A DNA stretch of 64,000 nucleotides, taken from NCBI RefSeq assembly GCF_011516925.1, contig NZ_WOTG01000001.1:124001-188000 (forward strand), in the 5' to 3' direction. The notes beneath the pieces were generated by a model, which was not told where the DNA came from, ran no database searches, and saw nothing but the letters and a program-made list of their open reading frames with translations. Both the position numbers and the translations under genes were made by a program. Source of the DNA: Acetobacter fabarum. GTDB lineage: Bacteria > Pseudomonadota > Alphaproteobacteria > Acetobacterales > Acetobacteraceae. Below are positions 1-64,000 of this stretch, piece after piece. How positions within the stretch are numbered: the stretch's first letter is position 1; the number at the start of each line of letters is the position of its first letter.

Positions 1-828
1 GGTAACAAACTGCCGCCCGCCCTCGTTACCAAGGGCACGTACGGGAATAACCGGAAAACGGTCATCCAGCTGCACGGACGTTACGGCATCCCGCGCGGCG
101 GCACGCACGAACGCTTTTTTGAACTTTTCGTGAGCAATGCTTTCTTCCGCCGCGGCAAAGCGCGTACCCAGCTGCCCCCCCGAAGCCCCAAGCTCCAGAT
201 AAGACACCAGAGCATCCCCGCGCCCCAGACCACCGGCCACAAAAACCGGAACACTCTGAATATGCGGCAGAATTTCCTGCGCCAGAACGGTCAGCGAAAC
301 AGGGCCAACATGCCCGCCTGCTTCCGCCCCTTCAATTACCAGCGCGTCCACGCCCATTTTGACCAGACGCTTGGCCAGAACCAACGCCGGGGAGAAGGCA
401 ATAACCTTTGCCCCGCCGTCCTTGATGGCCTTGATGGCCGCACCAGGTGGAATGCCACCAGCCAGCACAATATGGCCAACGCCTGCATCCAGACAGACCT
501 GTACCAGCTCGGTCAGCTGCGGGTGCATGGTTATCAGGTTTACGCCAAACGGGCGGTCGGTCAGGGCACGGGTTGCCTGAATTTCCTCCGCCAGACGCGC
601 AGGTTCCATAGCCCCGCAGGCAATAACGCCAAACCCGCCTGCGTTGGAAATGGCGGACACAAGATTGCGCTCGCTCACCCAGGACATGGCCCCGCCAAGA
701 ATGGCGTACTGTGTTCCCAAAAAGTCGGTCCCACGCCGCCACAACGCATCCAGCCGCTTGCGCGCGCGTTGCAGTTCGGGCTGGGTTGGGGCGTCGGTCA
801 CGGCAACCGTGTTGTTCTGCTCAGACAT
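1..828 (-). CDS. Nitronate monooxygenase-like FMN oxidoreductase (3' end cut by the window edge)
   Basis: 276 codons are visible from an ATG at 828; the C-terminus lies beyond position 1. The protein resembles the nitronate monooxygenase / 2-nitropropane dioxygenase family, FMN TIM-barrel enzymes that oxidise alkyl nitronates. Visible family marks are an early GGAMSWVSE loop (about residues 45-53), the glycine-rich FMN phosphate loop EGAEAGGHVG (about 166-175), VFVAGGLG (about 195) and GASGGQLGTRF (about 213). The start codon overlaps the end of lysC by 8 bp, so the two are probably cotranscribed and translationally coupled. The family includes members used in fatty-acid or propionate-3-nitronate metabolism, so the exact substrate is unknown. 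Confidence 0.85.
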   Translation of the reverse strand, partial: MSEQNNTVAVTDAPTQPELQRARKRLDALWRRGTDFLGTQYAILGGAMSWVSERNLVSAISNAGGFGVIACGAMEPARLAEEIQATRALTDRPFGVNLITMHPQLTELVQVCLDAGVGHIVLAGGIPPGAAIKAIKDGGAKVIAFSPALVLAKRLVKMGVDALVIEGAEAGGHVGPVSLTVLAQEILPHIQSVPVFVAGGLGRGDALVSYLELGASGGQLGTRFAAAEESIAHEKFKKAFVRAAARDAVTSVQLDDRFPVIPVRALGNEGGRQFVT

Positions 829-2074
829 TATCCAGCCCATATGCGGTATGCAGGGCCCGCACGGCAAGCTCTGCGTATTCCGCCGCCACCAGCACCGAAA
901 TCTTGATTTCGCTGGTGGAAATGGCCTGAATATTAATCGAGCGTTCCGAAAGTGTGCGGAACATGGTGCTGGCCACACCGGCATGCGAGCGCATACCCGT
1001 GCCAACAACGCTGATTTTAACAATATCCGGGTCTGTTGCCAGTTCTTCGTACTGCACGGAGTCCCGGACACTTTCCAGCACATTGATCGCCTGCGGCAGG
1101 TCGCTCTTGCTTGTTGTGAAGGTCATGTTGGTGGTGCCGTCTGCGCCTGTGCTCTGCACAATCATGTCCACATTCACATGCGCTTCGCTCATGGGACCAA
1201 AAATTGCTGCGGCAATGCCAGGGCGGTCCGGAATGCGCCGGACCGACAGCTTGGCTTCATCACGCGAGTAGGCAATGCCGGTAACCAGTTTCTTTTCCAC
1301 GATTTCGTCCTCATCCACCACCAAAGACCCGGGAAGGTGCCCTTCCATAACTGCCGGACCATCTGCAAAGCTGGAAAGCACCTGCACCCGCACCCCTTCG
1401 CGCATGGCAAGCCCTACACTGCGGGTTTGCAGCACCTTGGCACCGACTGATGCCAGCTCCAGCATTTCCTCATAGGTAATTTTATCAAGCTTGCGCGCTT
1501 TGGGCACAATACGGGGGTCGGTTGTGTAAATCCCGTCCACGTCCGTATAAATATCGCACCGGTCCGCCTTGATTGCCGCGGCAAGAGCTACGGCCGAGGT
1601 ATCGGACCCGCCACGCCCAAGGGTGGAAACACGCCCGTCTGGCGCAACGCCCTGAAAGCCCGCAACAACCGGCACCATACCCTCGGCCATGCAGCCAAGC
1701 AGCTTTGTGCCATCAATTGTATCCAGACTGGCCTTGCCATGTGCCGAATCGGTCAGAATGGGAACCTGCCACCCCGCGAACGAGCGTGAAGGCACACCGA
1801 GCTTTTGCAGCGCAATGGCCAGCAGGCCGCTGGTCACCTGCTCACCCGTGGCCACGATGGAATCGTATTCCTTGGGGTCATGCAGGGGAGAGAGGGACTG
1901 GCAGAAACCGACAAGCCTGTTTGTCTCCCCCGCCATGGCGGAAACGACAACAAGAACATCACATCCTGCGTCTTTCTGTTTTTTGACGCGCTCGGCCACG
2001 GCTCGAATACGATCAAGGTCGCCGACAGACGTTCCGCCGAATTTCATGACAATCCGGGGTGCGGAACCGGACAT
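821..2074 (-). CDS. lysC: Aspartate kinase LysC
   Basis: 417-residue aspartokinase, first step of the aspartate family pathway (lysine, threonine, methionine, diaminopimelate). The N-terminus carries the kinase motif KFGGTSVGD (residues 11-19); RGGSDTSAVALAA follows in the kinase domain, and the C-terminal third holds paired ACT regulatory domains (about 265-417), where lysine or threonine feedback would act. I chose the ATG at 2074 because the family motif begins 10 residues later and GGAG precedes it by about 10 nt; the open frame extends 137 codons further upstream without resembling aspartokinase. The stop overlaps the downstream monooxygenase start. It is divergent from ubiG, with 172 bp between the starts. 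Confidence 0.95.
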   Translation of the reverse strand: MSGSAPRIVMKFGGTSVGDLDRIRAVAERVKKQKDAGCDVLVVVSAMAGETNRLVGFCQSLSPLHDPKEYDSIVATGEQVTSGLLAIALQKLGVPSRSFAGWQVPILTDSAHGKASLDTIDGTKLLGCMAEGMVPVVAGFQGVAPDGRVSTLGRGGSDTSAVALAAAIKADRCDIYTDVDGIYTTDPRIVPKARKLDKITYEEMLELASVGAKVLQTRSVGLAMREGVRVQVLSSFADGPAVMEGHLPGSLVVDEDEIVEKKLVTGIAYSRDEAKLSVRRIPDRPGIAAAIFGPMSEAHVNVDMIVQSTGADGTTNMTFTTSKSDLPQAINVLESVRDSVQYEELATDPDIVKISVVGTGMRSHAGVASTMFRTLSERSINIQAISTSEIKISVLVAAEYAELAVRALHTAYGLDNV

Positions 2075-2246
2075 AGCTTTATTCTCCACCAGACAAGCCG
2101 CAGAACATGCCACCAGCTCCAGTTCGACCCCAGCTTTGCCAGAAAAGACGAACAGGAATGGTTGCACAGCTTTACAAGGCGCGTCACATAACCTTCCCGG
2201 CCCCCTTTCGTCCAGCGGGGAGACCAGCAGGAAAGGATTTTGTTGC

Positions 2247-2987
2247 ATGAACGCCACCACTCCACACGCGCCCTCATCCGTCTCTGATGAAGAAATCGCA
2301 CGGTTTAGCGCCCTTGCGGAGCAGTGGTGGAATCCTTCCGGCCCCATGCGCCCACTGCACGCCATGAATGCGTTGCGCATAGACTGGGCAAGCCGCCACC
2401 TGCCCCTGCGTGGCCGCACCACACGCCGCGCAAAAATTCTGGACATCGGATGTGGCGCAGGGCTTGCGAGTGAAGCCCTGGCCAAAGCAGGCTATGACGT
2501 ACTGGGGCTGGATGCATCAGCCAACGGTATTGCCGCCGCCAAGGAGCATCTGGCCACCTGCCCGCTGCCCGAACATGCGGGGCCACTGCACTACCGCAAT
2601 GGCAGTGCCGAAGACCTTGTGGCTGAAGGCTGCGAGTTTGACGCGGTTGTGGCGTTAGAAATTATCGAGCATGTCACTGATCCTGCAGCATTTATGGACA
2701 TGCTGGCCCAGCTTGCAGGGCCAAAGGGCACGGTCATTGTTTCCACCATGAACCGCACCCTGCGCTCCCTTGCGGTTGGCAAGATTGGCGCCGAGTATAT
2801 TCTGCGCCTGCTGCCCGTGGGCACACACGAATGGCGCAAGTTCATCCAGCCATCCGAACTGGGCCAGTATGCCCGTGCGGCGGGCCTGCGCATGACCGCC
2901 ATAGCAGGCATGGCACCCGGCCCAATGGGCTGGAAGGAAACCCGCGACCTTGGCATCAACTACATCGCGGCGTTTACAAAATACTGA
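2247..2987 (+). CDS. ubiG: 3-demethylubiquinone / ubiquinone biosynthesis O-methyltransferase UbiG
   Basis: 246-residue class I SAM-dependent methyltransferase that carries out the two O-methylations of ubiquinone synthesis. The family N-terminal signature FSALAEQWWNPSGP lies at residues 20-33, the SAM-binding motif I LDIGCGAG at 65-72, and the acidic motif VALEIIEHV near 135. Length is typical. The start ATG at 2247 was chosen over a much longer upstream open frame (from 1689) because homology begins here and AGGAAAGG lies upstream. Transcribed away from lysC; ubiG next to lysC is common in alphaproteobacteria. Confidence 0.95.
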   Translation: MNATTPHAPSSVSDEEIARFSALAEQWWNPSGPMRPLHAMNALRIDWASRHLPLRGRTTRRAKILDIGCGAGLASEALAKAGYDVLGLDASANGIAAAKEHLATCPLPEHAGPLHYRNGSAEDLVAEGCEFDAVVALEIIEHVTDPAAFMDMLAQLAGPKGTVIVSTMNRTLRSLAVGKIGAEYILRLLPVGTHEWRKFIQPSELGQYARAAGLRMTAIAGMAPGPMGWKETRDLGINYIAAFTKY

Positions 2988-3002
2988 TTTTAAAATTTTT
3001 TA

Positions 3003-3033
3003 TGGTCTGGAGGCTTACAGTCACTCCAGACCA
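3003..3033. terminator. Hairpin between convergent ubiG and the DUF2147 gene
   Basis: A perfect 10-bp inverted repeat (tggtctggag / ctccagacca, 11-nt loop) sits in the 51-bp gap between the converging ends of ubiG and the next gene. A T-rich tract lies on its left side only, so it is not a textbook intrinsic terminator in either direction, but its position fits shared transcription termination. Confidence 0.5.
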
Positions 3034-3038
3034 GCCCC

Positions 3039-3557
3039 CTATTTGACTGAATCGGGAATTTTGCACACAGGCCCCATGGCGGGGCCATTGTAGCGGGTCC
3101 ATGTCTGGGTTTCGCCAAAAATAGGCAGCCCTATATAGCCACGCAGCTTGAGCACATCAGGTTGCGCCAGCCAGATTTGAGAATCATAGAGATGCCCCGT
3201 ATCGGGGTCCAGAATATGCCCGGCCCAGCGCCCTGCATTACTTTCGCCCATAGGACGAAAATCCGTTAACATCAGCAGGTTACACTCGGATTTGCCATCA
3301 TGCCCACGGGGTACATCCGTACCATCGTAACGCAGGCCAACCAGATGGCCGCACAGATTTTGCCCGCAGTGGTCAATTTTAAACACGCCGTCATGGTCCT
3401 GACTAAGCCAGTACCCTGTTAAGGTGGCGGCGTTCGACACCGGCGGTTCTGCGGCAGATGAAGGTACAGCGTGCGCACCAGCCAGCAAAATGGCCAGCAG
3501 GGCAGCAAACCCCACCTTGGCTTTATGCACTGCGCCGCACGTTCTGTTCTTTGTCAT
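3039..3557 (-). CDS. DUF2147-family exported protein
   Basis: 172 residues with an N-terminal signal peptide: basic start, hydrophobic core about 14-28, and a likely cleavage after the Ser-Ala-Ala around residue 36. The mature part matches the DUF2147 pattern, opening with TGYWLSQDHDGVFKIDHC and continuing through paired cysteines (CGQNLCG) and the segment GHILDPDTGHLYDS. DUF2147 proteins are small periplasmic beta-rich proteins of unknown biochemical role. No partner is visible nearby; it ends facing ubiG and is followed upstream by an unrelated DUF1178 gene 113 bp away. Confidence 0.8.
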   Translation of the reverse strand: MTKNRTCGAVHKAKVGFAALLAILLAGAHAVPSSAAEPPVSNAATLTGYWLSQDHDGVFKIDHCGQNLCGHLVGLRYDGTDVPRGHDGKSECNLLMLTDFRPMGESNAGRWAGHILDPDTGHLYDSQIWLAQPDVLKLRGYIGLPIFGETQTWTRYNGPAMGPVCKIPDSVK

Positions 3558-3670
3558 ATCTGCCTCTCCCTCAAGCGGGCGGCGGTCTGGCTTGCCCGCC
3601 TAGCCCTCCAAGATGTGGGGGATCACCTTCTTACGCACCACCCCCATTTGTATATGGTCAGCCCAGACAT

Positions 3671-4150
3671 TCAACTATCCGTATCCCGCACCCAGGGCAC
3701 GTTTTGGAACGCAACCCCTTCTTCTTCCAGCTCTTCTTTCTGGGACTGGGACATTTCACCGTAAATCCCGCGTTCGGGGGCTTCGCCATAATGAATGCGC
3801 AAGGCTTCATCGGCAAATCGATTGCCCATGTTTTCACAATTCTCTTCAATTGTGCGCCGTACGTCACGCAGGGCACTCAGCATGGCATCCGGCAGGCCGG
3901 GAGGTATCTGGCCTGCTGCGGGCGCCGGGGGCGCTGCCATATCTGGTGTGGGGGTGGGATCACTTTGTGGCAAACGCTCAGGCGCACGCCCCACAATGGC
4001 CGGAGCCATGGGGGCCTGATCCACGCTGGACGTGCCACATTCGGGGCAGTTTAAAAGGTTCTTCTGCCTGAGCATGGCAAATGTACTGCTGTCTTTGTAC
4101 CAGCCTTCAAACACATGGTCATGGGCGCAACGCAGACGATAGCAGATCAT
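3671..4150 (-). CDS. DUF1178-family protein with a zinc-ribbon-like N-terminus
   Basis: 159 residues. The N-terminus MICYRLRCAHDHVFEGWYKD and the following CPECGTSSV form the conserved DUF1178 block, with Cys/His pairs that could bind a metal as a zinc ribbon. The middle (about 55-85) is a proline/alanine-rich linker, and the C-terminus (from about 88) has the conserved helix ENCENMGNRFADEALRIHYGE. The family is widespread in alphaproteobacteria and has no assigned function. It is often found beside a glutaredoxin gene, as here: grxC starts 302 bp downstream on the same strand. Confidence 0.85.
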   Translation of the reverse strand: MICYRLRCAHDHVFEGWYKDSSTFAMLRQKNLLNCPECGTSSVDQAPMAPAIVGRAPERLPQSDPTPTPDMAAPPAPAAGQIPPGLPDAMLSALRDVRRTIEENCENMGNRFADEALRIHYGEAPERGIYGEMSQSQKEELEEEGVAFQNVPWVRDTDS

Positions 4151-4192
4151 AGTGTATTACCCTGGCAGATACCCTTTGGTCGTTATGAATAC

Positions 4193-4453
4193 TCAGCCCA
4201 GCCCGAGCAGGCCATTCAGCTGGCCCGTACGTTCAAGCCGCATCAGGTCATCACACCCGCCAAGGGCTTTGCCATCCACAAAGGTCTGGGGCACGGTTGT
4301 CTGCCCACCGGACAGGTTTATGGCCTCGTCCCGCTCGGGCGTGCCACGTGGGGCATTGATCTCGGTAAACGGAATGTTTTTGCTCTCCAGCAGGGCAACT
4401 GCACGCATGCAGTAGGGGCAACCGGGCTGGGTATAGATTTTGATTTCAGGCAT
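4193..4453 (-). CDS. grxC: Glutaredoxin 3 (GrxC)
   Basis: 86-residue dithiol glutaredoxin. The active-site CPYC is at residues 12-15, the cis-proline element TTVPQTF follows in the middle, and the glutathione-binding GGCDDL lies near residue 65. It uses glutathione to reduce protein disulfides and mixed disulfides in the cytoplasm. Full family length. It lies between comF and the DUF1178 gene, all on the minus strand, an arrangement (comF-grxC-DUF1178) recurrent in alphaproteobacteria. Confidence 0.93.
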   Translation of the reverse strand: MPEIKIYTQPGCPYCMRAVALLESKNIPFTEINAPRGTPERDEAINLSGGQTTVPQTFVDGKALGGCDDLMRLERTGQLNGLLGLG

Positions 4454-4530
4454 AGATTGTCCTTACTGGTTCCGGGTTATGGATTCAATCAGCTTTTGCC
4501 GGGCCATGTTATGGGCTTCATGCGCCTTGT

Positions 4531-5313
4531 CTAGCCGGGTTGGTCAATATCCACCTCCGGGCGGGCGGGCACGACCCCGGCCACCAGCAGGCTGACACTG
4601 CGCGCACCCGCCTGTAACAGGGCATTGGTGCAGGCTGTAGCAGTCGCGCCTGTTGTAAGCAGGTCATCGACCAGCACAATATCACGCCCCCGCACCCTGT
4701 GTGCACGCGTGCGACGGACACTCATGGCCTGAGCAACCTCATCCCGCCGCGCCTGACGGGAAAAGGACGCCAGAGGCACCGTGGAGCGGACACGAACCAG
4801 AGCATCGGGCAGGCAATGCAGGCCGCCCAGTTTGGCCACACCGTGCGCCAGCAACGCTGCCTGATTATAACGCCGCCTGAACAACCGCCAGCGATGCACG
4901 GGTACGGGCACCACCAGCGCATCACCACACACAATATCCTGCCCTATCCGCACCATCTGCTGGGCCAGAAAAGATGTGTTTTCCGTCTGATCGGCATATT
5001 TAAGCTTTAAAATCAGCTCCCTTGCCACGCTTTCATAAATAAAAGCCGCACGGGCCTGCCCCCATACGGGAGGATGCCGCTCGCATGCCGGGCACAGATC
5101 ATTCACTCCCAGCATTGCGGCACTTACCTGCGGTACAGCACACGCCTTGCAAAATGGCGCAACAACAACCCGCACATGCGCAAAACAGGAGGCGCAAAGC
5201 AGGCCATGCTGCGCAACATCCGCCCCACAATGCAGGCAGGCTGGCGGGTAAAGAACCCCCAACCCCATTTGCCCAAGGGCGCGCAGTTGCGCCACAACGC
5301 GCGCGCCTAGCAT
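4531..5313 (-). CDS. comF: ComF-family phosphoribosyltransferase-like protein
   Basis: 260 residues. The N-terminal half has four Cys-x2-Cys pairs (CLHC, CASC, CKAC, CPAC; about residues 23-75) forming the double zinc-finger region of the ComF family. The C-terminal half is a type I phosphoribosyltransferase fold ending in the PRPP loop VLVDDLLTTGAT (about 213-224). In naturally competent bacteria ComF acts in DNA uptake; in alphaproteobacteria the role is unproven. I chose the ATG at 5313, 63 bp from the divergent methyltransferase start; the longer upstream open frame runs antisense through that gene. Confidence 0.85.
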   Translation of the reverse strand: MLGARVVAQLRALGQMGLGVLYPPACLHCGADVAQHGLLCASCFAHVRVVVAPFCKACAVPQVSAAMLGVNDLCPACERHPPVWGQARAAFIYESVARELILKLKYADQTENTSFLAQQMVRIGQDIVCGDALVVPVPVHRWRLFRRRYNQAALLAHGVAKLGGLHCLPDALVRVRSTVPLASFSRQARRDEVAQAMSVRRTRAHRVRGRDIVLVDDLLTTGATATACTNALLQAGARSVSLLVAGVVPARPEVDIDQPG

Positions 5314-5376
5314 AAACACAGGTTTGTCATGGCTGGCGGCTTGGCAAAAAGTGTGGATACGCGCACATCTGCCTTT

Positions 5377-6243
5377 ATGAATACACCTGTTATTTTTGAC
5401 CGCAAAGCCGTCAGGCAGCACAGGGACCGTGCGGCACGCAGGCTGGATGGCATTATGCCTGTGCTGGACATTACCGCCGACCTGCTGCTCGACCGACTGG
5501 ACGATATGGTGCGCAGTTTTTCCGCGGCACTGGATATAGGCGGGCGTGGTGCCATTAGCCCGCGCCTTGCTGCGCGGGGCATTGCCACTACCAGCATGGA
5601 CCTCTCCCCCAGACTCGTCACCCGCTCCGGAGAAATGCGTGTTTGTGCGGATGAGGAATGGCTGCCGTTTGCCCCGCATAGCTTTGATCTGGTCATTGCC
5701 AATCTGTCCCTACACTGGGTGAACGACCTGCCCGGTGTTTTTGCCCAGATCCGGCATGTTCTGCGGCCCGATGGGCTTTTTCTGGCCAGCATGCCCATAC
5801 TCCCCACATTGCGCCCCCTGCGCACGGCGCTGGAAGCCGCCGAACTGGCGGTGTGCGATGGCGTATCGCCCCGTGTATCACCTTTTCCCACGCAGCAGAG
5901 CTGTGCGCAGCTTATGCAGCGGGCCGGATTTGCCCTACCTGTTATTGATACCGAATGTCTGGACCTGCGCTACCGCTCGCTCAGCGCGCTTATGGCCGAC
6001 CTGCGTGCTGCGGGTGAGACAAATGCCCTGACCCAGCGTACACGCACCATACCACCACGCATGATGTTTGCTGCTGCCGCAGCCGAGCTGGAAAAAACGG
6101 GGGCAGACAGCTTTGCCATGCCCCTGCATATGGCTGTTTTATCCGGCTGGGCACCGGCTCCAACCCAACCTGTACCCTTACAGCCCGGTCAGTTCCAGCA
6201 CTCCCTGCATGATGCCCTGAACCCGCAGGAACCATCCGCTTAA
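5377..6243 (+). CDS. SAM-dependent methyltransferase, NDUFAF5 / BioC-like family
   Basis: 288 residues. The N-terminus FDRKAVRQHRDRAARRL is the family signature of NDUFAF5-like proteins, whose mitochondrial member hydroxylates an arginine of a complex I subunit. A SAM-binding motif I variant LDIGGRGA lies near residue 49, followed by DLVIANLSLHWVND in the middle. Alphaproteobacterial relatives are usually beside comF, as here. An alternative ATG 48 bp upstream (5329) would add 16 residues not typical of the family. Whether it methylates or hydroxylates, and what, cannot be told from the sequence. Confidence 0.8.
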   Translation: MNTPVIFDRKAVRQHRDRAARRLDGIMPVLDITADLLLDRLDDMVRSFSAALDIGGRGAISPRLAARGIATTSMDLSPRLVTRSGEMRVCADEEWLPFAPHSFDLVIANLSLHWVNDLPGVFAQIRHVLRPDGLFLASMPILPTLRPLRTALEAAELAVCDGVSPRVSPFPTQQSCAQLMQRAGFALPVIDTECLDLRYRSLSALMADLRAAGETNALTQRTRTIPPRMMFAAAAAELEKTGADSFAMPLHMAVLSGWAPAPTQPVPLQPGQFQHSLHDALNPQEPSA

Positions 6244-6273
6244 TCTCGCCCCCACAACCCAGCCGGGCCGAGA

Positions 6274-7290
6274 TTAGCCCCCGGTTACGCTCATATGCCT
6301 TTGCGGGCCGGATACAGCACCTGTCTGCCCATCCAGCAGAAAATCATGCCCTACGGGTTTGCGGGCTATGGCCTGCTGTATGGCCACTTCCAGTGCAGCA
6401 TCTGTTGCCCCCTCGCGCATGAGGTGGCGCAGGTCCACCCCCTCCTCCTGCCCAAGGCAGGTATAAAGCTGCCCGGTGCAGGAAAGGCGGACGCGGTTGC
6501 AGGTCGCGCAAAAATTGTGGCTCATGGGCGTAATAAAGCCCAGACGCTGCCCGGTTTGCGCCACCCGCACGTAACGCGCGGGCCCTCCGGTCTGGTAGGC
6601 CAGAGGCTCTAACGTCCAGCGTTGAGACAGGCTCCGCCGTACCGCGTCGAGCGAGAGGTACTGCGCGGCACGGTCTTCCCCTGTTTCCCCCATCGGCATC
6701 GTTTCTATCAGGCAGAGGTCGGCCCCGATTTCTCCGCACCAGGCGAGCAGGGCATCAAACTCATCATCATTCACACCCGCCATGGCCACGGTGTTAATAC
6801 GCACGGCCAGCCCTTCTGCACGGGCAGCGCGGATACCTTCCAGCGTTGCGGCCAGCCTGCCCCGGCGGGTCAGCTTGGCAAAACGTTGCTCGTCCAGAGA
6901 ATCCAGACTGACATTCACACGCCGGACTCCAGCCTGCGCCAGAATGGGAGCGTAATGCGCCAACTGGCTGCCATTGGTGGTTAGTGTCAGCTCATCCAGC
7001 CGCCCCGCCTGCTCTGGGTGGCGCAGCCATGTCCCAAGTTCCTTGAAGAAAAGCCCGATGTCACGCCGCACAAGGGGCTCGCCCCCCGTAATGCGCAGCC
7101 TGCGTACGCCATGGAGCACAAAGACCCGGCTCAGACGCAGAAGTTCCTCAAAATCCAGAACATCCGCCCGTGGCAAAAACGACATCTGTTCGGACATGCA
7201 GTACACACACCGCATGTCGCATCTGTCGGTTACAGAAAGACGGAGGTAGGAAATCCGCCTTCCGGCGGGGTCCGTTAAAGAGGACAACAT
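6274..7290 (-). CDS. moaA: GTP 3',8-cyclase MoaA (molybdopterin biosynthesis)
   Basis: 338-residue radical SAM enzyme, first step of molybdenum cofactor synthesis, turning GTP into 3',8-cyclo-GTP. The N-terminal [4Fe-4S] cluster motif CDMRCVYC is at residues 24-31; the second cluster motif in the C-terminal domain is CATCNRVRLSC followed by another Cys about 8 residues later. The protein ends in the Gly-Gly tail required in MoaA. It stands alone; the Moco genes moeA (about 30.7 kb) and moaD/moaE (about 37.4-38.1 kb) are elsewhere in the window. moaC is not seen. Confidence 0.96.
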   Translation of the reverse strand: MLSSLTDPAGRRISYLRLSVTDRCDMRCVYCMSEQMSFLPRADVLDFEELLRLSRVFVLHGVRRLRITGGEPLVRRDIGLFFKELGTWLRHPEQAGRLDELTLTTNGSQLAHYAPILAQAGVRRVNVSLDSLDEQRFAKLTRRGRLAATLEGIRAARAEGLAVRINTVAMAGVNDDEFDALLAWCGEIGADLCLIETMPMGETGEDRAAQYLSLDAVRRSLSQRWTLEPLAYQTGGPARYVRVAQTGQRLGFITPMSHNFCATCNRVRLSCTGQLYTCLGQEEGVDLRHLMREGATDAALEVAIQQAIARKPVGHDFLLDGQTGAVSGPQRHMSVTGG

Positions 7291-7370
7291 AGGTACACTT
7301 TATATCAGAAACCTCGACGGCTTTAAATGCAAAAGAGCACCCCGGCGCAGCAGAAACAGCACCCTGCTCT

Positions 7371-7406
7371 TAAAAAACATACGGCCCGCTTTAAGCGGGC
7401 CGTATG
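7371..7406 (-). terminator. Intrinsic terminator after the phosphohexomutase gene
   Basis: A perfect 13-bp stem (catacggcccgct / agcgggccgtatg) with a 3-nt loop, followed on the minus strand by a run of T (the plus-strand aaaaaa at 7372-7377). It sits 27 bp after the stop of the gene at 7433 and would end the galU-phosphohexomutase transcript before moaA. Confidence 0.9.
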
Positions 7407-7432
7407 CAGCAGGCAAGTTGAAAAAACGGAGG

Positions 7433-8842
7433 TTAGTGCCCCGCGTTGTTACCTGAAAAGTCAGGTTTGGAGAGGCCGGAGTGCTCAAGCTGCTCCACCA
7501 GAGCATCCTTCAGCCGTTCCAGTCCTGCGCTGTCGCGCCCTTCTGCACGGGCAACCAGCACCGCCTGCGTGTTGGATGCCCGCAGCAGCCACCAGCCATC
7601 GGTTGTGTTAACACGCACGCCATCAATTTCGGACACGTCAGCGCCAGCTTTACGCAGGCGTTCGGCAACTTCCTCAATCACCTTGAACTTGCGGTGGTCA
7701 TCACAGTCAAAGCGGACTTCCGGCGTGGAAAGCGTTGCAGGCAGGGCCTCACGGAATGCGGCAAGCGATTCTGTGGACCGCGCTACAATGCCAAGCACAC
7801 GCACACCGGCGTAAAGTGCATCATCAAACCCGTACCATTTATCGGCAAAGAAGATGTGCCCGGACATTTCGCCCGCCAGCGGGGAGCCGGTTTCCGCCAT
7901 TTTGGACTTAATGAGCGAATGCCCCGTACGCCACATGAGCGGTTTGCCGCCAGCGCGTGCGACCTCATCAAACAGCACCTGACTGGCTTTGACGTCGGCA
8001 ATAATGGTTGCCCCGGAATGGCTTTTGAGCACATCCCGCGCCAGCAGAACCAGAATCTGGTCGCCCCACAAAATCTCGCCCTTATTGTCCACCAGCCCGA
8101 TTCGGTCTGCATCCCCATCAAAGGCAATGCCCAGATCGGCGTGGTTGTCCTTTACCGCGGCAATAAGCTGCTCAAGGTTTTTGGCAACCGTGGGGTCCGG
8201 GTGGTGGGCAGGGAATGTGCCATCAATGGCGGCATTGAGCACAATATGCTCGCCCGGCAGGGCCGCGACCATTTTTTCCAGCACTTCGCCTGCGGAGCTG
8301 TTGCCGTTGTCCCAGACAATTTTGAGCTTACGCGTGCCGCCGTCATAATCCTTTACAAGGCGTTTGACGTAGTCATCACGCACATCAATCGTGCGTACGG
8401 TGCCCTGTTCTGCCGCGACCACATTCCCCTTAGCCGACAGATCCCCGAGTTCACGGATCTGGGCACCAAAGAACGGCTTGCCCGCCAGCATCATTTTAAA
8501 GCCATTATAGTTGGGCGGGTTGTGGCTACCCGTCACCATAATGGCACCATCCGCATTAAGCGTGGCTGATGCATAATACAGCATGGGGGTAGGCCCACGC
8601 CCAACGCGGGTTACGTCCAGACCACACTCCAGAGCTCCTTTTACAAGGGCTTCTTCCAGCATGGGGGAAGACAGGCGGCCATCATACCCGACCACCAGCG
8701 TTTTGCCGCCATTACGGCGGACAAGGCTGCCAAATGTGCGGCCGATGGCAAACGCATCTTCAGCGCTCAGTGTTTTGCCAACAATGCCGCGAATATCGTA
8801 TTCCCGCAGGCTTGTTGCTTCAAAGTCATGCGCAAAAGACAT
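7433..8842 (-). CDS. Phosphomannomutase / phosphoglucomutase (alpha-D-phosphohexomutase)
   Basis: 469-residue alpha-D-phosphohexomutase. The catalytic phosphoserine loop [11 protein letters not shown] is at residues 104-114 (Ser106), the metal-binding loop FDGDADRIG lies near 245, and the C-terminal substrate-phosphate loop is around [15 protein letters not shown] near residue 430. It interconverts hexose 6-phosphate and 1-phosphate, and with GalU (overlapping start and stop, TAATG) would supply glucose 1-phosphate and then UDP-glucose for polysaccharide or cellulose synthesis; the family also makes mannose 1-phosphate. Sugar preference cannot be fixed from sequence alone, so I give no symbol. 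Confidence 0.92.
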
Positions 8843-9726
8843 TAGTTCTGCCCCTCATACTTCTTGAGGAATTCGCGCACGCCTTCAGCCAGTTCAGGGC
8901 GTTCGAGCGCAAAGGCGATCTGGGCTTCCAGAAAGCCGAGCTTGTTACCGCAATCGTAACGCACGCCTTCATACCGCAGGCCATTGAACGGCACGTGACC
9001 AATGGTTTTGGCCATGGCATCTGTCAGCTGCACTTCACCACCAGCACCTTTTTCCAGCTTGGCCAGATGCGGCATGACATCAGGGGTCAGGATATAACGC
9101 CCGATAATGGACAGGTTGGACGGCGCATCCTCAGGTTTGGGTTTTTCAACCAGCCCTTTAACTTCCACAAGGCGGCCATCATCCTTGCCAATGTCCAGAA
9201 TACCGTAGCGGTTGGTATGCTCACGCGGCACTTCGGACACGGCAACCACGTTGCCCCCGGTTTCGTAATAGGCTTCAGCCAGCTGCTTCAGGCAGCCTTT
9301 CTGCGACATCACCATGTCGTCAGGAAGCAGGATGGCAAACGGATCGTTGCCAATAAAGGAGCGCGCACACCAGATGGCATGCCCGAGCCCCAGCGGCTCC
9401 TGCTGGCGCACGGCAATAAGCGAGCCGGCCTGAATGCTGCTGGGTTCCAGCGCCTCCAGACAATCAACCTTGTTGCGTTCCTTGAGCGTGCTTTCCAGCT
9501 CATAGGCAATATCGAAATAGTCGATCAGGGAATCTTTGCCGCGGCCGGTAATAAGGCAGAATTCCTCAATGCCTGCGGCGCGTGCTTCATCAATTGCGTA
9601 CTGGATAAGGGGTTTGTCCACGACCGGCAGCATTTCTTTTGGCATGGCCTTGGTGGCAGGCAAAAAGCGCGTTCCCAGCCCCGCAACTGGCAGGACTGCT
9701 TTACGTAAAGGCTTGGGATTGGACAC
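8842..9726 (-). CDS. galU: UTP--glucose-1-phosphate uridylyltransferase GalU
   Basis: 294 residues, nucleotidyltransferase fold. The UTP-binding signature [17 protein letters not shown] occupies residues 16-32; [15 protein letters not shown] and GLGHAIWCA are further GalU-conserved blocks, and the later VEKP motif fits the family. It forms UDP-glucose for exopolysaccharide, cellulose and lipopolysaccharide. The start is GTG at 9726, seven residues before the conserved core. Its stop overlaps the ATG of the downstream phosphohexomutase by one base, so the two form an operon of precursor supply ended by the hairpin at 7371-7406. Confidence 0.95.
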
Positions 9727-10060
9727 GAATATAACACCTTTAAATCAAGTTAAACCTGAGACCATCCGACCTGACCTGGCCAAAGCATGGAGGCATCCAC
9801 CCCAATACCCGCCTGCGCCGGAAAAAGATCAAGGCGGCCGACAGTGCTAGCTGACATTGTGCCTTGTATCCGTGGCCGATTGCATAGTCTTTTTTACATA
9901 ATCACAACCATGCTTCTACACCGCAACAGACCGCAAAAGAACGGCGTGAATATGACAACTTCCGCCTAATTTGCAGAAAAAACGCGTGCAAACGAAAAAA
10001 AACGGCTCAAGGCGTCAGCCTTTTGCCGTCCATAACATAACATTTTGTCATGAAAGAAAA
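9727..10060. other. Intergenic region between galU and tRNA-Leu, no gene seen
   Basis: 334 bp with no convincing coding frame: the open frames here are short, have no recognisable product and no ribosome-binding site. It must hold the galU promoter, since galU is first in its operon. Short A-rich tracts occur near 9970-10010. I see no riboswitch, repeat or clear terminator. Confidence 0.6.
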
Positions 10061-10146
10061 TGGTGCGGTCGAGAAGACTCGAACTTCCACGAGGTTTCCC
10101 CCACAAGCACCTCAAGCTTGCGCGTCTACCATTCCGCCACGACCGC
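10061..10146 (-). tRNA. tRNA-Leu(GAG)
   Basis: 86 nt including an encoded CCA end. The acceptor arm pairs GCGGTCG with CGACCGC. The anticodon stem CAAGC/GCTTG encloses the loop TTGAGGT, giving anticodon GAG, which reads CUC and CUU leucine codons. The T-loop is TTCGAGT, and the long variable arm is as expected for a class II leucine tRNA. It is on the minus strand between galU and lipB. No integrase or att-like duplication was noticed next to its 3' end. Confidence 0.97.
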
Positions 10147-10220
10147 ACGTGACAAACGGTATCAAAAAAGGCGATACCGTGTGTTAGGAAGCCCTATAAC
10201 CGAACCATAAGCAGGCGGCA

Positions 10221-10931
10221 ATGACCAAAGAACAAATTTTATGGGAAATAAGCAAAAAACTGGTGCCTTACCCTGCGGCCCTGAGCAGAATGGAACAGAT
10301 TGCCAAAGACATAAGGGCGGGAGAGGCCGCCGAGCGCGTATGGCTGCTTGAACACCCCCCCCTGTACACATCCGGCACATCTGCCAAGGCGGAGGACCTG
10401 TTCAACCCAGCAGGGTACCCCACCTACCATGCCGGCCGGGGCGGACAGTGGACCTACCACGGGCCGGGCCAACGCACGGCCTATGTCATGCTTGACCTGC
10501 AACGCGCCCATGGCAACACCCCCGCGCGCGACCTGCGGGCCTATGTGCAGGCGCTGGAAGCGTGGATTATTACCGCACTCGCCAGTTTTGGCCTGCGTGG
10601 AGAAGTGCGGGAAGGCCGGGTGGGCGTGTGGGTTACCAACCCGCAGACAGGGATAGAAGAAAAAATTGCGGCCATAGGTGTCCGCGTCTCCCGCTGGGTA
10701 AGCTGGCATGGCGTAGCCATTAATCTGGCCCCTGCCCTGCCTGACTTTGATGGCATTGTACCTTGCGGGATTCGGGAATACGGCGTGACCAGTTTTGAAA
10801 AACTGGGCATCAAAGCCAGTATGCAGGACCTGGACCTTGCTCTGGCAGCAGCGTGGCACACCGTATTTGGCAGCACGCCATCTGCCCTGACACCTGTTGA
10901 GCTGGCACCTAGTCCAGTCGAATTTGCGTAA
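10221..10931 (+). CDS. lipB: Octanoyl-[acyl-carrier-protein]:protein octanoyltransferase LipB
   Basis: 236 residues. LipB moves the octanoyl group from ACP to lipoyl domains, the first step of lipoate assembly for 2-oxoacid dehydrogenases and glycine cleavage. The conserved block [13 protein letters not shown] lies near residues 72-84. The catalytic lysine region is [18 protein letters not shown] (about 150-167), and the catalytic cysteine is in the [10 protein letters not shown] loop near residue 180. Start ATG at 10221. Its 3' end overlaps the convergent LolA-like lipoprotein gene by 23 bp. Confidence 0.94.
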
Positions 10932-11466
10932 GCTTGCGCTGCGCATCCAGAATACGCACGTCATACAGGCTTAAAACGCCCTGTTCGTCCCTGAACCGGA
11001 GCGTGACCAACCCCTGCGAGGGATTATCCGCTCTGGTCAGCGAAATCTGGACAAGGCCGCGCTGCTGCTGAACGTCGGAAACCATAACCGGGCCAGACAG
11101 GCGCACCGGGTTGCTCAACAACATTCCCAACGCACTATGGCCCAGCCCGATATGAGTGACCGACCCATTAGCTGCATCCGTAAACACGGCTGAACGCTCG
11201 GATGCTTTGAGTTCCATCTCATGCGGGGTGGTAAAGCGCATGTCCAGGTAACCGGGGCGGTAGGTGATCAGCCCGCTGCCACTGGCACCATTGGGCCATA
11301 TTTGCGTAAACGGTGCATCCTGCAGGTTAACCGTGCGGAAATATGCCTCCACCCGGTTGACCGTGGCGTTTTGTGGCCCTCCCCCCACCTGCTGCGTTGC
11401 ACAGGCGGCAAGCACAAGTGGCGCAAGGGCAAACAGGGAACGACGGCTGAAGACCCCCTTGCTCAT
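10909..11466 (-). CDS. LolA-like outer-membrane lipoprotein carrier family lipoprotein
   Basis: 185 residues. The N-terminus has a twin-arginine-like SRRSLF followed by a hydrophobic stretch and a lipobox LVLAAC, so the mature protein probably starts at Cys22 and is lipid-anchored. The rest resembles the LolA fold: the segment [16 protein letters not shown] matches the strand found in LolA-family proteins. Classical LolA is soluble; this one appears anchored, so it may serve another envelope role. It overlaps bolA upstream in the ATGA manner and converges on lipB. Confidence 0.7.
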
Positions 11467-11801
11467 ACAGTTGCCTCTTCTTCCGCCGGGGTGCGCAGGG
11501 TTAGCGCCAGTGCGTGCAGGCCATCGGCCAGTTCGGGGGCCAGCAGGTCATGCACCTTGCGTGAGCGTGCAACGCGACTCATGCCTTCAAACACAGGTGA
11601 GACAATATAAAGGCGGAAGTGCGTTTCCGTCGCACCGGCATTGGGGCCGCGCGTCTGCTCCACATGGTGGGCATGGCGGTGGCTTTCGTCCTGTATGTCC
11701 AATCTGGTCGGAAAAAGCGCTGTTTCCAGCACTTTGCGTACCCGCACGGCGCGCGTGGCACCCGATATGGAGGATGATGTTGGGCCTGAAAGACTGGTCA
11801 T
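11463..11801 (-). CDS. bolA: BolA-family protein
   Basis: 112 residues covering a complete BolA domain: ALFPTRLDIQDESHRHAHH (residues 28-46), then GATETHFRLYIVS and FEGMSRVARSRKVHDLL, ending with the conserved GLHALALTL. BolA proteins partner monothiol glutaredoxins and [2Fe-2S] clusters or act as morphology regulators. I chose the ATG at 11801; a much longer upstream open frame runs antisense through the J-domain gene. It is divergent (51 bp) from the J-domain gene and its stop overlaps the following lipoprotein start. Confidence 0.92.
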   Translation of the reverse strand: MTSLSGPTSSSISGATRAVRVRKVLETALFPTRLDIQDESHRHAHHVEQTRGPNAGATETHFRLYIVSPVFEGMSRVARSRKVHDLLAPELADGLHALALTLRTPAEEEATV

Positions 11802-11852
11802 ATGGCAACTCACCTCTTGCGACCAAAGCATTTGCAACGCAAATAACGATGA

Positions 11853-12464
11853 ATGATGAAGCGAAGGAACACCCGTCCCCGCGCGTTTGATCCTGATCCC
11901 AACGCGCCGCAGCGCTGCTGCGACATGCCGGACTGCACAAGCCCGGCAGGATACCGCGCGCCCCGCTCCCGCGATAGCCTGAACCAGTATTATTGGTTCT
12001 GTCTGGAGCATGTGCGTGAATACAATGCACGATGGGACTATTACAAAGGCATGTCTCCCGGCCAGATAGAAGCACATCTGCGGGCCGATATAAGCTGGGA
12101 CCGGCCAACATGGACGTTTGGCCAGGGTCCGGGCCAGAGCAAACGCACCATGCCGAACGAAGAAGATATTCTGGACCCGCTGGACATACTGGGCCAGAAC
12201 CGCCGCGCCCGCGCCGACCGGGCCCGCGCACAGGCCGAACCACGGATTCCTGCCCATCTGCGCGAACCACTCGCCGTTCTGGGGCTGGACTGGCCGGTTA
12301 CGCTGGCAAATGCCAAAACGCATTACCGCGCCCTTGCCCGCAAACATCACCCTGATACCAATCAGGGGGACCTTGCGGCTGAGGAACGTCTGAAAAAGAT
12401 CAACGTTGCCTTTACTATTGTGAAGGCACATCTGCAGACGGAAGAACTCGAAAAAGCAGGCTGA
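11853..12464 (+). CDS. J-domain protein with a Cys-rich N-terminal region
   Basis: 203 residues. The N-terminal half has cysteines and a histidine spaced like a metal site (Cys22, Cys23, Cys28, then YYWFCLEHVREYN near residue 50). The C-terminal 70 residues are a J domain with its HPD tripeptide (RKHHPDTNQ, about 171-179), so it should stimulate an Hsp70 ATPase. Unlike DnaJ, the J domain is at the C-terminus and there is no Gly/Phe region or DnaJ zinc finger. In alphaproteobacteria this gene typically precedes cobS, as here (66 bp gap), suggesting a chaperone role for the CobST chelatase module; that role is an inference. Confidence 0.88.
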   Translation: MMKRRNTRPRAFDPDPNAPQRCCDMPDCTSPAGYRAPRSRDSLNQYYWFCLEHVREYNARWDYYKGMSPGQIEAHLRADISWDRPTWTFGQGPGQSKRTMPNEEDILDPLDILGQNRRARADRARAQAEPRIPAHLREPLAVLGLDWPVTLANAKTHYRALARKHHPDTNQGDLAAEERLKKINVAFTIVKAHLQTEELEKAG

Positions 12465-12530
12465 TCATGTATCCTGCTCCGGTATGCCCGCCGGTTTTGT
12501 TTTGAACCCCTTACGATCAGACGGATAATC

Positions 12531-13538
12531 ATGACGGATTCCAGCCCCCAGACAGCAGCTCTTGATCTTCCGCCCATTTCGGCGGTTTCCGTACCGGATA
12601 CGGAAGTCAGCGTCCGTGAGGTATTCGGGATCGATTCCGACCTGAAGGTTCCCGCCTTCTCCCTGCGTACCGAGCATGTCCCCCCGATTGATACGGCCTA
12701 CCTGTTTGACCACGATACAACGCTGGCCATTCTGGCAGGCTTTGCCTTTAACCGCCGCGTTATGGTGCAGGGCTTCCATGGTACGGGCAAATCCTCCCAT
12801 GTGGAGCAGATTGCAGCGCGCCTGAACTGGCCGTGTATCCGCATCAATCTGGACAGCCACGTTTCGCGCATAGATCTGGTGGGCAAGGATGCCATTGTGG
12901 TCAAGGATGGCCAGCAGGTCACCGAGTTTCAGGAAGGGCTGCTGCCATGGTGCCTGCAACGCCCCTGCGCACTGGTGTTTGATGAATACGATGCCGGGCG
13001 GCCGGATGTCATGTTCGTTATCCAGCGTATTCTGGAAGTCGAGGGCAAGCTGACCCTGCTTGACCAGAACCGCGTCATTACCCCCAACCCGTGGTTCCGC
13101 CTGTTTGCCACGGCCAACACTGTGGGGCTGGGCGATACTACTGGCCTGTACCATGGCACCCAGCAGATCAATCAGGGGCAGATGGACCGCTGGAACATTG
13201 TAACCTCGCTCAACTACCTGCCCCATGCGCAGGAAGTCGGCATTGTCTGCTCCCGTCTGGGCATTGCGGCGGACGACAAGGCCGAGCGTGAAAAAATTGG
13301 CAATATGGTGGCTCTGGCCGGGCTGACGCGCGCAGGCTTCATGGCGGGGGATCTGTCCACCGTCATGTCCCCCCGTTCGGTTATCGCGTGGGCAGAAAAT
13401 GACCTTATTTTCAAGGATCTGGCTTTTGCCTTCCGCGTAACATTCCTCAACAAGTGTGACGAGGCCGAGCGCGGCATGGTGGCGGAATATTACCAGCGTT
13501 GTTTTAACAGCAGCCCCCTGCCCAAGCGCCCTGCCTGA
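12531..13538 (+). CDS. cobS: Cobaltochelatase AAA+ subunit CobS
   Basis: 335-residue MoxR-type AAA+ ATPase, one of three parts of the aerobic cobalt chelatase (CobN, CobS, CobT) that inserts cobalt into hydrogenobyrinate a,c-diamide. Walker A is GFHGTGKSS (residues 81-89) and Walker B is LVFDEYDAG near 147; [18 protein letters not shown] is the sensor I region. Length is typical. It is followed 29 bp later by cobT. cobN is not in the window, so whether the chelatase is complete in this organism cannot be judged here. Confidence 0.95.
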
Positions 13539-13567
13539 CAAAAATAATCTAACAGACAGGGGGCGTT

Positions 13568-15478
13568 ATGGCTGATCAGGCAAGCAACACGGGCAACCCG
13601 TCCATCCGCCTCTCCCGCGAGGAGGCGGAAAAACGGGCCGATGCCTTTAAACAGGCAACCGAGGCAACGCTACGCGCCCTTGGCGGGCGGAAGGAGACCA
13701 ATGTCTCCTTCCATAGCGGCAACATGCCCATGGCCCCGATCAGTCTGGGGGAGAAAATTCGCCTCTCCTCCCCCTCCCTCAACCTGAATGAGGAAGAAGC
13801 ACAGCGCCTGCGTGGTGCGGCAGACGCACAGGCCCTGCGGCTGAAACACCACGATTTTGACCTGCACGCCGCACGCCGACCGGCAGACACCATTGCCCGC
13901 GAAGTGTATGACGCACTGGAGCAGGCCCGTGTGGAAGCCGTAGGGGCCCGCCACATGAAAGGCGTTGCCGCCAACCTGCGCCACAGGCTGGAGCAGGAAA
14001 TCCGCGCTGCTGGTCTGGATCATATGACCGATGCCGCCCAGCTTTCCCCCGTTGTAGGGCTGGAACTTCTGGCACGTGAAAAGCTGACAGGCGAACCCCT
14101 GCCCGAATCAGCCCGTGCCATTATGGAGCAGTGGAAGCAGAGCCTGCCCGAAGATGCACTGGCCGCACTGGACACGCTGGCCGCTGACCAGGATAGCCAG
14201 AAAGCTTACTCCCGCACGGCCCGCAAACTGCTCGCCGCCTGCGCACTAACCGATGACGACTCCCTCTCTGATCAGGAGGAAGAGGACGAAAACTCGGGCA
14301 ATGCGCCAGACACCAACGAGGATGAAAGCGAACAGCCCCCCCCCGAGCAGGAGGACGAAACCTCCGGCGCGGCACCGGATATGTCCGATGCGGTGTCCGA
14401 ACCCCAGCTTATGGCGGGCAGTGCGGATGCAGCCGACAATACCCCAGAGGTAGAGCAGGAATCCGGCTCTGCCGAAGGCACGGGGGATGCCGCAGGACCG
14501 GGCAACCGTAAAGAGATAGAACCGGGCCAGACCGCCAAAGGCTACCACGCCTACACCACCAGTTTTGATGAAGAAATTCTGGCCGAAAACCTGTGCGACC
14601 CCGAGGAACTCTCCCGCCTGCGGCACCAGCTGGACCTGCAATTAGCCACGCTGCACGGAGTTGTCTCCCGTCTGGCCAACCGGCTCCAGCGCCGCCTTAT
14701 GGCGCAGCAGACCCGCTCCTGGTCGTTTGATCTGGAAGAAGGCATGCTGGATGCAGGCAGGCTGTCGCGCATTGTGGTCAATCCGCGCCTGTCTCTTTCC
14801 TACAAGCAGGAAAAAGACACGGAGTTCCGCGATACAGTGGTCACGCTGCTGATCGACAATTCCGGCTCCATGCGCGGTCGCCCCATTTCCGTTGCCGCAT
14901 CCTGCGGGGATATTCTGGCACGCACGCTTGAACGCTGCGGTGTAAAAGTGGAAATTCTGGGCTTTACCACCCGCGCATGGAAAGGCGGGCAAAGCCGCGA
15001 ACTCTGGGTACAGAACAACAAGCCCGAAAACCCCGGCCGCCTGAACGACCTGCGCCACATTGTTTACAAAGGTGCGGACACACCGTGGCGGCGCGCACGC
15101 ACCAATCTGGGCCTGATGCTGCGTGAAGGGCTGCTGAAGGAAAACATAGACGGCGAGGCCCTGCTCTGGGCATGGCGACGTATTAAAAGCCGGCCCGAGG
15201 CCCGCAAGATTCTTATGGTGATCTCGGACGGCGCTCCAGTGGATGACAGCACACTGTCCGTCAACCCGGCCTCCTATCTGGAGGACCACCTGCGCGAGGT
15301 GATCGGCATGATTGAAAACCGCAGCCCGGTGGAACTGAGCGCCATAGGTATTGGCCATGACGTGACCCGCTATTATCAGCGGGCCGTTACCATTACCGAT
15401 GCGGAGGAACTGGGCGGAACCATGCTCCAGTCCCTTTCCGCCCTGTTTGATGAAAAGCGGATGCGCAAGCGGGCTTAA
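13568..15478 (+). CDS. cobT: Cobaltochelatase subunit CobT
   Basis: 636 residues. The N-terminal helical domain is followed by a very acidic, low-complexity linker (about residues 233-320, rich in Glu, Asp, Pro and Gln), then a conserved block from about 335 and a C-terminal von Willebrand A domain with the MIDAS motif DNSGSMRG near 432. CobT forms the chaperone-like complex with CobS. An AGGGGG ribosome-binding site lies just before the ATG at 13568. The stop overlaps the convergent decarboxylase stop by 3 bp. Confidence 0.95.
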
Positions 15479-16971
15479 GCCTGCGGCGTATCCGCCAGTT
15501 CTTTCATCATCTTCGCATGCGCCAAGCGTACTTCCGTAAAGGAATGTATGGCGTCAAGCAGAATAGCAATATCTGCCTTGGTCGTGCGGTGGTTAACCAG
15601 TGCCACACGAATAGCCAGCACACCCCCGATCCGGGTGGTGGATGGCGCGACTACGCCGCTCAGTTGCAGGTCCTTGACCAGTTCCCCATTCAAACGGTCA
15701 AGGTCCTCCACATCAGGTGCCGCCACACGGAAACACACAACATTCAGCGTTACAGGTGCCAGCAGTTGCAACTGGGCCGTGGCCTGCACCTGCCGTGCCA
15801 GTTCCTGCGCCAGTGCACAGGACTGGGTTACTACCTGCCCCAGCTTTTGGGTGCCAAACCCTGCCAGCGCAAACCAGACCTTGAGTGCCCGAAACCCGCG
15901 TGAGAGATCCGGCCCCAGATCACAAAACCATGGGGCACCCGCAGCAAGCCCCCTATCCTCGCGTGAGAGATATGCGAGGGATTGCGCAAAAGCCGCCGCC
16001 TGCCTGCCCGGCTCACGCACCAGCACGCAGCCTGCATCGTATGGAACCTGTGCCCATTTATGAAAATCAAAGGCCAGACTATCGGCCCGTTCCAGACCAG
16101 CAAGCAAAGGGGCCAGGTCAGGTGCAAGCTTTGCCAGCGCACCAAAAGCCCCATCCACATGGAACCAGAGCCCCTCCCGCGCAGCCAGATCGGCCAGTGC
16201 ATTCAGCGGGTCAATGCTGCCCGTATCCACTGTTCCTGCCGTACCAACGACCAGAAACGGCTCAAACCCGGCGGCCCTGTCCTGCACAATCATGCGCTCA
16301 AGGGCTGCCAGATCCATACGGAATGCGCTGTCCATTGGCACACGGCGCAAGGCCTGCTCGCCCAGTCCTGCCATATCAAACGCACGGGCTACGCAACCAT
16401 GTGCGCTCTCACCCGCATAACCCACCAGCCTACGGCCACCAACACCCTGCTGCCGCAGGTCCTGCCCTCCGCTCACATTGCGGGTGGCGGTCAGGATGGC
16501 AATAAAGTTGGCCATGGAGGAGCCGGTTACCAGCAGCCCCGTGGCTTCGCGGGAAAAACCGAACATTTCCGCGGCCCAGCGGATAACCATCCGCTCGACT
16601 TCTACAGGTGCATGATCACGCCCGCCCAGATTGGCGTTTAGCCCTGCGGCCAGCATATCCGCCAGCATACCCTGTGCGGTGCCCCCCCCATGCACCCAGC
16701 CCATAAAGCGTGGGTGCCGGTTGCCCACGGCATAGGGCTGCACGGTTTGTGTAAACTGCTCGTACAGTGCCCCCAGTTCCTGCCCACTGGCAGGGAGCGG
16801 GGCATCCCTGAACCCCTCGCGCACAGAAGCAGGCATAGGTTGCCAGACGGGGCCTTGCGAGACATGGCGGATATTTTCCAGCATATCATCCAGCATCTGG
16901 TGCCCCTGAGCTTTCAGTTCTTCCCAGTCTTCAGGATCCAGACCCGCCACAACCTTGCTCTCCTCTTGCAT
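15475..16971 (-). CDS. PLP-dependent decarboxylase (group II, aromatic-amino-acid type)
   Basis: 498-residue fold-type I PLP enzyme of the group II decarboxylases. The PLP lysine is in [14 protein letters not shown] (Lys about 306), the pyridine-nitrogen aspartate is in FHVDGAFGA, and the N-terminal [13 protein letters not shown] together with [12 protein letters not shown] matches the family. Relatives decarboxylate tryptophan, tyrosine, phenylalanine, glutamate or diaminobutyrate; the sequence alone does not choose. It is 30 bp downstream of an SBF-type transporter gene on the same strand, so transport of the substrate, or of a related compound, is plausible. Confidence 0.88.
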
Positions 16972-17001
16972 AATATCAACAAATGCGCCCTCGCCAGACT
17001 G

Positions 17002-17982
17002 CTACGCTGGCGTTGTGGATGCATGATCGTGCTCCTGACTGAGCCGGGCAAACCTGCGGGCCAGCACGGCACAGACAAAAAGCTGAATCTGGTGATACAG
17101 CATGAGCGGCAGAACAATAACCCCCACGGAGGCAGGCGGGAACAGAACGTTGGCCATGGGCACACCAGATGCCAGCGTTTTTTTGGAGCCGCAGAACACT
17201 ACGGCAATTTCGTCCTTCAGGGGCAGACCAATCAGGCGGCCGCCAAAAATGGTCAGGCCCAACACGCTGAACAGCAGAACTGAATCCGCAATGGCAATCA
17301 TGCCCAGCTCGGCCATGGGCAGGCGGTGCCATAGCCCCTGCATGACTGCATCGCTAAAAGCCGCATAAACAACGACCAGAACCGAACCCCGGTCGGAAAA
17401 AGACAGGATTTTCTTGTTCCGGTGCGCCCATGCCCCAAGCCATGGCTGCAACACCTGCCCCAGAATAAACGGAAGCAGAAGCTGGTAAACAATATCCAGC
17501 GGGTTACCTGTGGTCTGGCCGTGCTGGCTCAGCACCAGCCCCACCAGCACGGGGGTAATAAAAATACCAAACACGTTGGACGCCGTGGCCGCACACACGG
17601 CGGCAGGCACGTTACCCCCCGCGATGGAGGTAAACGCAATGGAGGACTGTACCGTGGAAGGCAGGCAGCACAGGAACAGCACACCCATCCATATATCCGG
17701 CTGCAACAGACCGGGGAACAGGGCATGTGCTGCCAGCCCCAAAAGCGGAAACAGGACAAACGTGCAGCTCAGGATAAGCAGGTGCAGCTTCCATGCCACC
17801 ATACCATCCAGCACGGCCTTGCGTGACAGGCGCGCACCTTGCAAAAAAAACATGAGCGCAATCAGCCCGACAGACAGCCAGTGAAAAACCGGCACCGCGG
17901 CCCCATGGCACGGCACAAGCGTTGCCAGCAGAACAGAGGCCAGCAGCCCCAGCAAAAAGGGGTCAATTTTCAAAAAGCGCAC
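17002..17982 (-). CDS. Bile acid:sodium symporter (SBF-like / P7-type) family transporter
   Basis: 326 residues with about nine to ten hydrophobic segments starting at residue 8. The family pattern KIDPFLLGLLASVLLATL opens the protein, and FCGSKKTLASGVPMANVLF is the conserved SBF-like motif around residues 245-263. Relatives are sodium-coupled organic anion transporters or putative exporters of unknown substrate. I chose a GTG at 17982, with GGAAGAG upstream, because the membrane core starts directly after it; upstream codons in the same frame look noncoding. It probably forms an operon with the downstream decarboxylase. Confidence 0.85.
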   Translation of the reverse strand: MRFLKIDPFLLGLLASVLLATLVPCHGAAVPVFHWLSVGLIALMFFLQGARLSRKAVLDGMVAWKLHLLILSCTFVLFPLLGLAAHALFPGLLQPDIWMGVLFLCCLPSTVQSSIAFTSIAGGNVPAAVCAATASNVFGIFITPVLVGLVLSQHGQTTGNPLDIVYQLLLPFILGQVLQPWLGAWAHRNKKILSFSDRGSVLVVVYAAFSDAVMQGLWHRLPMAELGMIAIADSVLLFSVLGLTIFGGRLIGLPLKDEIAVVFCGSKKTLASGVPMANVLFPPASVGVIVLPLMLYHQIQLFVCAVLARRFARLSQEHDHASTTPA

Positions 17983-18047
17983 GGTTGGGGCTCTTCCATG
18001 ATAATCTTGTTGCCTGCAATTTTTACTTACGGCACCTTCATGATGAA

Positions 18048-18974
18048 ATGAAGCAGAACTCTCCTTTTTCCCTCCATCTTCTCGGGGTCGTGAGTCTTTG
18101 CACCATCGCCACCGCAGAAACCGCCCTAGCCGCCCCTCCCACCGCATGCGCAACCGTAAGCGCCAGCGCGGAGGAAGACACACCCAAAGGCCTGATTTAC
18201 CATGACCTGAGCGTACGCGCCCCCAGCGGCACAACCAGCCTGCATGTTAAAAAACTGGTCTTTACCGGTCAGGCATCCAGCCCGGAAGCCACGCAGGATC
18301 TGGCGCAGGCAGCATCCCTGCTGCTGGTTTCCGCCATGACCGGGCACCACAATGCAGCCTGCACCCAGTGGCTTATGGAACAGGGCAGACTGGTGACCAG
18401 CAGCCTCCAGTCCGGCGGGCATTATGACCTGACATGGAACAACGCCACGGTTGAACAGGGTGCAGCACACGTCAACGCCACAATGGCGCACTACCAGATT
18501 CAGGGTGCCGCCACCCCGCGGACCAGTGCAGCAACCCTGAGCATGAGCGGGTTATCCTTCCACAACGTGCTTAACCAGCAACTGCTGCCCACTGAGGCCC
18601 ATGCGGCGTTTTCGCTCCCCACATCGGAACTGCCAGCACTTATGAGCGCCATAGGCGGGCGGAGTACTGCAGCCCCCGCTGTGCACGCCACCATAAGCAG
18701 CTTTGAAGCATCCGAAGGCACGGTCAAACTTCAGGGGCATGGTCAGGCCACGCTAACAGGGGATGTTGCAGCCACATCCGCCTCCGGACATCTGGAAATT
18801 TCCAATCTGGAGGAACTGATAGAAAAAGCCCGCGCTGCACATCAGATGAAACTGGCCGCAGGCCTTGTGCTGGGCAGGCTGGTCAGCCACCGCGCGGGCG
18901 AGCAGAATACGTGGGACACCACATGGGAAGGTGGCGTTCTTACAGTTAACGGTTTTCCCCTACCCATCAAATAA
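18048..18974 (+). CDS. Exported protein of unknown function (possible DUF2125/AsmA-like)
   Basis: 308 residues with a signal peptide (hydrophobic core about 10-27, cleavage probably after ALA at 29). The mature protein is rich in Ala, Ser, Thr and His, has alternating beta-type segments, and ends with WEGGVLTVNGFPLPIK, a pattern like the last strand of AsmA- or DUF2125-type periplasmic proteins; I offer this only as a weak resemblance. It is divergent from the transporter (65 bp between starts) and converges on mfd. No function is assigned. Confidence 0.7.
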   Translation: MKQNSPFSLHLLGVVSLCTIATAETALAAPPTACATVSASAEEDTPKGLIYHDLSVRAPSGTTSLHVKKLVFTGQASSPEATQDLAQAASLLLVSAMTGHHNAACTQWLMEQGRLVTSSLQSGGHYDLTWNNATVEQGAAHVNATMAHYQIQGAATPRTSAATLSMSGLSFHNVLNQQLLPTEAHAAFSLPTSELPALMSAIGGRSTAAPAVHATISSFEASEGTVKLQGHGQATLTGDVAATSASGHLEISNLEELIEKARAAHQMKLAAGLVLGRLVSHRAGEQNTWDTTWEGGVLTVNGFPLPIK

Positions 18975-18979
18975 CCACA

Positions 18980-19009
18980 CCCTCCGTACGGGCTGTTCCG
19001 TGCGGAGGG
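18980..19009. terminator. Hairpin between convergent genes (exported protein / mfd)
   Basis: A 12-bp stem with one G-T wobble (ccctccgtacgg / ccgtgcggaggg, 6-nt loop) fills most of the 65-bp gap between the converging ends. There is no T-run on either side, so termination there, if any, would not be of the classic U-tract type. Confidence 0.45.
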
Positions 19010-19039
19010 CACTGGGCACTCAACTGGTGGGGTATTCCG

Positions 19040-22000
19040 TCAGGCCATTTCACGCTCACACAGGTTAGCAAGTTCACGCAGCACCTTACGGGCAAGGTCA
19101 ATCCGCTGCACGTTGGTCAATTCCCGCACAACAGCCATTTTATGGTCTGGCCGCAGACGGACCACCCCATCTTTCCAGCGGCCCATCCACTGCACAAGGC
19201 CACCGGGGTTGGCAAAGCTGTTGTTGCGGAACTGGAGCACCATACCCTTGGGGCCAGCCTCCACCCGCTCCACGCCCGTCTGCCTGCAAAGTCTTTTAAG
19301 ATCAACAATATCGAGCAGGTTTTTAACTTCCTCGGGAACCGTGCCAAAACGGTCCACCAGTTCTGCCTCCATAGCCTCCAGCTCAGCATCAGACGCCAGA
19401 GCACTGATTCTACGGTAAAGTCCCAGACGCACTGGCAGGTCAGGCACATATGCATCGGGGATAAGGACGGGCAGCCCCATAACAATATTGGGGGTCCAGT
19501 CCCGGTCGTTTTCCGTACTCCGCCCCTTGTCGCTACGCAGGTCGGCTACGGCGTCTTCCAGCATCTGCTGGTACAACTCAATGCCCACCTCACGCACATG
19601 GCCGGACTGCTGGTCCCCCAGCAGGTTGCCCGCACCACGCAGGTCCAGATCGTGCGAGGCCAGCGTAAAGCCAGCACCCAGTGTGTCGAGCGTCTGCATG
19701 ACCTCAAGCCGCTTTTCCGCCGAAGCGGACAATGTGTGTGTCTGCGGCCATGTGAGGTACGCGTAGCCACGCTGCTTGCCACGCCCCACACGCCCACGGA
19801 GCTGGTAAAGCTGGCCAAGGCCAAACATATCGGCCCGGTGGATGATCAACGTGTTAACCGCAGGCATATCCAGCCCGCTTTCCACAATATTGGTGGAGAG
19901 CAGGATGTCGTATTGCCCATCGGAGAACTCGGTCATCACCCGTTCCAGCTCCGTGGGGGACAGGCGGCCGTGGGCCTGTACCAGCCGGGCATCGGGTACA
20001 ATGCTGCTCAGGCGTTCAGCCAGCTGGTCCAGGTCTTCAATTCTGGGGGCTACGCAAAAAATCTGCCCGCCGCGGAAGCGCTCACGCTGAATGGCCTCGC
20101 GGATTACCACGCTGTCAAACGGCATAATGAAGGTCCGCACGGCAAGGCGGTCCGTAGGCGGCGTTGCAATAAGGCTCATCTCCCGCACACCGGAGAGCGA
20201 GAGCTGGAGTGTGCGGGGCAAAGGTGTGGCGGAGAGGGTGAGCACATGCACATCCTCACGCAGGGCCTTCAGCTTTTCCTTATGCGAGACGCCAAAGTGC
20301 TGCTCTTCATCAATAATCAGCAGTTCGAGGGCTGCGAACTTGATTGTCTTGGCCAGCAGAGCATGGGTGCCGATCACCACATTCACGCTACCATCGGCCA
20401 GCCCCTTGCGGACCTCCGTGGCTTCCTTGCCTGTTACCATGCGTGAAAGCTGGGCCACCTTGATGGGGAAGCCCTCAAAACGCGCGGCAAAAGTACGGTA
20501 GTGCTGGCGGGCCAGCAGGGTGGTGGGCACAACCACGGCCACCTGCCCGCCGGACATGGCGGCAACAAACGCAGCCCGCAGGGCAACCTCAGTTTTGCCA
20601 AAGCCCACATCCCCACACACCAGCCGGTCCATGGGGCGGCCGGAGGACATATCCTCCAGCACATCGGTAATGGCACGGGACTGGTCCTCTGTTTCCACAA
20701 AGGGGAAGCGGGCACAGAACTCGTCCCACATTCCTTCGGGCGGGAGCAGTTCAGGCGCCTCCTTGAGCGCTCGGGCCGCTGCGGTGCGAATAAGCTCACC
20801 CGCCATATCGCGGATGCGGCTTTTCATCTGCGATTTGCGGTTCTGCCAGGCGACCCCGCCCAGACGGTCGAGCGATACCCCGGCCTGATCCGAGCCAAAC
20901 CGGCTGAGCAGTTCAATATTTTCTACCGGCAGGTAGAGCTTTTCCCCACCATCGTACAACAGGCGCAGGCAGTCATGCGGGGCCACGCCTACGCTCACTG
21001 TTTCCAGCCCGTCATACCGGCCTATGCCGTAGTCCTGATGAACAATCAGATCCCCCGCAGACAGTTCACTGGCCTCGGCAATCAGTTCATCTGCGCGGCG
21101 GCGGCGGCGTGGTGGGCGGCCTATGCGCTCGCCCAGCAGGTCCTGCTCGGATACAAACGCCACATCCTCGGCCACAAACCCACGTTCCAACCCAAGGGTC
21201 AGCAGCCCTACGGGGCCAGCCTTGGCCTTGCTCGCCTGCTCCCATGTCTCAAACGTATCTGTCGCCACACCGTGTTCACGCAGCAGCACGCCAATCCGCT
21301 CGCGCGAGCCTTTGCTCCATGCGGCCACATAGGTCCGGCGTTTAACCTGCGCCCATTCCCGCACCTGCTCGCCCAGCAGGGTAAACACCTGCTCGCGCTG
21401 CGCACCCGGCACGATCTTGGAGAACATTTTTCCCGGTCTGCCGCCCACATCCATGCCCTCCGCACCATCAGGCTGCGCATAGGGGCTGAATGCCACGGCA
21501 GGCAGGCGGGCAATGGAGGCTTCCCACCCTTTAAGGTCCATGTAGAGCAGGTGTGGTGGTAACGGGCGGTAAGGTGTTTCCCCCTCCCGCACCGGCATTT
21601 TGCGGGCTTGATAATGGTCGGCAATCATATCCAGCCGGGCGGCCAGAACGTCTTCCACCTGATAATCGAGCGAGAGTGCGGCACCGGGTAGGTAGTCGAA
21701 CAGGGTTTCCATCTGCTCATGGAACAGAGGCAGCCAATGTTCGATTCCGGGGTAGCGCCGTCCGTCGGAAATATGTTCGTACAGGGGGTCGGACGCCGCG
21801 GCGGGGCCAAACGCATCCCGCCAGCCGGTGCGGAACAGGGAAATACTGGCCGCATCGAGCGAAAATTCCGAAACCGGGCAGAGCACCAACCCGTCCCGCT
21901 TGTCGGTCGAGCGCTGGGTGCCGGGGTCGAAGGCGCGGATGTTCTCCACCTCATCCCCAAACAGATCAAGGCGTACAGGCTCGGGCGCACCTGCGGGGTA

Positions 22001-22516
22001 CAGGTCAAAAATACCGCCGCGTGTTGCAAATTCCCCTGCCTCCATCACCGTATCGGTACGGGTGTAGCCATTGGCGATCAGCAGTTCGATCAGCAGGGAC
22101 TGGTCAAGGCTTTCCCCCGTGCGGATAGTGAGAGACTGCCCCTTGAAGGTCTTGCGCGGAGCCACGCGCTGGATTGCGCCGTTAACCGTGGTCAGCACAA
22201 GGCGCGGCTTACCCCCCGAGGGTTCGAGCAGGCGGGTCAGTGTGGCCACCCGTTCGGCCACGATTGTCGGGTTGGGCGAAACCCGGTCGTATGGCAGGCA
22301 GTCCCATGCGGGAAAACGCAGCACGTCCACATCGGCCGCAACAAAAGCCAGCGTTTCGGCCAGCCGCGCCATGGAGGCATCGTTGCGGGCTATGTGCAGC
22401 AAAGGCCCCTTATGCTCACGCGCGCGCCGGGCAAGCAAAAGGGCATCGTACCCCTCCGGCACGCCCCAAATAGTGGCAATCCGACGGTCTGGTGCTGCAC
22501 CTGTGTTTGCTGTCAT
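19040..22516 (-). CDS. mfd: Transcription-repair coupling factor Mfd
   Basis: 1158 residues. Mfd removes stalled RNA polymerase and recruits UvrA. In order: a UvrB-homology N-terminal region (to about 330), the RNA-polymerase-interacting domain (about 480-545, GDLIVHQDYGIGRYDG), and the SF2 translocase with Walker A GDVGFGKTEVALRA near 645 and the DEEQ box LIIDEEQHFGVSHKEKLK. TRG motifs follow, and the C-terminal autoinhibitory domain is about 1000-1150. The ATG at 22516 is preferred; an ATG 25 codons upstream would add a basic tail. It sits 50 bp downstream of sdhE on the same strand. Confidence 0.96.
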   Translation of the reverse strand: MTANTGAAPDRRIATIWGVPEGYDALLLARRAREHKGPLLHIARNDASMARLAETLAFVAADVDVLRFPAWDCLPYDRVSPNPTIVAERVATLTRLLEPSGGKPRLVLTTVNGAIQRVAPRKTFKGQSLTIRTGESLDQSLLIELLIANGYTRTDTVMEAGEFATRGGIFDLYPAGAPEPVRLDLFGDEVENIRAFDPGTQRSTDKRDGLVLCPVSEFSLDAASISLFRTGWRDAFGPAAASDPLYEHISDGRRYPGIEHWLPLFHEQMETLFDYLPGAALSLDYQVEDVLAARLDMIADHYQARKMPVREGETPYRPLPPHLLYMDLKGWEASIARLPAVAFSPYAQPDGAEGMDVGGRPGKMFSKIVPGAQREQVFTLLGEQVREWAQVKRRTYVAAWSKGSRERIGVLLREHGVATDTFETWEQASKAKAGPVGLLTLGLERGFVAEDVAFVSEQDLLGERIGRPPRRRRRADELIAEASELSAGDLIVHQDYGIGRYDGLETVSVGVAPHDCLRLLYDGGEKLYLPVENIELLSRFGSDQAGVSLDRLGGVAWQNRKSQMKSRIRDMAGELIRTAAARALKEAPELLPPEGMWDEFCARFPFVETEDQSRAITDVLEDMSSGRPMDRLVCGDVGFGKTEVALRAAFVAAMSGGQVAVVVPTTLLARQHYRTFAARFEGFPIKVAQLSRMVTGKEATEVRKGLADGSVNVVIGTHALLAKTIKFAALELLIIDEEQHFGVSHKEKLKALREDVHVLTLSATPLPRTLQLSLSGVREMSLIATPPTDRLAVRTFIMPFDSVVIREAIQRERFRGGQIFCVAPRIEDLDQLAERLSSIVPDARLVQAHGRLSPTELERVMTEFSDGQYDILLSTNIVESGLDMPAVNTLIIHRADMFGLGQLYQLRGRVGRGKQRGYAYLTWPQTHTLSASAEKRLEVMQTLDTLGAGFTLASHDLDLRGAGNLLGDQQSGHVREVGIELYQQMLEDAVADLRSDKGRSTENDRDWTPNIVMGLPVLIPDAYVPDLPVRLGLYRRISALASDAELEAMEAELVDRFGTVPEEVKNLLDIVDLKRLCRQTGVERVEAGPKGMVLQFRNNSFANPGGLVQWMGRWKDGVVRLRPDHKMAVVRELTNVQRIDLARKVLRELANLCEREMA

Positions 22517-22566
22517 AGGCCCTGTTTCTCTTGTCCTGCCTGCTCTTCCCTTACGGAAAGAAAATT

Positions 22567-22896
22567 TTATTTTCCGCACCTTGCGCGGCATGCCTCAACC
22601 ATGCGCCGCAACATGGGGGTTGCTTTTTCCTCCGGCAAGGGCAGACGGCCAAACAGCCAGTCGGTCAGGTCGGGGTCGGGCATTTCGAGTATGGATTCCA
22701 TGTCCGCCAGTTCTGCGGCGTTCAGGCTATCCGCTGTATCCTCCACAAAACCACCGATCAGAATATCGGTCTCAAACGTGCCGCGATGGTTGGCACGGAA
22801 CTTGAGCCGCCGACGGCGGGCCGCCAGAGGTTCTTCCTCCCCGGCAGGTGCATTGGAGGGAAGCGTGTGCGAAGACGTTGTAAAATTGTGTTGCAT
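22567..22896 (-). CDS. sdhE: Succinate dehydrogenase flavinylation factor SdhE
   Basis: 109 residues. It carries the RGxxE motif needed for covalent FAD attachment (Arg38-Gly39-Thr40-Phe41-Glu42), preceded by an arginine-rich block, and the helix-bundle motif LPDPDLTDWL-like segment (MPDPDLTDWLFG, about 72-83). SdhE helps load FAD onto the SdhA subunit. The N-terminal extension of about 25 residues is longer than in enteric SdhE. Upstream of mfd on the same strand and divergent from recG, the usual alphaproteobacterial arrangement. Confidence 0.92.
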   Translation of the reverse strand: MQHNFTTSSHTLPSNAPAGEEEPLAARRRRLKFRANHRGTFETDILIGGFVEDTADSLNAAELADMESILEMPDPDLTDWLFGRLPLPEEKATPMLRRMVEACRARCGK

Positions 22897-22964
22897 GGCG
22901 TTGCTGTCCTATACCGGGGCTGTTCCTGTCTGTCAGCCTGCAAACAGAGGCCTGTATACCGTCC

Positions 22965-25112
22965 GTGTCCAGCCCCCCATCCTTCACATCCGCTTCGGTT
23001 CCGCAATGGGCAAACGTGCCTGCCCTGCAGGCCCTGACCGCCCCGCTCGACAGCCTGAGCGGCGTTAATGTCGCCCGCTCGCGGCTTTTGGCCAGAATTG
23101 CCGGTGGGTCCCGGGTCACGGACCTGCTGTTCTGCCTGCCCGAAAGTGTAACGGACAGGCGGCTGCGCCCATCTGTGGCACAACTCAGGGCTGACACAAT
23201 TGCAACAGTTTGCGGCACGGTGCAGGACCTGCGCGCCCCTGCCCCGCGCACACGCCAACCGTGGCGGGCCACACTCTCGGACGGGACCGGGCTGCTGGAA
23301 ATTGCTTTTTTCTCCCCATGGCAGGCCAAACAGGCCACCACCGGAGCGGAGATTGCCGTATCGGGCAAAATCGAACGGTTTGGTGAGCGGCTGTGCATGA
23401 CCTCGCCCGACTACCTGCTTCCCGCCCGCCAGATTGAGCGCATCCCCCTGCTGGACCCGGTCTGGCCGCTGACTGCGGGCCTGTTTGCCGGGCAGGTCCG
23501 CCAAGCCATGACCACAGCGCTGGCCCTGCTCCCTCCGGACCTGCCCGAATGGCATGACCCAGCCCTGATTGCACAAAAAAACTGGCCCGATTTTGTCACC
23601 GCTCTCACATGGATGCACAGGCCAGACAGTATTCCCGACAGCCACATAGGCACCAACTGGCAGGCAGAACGCTCCCGCGCACAGACCCGTCTGGCCTGTG
23701 ACGAACTCCTGGCCGACCAGCTTGCCATGCGTATTGCCCAGCAGGCCATCCGTAGCCGCCCCGGCCGTAGCATGCAGGGCAATGGGCACCTGCAACAACA
23801 GGCTCTTGCCGCCTTTGGGCACCCGCTCACACACGGGCAGGCGCATGTGCTGCGCCAGATAGAGGCCGATATGGCCGCCCCCCACCGCATGAGCAGGCTC
23901 CTGCAAGGTGATGTGGGGGCAGGCAAAACACTGGTTGCCCTGCTGGCCATGCTCCGGGCGGTGGAGGCTGGCGCGCAGGCCGCCATTATGGCCCCGACCG
24001 AAATTCTGGCCCGCCAGCATGCTGCAACTTTTACGCGCCTGTCCCCCGTGCCGGTTGCGTTTTTATGCAGTTCGGTCAAAGGCAAGGCCCGCAAGCAGGC
24101 TCTGGCAGATATGGCGGACGGCACAGCCAAGCTGGTGGTCGGCACCCATGCGCTGGTGCAGGAGAGCGTAAAATTTGCAGACCTCGGGCTGGCCGTAGTG
24201 GATGAGCAGCACCGCTTTGGCGTGGACCAGCGCCTGACACTGGTAGAAAAAGGCCACAAGGCGGATATGCTGGTCATGACCGCAACCCCCATACCGCGCA
24301 CCCTGCTGCTCACCCAGTTTGGGGATATGCAGGTCAGCCGTCTGGAGGGCAAACCATCTGGCCGCAAGCCTATCCGCACCTCCCTGCACAGCCTGAGCAC
24401 CATGGACGATGTGCTTGACGGCATTAGCCGCGCCCTTGATGCCGGGGCACAGATATTCTGGGTCTGCCCGCTTGTGTCCGAGAGCGAAGCGCTCGACATT
24501 GCGGCAGCCGAAGCCCGGCAGGCCGCTCTGATCGACCGGTTTGGTGATCTGGTGGGCATCGCCCACGGGCGGCAGGACACAAACACGCGCGAACAGGCCC
24601 TGCAGGATTTTGCCAACGGCCGCACCCGTATTCTGGTCGCCACAACCGTAATCGAAGTCGGGGTGGATGTGCCCAGTGCAACCATCATGGTCATTGAGCA
24701 TGCCGAACGCTTTGGCCTTGCCCAGCTCCACCAGTTGCGCGGGCGCGTGGGCCGGGGGGCCAAGGCCTCTTACTGCCTGATGCTGCATGATGCCGGACTG
24801 GGGCAGACAGCCCGCCGCCGACTAGCCTGCCTGCGCGAGACGGAAGATGGTTTTTTGATCGCGGATGAGGACTTTCGCCTACGCGGCGGGGGGGAAGCGA
24901 CAGGCCGCAGGCAGTCGGGCCTACCCGAATACCGCATGGCCCCGGAAATTCTGGTTGACCTGCTGCTCGACACCGCCCACGCCGAAGCCCAGCGTATTCT
25001 GCCCGACACAGGGGCCAGACCAACCGGCACCTATCGGCTCCCGGCCTCGGCCCGTGTGCTGCTTACCCTTTTTGGCAAGGCGGATGCCTCCCGCATTTTT
25101 AGCGGCGGTTAA
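22965..25112 (+). CDS. recG: ATP-dependent DNA helicase RecG
   Basis: 715 residues. RecG remodels stalled replication forks and Holliday junctions. An N-terminal wedge (OB-fold) domain spans about 60-165, followed by the helicase core with Walker A GDVGAGKTLVALLA near 312, the DEQH box VVDEQHRFGVDQR near 410, and TATPIPRTL. Motif VI QLRGRVGRG lies near 590. The start is GTG at 22965; an in-frame GTG about 17 codons later is an alternative. It is divergent from sdhE with 68 bp between starts. Confidence 0.95.
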   Translation: MSSPPSFTSASVPQWANVPALQALTAPLDSLSGVNVARSRLLARIAGGSRVTDLLFCLPESVTDRRLRPSVAQLRADTIATVCGTVQDLRAPAPRTRQPWRATLSDGTGLLEIAFFSPWQAKQATTGAEIAVSGKIERFGERLCMTSPDYLLPARQIERIPLLDPVWPLTAGLFAGQVRQAMTTALALLPPDLPEWHDPALIAQKNWPDFVTALTWMHRPDSIPDSHIGTNWQAERSRAQTRLACDELLADQLAMRIAQQAIRSRPGRSMQGNGHLQQQALAAFGHPLTHGQAHVLRQIEADMAAPHRMSRLLQGDVGAGKTLVALLAMLRAVEAGAQAAIMAPTEILARQHAATFTRLSPVPVAFLCSSVKGKARKQALADMADGTAKLVVGTHALVQESVKFADLGLAVVDEQHRFGVDQRLTLVEKGHKADMLVMTATPIPRTLLLTQFGDMQVSRLEGKPSGRKPIRTSLHSLSTMDDVLDGISRALDAGAQIFWVCPLVSESEALDIAAAEARQAALIDRFGDLVGIAHGRQDTNTREQALQDFANGRTRILVATTVIEVGVDVPSATIMVIEHAERFGLAQLHQLRGRVGRGAKASYCLMLHDAGLGQTARRRLACLRETEDGFLIADEDFRLRGGGEATGRRQSGLPEYRMAPEILVDLLLDTAHAEAQRILPDTGARPTGTYRLPASARVLLTLFGKADASRIFSGG

Positions 25113-25154
25113 GGCGCACCCACCACGCGGGCAAGCGGTGCGCCACCGCTGGCA

Positions 25155-25763
25155 TCACACGCCTGTGGTGGCCTCCAGCCATGCCCGGACCTGCCCTTCC
25201 GGGTCCGCGTGCTGGGTAAAGGCGGATACGGCCGAAACGCAATCCGCCCCGGCGGCAAGGCACAGCGGCGCACGCTCCAGCGTTATGCCGCCAATGGCAA
25301 CCAGTGGCATGGTGCCGATACGCTGCTTCCACTCATGCAGTTTGTCCACACCTTGCGGGCCGAACGCCATTTTTTTGAGCCGGGTTTCCCATATCGGCCC
25401 CAGCGCCACATAGTCGGGGGTCAGGCCCAGAGCACGCTCCAGTTCCTCCGGGCAATGCGTGCTTATGCCCACGCGCAGGCCTGCTTTGCGAATAGCCGGC
25501 ATGTCTGCCGTATCCAGATCTTCCTGCCCCAGATGGATGTAGGAAATTCCCTCCTCCAGCGCGAGCTGCCAAAAGTCGTTCAGCACCAGACAAACGTCAT
25601 GCTCTGCCGCGTATGTGCGCGCCAGACGAACCTGTGCGCGCAGTTCCTCCTCCGGCAGGTCCTTGAGCCGTAGCTGAATAAAACGCGCACCCGCAGCGCC
25701 AAGGCGCTTGACCCACTGGGCGTGATCCACAACCGGGTAGAACTTCTGTGGTAGTGCGCTCAT
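25155..25763 (-). CDS. thiE: Thiamine-phosphate synthase ThiE
   Basis: 202 residues. ThiE joins the thiazole phosphate and HMP pyrophosphate to give thiamine phosphate. TIM-barrel markers: FIQLRLKD (residues 28-35), [47 protein letters not shown] and VAIGGIT. Family length. Last gene of the thiO-thiS-thiG-thiE operon; its ATG overlaps the thiG stop by 3 bp. The genes for the pyrimidine branch (thiC, thiD) are not in the window. Confidence 0.93.
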
Positions 25764-26536
25764 CCCAAAAATGCCTTTCCTGCAACGGGGGTGGATGGGG
25801 CAGCCATATCGCGCGCTTCCATCGGGTCGGCCATACGTGCCAGCATACCGGCCTGCACAGCCAGACCAAAAGCCTGCGCCATGCGCACAGGGTCCCCCGC
25901 CTTGGCTACGGCAGTGTTGATCAGCACGGCATCATACCCCAGTTCCAACGCCTGAGCGGCGTGGGAGGGCACACCAATACCTGCATCCACCACCAGCGGC
26001 ACGGAGGGAAAATGTGCCCGCATGGCCCGCAGGCCAAACAGGTTGTTCAACCCCTTGCCCGAGCCTATGGGCGCCCCCCACGGCATAAGCACCTCGCACC
26101 CTGCGGCTAGCAGACGCTCGGCCACCACAAGGTCTTCCGTGGTGTAGGGGAAAACCTTAAAGCCTTCCTCGTTCAAAATCCGTGCGGCTTCCACCAGCCC
26201 GAACACGTCGGGCTGGAGTGTATCGGCCTCACCGATCACCTCAAGCTTGATCCAGTCCGTGCCAAACACCTCGCGCGCCATGTGCGCGGTTGTTACGGCC
26301 TCCTTGACCGTGTGGCACCCTGCCGTGTTGGGCAGAACGGGCACACCCAGCTCATGCACCAAAGACCAGAACGCCTGCCCGGCCCGCTCCCCCGCGGACT
26401 CGCGGCGCAGGGATACGGTCAACACCCCCGGACGCGCGGCCAGAACGGCATCGCGCAGGATTTCGGGGGATGGGTACTGCGCTGTGCCCAGCATAAGGGC
26501 GGAGGAGAGTGCCTGCCCGTAAAATAACGCCGTCAT
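25760..26536 (-). CDS. thiG: Thiazole synthase ThiG
   Basis: 258-residue TIM-barrel enzyme that builds the thiamine thiazole from deoxyxylulose 5-phosphate, dehydroglycine and ThiS thiocarboxylate. Visible family segments are [14 protein letters not shown] (residues 89-102), [16 protein letters not shown] (with the active lysine), [17 protein letters not shown] and [19 protein letters not shown]. It starts 5 bp after thiS and overlaps thiE by 4 bp, so the operon is tightly coupled. Confidence 0.95.
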
Positions 26537-26541
26537 GCTTT

Positions 26542-26739
26542 TTACCCCCCCTGCATGGGGGCGACAATTTCCACCCGCGCACCGGCTGCGAGTGCTGCAC
26601 GCTCGCGCTCGGTTTTTGGCACAAACTGCCCATTCAGCGCGGTGGCAATCCGTGCACCGGCGTATCCCAGCTCATCAATTAACCCTGCCAGGGTTGTGGC
26701 GGACACGTCCTGTGCCTCGTCATTGACGGTTATTTTCAT
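26542..26739 (-). CDS. thiS: Sulfur carrier protein ThiS
   Basis: 65-residue ubiquitin-like protein ending in the Gly-Gly tail (PMQGG) that is thiocarboxylated to carry sulfur for the thiazole ring. It begins [11 protein letters not shown], typical of ThiS. It lies between thiO (20 bp upstream) and thiG (5 bp downstream). Confidence 0.94.
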
Positions 26740-26759
26740 CGGGCATTACTCCTTGGGGT

Positions 26760-27728
26760 TTAGGACCCAAAAACCAGATCTGCGGCCTCCCGTGCCCGAG
26801 CGGGGGAGAGCAGAAAACCATGGCGGTACATGCCATTAACATAAATATGCTGCCCCTGCCGCACCACACGGGGCATGTTATCGGGGTAGGATGGGCGCAG
26901 GCCTGTTCCCATTTCCAGAATTTCCGCTTCGGCAAAGCCGGGGTGCAGGGTCCATGCGGAATTGAGCAGCTCCATCATGGAGCGTACGGTCATGCCGCCT
27001 GCATTCTCACTTTCCACCATGGTCGCACCGACCATGAACACATGGTTATCACGCGGCACAATGTAAACCGGAATACGTGGGTGCAGCATGCGCACGGGGC
27101 GGTGCAGAATAACATCCGGGCAATGGAGCAGCAGCATTTCGCCACGAACACCGCGCAGGTGGTCGAGTTGATCCCTTACCCTCAGGCCCGTGCAGTCCAC
27201 CACCCAGTCAAACCCGGCCTCATCCGGGGCTGGCTCGGGAGCCACCAGAACCTGCCCCCCCATCTGCTCCAGCGCATGGGCCAGTGCAGGCAGAGCCTTG
27301 CGTGGGTCCACATGCCCTTCATCCGCAAAAAACAGGCCTTTTTGAAAACGCCCGGCAAGGTCCGGCTCCAACCGTGCAATGTCAGCCTCACCCACGGTTT
27401 CGTAGTGCGAAGTACGCCGCCCGAAGCGGGCCAGTTCACCCACATCACGCGCGGGGGCCAGCACCAGACTGCCCTGCCGCACAACACCGGGAACATGGGT
27501 TGCCCACCAGTCCACCGAATCGACCGACTGGGCAGTAACTTCCGCCGGGGCCGATTCCGCCTCACACCATGGGGCCAGCATGCCGCCCGCCATCCACGAT
27601 GCACCAGCCCCGACCCGCTCCGCGCAGTCATACAGGGTTACAACCCCGCCACGCTCCGCGAGTGTTACGGCGGCGGTCAGCCCCGCCACACCAGCACCTT
27701 TTACCAGAATGCGCGGTTTGCCGTTCAT
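26760..27728 (-). CDS. thiO: Glycine oxidase-like FAD protein ThiO
   Basis: 322 residues. The N-terminal dinucleotide-binding motif is VKGAGVAGLTAAVTLAERG (residues 9-27). The C-terminal part has the FAD-contacting GLRPSYPDNMP and YVNGMYRHGFLLSPA expected of D-amino-acid-oxidase-like enzymes. ThiO oxidises glycine to the imine that ThiG uses. It heads the thiOSGE operon. The 106 bp upstream show no CTGAGA or other thi-box signature of a TPP riboswitch. Confidence 0.92.
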   Translation of the reverse strand: MNGKPRILVKGAGVAGLTAAVTLAERGGVVTLYDCAERVGAGASWMAGGMLAPWCEAESAPAEVTAQSVDSVDWWATHVPGVVRQGSLVLAPARDVGELARFGRRTSHYETVGEADIARLEPDLAGRFQKGLFFADEGHVDPRKALPALAHALEQMGGQVLVAPEPAPDEAGFDWVVDCTGLRVRDQLDHLRGVRGEMLLLHCPDVILHRPVRMLHPRIPVYIVPRDNHVFMVGATMVESENAGGMTVRSMMELLNSAWTLHPGFAEAEILEMGTGLRPSYPDNMPRVVRQGQHIYVNGMYRHGFLLSPARAREAADLVFGS

Positions 27729-27834
27729 AAGCCCTGCTTTCCACTTCCTGACTGATATGCGCGCCTTAATGCGATACCTGCGTGTTATAACATACTCGGC
27801 GTAACTTTTAGCGCACCGCTCCAGCGTCTGCCAT

Positions 27835-28311
27835 TCACAAAAAACGAACCAGCAGCACCATAAGCAGACAACACTCCGTAACCGCCGTTACAATCCAGCG
27901 CACACCCATATAACCCGGCGGCACCCAGCCGCGCCGCCATGCCGCGCGCTCGGCCACGGCAACAAGCGCGAATGCAACTATCAACACGGCAATCCCGCCC
28001 AATGGTTGCCACATAAACCCCGTGCAGGCTGCAACCCAGCCCAGCAGGGCGGGCACAACACCCACCAGCAGACGCACATGGTCCGTGCGTGCAGCAGATG
28101 CCACAATAATGGTGCGTTCCATCTCCAGCGCCTGCCCCCAGTGCACCGCACCAATAAAGGAAAGGGAGATGGCCCCGTAAAACAGCTCGGCCATGAGCAG
28201 GTTGGGCACGGGAATGCGGGAATCGTAAAACACTATGGCGCATGTGCATAAGACATAGGGCACAACCCCTGCCAGCATCAGAACCACACCCAGAAACGGA
28301 AGCTTCTTCAT
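27835..28311 (-). CDS. DUF3429-family membrane protein
   Basis: 158 residues, about five hydrophobic segments, inner membrane. The start KKLPFLGVVLMLAGVVPYV, then FYGAISLSFIGAVHWG, fits the DUF3429 family (also seen as the C-terminal part of mitochondrial proteins). Function unknown. I chose the ATG at 28311; longer upstream starts add sequence without membrane character. It is divergent from eno, with 179 bp between the starts, and 106 bp upstream of thiO on the same strand. Confidence 0.8.
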   Translation of the reverse strand: MKKLPFLGVVLMLAGVVPYVLCTCAIVFYDSRIPVPNLLMAELFYGAISLSFIGAVHWGQALEMERTIIVASAARTDHVRLLVGVVPALLGWVAACTGFMWQPLGGIAVLIVAFALVAVAERAAWRRGWVPPGYMGVRWIVTAVTECCLLMVLLVRFL

Positions 28312-28472
28312 AGGGGAACAGACACCCTTTTCTCTGTATTTTCTTGTTCTCAGTGTTGACAGAAAAGCCCAAGACGCTGCCACTAGCAACCGCGTGGGGA
28401 AAAGCTCCATGCAGGTTGCGTCATAGATCAAGAATAAGAAACGACGGCACCGGCCCCAGCCAGTGCCACTGA

Positions 28473-29771
<1,299 letters not shown>

Positions 29772-29820
29772 AAACTGTGGCGCGGGTAGCCTGTTCTGCC
29801 CCTGTGCCACGCCAGATCAG

Positions 29821-29849
29821 GCCGGTCCCTTTTGGGGCCGGCTTTTTTT
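29821..29849 (+). terminator. Intrinsic terminator after eno
   Basis: Stem gccggtccc / ggggccggc (one wobble pair, 4-nt TTTT loop at 29830-29833 with minor overlap) followed by seven T, 50 bp downstream of the eno stop. Confidence 0.9.
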
Positions 29850-29948
29850 GTATGCAACGCCCTTCCCCATCTGGCGTAACATGGGCTACAGATTACTCTG
29901 TATTCATGTCTCTTGGTAACCACGACTCTGGCAAGGAGCTGACCAAAA

Positions 29949-30278
29949 GTGCAGATTGGCCGTTTCTTTCGCCGCGTTGTACGCGCCGTGGTGCCACCTT
30001 TGGCGTTTTTAAGCATTGCCGGTTACTTTGGCTGGAACGCCACACAGGGCGACCACGGCATGCAGGCCTACCAGCAGCAGCTTGGCCTGCTTGAACAGGC
30101 CAAACAGGCCCGTACAGATGCGCAGGCCGAACAGAACGCATGGAAGCGCCGCGTCAATGGCCTGCGTGAAAACACGCTGGATACAGATATTCTGGATGAA
30201 CGCGCCCGTGCCATGCTGAACATGGCCAACCGCAATGATGTGGTTATCCCCTACGACCGGCGCGATCCGCTTTTTTAA
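29949..30278 (+). CDS. ftsB: Septum formation initiator (FtsB/DivIC-like)
   Basis: 109 residues. One membrane-spanning segment near the N-terminus (about 12-28) is followed by a coiled-coil region rich in Gln, Glu, Ala (about 35-75) and the conserved ENTLDTDILDERARAMLNM motif of FtsB/DivIC proteins. It would join the divisome complex with FtsL and FtsQ. The start is GTG at 29949 preceded by GGAG. It directly follows eno, the standard alphaproteobacterial order, but a hairpin terminator separates them; the pyruvate dehydrogenase genes that often come next are not here. Confidence 0.88.
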   Translation: MQIGRFFRRVVRAVVPPLAFLSIAGYFGWNATQGDHGMQAYQQQLGLLEQAKQARTDAQAEQNAWKRRVNGLRENTLDTDILDERARAMLNMANRNDVVIPYDRRDPLF

Positions 30279-30335
30279 GCCGACCCAACATATATCCAAG
30301 CCGGGTTAACCGGGCGTGAGCCTGTATGCCCGCAT

Positions 30336-30367
30336 AAAAAAACGGCGCTCGATGGCGCCGTTTTTTT
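30336..30367. terminator. Bidirectional intrinsic terminator between ftsB and rpmG
   Basis: Perfect 8-bp stem aacggcgc / gcgccgtt with a 6-nt loop, with an A-run on the left and a T-run on the right, so it can end both the plus-strand ftsB transcript and the minus-strand rpmG transcript. Confidence 0.92.
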
Positions 30368-30390
30368 ATAAGATACCGATCTGGCCAGAA

Positions 30391-30558
30391 TTACTTAATT
30401 TTGGCTTCACGGAATACGACGTGCTTGCGTGCAACCGGGTCGTACTTCTTCAGTTCCATTTTACCCGTGTGAGCGCGGGCATTTTTCTTGGTCACATAGA
30501 AGTAACCGGTGTCAGCCGTCGAGACGAGACGGATCTTGATGACGTTGGTCTTGGCCAT
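30391..30558 (-). CDS. rpmG: 50S ribosomal protein L33
   Basis: 55-residue L33 read from an ATG at 30558 to a TAA at 30391. It begins [20 protein letters not shown], continues with the family core [20 protein letters not shown], and ends VFREAKIK. This is the form without the zinc-binding cysteine pairs. It is easily missed because of its length. It is divergent from moeA (144 bp between starts) and ends at the bidirectional terminator. Confidence 0.97.
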
Positions 30559-30702
30559 GACTTCCTCAGCAGAACATATTTACAGAGCCGGTCCATACGG
30601 CTCCGGCGGTGTTCAAGTTGCGGCAAAATGCGCATACAAAGGCAAAAGGTCAAGCTTTCTTACATCAATATGGCGCCACGGACGCCAAAAGGAGACGAAT
30701 TC

Positions 30703-31899
30703 ATGCTGGATGTGGCAACCGCGCGGGCCAGAATTCTGGAAAATCTGCTGCCGTGCGGGCAGGAAACCGTCGCCCTGAGTGCTGCATGCGGCCGTATTCT
30801 GGCCCAGGACGTGCATGCACGCAGGGCTAACCCACCGGTCTGTGTGTCTGCAATGGACGGATACGCCGTAAGAGCGGCAGATACCCGGCCCGGCGCTGTA
30901 TTGCAGATTATAGACGAGGCCCCCGCAGGCAGGCCGTCTGCCCGCACCGTGGCTGCGGGTGAGTGTATCCGGCTGTTTACGGGAAGCCAGATACCAGCCG
31001 GGGCAGATGCCATTATTATTCAGGAAAACACCCAGCGAGCAGGCCAGCAGATCACGCTAACGCAGGCTGCCACGGCAGGGCAGTTTATTCGCCGGCAGGG
31101 GCAGGATTTTGCCCAAGGTGCCGTGCTGTTGAGCGCAGGCAGCAGACTCGGCCCGCGGGATATAGGCCTGGCAGCCGCTGGCGGGCTGGTCTGGCTACCA
31201 GTGTTCCGCCGCCCCCGTGTGGGGATTCTGGCGACGGGGGACGAAATTCTCCTGCCCGGTGATACTGCTCCGCCTGATGGTATTTTCAATTCAGCATCCT
31301 TCATGCTGGCAGCCCTGTTGGGGCAGAACGGGGCAGACTCCATTGTGCTGCCCGTTGCGCGTGACAACGCCACATCGCTCTCCAACGCATTTGCTCATAC
31401 CCGTGATCTGGACATGCTAATCACCATTGGCGGCGCCAGTGTAGGTGCTTACGATCTAGTGCGCCCGACGCTGGAAAAAGCCGGGCTTGTCCAGAACTTC
31501 TGGAAAATTGCCATGCGCCCGGGTAAGCCGCTCATGTCTGGCACACTCCACGGCATGCCTGTGCTTGGCCTGCCCGGCAACCCTGTGGCAGCACTGGTTT
31601 GCAGTCTGGTGTTTGTGCTGCCAGCCCTGCACAAGCTCATGGGCATTGCCGTGGCCGACACCATGCCAACCCAGACCGCACTCCTGGGTTCAGATGTGCC
31701 CGAAAATGACCAACGCCAGGATTTTTTGCGCGCCACACTCCAGACCACGCAGGAAGGCCAGCTTGTTGCCACCCCGTTTGGGCCGCAGGATTCTGCACAG
31801 TTGAACATTCTGTCCAAAAGTCAGGCGCTGATTATACGCCCTCCCCACGACCCCGCCCAAAAAGCAGGCACAGCGTGCCAGATTATGCCCCTGCCCTGA
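30703..31899 (+). CDS. moeA: Molybdopterin molybdenumtransferase MoeA
   Basis: 398 residues. MoeA inserts molybdate into adenylated molybdopterin. Visible motifs: [13 protein letters not shown] (residues 49-61), [37 protein letters not shown] and [10 protein letters not shown]. The start ATG at 30703 is supported by AGGAGA seven bases upstream; the longer upstream frame runs antisense through rpmG. It is not next to moaA or moaDE. Confidence 0.94.
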
Positions 31900-31907
31900 T
31901 TTTAATA

Positions 31908-31935
31908 TTGACAAAAACAAGAACTTACATAGAAC
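31908..31935 (+). promoter_or_regulatory. lexA promoter with alphaproteobacterial SOS box
   Basis: A perfect TTGACA (31908-31913) is followed by GAAC-ttacata-GAAC (31921-31935), the direct-repeat LexA operator GAAC-N7-GAAC of alphaproteobacteria. The second half-site overlaps where the -10 element should be (TAGAAC with a 16-bp spacer), so LexA binding would block RNA polymerase. It lies 50 bp before the lexA ATG, consistent with self-repression. Confidence 0.88.
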
Positions 31936-31984
31936 AAACCATAAGATTGATGTTCCATTACAAACAGACAGCTCGAGGTGCGAC

Positions 31985-32638
31985 ATGCTGACCCGAAAAC
32001 AGCACAAGCTTCTTCTTTTTATTGATTCGCACCTCAAGCAGACCGGCTTTTCCCCCTCTTTTGACGAAATGCGTGAGGCCATGGGCCTGCGCTCCAAGTC
32101 CGGCATCCACCGCCTGATTTCGGGGCTGGAAGAACGCGGCTTTCTGCGCCGCCACCACCACCGCGCCCGCGCGCTGGAAGTCATCCAGCTCCCCGAAATG
32201 GAAGAGGAACTGCCAACCAACGTCATCCGTGGCAGTTTTACCCGGCAAAAGCAGGACCCTGTTAAAATCCCGCTTTATGGCCGCATTGCCGCCGGGCTGC
32301 CGATTGAAGCACTGGCAGATACGTCCAACTCCCTCTCCATCCCCGCGGACATGCTGGGGTCAGGGGATTATTACGCGCTGGAAGTGGCCGGGGATTCCAT
32401 GATCGAAGCCGGGATTCTGGATGGCGATCAGGTCATTATCAAAAAATCGGATCAGGCCGAAAACGGGCAGATTATCGTTGCCCTGATTGACGGGCAGGAA
32501 GTCACACTCAAACGCCTGCGCCGCAAAGGCAACATGATTGCCCTTGAGCCCGCCAATGCCCGCTACGAAACCCGCATTGTTCCCGCTGAACGGCTGGTTA
32601 TTCAGGGCCATCTGGCCGGTTTGATCCGCCAGTACTAA
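31985..32638 (+). CDS. lexA: SOS repressor LexA
   Basis: 217 residues. N-terminal winged helix ([20 protein letters not shown] onward, residues about 5-70), then the RecA-stimulated self-cleavage site Ala-Gly in GRIAAGLP (about 102-103), and the catalytic dyad Ser in GDSMIEAGI (about 138) and Lys in VTLKRLRR (about 175). It controls the DNA damage regulon; its own operator is seen upstream. A 32647-32682 hairpin probably ends the transcript. Confidence 0.97.
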
Positions 32639-32646
32639 TCACCAAT

Positions 32647-32682
32647 GGCCACGCCTGATTAGGACGTGGCCTTTGTGCTTTT
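32647..32682 (+). terminator. Probable intrinsic terminator after lexA
   Basis: A 7-bp stem ggccacg / cgtggcc with an 11-nt loop, followed by ttt and, after three other bases, tttt. It begins 9 bp after the lexA stop. The T-tract is interrupted, so it is weaker than the eno or rpmG terminators. The convergent bioCD gene ends 26 bp further on. Confidence 0.6.
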
Positions 32683-32707
32683 CCTGCCTGTAAACACTCA
32701 CATGCCG

Positions 32708-34108
32708 TTAAGGCCTTGTGCAAACGGCCTCCCACGCCGGGAATGTGGCGGCCGCCTCTGCCACGGAAGCGGGAGAAAGTGCTGGCATATGCCCTACTTC
32801 TGCCAGAATACGGACCTTGCCCAGTTGCGCAATGGTGCGGCTATTAGCCGGATTAGGCGGGCCATTCAGCACAACCCCCGCTACGGCTACGCCCCGGTTA
32901 CGCAATGCCTGTAGGCTAAGCAGTGTATGGTTGAGTGTGCCCAACCCGCTGCGGGCCACCAGCACAACCGGCAGCCCCCATATTGCGGCCAGGTCCAGCA
33001 TCATCAATTCATCCGTTGCGGGGACCATCACCCCACCAGCACCTTCCACCACCAGCAGCCTGCCATCTTCAACTTCAGGCAACGCAAGCTGGGCGCGGCT
33101 TACATGCGCGCCCTCCGCCTCGGCTGCAGCCTGAGGGGAAAGCGAAGCCTGAAACGCCCCAGCGGGGGGCAAACACTCAGCCCCCTGCGCAAGATGGGCA
33201 ACGGTGATGGTATCTCCTGCCTCATCTGCCAGACCACTTTGCAGGGGTTTCCAGTATATGGCCTGCCAGCGCCGGACCAGACAGGCGGAAACAAGGGTTT
33301 TACCCACCCCCGTATCCGTACCCGTAACAAACACCCCCGCAACCGGCGGCTTGCGAAAACAGCCATAGGCCAGTTGCCACGTTATGGCGGCCCCGGAGTG
33401 GTCCAGCCTACGCGCAACCCGCCGGAGTGCTGCCGCCCCCATTGGTTTACGCCCGGCCTGCGGAACAGAAGCCCCCGTTGCCTTGAGGTGCCTGACAAAC
33501 TCCAGACCGGAGCCAAAAGCCTGCACACAGCTCTCGCTCTCCCACAGACCTGCGAACAGCCATGGCGTCCATGCCTGTATCTGCCCGGCCTGCGGGTAAT
33601 GCGGTGTGGCGGGTTGCACACCTTCGCTCGCACAGGCGGCTTTCCACTCCGCGAATGTCCCGTCCAGCAGGGTAGAAACCGCCAGCACGCCACCCGGCGC
33701 CAAAAGCCCGCCCAGCCGCTCCATCACCTGCTCAGGCTGCTCCAGCCATTGCATGACCAGATTACCGCAGACCACATCAAACGGGCCTTCAACCGTGGGG
33801 TTGGCGGCGTCCATAAGTTTGAACTCGGTCCGCGGGATGGCGCGACGGCTGGCGCGTTCGAGCATTTGCGGGGCAAAATCGGTTGCGACAATCTGTGCTT
33901 CCGGCCAGTTCCGGGCCAACCGTTCAGTCAGCAGGCCGGTGCCACACCCTATTTCCAGAATACGGGTTGGTTTTCTGCCGTCCAGCGCACGGACAAGCCG
34001 TGCGGCAAGGCTGTGGGCGGCAAGGCGTTGCACCGTTGCTGCGCTATCATACCCTTCGGCTCGGTCAAAGCTGCGGCGTATCCGCTCCCTGTGCTGCGGG
34101 TCTGTCAT
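32708..34108 (-). CDS. bioCD: BioC-BioD fusion: malonyl-ACP O-methyltransferase plus dethiobiotin synthetase
   Basis: 466 residues carrying two biotin enzymes in one chain. Residues 1 to about 250 are BioC: start TDPQHRERIRRSFDRAEGYD, SAM motif ILEIGCGTGLLTE (about 47-59). BioC methylates malonyl-ACP to start pimelate synthesis. Residues 256-466 are BioD: P-loop GTDTGVGKT (263-271), KPLQSG (about 287-292), VVEGAGGVMVP, the ATP-dependent synthetase making dethiobiotin. No stop or frameshift lies between them. Start ATG at 34108 overlaps the bioH stop (ATGA). The two halves act at opposite ends of the pathway. Confidence 0.9.
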   Translation of the reverse strand: MTDPQHRERIRRSFDRAEGYDSAATVQRLAAHSLAARLVRALDGRKPTRILEIGCGTGLLTERLARNWPEAQIVATDFAPQMLERASRRAIPRTEFKLMDAANPTVEGPFDVVCGNLVMQWLEQPEQVMERLGGLLAPGGVLAVSTLLDGTFAEWKAACASEGVQPATPHYPQAGQIQAWTPWLFAGLWESESCVQAFGSGLEFVRHLKATGASVPQAGRKPMGAAALRRVARRLDHSGAAITWQLAYGCFRKPPVAGVFVTGTDTGVGKTLVSACLVRRWQAIYWKPLQSGLADEAGDTITVAHLAQGAECLPPAGAFQASLSPQAAAEAEGAHVSRAQLALPEVEDGRLLVVEGAGGVMVPATDELMMLDLAAIWGLPVVLVARSGLGTLNHTLLSLQALRNRGVAVAGVVLNGPPNPANSRTIAQLGKVRILAEVGHMPALSPASVAEAAATFPAWEAVCTRP

Positions 34109-34797
34109 TGTACGTCCTGTTCCATTGTCCTGCGCACAGCCTGTAGGAACGTCACACAGGCTGACACATCCGTTTGCGGGAGCAGGTGCCCGCCGTCCAC
34201 CCACTGCACGGCTGCGCACCCGGCAAAACTCTGCTCCGTCATGGCGGGGGTGGCTACCGGGTCCTGCCGGGCAGCCAGAATATCGTATTGACCGGCCTTG
34301 GCTGCCAGTGCGGGCCGGGCATCGCCTGCCAGCAGCAGGTCCAGCCCGTCGCGCAGATTAGGCACACATGGCACCACTCTGGAGCCTGATGCGCCACAAA
34401 GATTGTAAAAATCGGCCAGAACTTTTTCCGGCGTGTTTGACAGTCCTTTGAGCATGCGCTGCAAAACCCGGGCAGGCACGCCAGAGGCAAAGCTCTCCCG
34501 CGCAGCAAAGGCGGCAAAGGCGTTAATCCCCACCAACCGATCCGTGGGGGAGAGCGCCATATGCTCGGCCAGCCACAAAAAACCCAGCGAGTGGCCAATC
34601 CCCAGCAATGCCTCCCCCGGCACCTGCACGGCCTGCAATAATTGCGCAGCAAGCATTGGGGATGCGGGGGCTGAACCTTCCAGAAAACCGAGGTCCAGAA
34701 TCAGCGCATCCGTCCACCCCAGAGCGTCCACCACCGGTGCCCAGAACTCCGGACCAAACCCCCAGCCGTGCACAAATACGGGTTTAACCGGGCTCAT
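34105..34797 (-). CDS. bioH: BioH-like pimeloyl-ACP methyl ester esterase (alpha/beta hydrolase)
   Basis: 230 residues. The N-terminal HGWGFGPEFW (residues 9-18) is the oxyanion region typical of BioH, the nucleophile is in GIGHSLGFLW (Ser about 70), and the C-terminal catalytic histidine is in DGGHLLP. BioH demethylates pimeloyl-ACP methyl ester so that BioF can use it. Divergent enough that BioG-type naming would also be possible; its place between bioF (14-bp overlap) and bioCD (4-bp overlap) supports the biotin role. Confidence 0.82.
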   Translation of the reverse strand: MSPVKPVFVHGWGFGPEFWAPVVDALGWTDALILDLGFLEGSAPASPMLAAQLLQAVQVPGEALLGIGHSLGFLWLAEHMALSPTDRLVGINAFAAFAARESFASGVPARVLQRMLKGLSNTPEKVLADFYNLCGASGSRVVPCVPNLRDGLDLLLAGDARPALAAKAGQYDILAARQDPVATPAMTEQSFAGCAAVQWVDGGHLLPQTDVSACVTFLQAVRRTMEQDVQ

Positions 34798-36007
34798 GCG
34801 CCAAGGCTCCATGCTCCTGCAAAATGCCATTTTGCGCCGCAGCACTGATAATGGCGGCAGCCAGAGCGTGCATCTGCTCCTGCGTATGGTGAGCGTGAAA
34901 AACAACCCGCAGGCGGCAACCACCCGGTGGCACCGTTGGCGGGCGAATGGCAACCGCCAGAAAACCAGCCTGCTCAACAGCCTGCGCCAGTGCAAGCGCC
35001 GTTTGCTCCGCCCCCACCACAACGGGAACAATCTGGGTCGTGGAAGGGCCAACCTCCAGCCCGGCCTGCCCCATGCGCTGCCTGAAGCCACAGGCAAGCT
35101 CCGCCACATGTGTGCGGGCCTCTTCCATATCGGGCAGAAGGTCCAGTGCGGCATCCACCGCCCCAAGCACCATGGCCGAAGGAGCCGTGGAATAAATAAA
35201 GCCAGAAGCCGTGTTATCCAGCCAACGGCATACCGCATCGGATGCCGCGACAAAGGCCCCCATTCCGCCCAGCGCCTTGCTGAAAGTTCCAACAACAAGG
35301 TCCGCCTGCCCATTGGCAAGCCCCTTGCCCTGCGTGCCCAGAATACCCGTGGCGTGGGCTTCATCCACACACAAAAAAGCATTGTGCCGCTGGGTTATGG
35401 CACGGAGCTGGGCCATATCCGCCCGGTCCCCGTCCATGCTGAACACGCTCTCGGTCAGGACAATTTTCAGCCCTGCCCCTGCATCCTGTGCCAGAAGAGC
35501 ATCCAGATGCGCCATATCGTTATGCCTGAAGCGTTTGGGCGTTACCCCTGAGGCAGCACACCCATGGTAGAGGCTGGCATGGATGAACTTGTCCGCCACA
35601 ATAACGGCCCGCGCCCCCATAACCTGAGCAGAAAAACGGGCAAGAGCAGGCACCACGGATGCATTGGCCTGCCAGCCGGAGGAAAATATGCGGGCCGCTT
35701 CCATGCCTTTAAGCGTAGCCAGCCGCTGCTCCAGCGCCATGGTCTGGGGTGGAGTGCCCGTAACAAGGCGTGAAGCCCCGCTCCCACTCCCTTCTGCCTG
35801 CCCCCATGCAATGGCCCGCTCAAGCAGGCGCGGGTGGGTGCGCAGGCCCAGATAATCATTGGACGAAAAATCAACCAGAACAGCACCCGTATCGGGGCGC
35901 TGCAAAAGGCCGGAGCCTGCCGCATGCCATTGTTTGCAGGAGCGCATACGCCCCTGCTCCGCAAAACCGGCCAGCCCCTGCTGGAAAAGATTGTCAAACC
36001 GCGTCAT
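34784..36007 (-). CDS. bioF: 8-amino-7-oxononanoate synthase BioF
   Basis: 407-residue PLP enzyme condensing pimeloyl-ACP with L-alanine. Family marks: DFSSNDYLGLRTHP (residues 46-59), GSGASRLVTG, FSSGWQANASVV, CVDEAHATGILG and the PLP lysine in VGTFSKALGG (Lys about 240). Start ATG at 36007, 58 bp from the divergent bioA start. First gene of the bioF-bioH-bioCD unit. The shared bioF/bioA gap shows neither a BioR-type TTATnnATAA palindrome nor a BirA-type operator that I could recognise. Confidence 0.94.
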   Translation of the reverse strand: MTRFDNLFQQGLAGFAEQGRMRSCKQWHAAGSGLLQRPDTGAVLVDFSSNDYLGLRTHPRLLERAIAWGQAEGSGSGASRLVTGTPPQTMALEQRLATLKGMEAARIFSSGWQANASVVPALARFSAQVMGARAVIVADKFIHASLYHGCAASGVTPKRFRHNDMAHLDALLAQDAGAGLKIVLTESVFSMDGDRADMAQLRAITQRHNAFLCVDEAHATGILGTQGKGLANGQADLVVGTFSKALGGMGAFVAASDAVCRWLDNTASGFIYSTAPSAMVLGAVDAALDLLPDMEEARTHVAELACGFRQRMGQAGLEVGPSTTQIVPVVVGAEQTALALAQAVEQAGFLAVAIRPPTVPPGGCRLRVVFHAHHTQEQMHALAAAIISAAAQNGILQEHGALAHEPG

Positions 36008-36065
36008 GACATCTGTGGTGCCGGAGCCAGCCCTCCGGGTCAATCATCTACAGGAACACCACAGC

Positions 36066-37337
36066 ATGTCCGCACCCGCCTCCATGCCCGACTGGTACCA
36101 GCAGGGCCTGCCCCATATCTGGCTTCCCTACAGCCAGATGCAAACAGCCTCCCCACCTTTGGCGGCACGGAGCACGCAGGGCAGCCACATCACCCTGACC
36201 GATGGACGCGTGCTGGTGGATGGTGTTGCCGCATGGTGGACAGCCTGCCACGGCTATAACCACCCCCATATCCGCCAGGCTGTTACGGAGCAGCTCGGGA
36301 CCATGCCCCATGTGATGTTTGGTGGCATGGTGCATGAACCCGCCTTGCGCCTTGCCAGCAGATTATGCGCGCTACTGCCCGACGATCTGGAGCGGGTGTT
36401 TTTTACCGATTCCGGCTCGGTCGCGGTGGAGGTCGCCATGAAAATGGCTATCCAGTACCGGCTGAACAGGGGCGAACGCCAGCGCACCCGATTACTGGCC
36501 TTTCGGGGCGGCTACCACGGGGACACACTGGCCACCATGGCCATATGTGACCCCGAAGAAGGCATGCACCACCTGTACGGCCCCGCATTGACCGAGCACG
36601 TTATAGCCCCCCTGCCAGTAGATGCCCCCAGCACGCAGGCTTTTATGGCGCTCCTTGCACGCCATGCGCATGAACTGGCGGGGATTATCATGGAACCACT
36701 GGTGCAGGGGGCCGGGGGCATGCTTTTCCATGCGCCAGAAGTCCTGCGCACAGTCCGCAAGGCAGCGGACCGCTATGACGTACTGCTGATTCTGGACGAA
36801 ATTTTTACAGGGTTTGGCCGTACCGGCACCCTGTTTGCCTGCGAGCAGGCCGGCATTACGCCAGACATCATCACCCTGTCCAAAGCCCTTACGGGCGGCA
36901 CCATGGCCCTGGCCGCGACCGTTGCACGGCGGCATGTGTTTGAGGCATTCCTGTCCGATAACCCCGAGCATGCCCTGATGCATGGCCCCACCTTTATGGC
37001 CAACCCGCTGGCCTGCGCCTGCGCCAATGCGGCCCTAGACCTGTTTGAAACAGAACCACGGCTGGAACAGGTTGCCACGATCAATGCGATCATGACCGAA
37101 GCACTGGAACCATGCCGCACGCTCCCCGGTGTGCGGGACGTGCGCACACTTGGTGCCATTGGCGTTGTGGAGCTGGAAACACTGGGCAACCCGGACAGGC
37201 TGCGCCAGAAGCTGATCGCACACGGCGCGTGGATACGGCCTTTCAGGAATATTGTGTACCTGACCCCGGCCTTTACCATAACCGAGGCAGACCTGCGGTT
37301 CCTGTGCCGCACAATCCATACCGTGCTGGCAGGATAA
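36066..37337 (+). CDS. bioA: Adenosylmethionine--8-amino-7-oxononanoate transaminase BioA
   Basis: 423-residue class III PLP aminotransferase making 7,8-diaminopelargonate. It begins WLPYSQMQTASPPLAA (residues 19-34), contains the substrate-site TACHGYNHPHI, FTDSGSVAVEVAMKMA and GGYHGDT, and carries the PLP lysine in LSKALTGG (about 276-283) after LILDEIFTGFGRTG. AGGA precedes the ATG at 36066. It is divergent from bioF; bioB is not in the window. Confidence 0.95.
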   Translation: MSAPASMPDWYQQGLPHIWLPYSQMQTASPPLAARSTQGSHITLTDGRVLVDGVAAWWTACHGYNHPHIRQAVTEQLGTMPHVMFGGMVHEPALRLASRLCALLPDDLERVFFTDSGSVAVEVAMKMAIQYRLNRGERQRTRLLAFRGGYHGDTLATMAICDPEEGMHHLYGPALTEHVIAPLPVDAPSTQAFMALLARHAHELAGIIMEPLVQGAGGMLFHAPEVLRTVRKAADRYDVLLILDEIFTGFGRTGTLFACEQAGITPDIITLSKALTGGTMALAATVARRHVFEAFLSDNPEHALMHGPTFMANPLACACANAALDLFETEPRLEQVATINAIMTEALEPCRTLPGVRDVRTLGAIGVVELETLGNPDRLRQKLIAHGAWIRPFRNIVYLTPAFTITEADLRFLCRTIHTVLAG

Positions 37338-37357
37338 GCCCGGCTTATACGCCGGGC
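37338..37357. terminator. Small hairpin between convergent bioA and moaE
   Basis: A 7-bp stem gcccggc / gccgggc with a 6-nt loop starts right after the bioA stop. There is no T-run. The 34-bp gap to the moaE stop leaves room for nothing else. Weak evidence for termination. Confidence 0.35.
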
Positions 37358-37371
37358 AGGAAGGGGCACGC

Positions 37372-37836
37372 TCAGGCGGTCGGGTTATTCATCCATGCGC
37401 GGGCGGCCTCTTCATCCGTCTCGCGCGCATCGACCCAGATAGTACGGCCATCGTCATATTCTTCGCGCTTCCAGAATGGTGCGCCGGTTTTTAGCCTGTC
37501 GATCAAAAAGGAGGTGGCCGTAAGTGCCGCACCCCGGTGCGCAGCCCCGGCCCCAACAAAAACAATGCCCGCCCCTACCTCCAGCCGCCCTACGCGGTGA
37601 ATTACGGTGCAGCCTGTCAGGTCAAACCGTGCCTGTGCTTCCTGCGCCAGCGCATGCAGGGTTGCTTCGGTCATGCCCGGATAGTGTTCAAGCGTCATGG
37701 CGCGGAGTCCCTGCCCGCCACGCACCTGCCCGACAAACAGCCCCACCCCACCTGTAAGCGGAGAAAGCGCACTCAGGCGCTCAGCCTCCACCCCTACGTC
37801 AAACGGAGCGGCCTGCACCGCAACATGCACCACCAT
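37372..37836 (-). CDS. moaE: Molybdopterin synthase catalytic subunit MoaE
   Basis: 154 residues. MoaE with thiocarboxylated MoaD adds sulfur to precursor Z to make molybdopterin. Family marks: GLFVGQVR near residue 32, LEHYPGMTE (49-57), IHRVGRLEVGAGIVFV, HRGAALTATSFLIDRLKTGAPFWK (the lysine-rich active region) and WVDARETD. It starts 7 bp after moaD. Confidence 0.94.
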   Translation of the reverse strand: MVVHVAVQAAPFDVGVEAERLSALSPLTGGVGLFVGQVRGGQGLRAMTLEHYPGMTEATLHALAQEAQARFDLTGCTVIHRVGRLEVGAGIVFVGAGAAHRGAALTATSFLIDRLKTGAPFWKREEYDDGRTIWVDARETDEEAARAWMNNPTA

Positions 37837-37843
37837 GGCCCGC

Positions 37844-38107
37844 TCAGCCCCCCGTCATGGGTGGGAAAAAGGCAACTTCATCCCCCGGCGTAACCAGTTG
37901 CTCAAATGTGCTGAGTGTTCTGTTCACGGCAACGCGCAGTTTGGGCTGGTCCGCCAATGCCTGTGCAATGGTGGGGTTTGCCCCTTCAATCTGGGTACGC
38001 AGGGCGGCAACCGTGACCCCGGATGCGGGTATGGTCACGCTCAGGCTTTCCTGACCGATCTGCTCACGAAGTGCTGCAAAAAACAAAACTGTTACCCGGT
38101 CTGCCAT
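37844..38107 (-). CDS. moaD: Molybdopterin synthase sulfur carrier subunit MoaD
   Basis: 87-residue ubiquitin-like protein beginning ADRVTVLFFAALREQIG and ending in the Gly-Gly tail (PPMTGG) that is thiocarboxylated. The ATG at 38107 is preferred to one five codons upstream because the family starts here. Directly upstream of moaE, in the uvrC-pgsA-moaD-moaE order usual for alphaproteobacteria, here with a lipoprotein gene inserted. Confidence 0.93.
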   Translation of the reverse strand: MADRVTVLFFAALREQIGQESLSVTIPASGVTVAALRTQIEGANPTIAQALADQPKLRVAVNRTLSTFEQLVTPGDEVAFFPPMTGG

Positions 38108-38179
38108 AATCCGCCTTACCAACCTTTTACCTTACCAGCAGGTCCTGCGCACCGCTTGCGCTGCGGAACCTGCCTGACA

Positions 38180-38713
38180 TCAATGCACAGGCAGCCTCAG
38201 GCGGCTGGGTGTGCCAATGGTGCTGATGGAACCATCCGAATGAACAAGGGTTGTTGTGCCATCCCCATTGGGAATTTCAATAGGTGCAGGCACGGGCTTG
38301 CCTGCGTTTGCGGGTTGCGCACTGGTGTGTCCCAGTTCTGGCGCAGCGTACCGGGTCGGGCTGACAACCCCTTTGTGGATGCTCTCCTGCTCGCCCAGAC
38401 TGATTTCCTGCCCATCTGGCAGTTGTGGGCCTGTAGCTGGCAGTTCTGCGCCTTGCTGGCTGCTCATGCGGCCTTTGGCGACATCTTCCAGCGTTGGCAG
38501 CGGGTCTGGCGGGCCGGGCCATATATTGCCCCCCTGAGGCAGAATAGGCACTTCCTTGGTAGCCTGCCCCTGCACACGCCGCATGTTCAGGTCCGAACCA
38601 GCCGGGGCATTGGGGTTTTCCCCGGGTAGGGAGATGGTGTCGGACATGACTTTTTCAAAGCCAGCACATCCGCTCATCATCACGCACACTCCAAGAAGAG
38701 CGGCTTTTCGCAT
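38180..38713 (-). CDS. Lipoprotein of unknown function
   Basis: 177 residues. A short signal MRKAALLGVCVMMSGC ends in a lipobox, so the mature protein starts at Cys16. The rest is rich in Pro, Gly, Ser and Gln, with no recognisable domain and little predicted secondary structure; SLPGENPNAPAGSDLNMRR and GGNIWPGPPDPLPTLEDV are its most distinctive segments. I chose the ATG at 38713 because GGAG lies 8 nt before it; in-frame ATGs at 38728, 38749 and 38767 are possible. It lies between pgsA and moaD. Confidence 0.72.
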   Translation of the reverse strand: MRKAALLGVCVMMSGCAGFEKVMSDTISLPGENPNAPAGSDLNMRRVQGQATKEVPILPQGGNIWPGPPDPLPTLEDVAKGRMSSQQGAELPATGPQLPDGQEISLGEQESIHKGVVSPTRYAAPELGHTSAQPANAGKPVPAPIEIPNGDGTTTLVHSDGSISTIGTPSRLRLPVH

Positions 38714-38783
38714 ACCCAGACTCCGCATTCCGCCAGTATTGTCTGCCATAGGACCAATGCTGCCCATTCTGGCGCAAAGGCTA

Positions 38784-39353
38784 CTACAGATCGACGTGCT
38801 GCAAACCCTTGGTCAGATAATCCCAGCCGGTAATCATTGTGAGCACACCGGCAATCCAGAGCAGTATCGCGCCAATCAGGGCAACAGGTAGCCAGGGGAT
38901 ACCCAGCAGCGCGCCCGTTCCATCCCCCGCCAGCAAAAAGCCTATGGCGGTCATCTGGAATCCGGTTTTCCATTTTGCCAGCCGGGTTACGGGCAGGCTG
39001 GCGCGCCGCTCGGCCAGATACTCACGCATGCCAGATACCAGAATTTCGCGGCACAGAATGATAATGGCAGGCCACAGGCTAAGGTATGGCAGGCGCAAAA
39101 AGCCCGCCAGCACCATAAGGCAGGCCCCTACCAGCAGTTTGTCCGCTATGGAATCAAACATACGCCCGAAATCGGATAGCTGATGCCGCGAGCGCGCCAG
39201 CTTGCCATCAAAATAATCGGTAATACCGGCCAGTATGAACAGCAGACAGGCCAACGCATCTGCCTGCGGCGTTCCCCATGCGGCAAATCCAACCACGATG
39301 GGAATGGCCACAATGCGCGAAAGTGTCAGGACGTTGGGCAGGTCTGTCAGCAT
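38784..39353 (-). CDS. pgsA: CDP-diacylglycerol--glycerol-3-phosphate 3-phosphatidyltransferase PgsA
   Basis: 189 residues, about five membrane segments. The CDP-alcohol phosphotransferase signature DG-x2-AR-x8-G-x3-D-x3-D is fully present (DGKLARSRHQLSDF then GRMFDSIAD, about 50-72). It makes phosphatidylglycerol phosphate. The start LTDLPNVLTLSRIVAIP is typical; an upstream ATG (39383) would add 10 residues. It follows uvrC by 121 bp on the same strand. Confidence 0.93.
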   Translation of the reverse strand: MLTDLPNVLTLSRIVAIPIVVGFAAWGTPQADALACLLFILAGITDYFDGKLARSRHQLSDFGRMFDSIADKLLVGACLMVLAGFLRLPYLSLWPAIIILCREILVSGMREYLAERRASLPVTRLAKWKTGFQMTAIGFLLAGDGTGALLGIPWLPVALIGAILLWIAGVLTMITGWDYLTKGLQHVDL

Positions 39354-39474
39354 TGCGGTGCATGCTAGCGCATTTTCCACCAAACTGGAATGGTTTGACC
39401 TATCGCAAAGTCGTCACCCATCCACAATTTGGTTGCAGGGCTGCCATCGGCACGCAAAAAAGTGCTTACCCCGT

Positions 39475-41388
39475 TTAGTCTGGTGACCAACCGGGGTGAA
39501 AATGCCCGTAAACCACCCGGGCCAGCTCCCGACTAACCCCCGGAGCCGCCTCCAGTGCCTCCAGCCCCGCCTGCTTGACCGCCCGGGCCGAGCCAAAGGT
39601 GTTGAGCAGCATTTTTTTGCGCGCAGGGCCAATGCCGGGAATGTCATCCAGCTCAGATGTCACAAGTGCCTTGGAACGCCCCGAGCGATGCGTGGTAATG
39701 GCAAAACGGTGCGCCTCATCCCGCAGCCTTTGCAGGTAATACAGAACCGGGTCGCGTAGGGGGAGCTGGAAAGGCTCCGTATGGTCGATATAAAACCACT
39801 CCCGCCCTGCATCCCGGTCCGGCCCTTTGGCAATCCCCACGAGCTTGACGCCTGTGACACCCAGCTCATCCAGCACGGCTCGCACGGCGGAATACTGGCC
39901 TGCGCCACCATCTATCAGCAGCACATCGGGCCAGTTGGAGGTATCTCCATCCTCCGCTTCCCGCAGGGCACGGCCAAAGCGGCGCTCCAGCACTTCACGC
40001 ATCATGGCAAAGTCATCCCCCGGTGTGATGGGGCCTTTAATACGGAATTTGCGGTACGCCTTGCGGTTGAACCCTTCCGGGCCGCCCACAATCATCACCC
40101 CATAGGCATGCGCGCCCTGAATATGGCTGTTGTCATACACCTCTATGCGTTCAGGCGGGGCATCCAGCGCAAACACATCCGCAACGCCCTGAAGCAGCTT
40201 GGCCTGCCCTGCTGTTTCGGCCAGCCTGCGGTTGAGCGCATCCCGCGCGTTGGTTACGGCGTGATCGACCACCTGTTTTTTCTCACCGCGTTGCGGGTTG
40301 AGAATCTCCACCTTTTTGCCGCGCCGTAGGGCAAGGGCCTCGGCCATGAGCGGGCTTTCCGCCAGAGCATGGTTGACCAGAATCTGCGCCGGGCAAGGTT
40401 TGTCGTCATAAAACTGGACGATAAAAGCGGAAAGAATATCAGCCGGGGCCTCATCCTGCGCATGAGCCGGAAAAAACGAACGGCTGCCATTGTTGCGCCC
40501 GCCACGCACAAAAAAGACCTGAATGCAGGTCTGCCCGGCCTCCTGCCATAGCCCGAACACGTCCGCATCCTGCAAGGACGCGGGATTGATCACGCTAGAC
40601 TCCTGCATTTGCGCCAGCGCGCGAATACGGTCGCGCAGCACGGCCGCGCGCTCGAAATCCATCTCCTCCGCCGCACGGTTCATGTCCGCGCCCAGTGTCT
40701 CACGCAATGCGGTGTCCTTGCCGGACAGAAAATCCCGCGCCTGTTCCACCAATTGCCCGTAAGCCTGCTGGTCTATGCGCTCCACGCACGGAGCGGAACA
40801 GCGTTTGATCTGGAACAGGAGGCACGGCCTGCTGCGGCTGTTAAAAACGGAATCCGCACAAGAGCGCAGCAAAAACACCCGCTGGATCAGGTTCAGCGTC
40901 TGGTTGACCGCCCATGCGGAGGCAAAAGGCCCCCACAGGCTGGCCCCCTTGACCGCCTTGCCCCGATGCTTGGCAATCTGGGGGAATGCCTGCCCATCGG
41001 TCAGCATCAGCCACGGGTAGCTCTTGTCATCACGCAGGAGGATATTGAAGCGGGGCTTCATCCGCTTGATGTAATTGGCCTCCAGCAGCAGGGCTTCGGC
41101 CTCGGTATGGGTTGTCACGATCTCCATGGAGGCGGTTTCCGACACCATGCGCCGCAGGCGTTCGGGCAGACGGCCAACCTGCGTATAGGACGTGACACGT
41201 TTTTTGAGCGAGAGCGCCTTGCCCACATACAGCACCTCCCCCTTGCTCCCGAGCATGCGGTAAACGCCAGGGGCAAAGGGCATGGTGCGCAGGGCATGGC
41301 GAATGACCTCCACCCCCTTGGCCGGAAGGTCAGGCTGGGCGTTGGTCTGGGCCTCCGCGTTATCCTGTGGCGAATTTTGTGCAGTCAT
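39475..41388 (-). CDS. uvrC: Excinuclease ABC subunit UvrC
   Basis: 637 residues. GIY-YIG nuclease domain at the N-terminus ([19 protein letters not shown], about 40-58), Cys cluster, UVR domain ([17 protein letters not shown], about 240-256), the RNase H-like second nuclease domain ([17 protein letters not shown] and [11 protein letters not shown]), and helix-hairpin-helix motifs at the C-terminus ([13 protein letters not shown]). It makes both incisions in nucleotide excision repair. Its 5' end borders the 247-bp region with a DnaA box. Confidence 0.96.
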
Positions 41389-41635
41389 CTGGCGCTCTTT
41401 GGGGGGCGATCAATTTCATCCACCGTTTTTGTGGATAAGTCTGTGGACGATGGGGGGCGGAAAGGGTGCAAACCGCAGATTTTCAGCCCTTCCAACGGAT
41501 TGCATATTTTTTAATCAAACACATCATGCCATTGATTTAAAAGGATTTTACTCCTGAGCACCCTTAACCCATCTTTGCTTTTTTGAACTCTTTGTTGAAA
41601 ATAGGGCGTGTCAAGAGGAATAGTGGACAAAATTT
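41389..41635. promoter_or_regulatory. A/T-rich uvrC upstream region with a perfect DnaA box
   Basis: A 247-bp gap between the uvrC start and the end of the dipeptidase gene. It holds TGTGGATAA (41430-41438), the exact reverse complement of the DnaA box TTATCCACA, then a related TGTGGACGA at 41442-41450 and AGTGGACAA at 41622-41630. Between them is an A/T-rich stretch (about 41501-41555) with an imperfect palindrome ttaatcaa / ttgatttaa. It must contain the uvrC promoter; the boxes could mean DnaA control or, less likely, an initiation role. Confidence 0.5.
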
Positions 41636-42718
41636 TCAGTCCGCAGCGTGGGCTGTAGTCCCGCTTTGTTCTGCCACCTGCTCCGCCTTTTCCAGCAGCC
41701 GCAAAAAATTCTCCCCCCAGAAGGCCGCTATCTCGCTTCGGTCATACCCCCTGCGCAGCAGCTCGGCGGTAATGTTGGCACCCTGCGTTGCATCCTGCCA
41801 GTCCGCCAGTGCGCCGCCGCCATCAAAATCGGAGGAAATCCCGACATAAGCGGGGCCAAGCCTGCGCACCACATAGTCAATATGGTCCACAAGGTCAGCA
41901 ACACCAGCAGAACGCCGCCCCTCCTCCGGTTTGGGTTTGAGGAAGGCCGGCATGGCGGTTATCTGGATCAGCCCGCCGCTGGCCCCGAGTGCATCAAGCT
42001 GTTCATCATCCAGATTGCGCGGATGATCGCACAATGTGCGCACGCAGGAATGGCTGGCAACAACCGGTGTGGCCGAAGCCGCAACAGCCTGCAACATGGT
42101 CTGCTTGGAGGCGTGGGACACATCCACCAGCAGACCAAGCCTGTTCATCTCCCGCACGGCCTCACGCCCAAGGGTGGAAAGCCCGCCGTGTTTTTGCGGT
42201 GTATCCCCCAGACTGGGGCGATGGATGGCCGCATCCGCCAGAGCGTTATGCCCGTTATGGGTCAGGGTAACGTACCGCGCGCCGCGCTGGGCAAATGCGC
42301 CAAGCAGAGCCGGGTCCTCGCCCATGCCATAACCATTTTCCACAGCGGGAATAACCGCGATCACACCTTGGGCGTGAGCTGCCCGAATATCAGCCACGCG
42401 GGAGCACACCCGGGCCGTAACCCCATTATGGGTGCCCTGCATGGTGTTGATGGCGTCCAGCATGGCCAGACATTCCTGCTGCACCTGTGCGTGCGCCTGC
42501 GCTGTAACCGGCCCCTGTGCCGTGTAGGCTACAAAGCAGCCTGCCGACATACCGCCACGCTGCATTTTGGGCAGATCCACCTTGCGCTGGGGGGTGTCCT
42601 CAAACGCATCGGCCCGGTCAGGCCATGGAATGTCGATATGGCTATCGAGTGTCAGGAGGGCGCGGTGCAGGGCTACGGCATCCTGCGGGGGGGCTGGCTG
42701 GGGGCGTTGGGTATCCAT
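41636..42718 (-). CDS. Membrane dipeptidase (peptidase family M19)
   Basis: 360 residues. The zinc-ligand motif DSHIDIP opens the domain (about residues 25-31), PAVENGYGMGED holds the bridging glutamate, and further ligands are in VDVSHASKQT and SHSCVRTL, with DFDGGG near the C-terminus. It hydrolyses dipeptides, often with D-residues. No signal peptide or membrane segment is visible, so the bacterial version is likely cytoplasmic. The ATG at 42718 follows a noncoding-looking upstream frame. Divergent from xthA by 116 bp. Confidence 0.92.
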   Translation of the reverse strand: MDTQRPQPAPPQDAVALHRALLTLDSHIDIPWPDRADAFEDTPQRKVDLPKMQRGGMSAGCFVAYTAQGPVTAQAHAQVQQECLAMLDAINTMQGTHNGVTARVCSRVADIRAAHAQGVIAVIPAVENGYGMGEDPALLGAFAQRGARYVTLTHNGHNALADAAIHRPSLGDTPQKHGGLSTLGREAVREMNRLGLLVDVSHASKQTMLQAVAASATPVVASHSCVRTLCDHPRNLDDEQLDALGASGGLIQITAMPAFLKPKPEEGRRSAGVADLVDHIDYVVRRLGPAYVGISSDFDGGGALADWQDATQGANITAELLRRGYDRSEIAAFWGENFLRLLEKAEQVAEQSGTTAHAAD

Positions 42719-42834
42719 GCTTCTAATATCATGGTGTGGTTGCCAGAAATTGCAAGACTCCTCCCACCCCTGTGTGCATGGAGGTGTCTGTCTTTTTGCT
42801 TGCCCTCCCCCACACAATACGCCATGCCCTGCCC

Positions 42835-43635
42835 ATGCGACTTGTGACATGGAACATCAATTCCCTCCGCCTGCGTATGCCGCTGCTGGAAAAACTGACC
42901 ACCGCCTTGCAACCAGACGTTGTCTGCCTGCAGGAAACAAAGGTGACAGACGAACTTTTCCCGCATGAGAGCGTGCGTGCCCTTGGGTTTGAACACCTGC
43001 ACTACAAGGGCATGAAGGGGTATAACGGCGTGGCCATTCTCTCACGCCTGCCGCTCAGCCCGGTTGTGGACACGCCAACATGGTACGCTCAGGAAGACTG
43101 CCGCCATGTTGCTGCCACCGTTCATGCACCGGGGGGGGACATCACTCTGCATGATTTTTACGTCCCCGCAGGCGGGGATGAACCGGACCCGGAAACCAAC
43201 CCAAAGTTTGCCCACAAGCTTGCCTTTGTGGACGAAGCCACACAGTGGTTTGCTCAGCAAAAACCAGCCCGTACGGTGCTGGTAGGCGACCTGAACATTG
43301 CCCCCCTTGAGCATGATGTGTGGAGCCACAAGCAACTGCTGAAAATTGTCAGCCACACACCACCGGAAACCCAGCGCCTGACCCAATGGCAGCAGACCGG
43401 CTTTGTGGATGCCATGCGCCGCTTTGTACCCCCCACCGACAAGCTGTACACATGGTGGTCTTACCGTAACAAGGACTGGCGCAAGTCCAACCGGGGCCGC
43501 AGGCTGGACCACATATGGGTCACCCCCGATCTGGTGCCGGAACTGGCCAGCATGTCCGTGCTGGAAGAGGCCAGAGACTGGCCATCCCCCTCCGACCATG
43601 TGCCTGTGGTCATGGACATTCACCCTCAATCCTGA
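42835..43635 (+). CDS. xthA: Exodeoxyribonuclease III (XthA)
   Basis: 266-residue AP endonuclease of the EEP fold: start RLVTWNINSLRLR, the metal-binding LQETKVTD (Glu about 34), YNGVAILSR, GDLNIAPLEHDVW and the C-terminal RLDHIWVT and SDHVPVVMDI. It cuts at abasic sites and trims 3' ends in base excision repair. I start at the ATG 42835; an upstream in-frame ATG at 42736 would add 33 residues without homology. Confidence 0.95.
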   Translation: MRLVTWNINSLRLRMPLLEKLTTALQPDVVCLQETKVTDELFPHESVRALGFEHLHYKGMKGYNGVAILSRLPLSPVVDTPTWYAQEDCRHVAATVHAPGGDITLHDFYVPAGGDEPDPETNPKFAHKLAFVDEATQWFAQQKPARTVLVGDLNIAPLEHDVWSHKQLLKIVSHTPPETQRLTQWQQTGFVDAMRRFVPPTDKLYTWWSYRNKDWRKSNRGRRLDHIWVTPDLVPELASMSVLEEARDWPSPSDHVPVVMDIHPQS

Positions 43636-43956
43636 ACAAAAGCAGGCTCAGGGGGCTATTATATTCATGCCCTCTTAGTGCTCGCACGATGCGCCTGCCC
43701 GCCGCCCGACCAAGGCCGCCTGCCGGTTCTGAAGAACCGGCAGGGGGTCTGCCTGTACCAACCTTGGCGGCATGCAATGCACGCGTAAAAAACAGCGCAA
43801 CACACGCGAGTAAACACATGCGCAAGGGGCCGATAAGCTGACCAAGAACCATGCACGGCAAGCATAAATTTAAATTGTGCGGCAATGTCGTTTTATGCCA
43901 GAAGTGCCACTATTATTTTACAAACAGGCAACTTCTTTCACTCAAAAAAGGTCGCG
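43636..43956. other. Gene-free region between xthA and the A/T-rich methyltransferase, with a hairpin
   Basis: 321 bp. The strongest element is a near-perfect palindrome at 43719-43744 (cctgccggttct / agaaccggcagg, 2-nt loop) not followed by T. An outer pair ccaagg (43710-43715) / ccttgg (about 43763-43768) could extend it with bulges into a structured RNA or DNA element. Base composition shifts from GC-rich to A/T-rich near 43860. No convincing gene is seen; a minus-strand frame with a hydrophobic start overlaps the end of xthA and was rejected. Confidence 0.6.
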
Positions 43957-44646
43957 ATGTCTATTTTTGATAATAGAGGCATTCTATGCCATATATATAA
44001 AAAATTATTACATAAATACTACTCAAATGACCTATGGATAGATTTGAAAATAAATGCAAAGAAGGAAACTGTAGATTACATATTAAATAATATGGGTCGT
44101 GCCATTATCTCCAAAGACCGTTACTCTTTGCTAAAATACGCTTTCCAACATGCCGACAAAGAAGGACTAATACTTGAATTTGGCGTCGAAAAAGGGGCCT
44201 CAATCAATTACTTAGCCTCCCTTACCCAGCAGACGGTCCACGGGTTCGATTCTTTTGAAGGCCTCCCGACCGACTGGAAAGGCACGATGGAAACAAAAGG
44301 AGCGTTCGATATGAACAAGGCTCCCCCCAAAGTGCGCCCTAATGTTCAGCTCCACATTGGCTGGTTTGATGACGTTATTCCTGTTTTTCTAAAACAGACA
44401 GACAACAGCATAGCCTATATGCATGTTGATTGTGACACGTACGAATCAACAAAAATCCTGCTGGATCTAACCAAAGACAGAATAAAAACCGGAACCGTAA
44501 TAGTATTCGATGAATATTTTAACTACCCCGGATGGAAAGAAAACGAATTCAAGGCTTTTCAGGAATTTGTTGCCGACACAAAAATAAAATACGAATACAT
44601 CGGCTTTTCATCAGAAAAAGGGCACGTCGCGGTCAGGATCATTTAA
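43957..44646 (+). CDS. TylF/MycF-like class I methyltransferase, probably acquired
   Basis: 229 residues. The core reads LILEFGVEKGASINYLA (SAM-binding region, about 71-87), FDSFEGLPTDWKG (about 96-108) and YMHVDCDTYESTKILL then IVFDEYFNYPGW, the pattern of the TylF/MycF macrocin O-methyltransferase family; the acidic pair and Asp residues would bind metal. The target may be a sugar or secondary metabolite, but no such cluster is nearby. It is strongly A/T-rich (13 of the 60 bases at 43981-44040 are G or C) unlike its neighbours, a sign of transfer. An in-frame ATG at 43885 is possible. Confidence 0.75.
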   Translation: MSIFDNRGILCHIYKKLLHKYYSNDLWIDLKINAKKETVDYILNNMGRAIISKDRYSLLKYAFQHADKEGLILEFGVEKGASINYLASLTQQTVHGFDSFEGLPTDWKGTMETKGAFDMNKAPPKVRPNVQLHIGWFDDVIPVFLKQTDNSIAYMHVDCDTYESTKILLDLTKDRIKTGTVIVFDEYFNYPGWKENEFKAFQEFVADTKIKYEYIGFSSEKGHVAVRII

Positions 44647-44703
44647 GATCCGGGCCTATTCCACGCGACTGCATACATTCGCTCGCTGCCTTTAAAAGCC
44701 TAT

Positions 44704-44750
44704 CGTCACTCACAACAGTCCCCCTTGCAGAGCCCGCCTTGTGAGTGACG
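44704..44750. repeat. Perfect 12-bp inverted repeat with a 23-nt loop
   Basis: cgtcactcacaa (44704-44715) and ttgtgagtgacg (44739-44750) are exact reverse complements in the gap between the A/T-rich methyltransferase and the end of tamB. No T-run follows, so it is not a classic terminator; it may be a transcript-end hairpin for the two converging genes, an operator, or a mobile-element trace. Confidence 0.7.
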
Positions 44751-44829
44751 CATACTTTGCTGCCTGAAAACGCTCCGGCGCAGCCAATACAGCCCCGCCA
44801 GAGGCCCCATGGGCCGCAAATACCCCCAC

Positions 44830-47800
44830 CTAGTAGCGATACTGCCAGACCAGCCCCACACTGCTCCCCGGGTCGTTTTCGGGCGTAGTAAAGCCCGTTA
44901 CGGAGCCACCCGTGCCTACCGTGGTGTTGAGCTTAAGATGGTTTGTCAGGTCCACCTGCACCTGCGCCTGCGTGCCGGAGCCAGAGGTCGCCTGCTTGGC
45001 ACCTACGTAAACACCTTTCATGACATATTTGCCGGCCTCCACGCTGGTACCACCATTACCAACGCCTGAACCGCCGCCAACGGCCAGCCTGTCCAGATGT
45101 AGGGTTTTACGCAAGGTGCCCATGGGGTCAAAGGTGGTCAGCCCGGTCAGGGTTGCCAGCGCCGTGCCCACCTCCACCATCTGGGTGGAAGAAAGCGAGC
45201 GGGCATCCGTACCAAACAGCAGCATGGCCAGCACCTGATCCTGCGGCAGGGAGGGTATGGAATCAAAGCTGATCTTGGGAGCGCTGGCATAGCCCCCTAC
45301 CTTCAGCATGGCTGTCTGGCCTTCCACCGCCCGGTCGGCTTCAAAATCAAGCGTTGGGTCAAGCTTGTGTCCAACGCCCGAACCATTAAAGCCGACCCGG
45401 CCCTTGGTGAAGTTGAGCGAGATCCCCGCCAGATCAAAATTACCGCGCTTGAGGTCAAACCCACCGGTTACAACGGGGGCCTGTGCCGTGCCCGTTACAT
45501 TCAGGCGGCCTGCCATTTCCGCATCCAGCCCGTGCCCGCGCACAAAAAACTTGCCCGGAGATGTCAGCTTAAGGTCCAGCCCGATAACCGACTGGTGCGT
45601 GGAGGCGGCCATGGCTTCCTCCACCCGCTTTTTTTCCTCGCCGGGGCGTATGATGTCCAGGCGCGCGACAGAGGCCGGGAGCGAATTGGGAATATTGATT
45701 TCCACGCGCCGCAGATCGACCCCACCGCTCACATCCATGCGGGTTTGTACCTGCCCGCGCACGGTTATGTCGGCATTGAGCACCGCAGTCAGCAGGTCAC
45801 TTGTAACCGGGCGTGCGTCCTTGGCAAACAGATGCAGGTCTATGGGCATGCCCGGCATGGCAACACCCACAAAGCCATTTGCACCCAATGTGCCATCCCC
45901 TGCTTTTGCGCTGAGTGTCTGAATAACAATGCGGTCCCGCGCCCCGACCACACGACCGTTAATGGCGCTCAGATGGAACCCCTGCGCAAAATCCTGAAAA
46001 TCTGCATTAATCAGGTCAACCGCCCCCATAATGGCGGGAGAGGCCGGCGTGCCACGCACCTGCAGGGCCAGCTGCACCTTGCCCTGCGCCTGCCGGGCCT
46101 GCGCGCCAAGTATGCCGTTGCCGATGCTCAGGTCCAGATTGCCATTGGCCCGCAAATCCAGCGGCCCCGTTTTGGACAGGGGCGCACTGCCACGCACCTG
46201 CAGGCCCATTTTGCTTCCGGCAGATGCATCAAGCTGCACCTGTGCCTGCGTGCGGGCAAAAGTGGCCGTACCCTCCACCTCCATTGCAGGAACGGAGGCC
46301 GCAGCAGAACTATCTGCCATACGCAGGTTGCTGCCCCTGACCTGCACCTTGCCTTCTGGCTTATCCAGCGCGCCAGAGAGTTTGGCGTTCAGAGACACCA
46401 CACCCGTGGCGTTCAGGTCCGGCATAAACGGGTGTGCCAGTGCCGGGGTTACATTGCGAATATCCGCCGTAACCGACAGGCTGGGCTTTATCCGCCCGGC
46501 CACATCCAGCGTAGCAGGCTGGCTACCCGGCGTGGTCAGTACCGCTCGCAGGCGGTCGATTCCCAGCGTATCCCCAAACGAGACAAGCACAGGCGCTTGC
46601 AGGCGCAGGGTTTCCTGCTTTGCCGTGGCGTTCAGCTTCTGGAGTTTAAGCTGTTTGTCCGGCAGATTCAGCACAGCCTGTGTGTTCAGCATCAGGGGGC
46701 TGTTCATCCAGCTAGCAGGCCCCACCTGCGCGGCCAGCACCATGCCTGTATCCGGCCCTTTTGCACTCAGCTGCGCCTGCCCGCTTACCCCGGCGGCGGC
46801 CAGCCCGCCAAGGCGCAGGGTCAGGTCTGGCGTGGGATGAGCAACCGGGTCGGTTATGGAACCCGCCAGCGCAATCGACCCCACCTTGAATGTGGGGGTC
46901 TGCACATTCCCCTTGAGCTTGAGGGCCACAACCGGCTTGTCCTCGGCAGTGGTGGTATTGACCGATGCGGCCAGTGAGCCCGCTATTTTCTGGCCAACCA
47001 GAGGGCTGTAATCCGCCAGCCGGCCAATTGTCAGGTCCAGGTTCCCCTGTGGCACCACCTCTTTAGGGGCAAGTGTAAGCGCGCCTTCCCCTTTGGTGCT
47101 GTTCCAGGCCAGTTTTTGCAGGTCAAGGTGGCGCGTGCCATCGGCTGCCTGCCCAAATGCCACAGCCAGCTGCGCGGGCGCGCGGTCCAGCGTGCCCTCC
47201 AGAGCAAGTGTGCCCTGAGGAGCCACTGGCAGGTGGGCAACCGAGGCATCCAGCGCCAAAGCTCCCTTGGGCATTGAGGCAGTACCCAGATTGGCCTTTG
47301 CCCCCAATGTGGCAACAAAGTCCTGCAATGGCCCCTTGAGGGCGAGCACAATACTGGTATCCCCCCGCAAGGTAGGGGCCAGTTTTTCCAGCGCGGGCAG
47401 GCCGATATTGGCCGTTATATCCACATTGCGGCCAGTCTGCACATGGCCCTGCACCTTGGCGTCCAGCGCCTGCCCCGACAGGGTGAGCGAGGACAGGTCA
47501 ATCTGCTGCCCGGCAGCCATACCCGCCTGCGCTGGCAACGGGTGCATGGCTGCGGCAAGGGCCAAATGCCCATCCGGGCCAATAAGCCCGGCAGCCTGCG
47601 CCTGCCCGCCCGTTATGGCCAGTTGGCCGCCGGTCGCCAGATGTGTCTCGCCCTGCGGGTCGCGGGAGCGGTCAAACTGGGCATTCAGGCTTGCATGCCC
47701 GCGCAGAGGCACGCCTGCAGCCTCCCCCACGGGGAGCAGGTCAGGCACGTTCAGGCTGAGTGTGCCACGCTGTGGTGCTGCTGCCTGCAAAGAACCCGAC

Positions 47801-49068
47801 AGGGCAATAACAGGATGTTCAAGGGTAAAGACCACCGGCAACCCCGGCACGGCTGGCTTGGCCACAACATCCAGCTTGAGCGGGGCTGCCGCCAGCAATG
47901 TGGGCGCTTTACCCGGCAGGCGCAGCCCATCGGCCGTGAGCATCAGGTGGAGTTGTTCGGCCAGTGCAGCAGCATTACCGCCTTCCCCCGCAAAGCGGAC
48001 ACGCAGAGTACCCACCTGCACGCCAGAAGCGGCAAGCTGGTCCACATCCAGTTGCGCCGTGCCATGGGGAGCCGCCATTTTGCCATTCAGCCGGGCAGCA
48101 AGGCGCACGGCCTGCCACCCGATCTCGGACGTAAGAGAAAGCTGGGGTGACTGGGCCGAAACCTCCAGCTGGGCCATTTGCTGCGCAAGCAGGTCCAGCG
48201 TACCACGTGCCTGCGCGCTTACTGCTCCGGCGGAGGCCGAAAACGCCAGAGTATTGGCCGTAACCGGCCCCTGCATATCCAGCTTGAGCGCTATGGGGGT
48301 CAGTTGCGGCATGCCCAGCTGGGTTGCCACAAACCCACCATTTGCGCCTTCGCTCGCATTCAGGTGCAGGGCCAGCTTGCCCCTCCCCGTTGCCGTGGAC
48401 AGGCTGATCTGCCCGGTCTGGTCCAGCCGTGTAACCTGTATGGCAATGTCGGAACGGGGGAGTTTTGGCAGGCTCAGCCCGTTAATAACCGGGTCAATAT
48501 TGGCAAGCTTGCCATGCCCACTCACCCGGAAACTGGCTGCCTGCCCGGCAAGGGGCGCGCCCACATTAATCTGCCCGACCTCCAGCTTGCGAATATCCAC
48601 CCCCATACGCAGGGCAGAAGGGGAGGACGAGGTCGGCTGGGCAGGCTGTGGAGTTGGGTCGGACACAGGCAGGCGCGGAATATCCAGCACACTTGCACTA
48701 AACACATAAATGCGGGCCTGCCGCCACACCATGGCCATGGGCGACCAGTCAAACCGCACGTCATGCAGTGTTAGCCACGCTCCCTGCCGGTCATGGATCG
48801 CCAGCGTTTTAACACGCAGGTTATCGGGAAAACGGCCAGACAGCCCATCCAGCGTAACCATGCCCCCGGTCAGGGATGCGGTCTGGCGCACCAGCATCCG
48901 CCGCCCCGGCCCCGTATTGGCACCTATGAGCAGAACGGTTGTCGCCAATGCGCCAATACCAGCCAGCGAGCCTGCGGTTATCAGCGCAAAACGGCCTGCG
49001 CGCCGCCACAGGCTGCGCGGTGGTGGAGGTGTGGGTGCGTTCGGGGGGGCGGGTGTGGCTTCTGGCAT
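44830..49068 (-). CDS. tamB: Translocation and assembly module protein TamB
   Basis: 1412 residues. A proline-rich cytoplasmic start (1-20) is followed by one membrane segment (about 26-49) and a very long beta-rich periplasmic region of repeating AsmA-like strands. The C-terminal 350 residues form the conserved TamB (DUF490) domain, with FDLKRGNFDLAGISLNFTKGRVGFNG and the ending VGLVWQYRY, a strand expected to pair with TamA. With TamA it bridges inner and outer membranes for protein or lipid traffic. Its ATG overlaps the tamA stop by one base (TGATG). Confidence 0.92.
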   Translation of the reverse strand: MPEATPAPPNAPTPPPPRSLWRRAGRFALITAGSLAGIGALATTVLLIGANTGPGRRMLVRQTASLTGGMVTLDGLSGRFPDNLRVKTLAIHDRQGAWLTLHDVRFDWSPMAMVWRQARIYVFSASVLDIPRLPVSDPTPQPAQPTSSSPSALRMGVDIRKLEVGQINVGAPLAGQAASFRVSGHGKLANIDPVINGLSLPKLPRSDIAIQVTRLDQTGQISLSTATGRGKLALHLNASEGANGGFVATQLGMPQLTPIALKLDMQGPVTANTLAFSASAGAVSAQARGTLDLLAQQMAQLEVSAQSPQLSLTSEIGWQAVRLAARLNGKMAAPHGTAQLDVDQLAASGVQVGTLRVRFAGEGGNAAALAEQLHLMLTADGLRLPGKAPTLLAAAPLKLDVVAKPAVPGLPVVFTLEHPVIALSGSLQAAAPQRGTLSLNVPDLLPVGEAAGVPLRGHASLNAQFDRSRDPQGETHLATGGQLAITGGQAQAAGLIGPDGHLALAAAMHPLPAQAGMAAGQQIDLSSLTLSGQALDAKVQGHVQTGRNVDITANIGLPALEKLAPTLRGDTSIVLALKGPLQDFVATLGAKANLGTASMPKGALALDASVAHLPVAPQGTLALEGTLDRAPAQLAVAFGQAADGTRHLDLQKLAWNSTKGEGALTLAPKEVVPQGNLDLTIGRLADYSPLVGQKIAGSLAASVNTTTAEDKPVVALKLKGNVQTPTFKVGSIALAGSITDPVAHPTPDLTLRLGGLAAAGVSGQAQLSAKGPDTGMVLAAQVGPASWMNSPLMLNTQAVLNLPDKQLKLQKLNATAKQETLRLQAPVLVSFGDTLGIDRLRAVLTTPGSQPATLDVAGRIKPSLSVTADIRNVTPALAHPFMPDLNATGVVSLNAKLSGALDKPEGKVQVRGSNLRMADSSAAASVPAMEVEGTATFARTQAQVQLDASAGSKMGLQVRGSAPLSKTGPLDLRANGNLDLSIGNGILGAQARQAQGKVQLALQVRGTPASPAIMGAVDLINADFQDFAQGFHLSAINGRVVGARDRIVIQTLSAKAGDGTLGANGFVGVAMPGMPIDLHLFAKDARPVTSDLLTAVLNADITVRGQVQTRMDVSGGVDLRRVEINIPNSLPASVARLDIIRPGEEKKRVEEAMAASTHQSVIGLDLKLTSPGKFFVRGHGLDAEMAGRLNVTGTAQAPVVTGGFDLKRGNFDLAGISLNFTKGRVGFNGSGVGHKLDPTLDFEADRAVEGQTAMLKVGGYASAPKISFDSIPSLPQDQVLAMLLFGTDARSLSSTQMVEVGTALATLTGLTTFDPMGTLRKTLHLDRLAVGGGSGVGNGGTSVEAGKYVMKGVYVGAKQATSGSGTQAQVQVDLTNHLKLNTTVGTGGSVTGFTTPENDPGSSVGLVWQYRY

Positions 49069-51005
49069 CAGAATGTTTCCCCCAGCCCGATGTACAAGTC
49101 CCACGAATCCCCACGTGGCGCACGGTTAAGCGGCACGGCCACATCCAGCCGGACCGGACCAATAGGCGTGTAATACCGCACACCACCACCAGCACCCACA
49201 CGCAGGGTTCCGGTAAAGGGCATGCTGTTGCTCCCCACCTGCCCGGCATCCGCAAAAGCGGCCAGCCCAAAGCTCTTGAACAGGCGCTGCCTGTATTCCA
49301 CCGTTCCCGCATCCAGCGAGGTGCCACCAATGGCATATTTGGTGTGGCCATATTGCGGCCCAACGCCCTGCCAGCGATAACCACGCACCGTAGCACTCCC
49401 CCCCGCGTACATGCGCTGGTCAGGCGGAATGTCCCACGTGCCTGCACCCTGAATACTGCCAATAGTTCCACGGAACGCCAGAATACTCCGCCCCGGGCGG
49501 CTTATACCCAGCTTGTGCAGGTCCACGTAAGTGGAGGCTGTTGCATTCATGATTGTAAAGAACGATGTACCCGCCTCCTTGCTCCCCAGAGAGACCGAGG
49601 GGGTCACGTTAATGCTCGCACGCACGCCATGTGTTGCGGGCTCTATGGGGTTGCCCACCCCGGTATTGTCATACATGCCTGAAAGCGGTGCCGAGAGAAT
49701 GGTATAACTGCGCGAAACGCCGAACTGCTCAATTCTTTCCTGCTCTGCGGCCAGGCCAAAATTGCCGTTCCAGTTCTTGGCCAGCGGGCGGGTTATGCCC
49801 CCGCGCAACAGCAATGCCGTCTGCCGGTAGGACCAGAAGAGCTGCCGCAGGCCTTCTATGCGGGCATTCAGGTTCTGTTTGCTTTCCAGAAAGTCAGGTT
49901 TGAAAAAATCTGCATACACATCATACCCCAGCCCCTGCTGGGCAGACCCGCCAAGGCCGGTGATCAGGGCTGTCAGGCGCAGGCGCTCGGCATTGCCGAG
50001 CAGGTTGTTGTGGGTCCACATGGCCCCCACGCGGGCGCCAAGGTCCGTGGAGTACCCGAGTTCTGCCCCAATGGAGTGGCGCTTGCCTTCCTGAAAGGAA
50101 AAATCCAGCGGCATGGTGCCATTAACCGCCTTGTTGGAGGCATCCCTGACCGTAACATTGGAAAAAACACCCAAGGTGGTCAGGTCCTGCCGTGCGGCTT
50201 CTATGCGGGATGGCTGGTACAGCTCCCCTTCATGCACGGTCAGCCGCCTGCGCACGAACGACTGATGCACCCGCTTGAGTCCTTCCAGGTTGATCCTGCC
50301 AATATCCAGTATGGGACCGGGAACAACAGGGTACACAATATCCACTGTTTTGGTGCCCGGGCGCAGGTAGGCCATGGGCTTGTCAACCTGTGCCAGTGCG
50401 TGCCCGCTCTCACGCAAAGCATCCATCAGGCGGCCACCTGCGGCCAGCACATCTGCGGCTATGGCAGGCTGGCCGGTATGCAGGCCAAACGCTTTTTGCT
50501 GTTCGGGGGTAAGTTGCGGGGCAACGCCAGTGGCACTTTCCACCAGCTTGACCGAACCAAGGTGGAAAAGCGGACCTTTATCAACCTTAACGGTAATATC
50601 CACCTTGTCATGCTCGGGCACGGTCCCAATCCATGATGCCAGAGCGTTGGACATCCCATCCATGGCAATGCCCTGCTTGCCATTGCGGAGCATGATATGC
50701 ACCGTGCTGTCGTAATACCCGCAGCTTTCCAGCGCGCCGCGCAGGCGGTCATATTCGTTGCGCACGCGCCCGGCCAGCGCAAACGGGCCAACCGCCCGCG
50801 TGGATTGCAGGCTTAACAGGTCGGACGAAGCCTTGAGCGCGGTATCCAGATCGCTCTGCCCGGTTGGGTCGAGGTTTGTCACATAGGGCTGTGGGTCTGC
50901 TGCCCGCGCGCCACATGTTAAAACGCTCCACAGCGCCGCTCCAGCCAGAAGCCGATTCGCGGTACCAGTAAACCTGCCAAGTATGTTGCGATTGTAAACG
51001 GCCAC
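49068..51005 (-). CDS. tamA: Outer membrane assembly protein TamA (BamA/Omp85 family)
   Basis: 645 residues. Signal peptide (hydrophobic stretch about 19-31, cleavage after ARA at 35), POTRA domains (about 40-300; e.g. VDITVKVDKGPLFHLGSVKL), and a C-terminal 16-strand barrel ending in the signature phenylalanine (DLYIGLGETF). GGSATVRGYRWQGVG is the conserved Omp85 RGY loop. I chose the GTG at 51005, with AGGACA just before it; longer upstream starts lack a signal sequence. Divergent from plsC. Confidence 0.92.
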   Translation of the reverse strand: MAVYNRNILGRFTGTANRLLAGAALWSVLTCGARAADPQPYVTNLDPTGQSDLDTALKASSDLLSLQSTRAVGPFALAGRVRNEYDRLRGALESCGYYDSTVHIMLRNGKQGIAMDGMSNALASWIGTVPEHDKVDITVKVDKGPLFHLGSVKLVESATGVAPQLTPEQQKAFGLHTGQPAIAADVLAAGGRLMDALRESGHALAQVDKPMAYLRPGTKTVDIVYPVVPGPILDIGRINLEGLKRVHQSFVRRRLTVHEGELYQPSRIEAARQDLTTLGVFSNVTVRDASNKAVNGTMPLDFSFQEGKRHSIGAELGYSTDLGARVGAMWTHNNLLGNAERLRLTALITGLGGSAQQGLGYDVYADFFKPDFLESKQNLNARIEGLRQLFWSYRQTALLLRGGITRPLAKNWNGNFGLAAEQERIEQFGVSRSYTILSAPLSGMYDNTGVGNPIEPATHGVRASINVTPSVSLGSKEAGTSFFTIMNATASTYVDLHKLGISRPGRSILAFRGTIGSIQGAGTWDIPPDQRMYAGGSATVRGYRWQGVGPQYGHTKYAIGGTSLDAGTVEYRQRLFKSFGLAAFADAGQVGSNSMPFTGTLRVGAGGGVRYYTPIGPVRLDVAVPLNRAPRGDSWDLYIGLGETF

Positions 51006-51252
51006 TCTGTCCTGTCTGTCTGTTGCTGCATGTAGGCTATGTGGCCCGTTATCGGGGCTTATTTTTACATGTTTCTCCCGGCCTACAAGCATACCATGAC
51101 AAAAATTAGGTATTCCGCCAAAAAAAACCTTCTCACACGGTGGATTGTCCCCTCCCCCCTCTTCGCGGTATGAGAACGCATGTTTATGTGTTTCTTCCAC
51201 ATTGCTGCCCGCTCCTTGGCCCAACCGGCCAGCCTCTGGCAGAAGCAGGACC

Positions 51253-52341
51253 ATGCGCACCAAGCCTGACCAACCTACGCAGTCCCTGCCCCTGGGCACG
51301 CCTGCCACCGCTCCGATCTCTCCCCTTCCGTCATGGGTAGATATGCTGTTCCGCCGTGCGGGGCAGGCCCGCTCGGCCATACGTCTGGCCGGACTGCTGG
51401 TATGGGTGCCGCTTTCCGTCGGGTTTGAAGCCTGCCTGCTGCCCGTGCCCGGCACGGCCAAAATCCGCTGGACGCGGGTTATCTGGGGTGTGCTGTGCCG
51501 CATTATTGGCCTGCATATTACCGTTGTGGGCAAACGGGTGGGCACGGTTGGGGGCATCAAGGCCCGCAAACGGGGTGAGCGGCCTGTTATCTATATTTCC
51601 AACCACATGTCATGGCTGGATGTGCCCGTGCTGGGCACGCTGCTGCCGTCTGTTTTTGTGGCCAAAGGAGATATTGAAAAATGGCCGGTCATGGGGCTTA
51701 TCTCCCATATTGGCCGCACCATTTTTGTCAGCCGCCAGCGCAGCACCACCGGGCGCGAACGCGACCAGATGATCCAGCGTATGGTGAACGGGGATAATCT
51801 GGTCCTCTTCCCCGAGGGCACATCCTCCGATGGGTCGCGCGTTCTACCGTTCATGTCCGCTTTTTTTGCCATTGCCAAGCTACCCAAGCTCAAGGATGGC
51901 ATGGACAAGAGCCTGCTGCCTGTAACCTACGAGCCCGGCATGGTGCCCCTTATACAACCCGTCTCCCTTGTTTATGACGAGCTGGAGGGCCTGCCGATCA
52001 GCCGGTTCCGCCGCCCTGTTTTCTCATGGTACGGGGATATGGATCTGGGCCCGCATGTCTGGCAGCTTTTGCAGTGGAAGCGCTCGCGCGTAACCGTTGT
52101 GCTACACGAACCACTGGACCCCGACCTGTTCCCCAGCCGCAAGGCGCTGGCGCAGGCCGCATGGAAAGCCGTGGCCGATGGCTGCGCCGACCTACGGCAG
52201 AACCGTGAGCCACGTGTGCAGCCCGGCCGGTTCAATGCGGCATCCCTGCCCGCCAATTTTTTACCCGCGCATGTGAAGAAAACAAAACTGCTGCTTGACA
52301 GAACGGCCTCATTTTTTGCTTCATTGAAAAAGAGGACATAA
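51253..52341 (+). CDS. plsC: 1-acyl-sn-glycerol-3-phosphate acyltransferase PlsC
   Basis: 362 residues. N-terminal membrane segment about 45-65 and another about 70-90. The acyltransferase motifs are NHMSWLD (Nx(4)D, about 117-123) and FPEGTSSDG (about 187-195). It makes phosphatidic acid from lysophosphatidic acid. Longer than E. coli PlsC because of N- and C-terminal extensions. I chose the ATG at 51253 with GCAGGA upstream. Divergent from tamA with 247 bp between starts. Confidence 0.9.
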   Translation: MRTKPDQPTQSLPLGTPATAPISPLPSWVDMLFRRAGQARSAIRLAGLLVWVPLSVGFEACLLPVPGTAKIRWTRVIWGVLCRIIGLHITVVGKRVGTVGGIKARKRGERPVIYISNHMSWLDVPVLGTLLPSVFVAKGDIEKWPVMGLISHIGRTIFVSRQRSTTGRERDQMIQRMVNGDNLVLFPEGTSSDGSRVLPFMSAFFAIAKLPKLKDGMDKSLLPVTYEPGMVPLIQPVSLVYDELEGLPISRFRRPVFSWYGDMDLGPHVWQLLQWKRSRVTVVLHEPLDPDLFPSRKALAQAAWKAVADGCADLRQNREPRVQPGRFNAASLPANFLPAHVKKTKLLLDRTASFFASLKKRT

Positions 52342-52546
52342 CCAGCGCGGCCGCCCCAAAACGGCCGACATATTGTTCACGGCGGGAGGCCACTCTGTCC
52401 GGCACGGCATGGCTCTTATTACGCACCATTCCTGACCACGCCCTTCCAAGCCGTGAGAAAAGAGGCTTGACCTGCGCCCCCGCACGCCTGATGTCCTCTT
52501 TCCGCCGCATGGAATGGGCCAGCGGTAGAGCGGAGTGGCAGCCATT

Positions 52547-53932
52547 ATGACCCGAACCCCCGACCAAACAGCACCGTCACGCGCCCTGCATGTGATTACA
52601 TGGGGCTGCCAGATGAACGTGTATGACAGTGCACGCATGGGGGATGTGCTGCGCCCATTGGGCTACCAGCCGGTGGATACGCCCGATACGGCAGATATGA
52701 TCATCCTTAACACCTGCCATATCCGTGACCGTGCGGCGGAAAAGGTTTTTTCCGAACTCGGCCGCCTGCGGCTGATCAAGGAAGCCCGTAAGGCGGAAGG
52801 CCAGCAGACCATTATTGCCGTGGCCGGGTGTGTGGCGCAGGCCGAAGGACAGGAAATTCTGGCCCGCGCGCCATACGTGGACATCGTTCTTGGCCCACAG
52901 ACATACCACCGCCTGCCAGAAATGGTGGCCCGCGCGGCCCGTGCGGGGAATGCCGTTATTGAAACCGACTTCCCCACCGAACAGAAATTCGACTTCCTGC
53001 CCGAAGCCGAAGCCCCGCAGACACCGGGGAATTACACAGCCTTCCTGACCATTCAGGAAGGGTGCGACAAGTTCTGCTCCTTCTGCGTGGTCCCTTACAC
53101 CCGCGGGGCGGAAAGCAGCCGCAGCGTGCTGTCCGTTCTGGCCGAAGCCCGCCGCATGGCCCAAAGCGGCGTGCGCGAGATCAGCCTGCTGGGGCAGAAC
53201 GTCAACGCCTATCACGGCGAAGGCCCTGATGGCACGGTATGGGACCTGACCCGTCTGGCCTATGCGCTGGCGGAAATTCCCGGTCTGTCCCGCATCCGCT
53301 ACACCACATCCCACCCGCGGGACATGAACGATGCGCTGATCGCAGCCCACCGCGACCTGCCAGAGCTCATGCCGTTCCTCCACCTGCCCGTACAGTCCGG
53401 CTCCGACCGTATTCTGCGCGCCATGAACCGTGGCCACACGGCAGATGAGTACCGCGACCTTGTGCATCGCCTGCGCGCGGCCAAGCCGGACCTTGCCCTG
53501 TCCTCCGACTTTATTATCGGCCACCCGGGCGAGACGGATGAGGATTTTGAAGCCACCATGCAGCTTGTGCGCGATGTGGGGTTTGCGCTGGCCTATTCCT
53601 TTAAATACTCCCCCCGCCCCGGCACCCCGGCAGCGGGCGCGCCCCTGCAGGTGCCCGAGGACGTAAAGGATGCCCGCCTGCAAGCCCTGCAGAAACTCCT
53701 GCGCGAACAGCAGGATGCGTTTAACGCATCCATGGTTGGCAAGACCGTGCCCGTCCTGTTTACTGGCAAAGGGCGCAAGCCCGGGCAGATTGCAGGACGC
53801 TCACCCTGGCTCCAGCCGGTCCATGTGATCGGCCCTGACCGCCTGATCGGCCAGACGGTGCCAGTCCGCATAACAGAACGCCTGACAAACTCGCTGGGCG
53901 GTATTCTGGAAGAGGAGAATGTATACGCTTGA
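52547..53932 (+). CDS. miaB: tRNA-2-methylthio-N6-dimethylallyladenosine synthase MiaB
   Basis: 461-residue radical SAM methylthiotransferase acting at A37 of tRNAs that read UNN codons. The N-terminal UPF0004 domain supplies Cys21 (TWGCQMN), Cys57-region (NTCHIRD) and GCVAQ for the second cluster; the radical SAM cluster is CDKFCSFC near residue 174; a TRAM domain ends the protein. GTG at 52535 is another possible start. First gene of miaB-phoH-ybeY-corC; it overlaps phoH. Confidence 0.95.
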
Positions 53933-55026
53933 ACACCACGCGCACGTCCCCCCCTCCTTCCGTCGCGGTTGCGGAGCTGGCTCAGCCCGTAACCCTGCAA
54001 TTTGAAAACAACGCGCTGCTTGCCCGACTGGTCGGAGACCACGACAGGCACCTGCGCTGCCTGGAAGAAGGGCTGGAAGTGGACGTTGCGCGACGCGGCA
54101 ACCGCATTTCCATCCGGGGTCTGCCAGAAACCACATCCCTTGCCCGCACGACCCTGAGCCTGCTGTACCAGAAACTGGCAGCAGGCGAGACCATAGACAT
54201 CAGCGCAGTAGAGGCGGCCATACGCATGTCCAGAGTACATGAAAGCAGACCTACCCTCCCCCTGTCTGTTGCTCCGGCAACGCCCTTTGCCAATCAGGAC
54301 CCCACACTGCCCGTTATCCGGCTGCGGCAGGGCAACATAGAGCCCCGCTCCCCCGGACAAGCCAGCTACATGCGCGCCCTTGCCACCAAGGAGCTTGTGT
54401 TTGGCATTGGCCCTGCGGGTACGGGCAAAACCTATCTTGCCGTGGCTCAGGCGGTCTCCCTCCTGCTGGCAGGCTCCATTGACCGGATCATTCTCTCCCG
54501 CCCTGCGGTGGAAGCGGGCGAACGGCTCGGCTTTCTGCCCGGGGACATGAAGGACAAGATCGACCCCTACCTCCGCCCTCTCTATGACGCACTGCACGAC
54601 ATGCTCCCCGGTGATCAGGTCATGCGCCGCATGAGTGCGGGTGAGATTGAAGTCGCCCCCCTTGCCTTCATGCGCGGGCGCACGCTCTCGCACGCATATG
54701 TTATTCTGGACGAAGCCCAGAACACCACCATCGCGCAGATGAAGATGTTCCTGACCCGCCTGGGGCCGGGCTCACGCATGGTTGTAACGGGGGATCTGAC
54801 CCAGATTGACCTGCCGCATGACACACCCTCGGGCCTGCAGGATGCGGTAGATACGCTTGAAAACGTCAAGGGAATTACCATTTGCCGTTTTGAAGCGGCT
54901 GATGTTGTGCGACACAAGCTGGTCGCGCGCATTATTGAAGCTTATGATGCAAAAACGACGACGGCTGATAAAAAAGGGCACTCCCGCCACAAGGGCCGTC
55001 AGGAGAACAATGGAACCGCGAAGTAG
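53929..55026 (+). CDS. ybeZ: PhoH family protein (PhoH-like / YbeZ)
   Basis: 365 residues. P-loop GPAGTGKT (about 162-169), the Walker [11 protein letters not shown] and the arginine-finger-like segment [10 protein letters not shown] mark the PhoH/YbeZ ATPase. An N-terminal KH-like domain precedes it. In the YbeZ-YbeY pair it is linked to ribosome and RNA quality control. The start is TTG at 53929 (overlapping the miaB stop as TTGA), supported by GAGGAG upstream; no better ATG or GTG in frame lies near. It overlaps ybeY by 17 bp. Confidence 0.9.
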
Positions 55027-55552
55027 CCTTGGCCCTGTCCTGACGCAGGACGTGGCCGACCCTGTGGATACGGACCCGTATCCAACAGGGTTTCATGATG
55101 AGTTGACGCAGGATGGCCCGGATGTGCTTATCCGGGATACACGCTGGCGCTCCTACGCCCCCGCACCCGAAAAAACCGTGCGCCGCGCCTTGGCGGCCTG
55201 CGCGCAGTATGGGCTTGAACCCGGCAGTGTTGTGCTGGCAAGCGACCGGGAGGTGCGGCTGCTCAACGGCAGGCACCGGGGCAAGCATAAACCCACCAAC
55301 GTACTGACCTTTGAACCCCCACCCGGCTATGGCGGGGGGGATATTATTCTGGCGCTGGAAACGGTTGTGCGTGAGGCCCGCAAGGCTGGTCGGCCAGTCA
55401 GCCACCATCTGGCGCATCTGGTTGTGCATGGCAGCCTGCATCTGGCTGGGTATGACCACCACCACCCAGGCGAAGCACGGGAAATGGAAATGCTGGAATC
55501 CCGCCTGCTTTCCCGCATGAAAGTGCCTAACCCGTGGAAGACCCGGTCATGA
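55010..55552 (+). CDS. ybeY: Endoribonuclease YbeY (rRNA maturation)
   Basis: 180 residues. The metal-binding signature HGSLHLAGYDH (about 138-148) is intact, with the upstream RLLNGRHRGKHKPTNVLTF segment typical of the UPF0054 family. The N-terminus is about 30 residues longer than in E. coli YbeY. AGGAG precedes the ATG at 55010. It overlaps both phoH (17 bp) and corC (4 bp). Confidence 0.93.
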   Translation: MEPRSSLGPVLTQDVADPVDTDPYPTGFHDELTQDGPDVLIRDTRWRSYAPAPEKTVRRALAACAQYGLEPGSVVLASDREVRLLNGRHRGKHKPTNVLTFEPPPGYGGGDIILALETVVREARKAGRPVSHHLAHLVVHGSLHLAGYDHHHPGEAREMEMLESRLLSRMKVPNPWKTRS

Positions 55553-56496
55553 GCGAACACGATACGTCAGCCGAGCGGGCGGAGCCTTCCGGGCGAAGCC
55601 TGTTTTCGTTTTTTCATCGCAAAAAGCCTACGGGCGGGTTGCGCAGTTCTATTGCCGCCCTTGTGCAGCAGGCCGCCGAAGCAGGGGATGAGAGCGCCCC
55701 GGACGGCGAAAAACCCGAACTGGACCGGCAGGAACGTGCGCTCATCGCCAATATCCTGCGCCTGCGCAATATTTCGGCCGATGACGTAATGGTGCCCCGA
55801 GCCGATATTGTGGCCATGCCGGTTTCCATCTCTCTGGACGAGGCCCTGGCCATGATGCGGCGCGAAAACCACTCGCGCATGCCCGTGTACCGCGACCAGC
55901 TTGATGACATTGTTGGCATGATCCACGTAAAGGATCTTATTGCCTATGTGGGCACCAGCGAGGCGTTCAATCTGGAACCCCTGCTCCGCCAGCCCCTGTT
56001 TATTGCCCCGCAGATTCCCGTGCTGGACCTGCTGTTGCAAATGCGCCAGCGCCACATGCACCTTGCCCTTGTTATTGATGAATACGGCGGCATTGATGGT
56101 CTGGTAACGATTGAAGACCTGATCGAAACCATTGTGGGCGATATTTCCGACGAGCATGATGAACCCGAGGCGGTGCTGATTACCCCCCGCCCCGATGGGT
56201 CATATGACGTGGATGCCCGCTGCCCGGTGGAAGAGTTCGAGCAAAAAATTGGCCCGATTCTGACCGATAGCGAAAAAGAAGCCGAAATCGAGACCATTGG
56301 TGGCCTTGTCTTTCGTATGGCCGGGCATGTGCCCACACGCGGCGAGGTGCTGACGCACGAAAACGGTTATCTGTTCCGCGTGCTTGATGCGGATGCACGG
56401 CATATCCGCCGGGTACGGGTGCGCAAGCTGGGTAGCGAGGGAGAAAACCCCTCCAATCCACCGGCGCAGGCAGGTCTGCCTGCAACAACAGGTTGA
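55549..56496 (+). CDS. CBS-domain protein of the CorC/HlyC family
   Basis: 315 residues, no membrane segments. A pair of CBS domains (about 85-205; NHSRMPVYRDQLDDIVGMIHVKDLI and the second ending VIDEYGGIDGLVTIEDLIE) is followed by the transporter-associated CorC_HlyC domain (about 220-300). CorC-like proteins influence magnesium/cobalt efflux and appear in the phoH-ybeY-corC-lnt cluster. I chose the ATG at 55549 overlapping the ybeY stop; a GTG at 55534 is also possible. The usual next gene, lnt, is missing here. Confidence 0.9.
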   Translation: MSEHDTSAERAEPSGRSLFSFFHRKKPTGGLRSSIAALVQQAAEAGDESAPDGEKPELDRQERALIANILRLRNISADDVMVPRADIVAMPVSISLDEALAMMRRENHSRMPVYRDQLDDIVGMIHVKDLIAYVGTSEAFNLEPLLRQPLFIAPQIPVLDLLLQMRQRHMHLALVIDEYGGIDGLVTIEDLIETIVGDISDEHDEPEAVLITPRPDGSYDVDARCPVEEFEQKIGPILTDSEKEAEIETIGGLVFRMAGHVPTRGEVLTHENGYLFRVLDADARHIRRVRVRKLGSEGENPSNPPAQAGLPATTG

Positions 56497-56566
56497 CGGC
56501 AGTTCTTTCTGCCGCCATCCCTGTTCGCAGCATTTTGGTCCATTGATCGGGAAGGCTTGGTTCCTC

Positions 56567-57187
56567 ATGTCCTTTACACGTCGTTCTTTTCTTGTCGCTA
56601 CGGGCGCCGCCCTTACCGCCAGTTCACTCCCCGGGCTGGCTTTTGCGGCCGATGCAGCCGATACGCGCTTTACCCCGCGCGTGCTGGGCAACCCCAACGC
56701 CAAGGTGGTGGTGGAGGAATGGTTCTCCCTGACCTGCATCCACTGTGCGCATTTTGCGGAAGAAACCTTCCCGCAGGTTAAGAAAAACCTGATCGATACG
56801 GGCAAAATCCGTTACGTTTTTCATGACTTCCCCACCGACCAGCTTGCAACACTTGCTGCCATGGTCGCACGCTCCCTGCCCGAAGAACGGTACGAGCCCT
56901 TCTGCTCGGCCGTGCTCTCCAGCCTGGATCGCTGGGCGTACAACAACGAGGCCGATCACAAGGCCGAGCTGCAAAAAATGGCGGCCTTTGCCGGCATGCC
57001 ACCCGAAACGTTTGAAAAAGCGGTAACGGACCAGAAGCTGCTCCAGTTCATCATGACCGAGCAGAGCGAAGCGCAGGACAAATACAACATTGAGTCCACC
57101 CCCACCTTCCGCTTCAACAACAAGGAGCAGGTGTCCAGCGCCCTCTCCTACGACGACTTTGTTAAATATCTGAACAAGGCAAGCTGA
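56567..57187 (+). CDS. DsbA-like thiol oxidoreductase with a Tat-type signal
   Basis: 206 residues. The N-terminus TRRSFLVATGAALTASSLPG fits a twin-arginine signal, cleaved likely after AFA (residue 27). The thioredoxin-fold domain has the redox motif CIHC (Cys57, Cys60) and the cis-proline ESTPTF near residue 180, as in the BdbD/DsbA-like family. It should oxidise or isomerise disulfides in the periplasm. Tat export would suggest folding, or cofactor or complex formation, before export. It is 47 bp upstream of smc, a common alphaproteobacterial pair. Confidence 0.88.
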   Translation: MSFTRRSFLVATGAALTASSLPGLAFAADAADTRFTPRVLGNPNAKVVVEEWFSLTCIHCAHFAEETFPQVKKNLIDTGKIRYVFHDFPTDQLATLAAMVARSLPEERYEPFCSAVLSSLDRWAYNNEADHKAELQKMAAFAGMPPETFEKAVTDQKLLQFIMTEQSEAQDKYNIESTPTFRFNNKEQVSSALSYDDFVKYLNKAS

Positions 57188-57234
57188 CTGTTTTTTAACA
57201 GTCAGCCCTCCCGACCAGAAAAACACAGATCTGT

Positions 57235-60200
57235 ATGACGGTTCGTTTTGTTCGCCTCCGCATTGTGGGGTTCAAAAGCTTTGCCGACCCCATAACCGTG
57301 GAACTGCTCCCCGGTCTGACCGGCGTTGTTGGCCCTAACGGATGCGGCAAATCCAACGTGGTGGAAGCACTCCGTTGGGTTATGGGGGAATCCTCCGCCC
57401 GCTCCCTGCGTGGGGGGGAAATGGATGACCTTATTTTTGCAGGCACAGCCGGGCGTCCGGCCCGCTCGCTGGCGGAAGTCACCGTAACGCTGGAAGGCAC
57501 AAAGGGCTTTGGCCCCGCAGCCTTTGCCGATCTGGATGAACTCCAGATTACCCGCCGGGCAGAACGCGGTGCCGGGAGCGATTACCGCATTAACGGCCGC
57601 CCCGTTCGCGCAAGGGATGTACAGACCCTGTTTGCCGATCTGGCATCTGGTGCGCGCTCCTCCGCCATGGTCAGTCAGGGCCGGGTGGCCATGCTGGTCG
57701 GTGCCCGCCCGGAAGAGCGGCGCAGCATTCTGGAAGAAGCCGCAGGCATTACCGGCCTGCATGCCCGCCGGCACGAAGCCGAGATCAAGCTCCGCGCAAC
57801 CGAAGGCAACCTGACCCGCGCGGAAGACCGCCGTGTGCAGTTGACCGAACGGCTGAGTGGTCTGGCCGAACAGTCGCGCGAGGCCACGCGCTACCGCGAA
57901 ATTTCAGCGGCCCTGCGGGACGCGGAAACCGAGCTGCTGGCAGTCCTGCACGCACGGGCCAGACTGGCCGTGGAGCGCGCGGCAAATGCCGCCGTGCAGG
58001 CCCGCAAAACCCTGACGACACATGAAGAAGCGGCCGAAACCGCTGTTCTGGCCGAATTTGAAGCCACCAAAGCCCTCCCCGCGCTGCGTGAGAAAGCCGA
58101 TGCCGCCCGCACGGCACTGGAACGCTGCCGTGTTCTGGCAGAAGGCGTGGTCAAGGAAGAAGAACGCGCAGCCGCTCAGGCGCAAGCCGCAGCCGAACTG
58201 CTGCAACAGCACGAGGCCGATGCACAGGCCGCACAGACCCGCCTGCAGGACGTGCTGGACACGCTCGAACGCCTTAAGGCGGATATGGCCGAAGTGCTGA
58301 CCGCCCAGACATCGCTCCCCACCCGCACGGCCGAGGCCGAGCAGCAGATACAACAACTGGGCACCCAGCAGACCGAAACCGAACAGGCCCTTGCCAGCCT
58401 GACAGCCGAGCTGAGTGCAGCCCGCGCAGGCAAGGAACGGGCCGAAGACAGCCTGAACAACGCCCGCACACGGCACGAGCGGGTTGCCCTCGCACTCAAC
58501 ACCATTCAGGCTGAACTGGCGGAACTGGAAAGCCAGCTTCCCTCCGAGCAGGCACTGGCTACGGCGCAGGAGCAGGCAGAGCAGGCCGCACAGGCCCAGC
58601 AGGCAGCCAAAGCCGCGCAGGAGGAAGCCGAGCGCCTTTGTGCGCAATGCAATATTGACCTCTCCATTGCCAAAAATAATGCACAGGCTGCACAGGCCGC
58701 TCAAAACGAGCAACAAAAAGCCCTGCAACAGGCCCGACAACGCCTGACAGCCCTGCAGGCTGAACTGCATGGGGCCGAAAAGCGCCATGCCGAAGCGCTG
58801 GAGGCGCTCATCAGCCCCGATGTGCTGGATGCGCTCCAAACCAGCACCCAGCAAGCAGCCGCCACGCTGGAACAGGCCACGCAAACGCAGGAAAAAGCCG
58901 AGGCCGAACGCCGCGCCGCCAGCACCGCCTTTACCGAGGCCAGTCGCGCTGCGCAGGAGGCCGAAGCACACCAGCGCAGTGCTGCCGAAGCCCTGCGCAC
59001 GGCCAGCACCACGCAGCAACGCGCACAGCACGAAGCACAGACCCTTACGCGGGAACTGGACAAGGTGCGGGCCGAAGCCATTGCTGACACGGTTCTGGAC
59101 AGCGCCCGACAGGCACGCACCCAGCAGGAAAATGCGCTGGCCCAGACCGGGGCCGAGCTGGAGCAGGCCGAACACACGCTAAGTGTGCATAAGGCCCAGT
59201 ACGCAACAGCCCAGGAGCAGCAGACCACACTCCAGACCGAACTGACCCGCCTGCAGGCACAGGCCGAAGGGCTGGATCAGGCTCTGGGGCAGGATAGTGC
59301 TGTGGCGGAAAACCCGGTTTCCGCCCAGATTACCGTTCCCGAAGAATACGAAAACGCTCTGGCTGCCGCTTTGGCGGAAGGGCTGGACGCACCCGCAGCC
59401 CCCGATGCCCCCCAAGGCTGGCGGCACCTCCCGCCTGAATCCCTGCCTGCCCTGCCCGGCGGCGCACAGCCGCTCAAAAACCACATTACAGCACCGCCGG
59501 AGCTGGACAGGGTCCTGCTTTGTACCGGGCTGCTGCCCGAAGGTGCGGATGGGCGAGCGCTTCAGCCCTTGCTGGCTCCGGGGCAATGTCTGGTCTCCAC
59601 CGCAGGGGATCTATGGCGGTGGGACGGGTTTTACACTCAGGCAGGGGGAACCAGCACGGCCGCGCGCAGGCTGGCCCAACGCCGTGTTCTGCGCGAAACC
59701 CAAAGCCGTCTGAGCGTGCTGCAGGCCGACCTGCCCGCCATACAGGCAAGCGTTGCAAGCTGTGCTGCCGCAGTACAGGCCAATGAAGACCTGCTCAGGC
59801 AACTGCGCAGCAGCCGCAACACGCAGGAACAAGCACTCCAGAAGGCCCGCGCGCATGAGACCGAAACAGAGCGCCGCCATGCCTCCTACCGCGCAAGGCT
59901 GGATGCCACACTCCCCCAGCATGAGCGCGCACAGGCTGCTCTAGCCGAAGCCGAGACCACACTCAGCAATGCCCGGCTCGCGCATGAGAGCCTGCCATCC
60001 TTACAGGATACCCAGCGTGCCCTCGCCACCACGCGTGAGAGAAACACCGCAGCACAAACCGCCGAGCAGCAGGCGCATGCTGCCTTCAAACAGGCACAGG
60101 CGGCCCTGCAAACGGCCCGGGACAAACTAGCCCGCGCCGAACAGCAGCATGCCTCCGCCACAACGCGGCTGGAAACGCTCACCCCCGAGCTTGAACGCCT

Positions 60201-61782
60201 GCGCCATAATCTGGCAACGGAATCCACAACTGTTGCAGAAATGGAAGATAAACTGGCCTCTGCCCAGTCCATGCAGCAGGCCCAGAATGCCCTGCACGCA
60301 GCACAGGAAAAGCTGAACGCCGCCAACACAGCCCTACAGGCTGCAACCCAGACCACCTTGCAGGCCGATGCGCAGATGGCCGCAACTGCGCAGACCAGCC
60401 GTGCATTGCACGAGCAGGCCCTTACCCTGCGCAGCCGTCTGGCGGGGCTGGCCCCACGGCAGGCCGAACTGCACAGCGAACACACAGACACCCAGCAGAA
60501 CCTGCTTGCAGCACAAGCCGCGCTGGAAGCCGCCTGCGCCGCAGTGCCAGAAGATGCACAGGCCAGACTGGACAACCTGCACGCCCAGAAAACCGACCTG
60601 CTGGGCAAGCTTGATGCCGCGCGCGAACTCCGTGCAGCCCTGCAGGCCGAATCCACCACGCTGGCAGACCGGATTAACACGCTCAACACCGCACAGGCCG
60701 AGTGGAGCGCGCGTGAGGGCCTTGCCCGGACAGACACCACAAATGCCCTCCAGCGGTTGGAAGCGGCGCGGGCCAACCACAACAAGGTGGCCGAACTCCC
60801 CACGGCGGCACAACAGCAAAAAGCCAGCACATTGGCGGCACTGGAAGATGCCGAGGAACACTTTGCCCAGACCGACCGCCTACGGGCCGAAGCCGAAGCA
60901 GCCCTGACCACTGCCCACGAACTGCGCCGCAAAACAGAAGGCGAACTGGCCACCGCGCGTGAAAACCAGCTGAAGGCGGAAGGCAAGAGCGAACAGGCTC
61001 AGGCCATTCTGGACCAGTTGCTGGTGGAAACCCCTAACCCGCCCAGACAACCCGTTTCCGACCTGACAGAAGGGGCCGAAACCTCCCTGCGCCGCAAGAT
61101 TGCCCGCCTGACCCGCGAGCGGGACGATATGGGGCCGGTCAACCTGCGGGCGGAACTGGAAGCGGAGGAAGCCTCCACCCAGGCCCAGACCCTTGGGGCG
61201 GAAATGAGTGATCTGGAGGAAGCCATAAACCGCCTGCGCGGCTCCATAGGCTCGCTTAACAAGGAAGGGCGTGAGCGGCTTATGGCGGTGTTCACACAGG
61301 TAGACCAGCATTTTCAGTCCCTGTTTACCCGTATGTTTGGCGGTGGGCGCGCCCATCTGGGCCTTGTCGGGAGCGATGACCCGCTGGAAGCCGGGCTGGA
61401 AATCTATGCCCAGCCACCGGGCAAAAAGCTGGCCACACTTTCGCTCCTGTCCGGAGGTGAACAAGCTTTAACCGCGCTTTCCTTGATTTTTGCGGTGTTC
61501 CGCTGTAACCCTGCTCCGATATGCGTACTGGACGAAGTGGATGCCCCACTGGATGACGCCAATGTGGGCCGCTTTAGCGCCCTGCTGGGCGACATGGTTG
61601 CAGAAGCCGGTACGCGTTTTCTGGTCGTGACACACCACCAGCTCACCATGGCCCATATGGACCAGCTTTTTGGTGTAACCATGCAGGAACGCGGAGTAAG
61701 CCGCGTTCTTTCTGTTGATCTGGCTAAAGCGGCCTCTATGGTCGGTCAGAAGGACAAGGAACCCACTGATGTCACATCCTGA
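57235..61782 (+). CDS. smc: Chromosome segregation ATPase Smc, with unusually long arms
   Basis: 1515 residues, against about 1150-1190 for usual bacterial Smc. N-terminal Walker A GPNGCGKS (33-40); C-terminal signature LLSGGEQ (about 1403-1409) and Walker B CVLDEVDAPLDD (about 1427-1438) are intact, so the ATPase head is complete. The hinge (about 695-800, beginning ITVPEEYENALAAALAEG and ending GDLWRWDGFYTQ) is compact. The two coiled-coil arms (about 175-690 and 800-1330) are rich in Ala, Gln and Glu. Its last codons overlap the next gene by 14 bp. scpA and scpB are not in the window. Confidence 0.95.
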   Translation: MTVRFVRLRIVGFKSFADPITVELLPGLTGVVGPNGCGKSNVVEALRWVMGESSARSLRGGEMDDLIFAGTAGRPARSLAEVTVTLEGTKGFGPAAFADLDELQITRRAERGAGSDYRINGRPVRARDVQTLFADLASGARSSAMVSQGRVAMLVGARPEERRSILEEAAGITGLHARRHEAEIKLRATEGNLTRAEDRRVQLTERLSGLAEQSREATRYREISAALRDAETELLAVLHARARLAVERAANAAVQARKTLTTHEEAAETAVLAEFEATKALPALREKADAARTALERCRVLAEGVVKEEERAAAQAQAAAELLQQHEADAQAAQTRLQDVLDTLERLKADMAEVLTAQTSLPTRTAEAEQQIQQLGTQQTETEQALASLTAELSAARAGKERAEDSLNNARTRHERVALALNTIQAELAELESQLPSEQALATAQEQAEQAAQAQQAAKAAQEEAERLCAQCNIDLSIAKNNAQAAQAAQNEQQKALQQARQRLTALQAELHGAEKRHAEALEALISPDVLDALQTSTQQAAATLEQATQTQEKAEAERRAASTAFTEASRAAQEAEAHQRSAAEALRTASTTQQRAQHEAQTLTRELDKVRAEAIADTVLDSARQARTQQENALAQTGAELEQAEHTLSVHKAQYATAQEQQTTLQTELTRLQAQAEGLDQALGQDSAVAENPVSAQITVPEEYENALAAALAEGLDAPAAPDAPQGWRHLPPESLPALPGGAQPLKNHITAPPELDRVLLCTGLLPEGADGRALQPLLAPGQCLVSTAGDLWRWDGFYTQAGGTSTAARRLAQRRVLRETQSRLSVLQADLPAIQASVASCAAAVQANEDLLRQLRSSRNTQEQALQKARAHETETERRHASYRARLDATLPQHERAQAALAEAETTLSNARLAHESLPSLQDTQRALATTRERNTAAQTAEQQAHAAFKQAQAALQTARDKLARAEQQHASATTRLETLTPELERLRHNLATESTTVAEMEDKLASAQSMQQAQNALHAAQEKLNAANTALQAATQTTLQADAQMAATAQTSRALHEQALTLRSRLAGLAPRQAELHSEHTDTQQNLLAAQAALEAACAAVPEDAQARLDNLHAQKTDLLGKLDAARELRAALQAESTTLADRINTLNTAQAEWSAREGLARTDTTNALQRLEAARANHNKVAELPTAAQQQKASTLAALEDAEEHFAQTDRLRAEAEAALTTAHELRRKTEGELATARENQLKAEGKSEQAQAILDQLLVETPNPPRQPVSDLTEGAETSLRRKIARLTRERDDMGPVNLRAELEAEEASTQAQTLGAEMSDLEEAINRLRGSIGSLNKEGRERLMAVFTQVDQHFQSLFTRMFGGGRAHLGLVGSDDPLEAGLEIYAQPPGKKLATLSLLSGGEQALTALSLIFAVFRCNPAPICVLDEVDAPLDDANVGRFSALLGDMVAEAGTRFLVVTHHQLTMAHMDQLFGVTMQERGVSRVLSVDLAKAASMVGQKDKEPTDVTS

Positions 61783-62545
61783 AAAGGGAGCTGACATATC
61801 TGTTTGCTGCGGTGCCACCACCTCGCACAGGTGTTTGAAAAAAATTGCCTTTGCAGCAACCCTATGCGCTGCATCCGTAGCCGTGCTGGCCATCCACCAC
61901 ACCAAAACCAGTGGTATTATGGCGCGCATTCACCACGGGCTTATTGTTTGTGCCAGTAATACGGGCACACAGAGCGTGGCACAGGCCGCGACCATTTCGT
62001 CCATGGGGAGGCCCGGCATGGTACGTTTGAGCCTGACCAGTGGTGCAGACGGGCAGGTTGCCGTAGAACCGGGCAGCAGCACGCTTGCGACCATTCTGGA
62101 CACGGCCAGCCACTCCAACACCCTGCTGATGCTTGACCTGCATGGAGCAGACCCCAAGGAAGTAGCGCATGAGGTCAGCAAGGCCCATATGCGTGACCGG
62201 GTGATTTTTGTACCAGCCGATTACAAAAGCACCGCAGCAGCCCTAAAAGCCGATTCCAAGGTTATGGTGGCCATTCCCATAAACTCCGAGCGGGATGCCT
62301 ATAACGCGCACCGCATGGCCGGGCGCCATCCCTACGCGGCCTATCTTTCCCCCACTGCGGCACCCAGCCTGTTCTCTCTGGTTCACCGCGATGCCGAAGC
62401 CATTATTACCGACACCCCTTCGGCTAAAATATCTACGGCGGATTTTCTGGCAAACAGGCCGGTTGATATTGTTATTACCCACCAGCCGTACCAGTTGACC
62501 ACATCCCTTACGGTGCCCGGGTCTTCCACCACACATTCCGAATAA
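61769..62545 (+). CDS. Exported or anchored protein, possible degenerate GDPD-like domain
   Basis: 258 residues, unrecognised by clear motif. A hydrophobic segment lies at about 26-41 after a Cys-containing start, suggesting a signal anchor. The mature part faintly follows the glycerophosphodiester phosphodiesterase order: NTGTQSVAQAA, then VRLSLTSGADGQVAV, then STLATILD, and near the end VDIVITHQP (compare the VDxxITDxP end strand). The usual metal ligands (HRG, ExD, HD) are not seen, so if related it is probably inactive. ATG at 61769 lies inside the end of smc, so it is translationally coupled. Confidence 0.55.
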   Translation: MSHPEKGADISVCCGATTSHRCLKKIAFAATLCAASVAVLAIHHTKTSGIMARIHHGLIVCASNTGTQSVAQAATISSMGRPGMVRLSLTSGADGQVAVEPGSSTLATILDTASHSNTLLMLDLHGADPKEVAHEVSKAHMRDRVIFVPADYKSTAAALKADSKVMVAIPINSERDAYNAHRMAGRHPYAAYLSPTAAPSLFSLVHRDAEAIITDTPSAKISTADFLANRPVDIVITHQPYQLTTSLTVPGSSTTHSE

Positions 62546-62613
62546 CATCTGCCCCTAACCTTTTGCTCCTTGCAAAACCGGATAGTGGGTCGGCTTGCGT
62601 TTTAAACGCCCCA

Positions 62614-62651
62614 ACAAAAAAGCCCCTGCCCTTTTTACAGGAGCAGGGGCC
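62614..62651 (-). terminator. Intrinsic terminator after aarC
   Basis: Stem gcccctgc / gcaggggc with a 13-nt loop; on the minus strand it is followed by six or seven T (plus-strand aaaaaa at 62616-62621). It is 25 bp past the aarC stop and may also slow transcripts coming from smc on the other strand. Confidence 0.85.
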
Positions 62652-62675
62652 TTGTGGCCGTTGGATGCAACCCGC

Positions 62676-64000
<1,325 letters not shown>

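Follow-up and report, generated by a model that had tools for sequence, protein, structure and literature searches.

The question raised by this locus is how a single A/T-rich gene related to TylF methyltransferases came to stand between two core genes, xthA and tamB, and what its product does. The locus lies within a 64-kb stretch of DNA that was analysed as a whole and is called here the window. The explanation that we favour, with a probability of roughly 0.55 for the whole of it, is that a gene for a soluble TylF-type sugar O-methyltransferase was gained as about 1.2 kb of DNA between xthA and tamB. No report on this gene or on the xthA-tamB junction was found in the open-licence literature. 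The features on which the argument draws are collected in Table 1.

Table 1. Features of the xthA-tamB junction (positions in the window) and of a second insert at the same junction in genome G006
Feature	Coordinates	Strand	Remarks
xthA-like exonuclease III gene (Exo_endo_phos), left core gene	42838..43635	+	
Whole insert, stop to stop	43636..44829		1194 bp; about 58 bp in the nearest relative, G046
Hairpin downstream of xthA	43713..43750		18-nt arms, 89%
A/T-rich leader of the methyltransferase gene	43861..43956	+	G+C 0.375; RBS-like AAGG motif right before the ATG
TylF/MycF-like SAM-dependent O-methyltransferase gene	43957..44646	+	229 aa; G+C 0.394; GC3 0.43
Inverted repeat, tamB side	44704..44750		12-nt arms, 100%; 23-nt spacer
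tamB (TamB), right core gene	44830..49104	-	Convergent with xthA and the methyltransferase gene
G006 insert, three genes	L081:1684-6112		A/T-rich
G006 insert gene: LPG_synthase_TM protein			336 aa scanned; G+C 0.52-0.53
G006 insert gene: FAD amine-oxidase-type protein			436 aa; G+C 0.52-0.53
G006 insert gene: 556-aa protein			No Pfam match; looks membrane-bound by eye; G+C 0.39; GC3 0.43

The composition of the gene sets it apart from the rest of the window. The G+C contrast reported in the first-pass annotation, 13 of 60 at 43981-44040 against 39 of 60 at 43081-43140, is exact in its counts, and the region is indeed the lowest in G+C of the window: the poorest 690-bp stretch starts at 43911 (266/690), the poorest 60-bp stretch lies inside the gene, and the lowest value for 690 bp outside the region is 49%, compared with 39.4% for the gene. 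The G+C content of the gene (0.394) is more than five standard deviations under the window mean, the rest of the window standing at 0.601. A check of codon composition, proposed in the same annotation, agrees with this, GC3 being 0.43 in the methyltransferase gene (G+C 0.39) versus 0.68-0.71 in xthA, tamB and uvrC (G+C 0.58-0.63). The A/T richness does not extend to the intergenic flanks of the gene (G+C 0.59 and 0.60), apart from the 96 bp that precede the start codon (0.375). We place this start codon at 43957, because many homologues open with M[SA]I[FL] there and AAGG precedes this position; an alternative in-frame ATG at 43885 is less likely. The gene is thus present where it had been announced, at 43860-44660, but is narrower than that span (43957-44646), and it does stand alone between two core genes, with Exo_endo_phos and TamB matches on either side. 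Elsewhere in the window, a very strong A-over-T skew was observed at 58001-61000 (0.36-0.47 in five of six 500-bp steps), which overlies a long + strand ORF of 1515 aa (57235-61782).

A close copy of the methyltransferase gene is absent from all 48 other genomes of the genus, and the whole 1194-bp stretch has no match in these 48 genomes either. Three of them (G011, G041 and G044) contain any protein match at all, at 27-28% identity; in a set of 194 relatives, own genome excluded, 36 have some protein match at E <= 1e-5. The left core gene xthA is present in 48 of the 49 genus genomes, own included, and missing from G041, which is 68% complete. A convergent tamB was found within the stretch read in 29 of the 48 xthA-bearing genomes, and the gap between the two genes is 15-435 bp in 27 of these 29, versus 1194 bp in the window genome and 4429 bp in G006. 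Among the remaining 19, the contig ends in three (G025, G047 and G020) and tamB does not appear within about 5-6 kb after xthA in 16. In G025 xthA itself breaks off at the end of contig C188 (L040:2203-2250), in a sequence resembling a sequencing-library adapter, so that an artefact of assembly is the probable cause of this contig end. Outside the genus, tamB was not found in the xthA flanks (up to 1.5 kb, E <= 1e-6) of the 30 loci read out of 69 xthA-bearing genomes, which suggests that xthA and tamB are neighbours in only some members of the genus.

In the nearest relative, G046 (94.9% nucleotide identity), the junction is empty and measures 56-58 bp. The 64-kb window was aligned to G046, G006, G014 and G017 (94.9, 86.0, 82.1 and 81.1% identity), and each of the four alignments contains one length difference of at least 300 bp, always between xthA and tamB: the spacing is 1180-1213 bp in the window versus 56 bp in G046, 4440 bp in G006, about 0 in G014 and 49 bp in G017. 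An empty site in a close relative and an atypical composition, both of which are expected of a horizontally acquired stretch, are found here together. Since all 48 other genomes of the genus in addition lack a close copy, horizontal gain of the stretch, as first proposed, is well supported. Vertical conservation of the gene at this place across the genus, which had been named as the contrary case, was looked for in the 48 other genomes and not seen.

The insert does not resemble a classical mobile island, with its integrase, transposase, tRNA target and flanking direct repeats. Neither a transposase, as had been stated before, nor an integrase was seen by eye in the ORF list of 43636-44829. 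There is no tRNA target at the insert, the only tRNA of the window being located at 10061-10146, and the one direct repeat nearby (15 nt, 87%, at 43690 and 44963, the latter within tamB) is likely a matter of chance. No recombination scar or target duplication can be defined at the insert. Structured inverted repeats had been described on both sides, and both exist; the left one (43713-43750) folds better than shuffles on the + strand (z -3.2), and the right one (44704-44750) does so on the - strand (z -3.5) and hardly on the + strand (z -1.45). They were considered as mobile-element ends and rejected as such: because neither recurs in the genome and a transposase was not seen, we read them as 3'-end hairpins, the left one probably as a 3'-end structure and the right one probably as that of the tamB transcript. 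An Rfam scan gave just two matches, both far under the gathering scores, and a scan for promoters and terminators stayed near chance (2 versus 2.1 expected; 3 versus 1.6). As no integrase was seen, the stretch of about 1.2 kb probably entered between the convergent xthA and tamB by recombination within these two core genes, after the split from the nearest sequenced relative. A close donor was not found in evenly drawn genomes of the family, class and phylum, the best identity to any homologue being 57%. Plasmid relatives (27 records, including Azospirillum and Rhizobium) are all below 60%, with 46% as the best one listed, and a near-DNA search of window positions 40000-64000 in plasmids gave no match. 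The genome_contigs search returned one relative, from Prochlorococcus (47%).

The protein itself belongs to the TylF-like family, as had been proposed. It matches Pfam TylF (PF05711; 40.9 bits versus a cut-off of 23, E 1.8e-10, residues 44-210) and Methyltransf_24 (46.8 bits versus 26.3, E 6e-12), both above cut-off; an NCBIfam search assigned it to no family. Searched against solved structures, the sequence comes closest to CalS11 (whole protein 1.1e-5, best single stretch 0.0033), then to NovP (0.0036), SpnH entries (0.008) and MycF (0.26), all of them weak matches. ETV6 fusion proteins also appeared among the structure matches; they score via repeated weak stretches and were dropped as chance. 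The structure model was built from an alignment of four rows, two of which look identical, and is mediocre, with a mean pLDDT of 69.7 and a pTM of 0.74, residues 1-38 and 101-117 being unreliable. Foldseek with this model ranked CalS11, MycF, SpnH and NovP best (E 3.6e-9 to 3.3e-7 for ranks 1-20, TM about 0.5-0.6), and the fold Z against these sugar enzymes is 15.0-16.8. Catechol-type (COMT-type) O-methyltransferases follow closely, with Z up to 15.2, and for this reason the fold alone cannot fix the acceptor.

In the TylF family, acidic residues of two C-terminal motifs bind metal. D158, D160, D185 and E186 are present in the window protein and each shared by 97% or more of 34 relatives, and D160 aligns with Asp191 of CalS11 (manual count on the sequence alignment to CalS11). 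Asp191 is given as the putative catalytic base in an excerpt of PMC4760980, and a metal role of such residues is described for MycE/ThnM1 in an excerpt of PMC9275233. In the alignment of the 35-row close clade, the window protein keeps 82 of the 92 positions that are at least 97% conserved in the other 34 rows and changes 10. None of the four acidic residues is among the changed ones; near the motifs, I161T adjoins D160, and K194 and N196 come closely after the FDE motif.

Taken together with the sequence matches, these residues suggest a soluble SAM-dependent O-methyltransferase of the TylF/MycF/NovP/CalS11 type, probably Mg2+-dependent. It would transfer one methyl group from SAM to a sugar hydroxyl, either on a nucleotide sugar or on a finished glycan. 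A sugar hydroxyl is the most likely acceptor, and the surface glycan or nucleotide-sugar precursor that carries it would be made by other genes of the genome. For the sugar, our best guess is a deoxyhexose, for example rhamnose. RmlD-type genes gave 10 matches in the own genome, nine of them over the cut-off; the model also matches 14 of 14 control genomes, and this profile was discarded as too broad to be a sign of rhamnose (dTDP-rhamnose) synthesis.

Homologues were then compared in an even draw of 397 genomes of the family, own included, counting as near full-length those of at least 250 bits. Such a homologue occurs in 36 of the 396 other genomes, at 51-57% identity, distributed over genera g171 (12), g68 (11), g16 (5), g57 (4), g167 (2), g24 (1) and g13 (1); the G504 homologue is an additional copy, split in two pieces. 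We read 25 homologue loci, 23 from these 36 genomes and two from other families (G178 and G792). Where the neighbours are recognisable, the homologous methyltransferase is a single gene amid core-looking genes. Since the homologues in the 23 family loci likewise stand alone, and do so with a G+C content near that of their surroundings, a solitary gene is the usual state in this subfamily and cannot by itself count as a sign of transfer. The earlier argument, that an orphan copy points to a transferred tailoring gene, is for this reason unsupported in that form. The orphan genes of the seven genera resemble the window gene in being single and alike over almost their full length, but their sites differ from that of the window: pepF-ABC1-methyltransferase-pntAA in g68, pepF-ABC1-methyltransferase in g171 and amidotransferase-methyltransferase-FAH-xthA in g16 (names partly by eye). 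The g16 order raised the idea of a link between the methyltransferase and xthA, which we treat as coincidence because xthA matches just four of 47 loci (L069, L164, L165 and L201) and because the endonuclease/exonuclease-type gene (named by eye) that comes after the methyltransferase in G792 (L166) matches its own locus alone of the 47. Homologues in glycan clusters, also proposed for search, were met with in one distant case, L072 (G068, 45%), where the gene shares a patch of raised A/T content with genes for Glyco_transf_25 and UDP-galactopyranose mutase; the close relatives read stand outside glycan clusters. At two other loci, from two genera (L079:7521-9592 and L076:7265-9360), the gene for a TylF-like methyltransferase is paired with one for an F5/8 type C protein, the two being richer in A/T.

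These neighbourhoods bear on the nature of the acceptor. An ABC1 kinase gene adjoins the homologue in 15 of the 25 loci, nine of g68 and six of g171 (L068, L147-L152, L154, L156, L158-L163), and a pntAA-like gene is near it in nine, all of g68 (all neighbour names were given by eye, except ABC1 and SLT). This, and the closeness in fold of COMT-type enzymes, would suit an enzyme of the same fold acting on a non-glycan acceptor, such as a small molecule, a lipid or a quinone-type compound linked to membrane or redox metabolism. We consider this unlikely, as the sequence matches point to sugar O-methyltransferases and the 15 ABC1 loci come from two genera only, so that they may reflect plain inherited gene order. 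Moreover, the ABC1 gene is present in 48 of the 49 genomes of the window genus, and the three loci read there (G000, G046 and G024) keep pepF and ABC1 adjacent with no methyltransferase or pntAA match within 8-9 kb. It is possible that the window genus lost an ancestral copy beside ABC1 and regained one elsewhere.

An old family gene, relocated, kept only here and lost in the sampled congeners, with an A/T richness produced by drift, is an improbable source. It could account for the repeated occurrence of copies within certain other genera and for a quick tree of 82 rows, which places the window protein inside a clade of 35 rows from the same family (SH-aLRT 98). The branch of the protein in this tree is long (0.75) and its residue make-up unusual; the tree carries a composition warning, and the exact place of the protein in it is unsure. 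Against an old family gene, it would have to be lost in all 48 other congeners, among them the relative at 95% identity, whose site is cleanly empty. Also, all 25 homologues read lie 0.002-0.071 (mean 0.035) below their surroundings in G+C, versus 0.21 for the window gene.

Somewhat less probable again is a recent passenger, without useful expression or substrate and in the course of being lost. Its occurrence in a single one of the 49 genus genomes, a promoter scan that gave nothing above chance nearby and the lack of adjoining partner genes would all be consistent with it, but the frame is open over 229 codons and most of the conserved positions, with the four acidic residues among them, are kept. 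A leftover of a prophage or a phage-borne methyltransferase is very improbable: relatives occur in 110 phage records (108 from Mycobacterium), the match touching the end of a portal gene in eight of the 20 listed, and two short viral contigs encode seemingly the same protein at 42%, but all 110 are below 60% and the 20 listed are at 34-37%, versus up to 57% in the family homologues, and the ORF list of the insert showed no gene of phage type.

The junction carries an insert in another genome as well. In G006 (86% nucleotide identity to the window) a different A/T-rich insert of three genes lies between xthA and tamB, and its gene for the 556-aa protein equals the window gene in G+C and GC3. 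Relatives of this 556-aa protein (39-43%) are encoded elsewhere in G046, G031 and G006 itself (three of 49 genus genomes), and none was found in the plasmid search; the FAD protein has plasmid relatives of up to 46.5%. That the G006 insert may once have included the window gene was considered and rejected: blastn-short matches between the two inserts reach at most 15 nt (E 0.41 or worse), no more than chance would give. The 64 kb contain about 50 junctions, about 10 of them convergent as counted by a rough gene prediction in which xthA, at least, was misassigned. On this count we estimate that two inserts would coincide at one junction with a chance between about 1 in 10 and 1 in 50, which suggests, without proving it, an integrase-less hot spot of insertion. 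The G006 set could be a surface-glycan cassette. A broader proposal, tentative and in our view rather doubtful, is that the clade swaps A/T-rich genes that alter surface glycans at this integrase-less spot by recombination in the core flanks, like phage serotype-conversion loci. The junction may be the larger point of this study: at one and the same position, two species that are related to each other have A/T-rich inserts that are not, and no other length difference of at least 300 bp separates them in the 64 kb compared.

If, as in the preferred reading of a gained sugar O-methyltransferase, the enzyme O-methylates a surface sugar, one gained gene could alter recognition by phages, insects, plants or microbes. 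The gene looks like a small, horizontally gained change in surface chemistry of a known kind. Its product shares with MycF, NovP and SpnH (PF05711) the TylF profile match and the fold; a difference is that neither macrolide nor aminocoumarin genes were seen next to its gene. The first 63 of the 264 profile positions of PF05711 are unmatched in the window protein, and other members of this family carry DD where it has FDE. With CalS11, a TDP-rhamnose 3'-O-methyltransferase (PDB 3tos, 4gf5, 5hoq), the likeness extends to the DxD and FDE stretches, which align, and to the predicted fold (Z 16.3-16.4, at 22-23% identity). CalS11 is presented, in the excerpt of PMC4760980, as part of calicheamicin biosynthesis, whereas the window gene stands alone.
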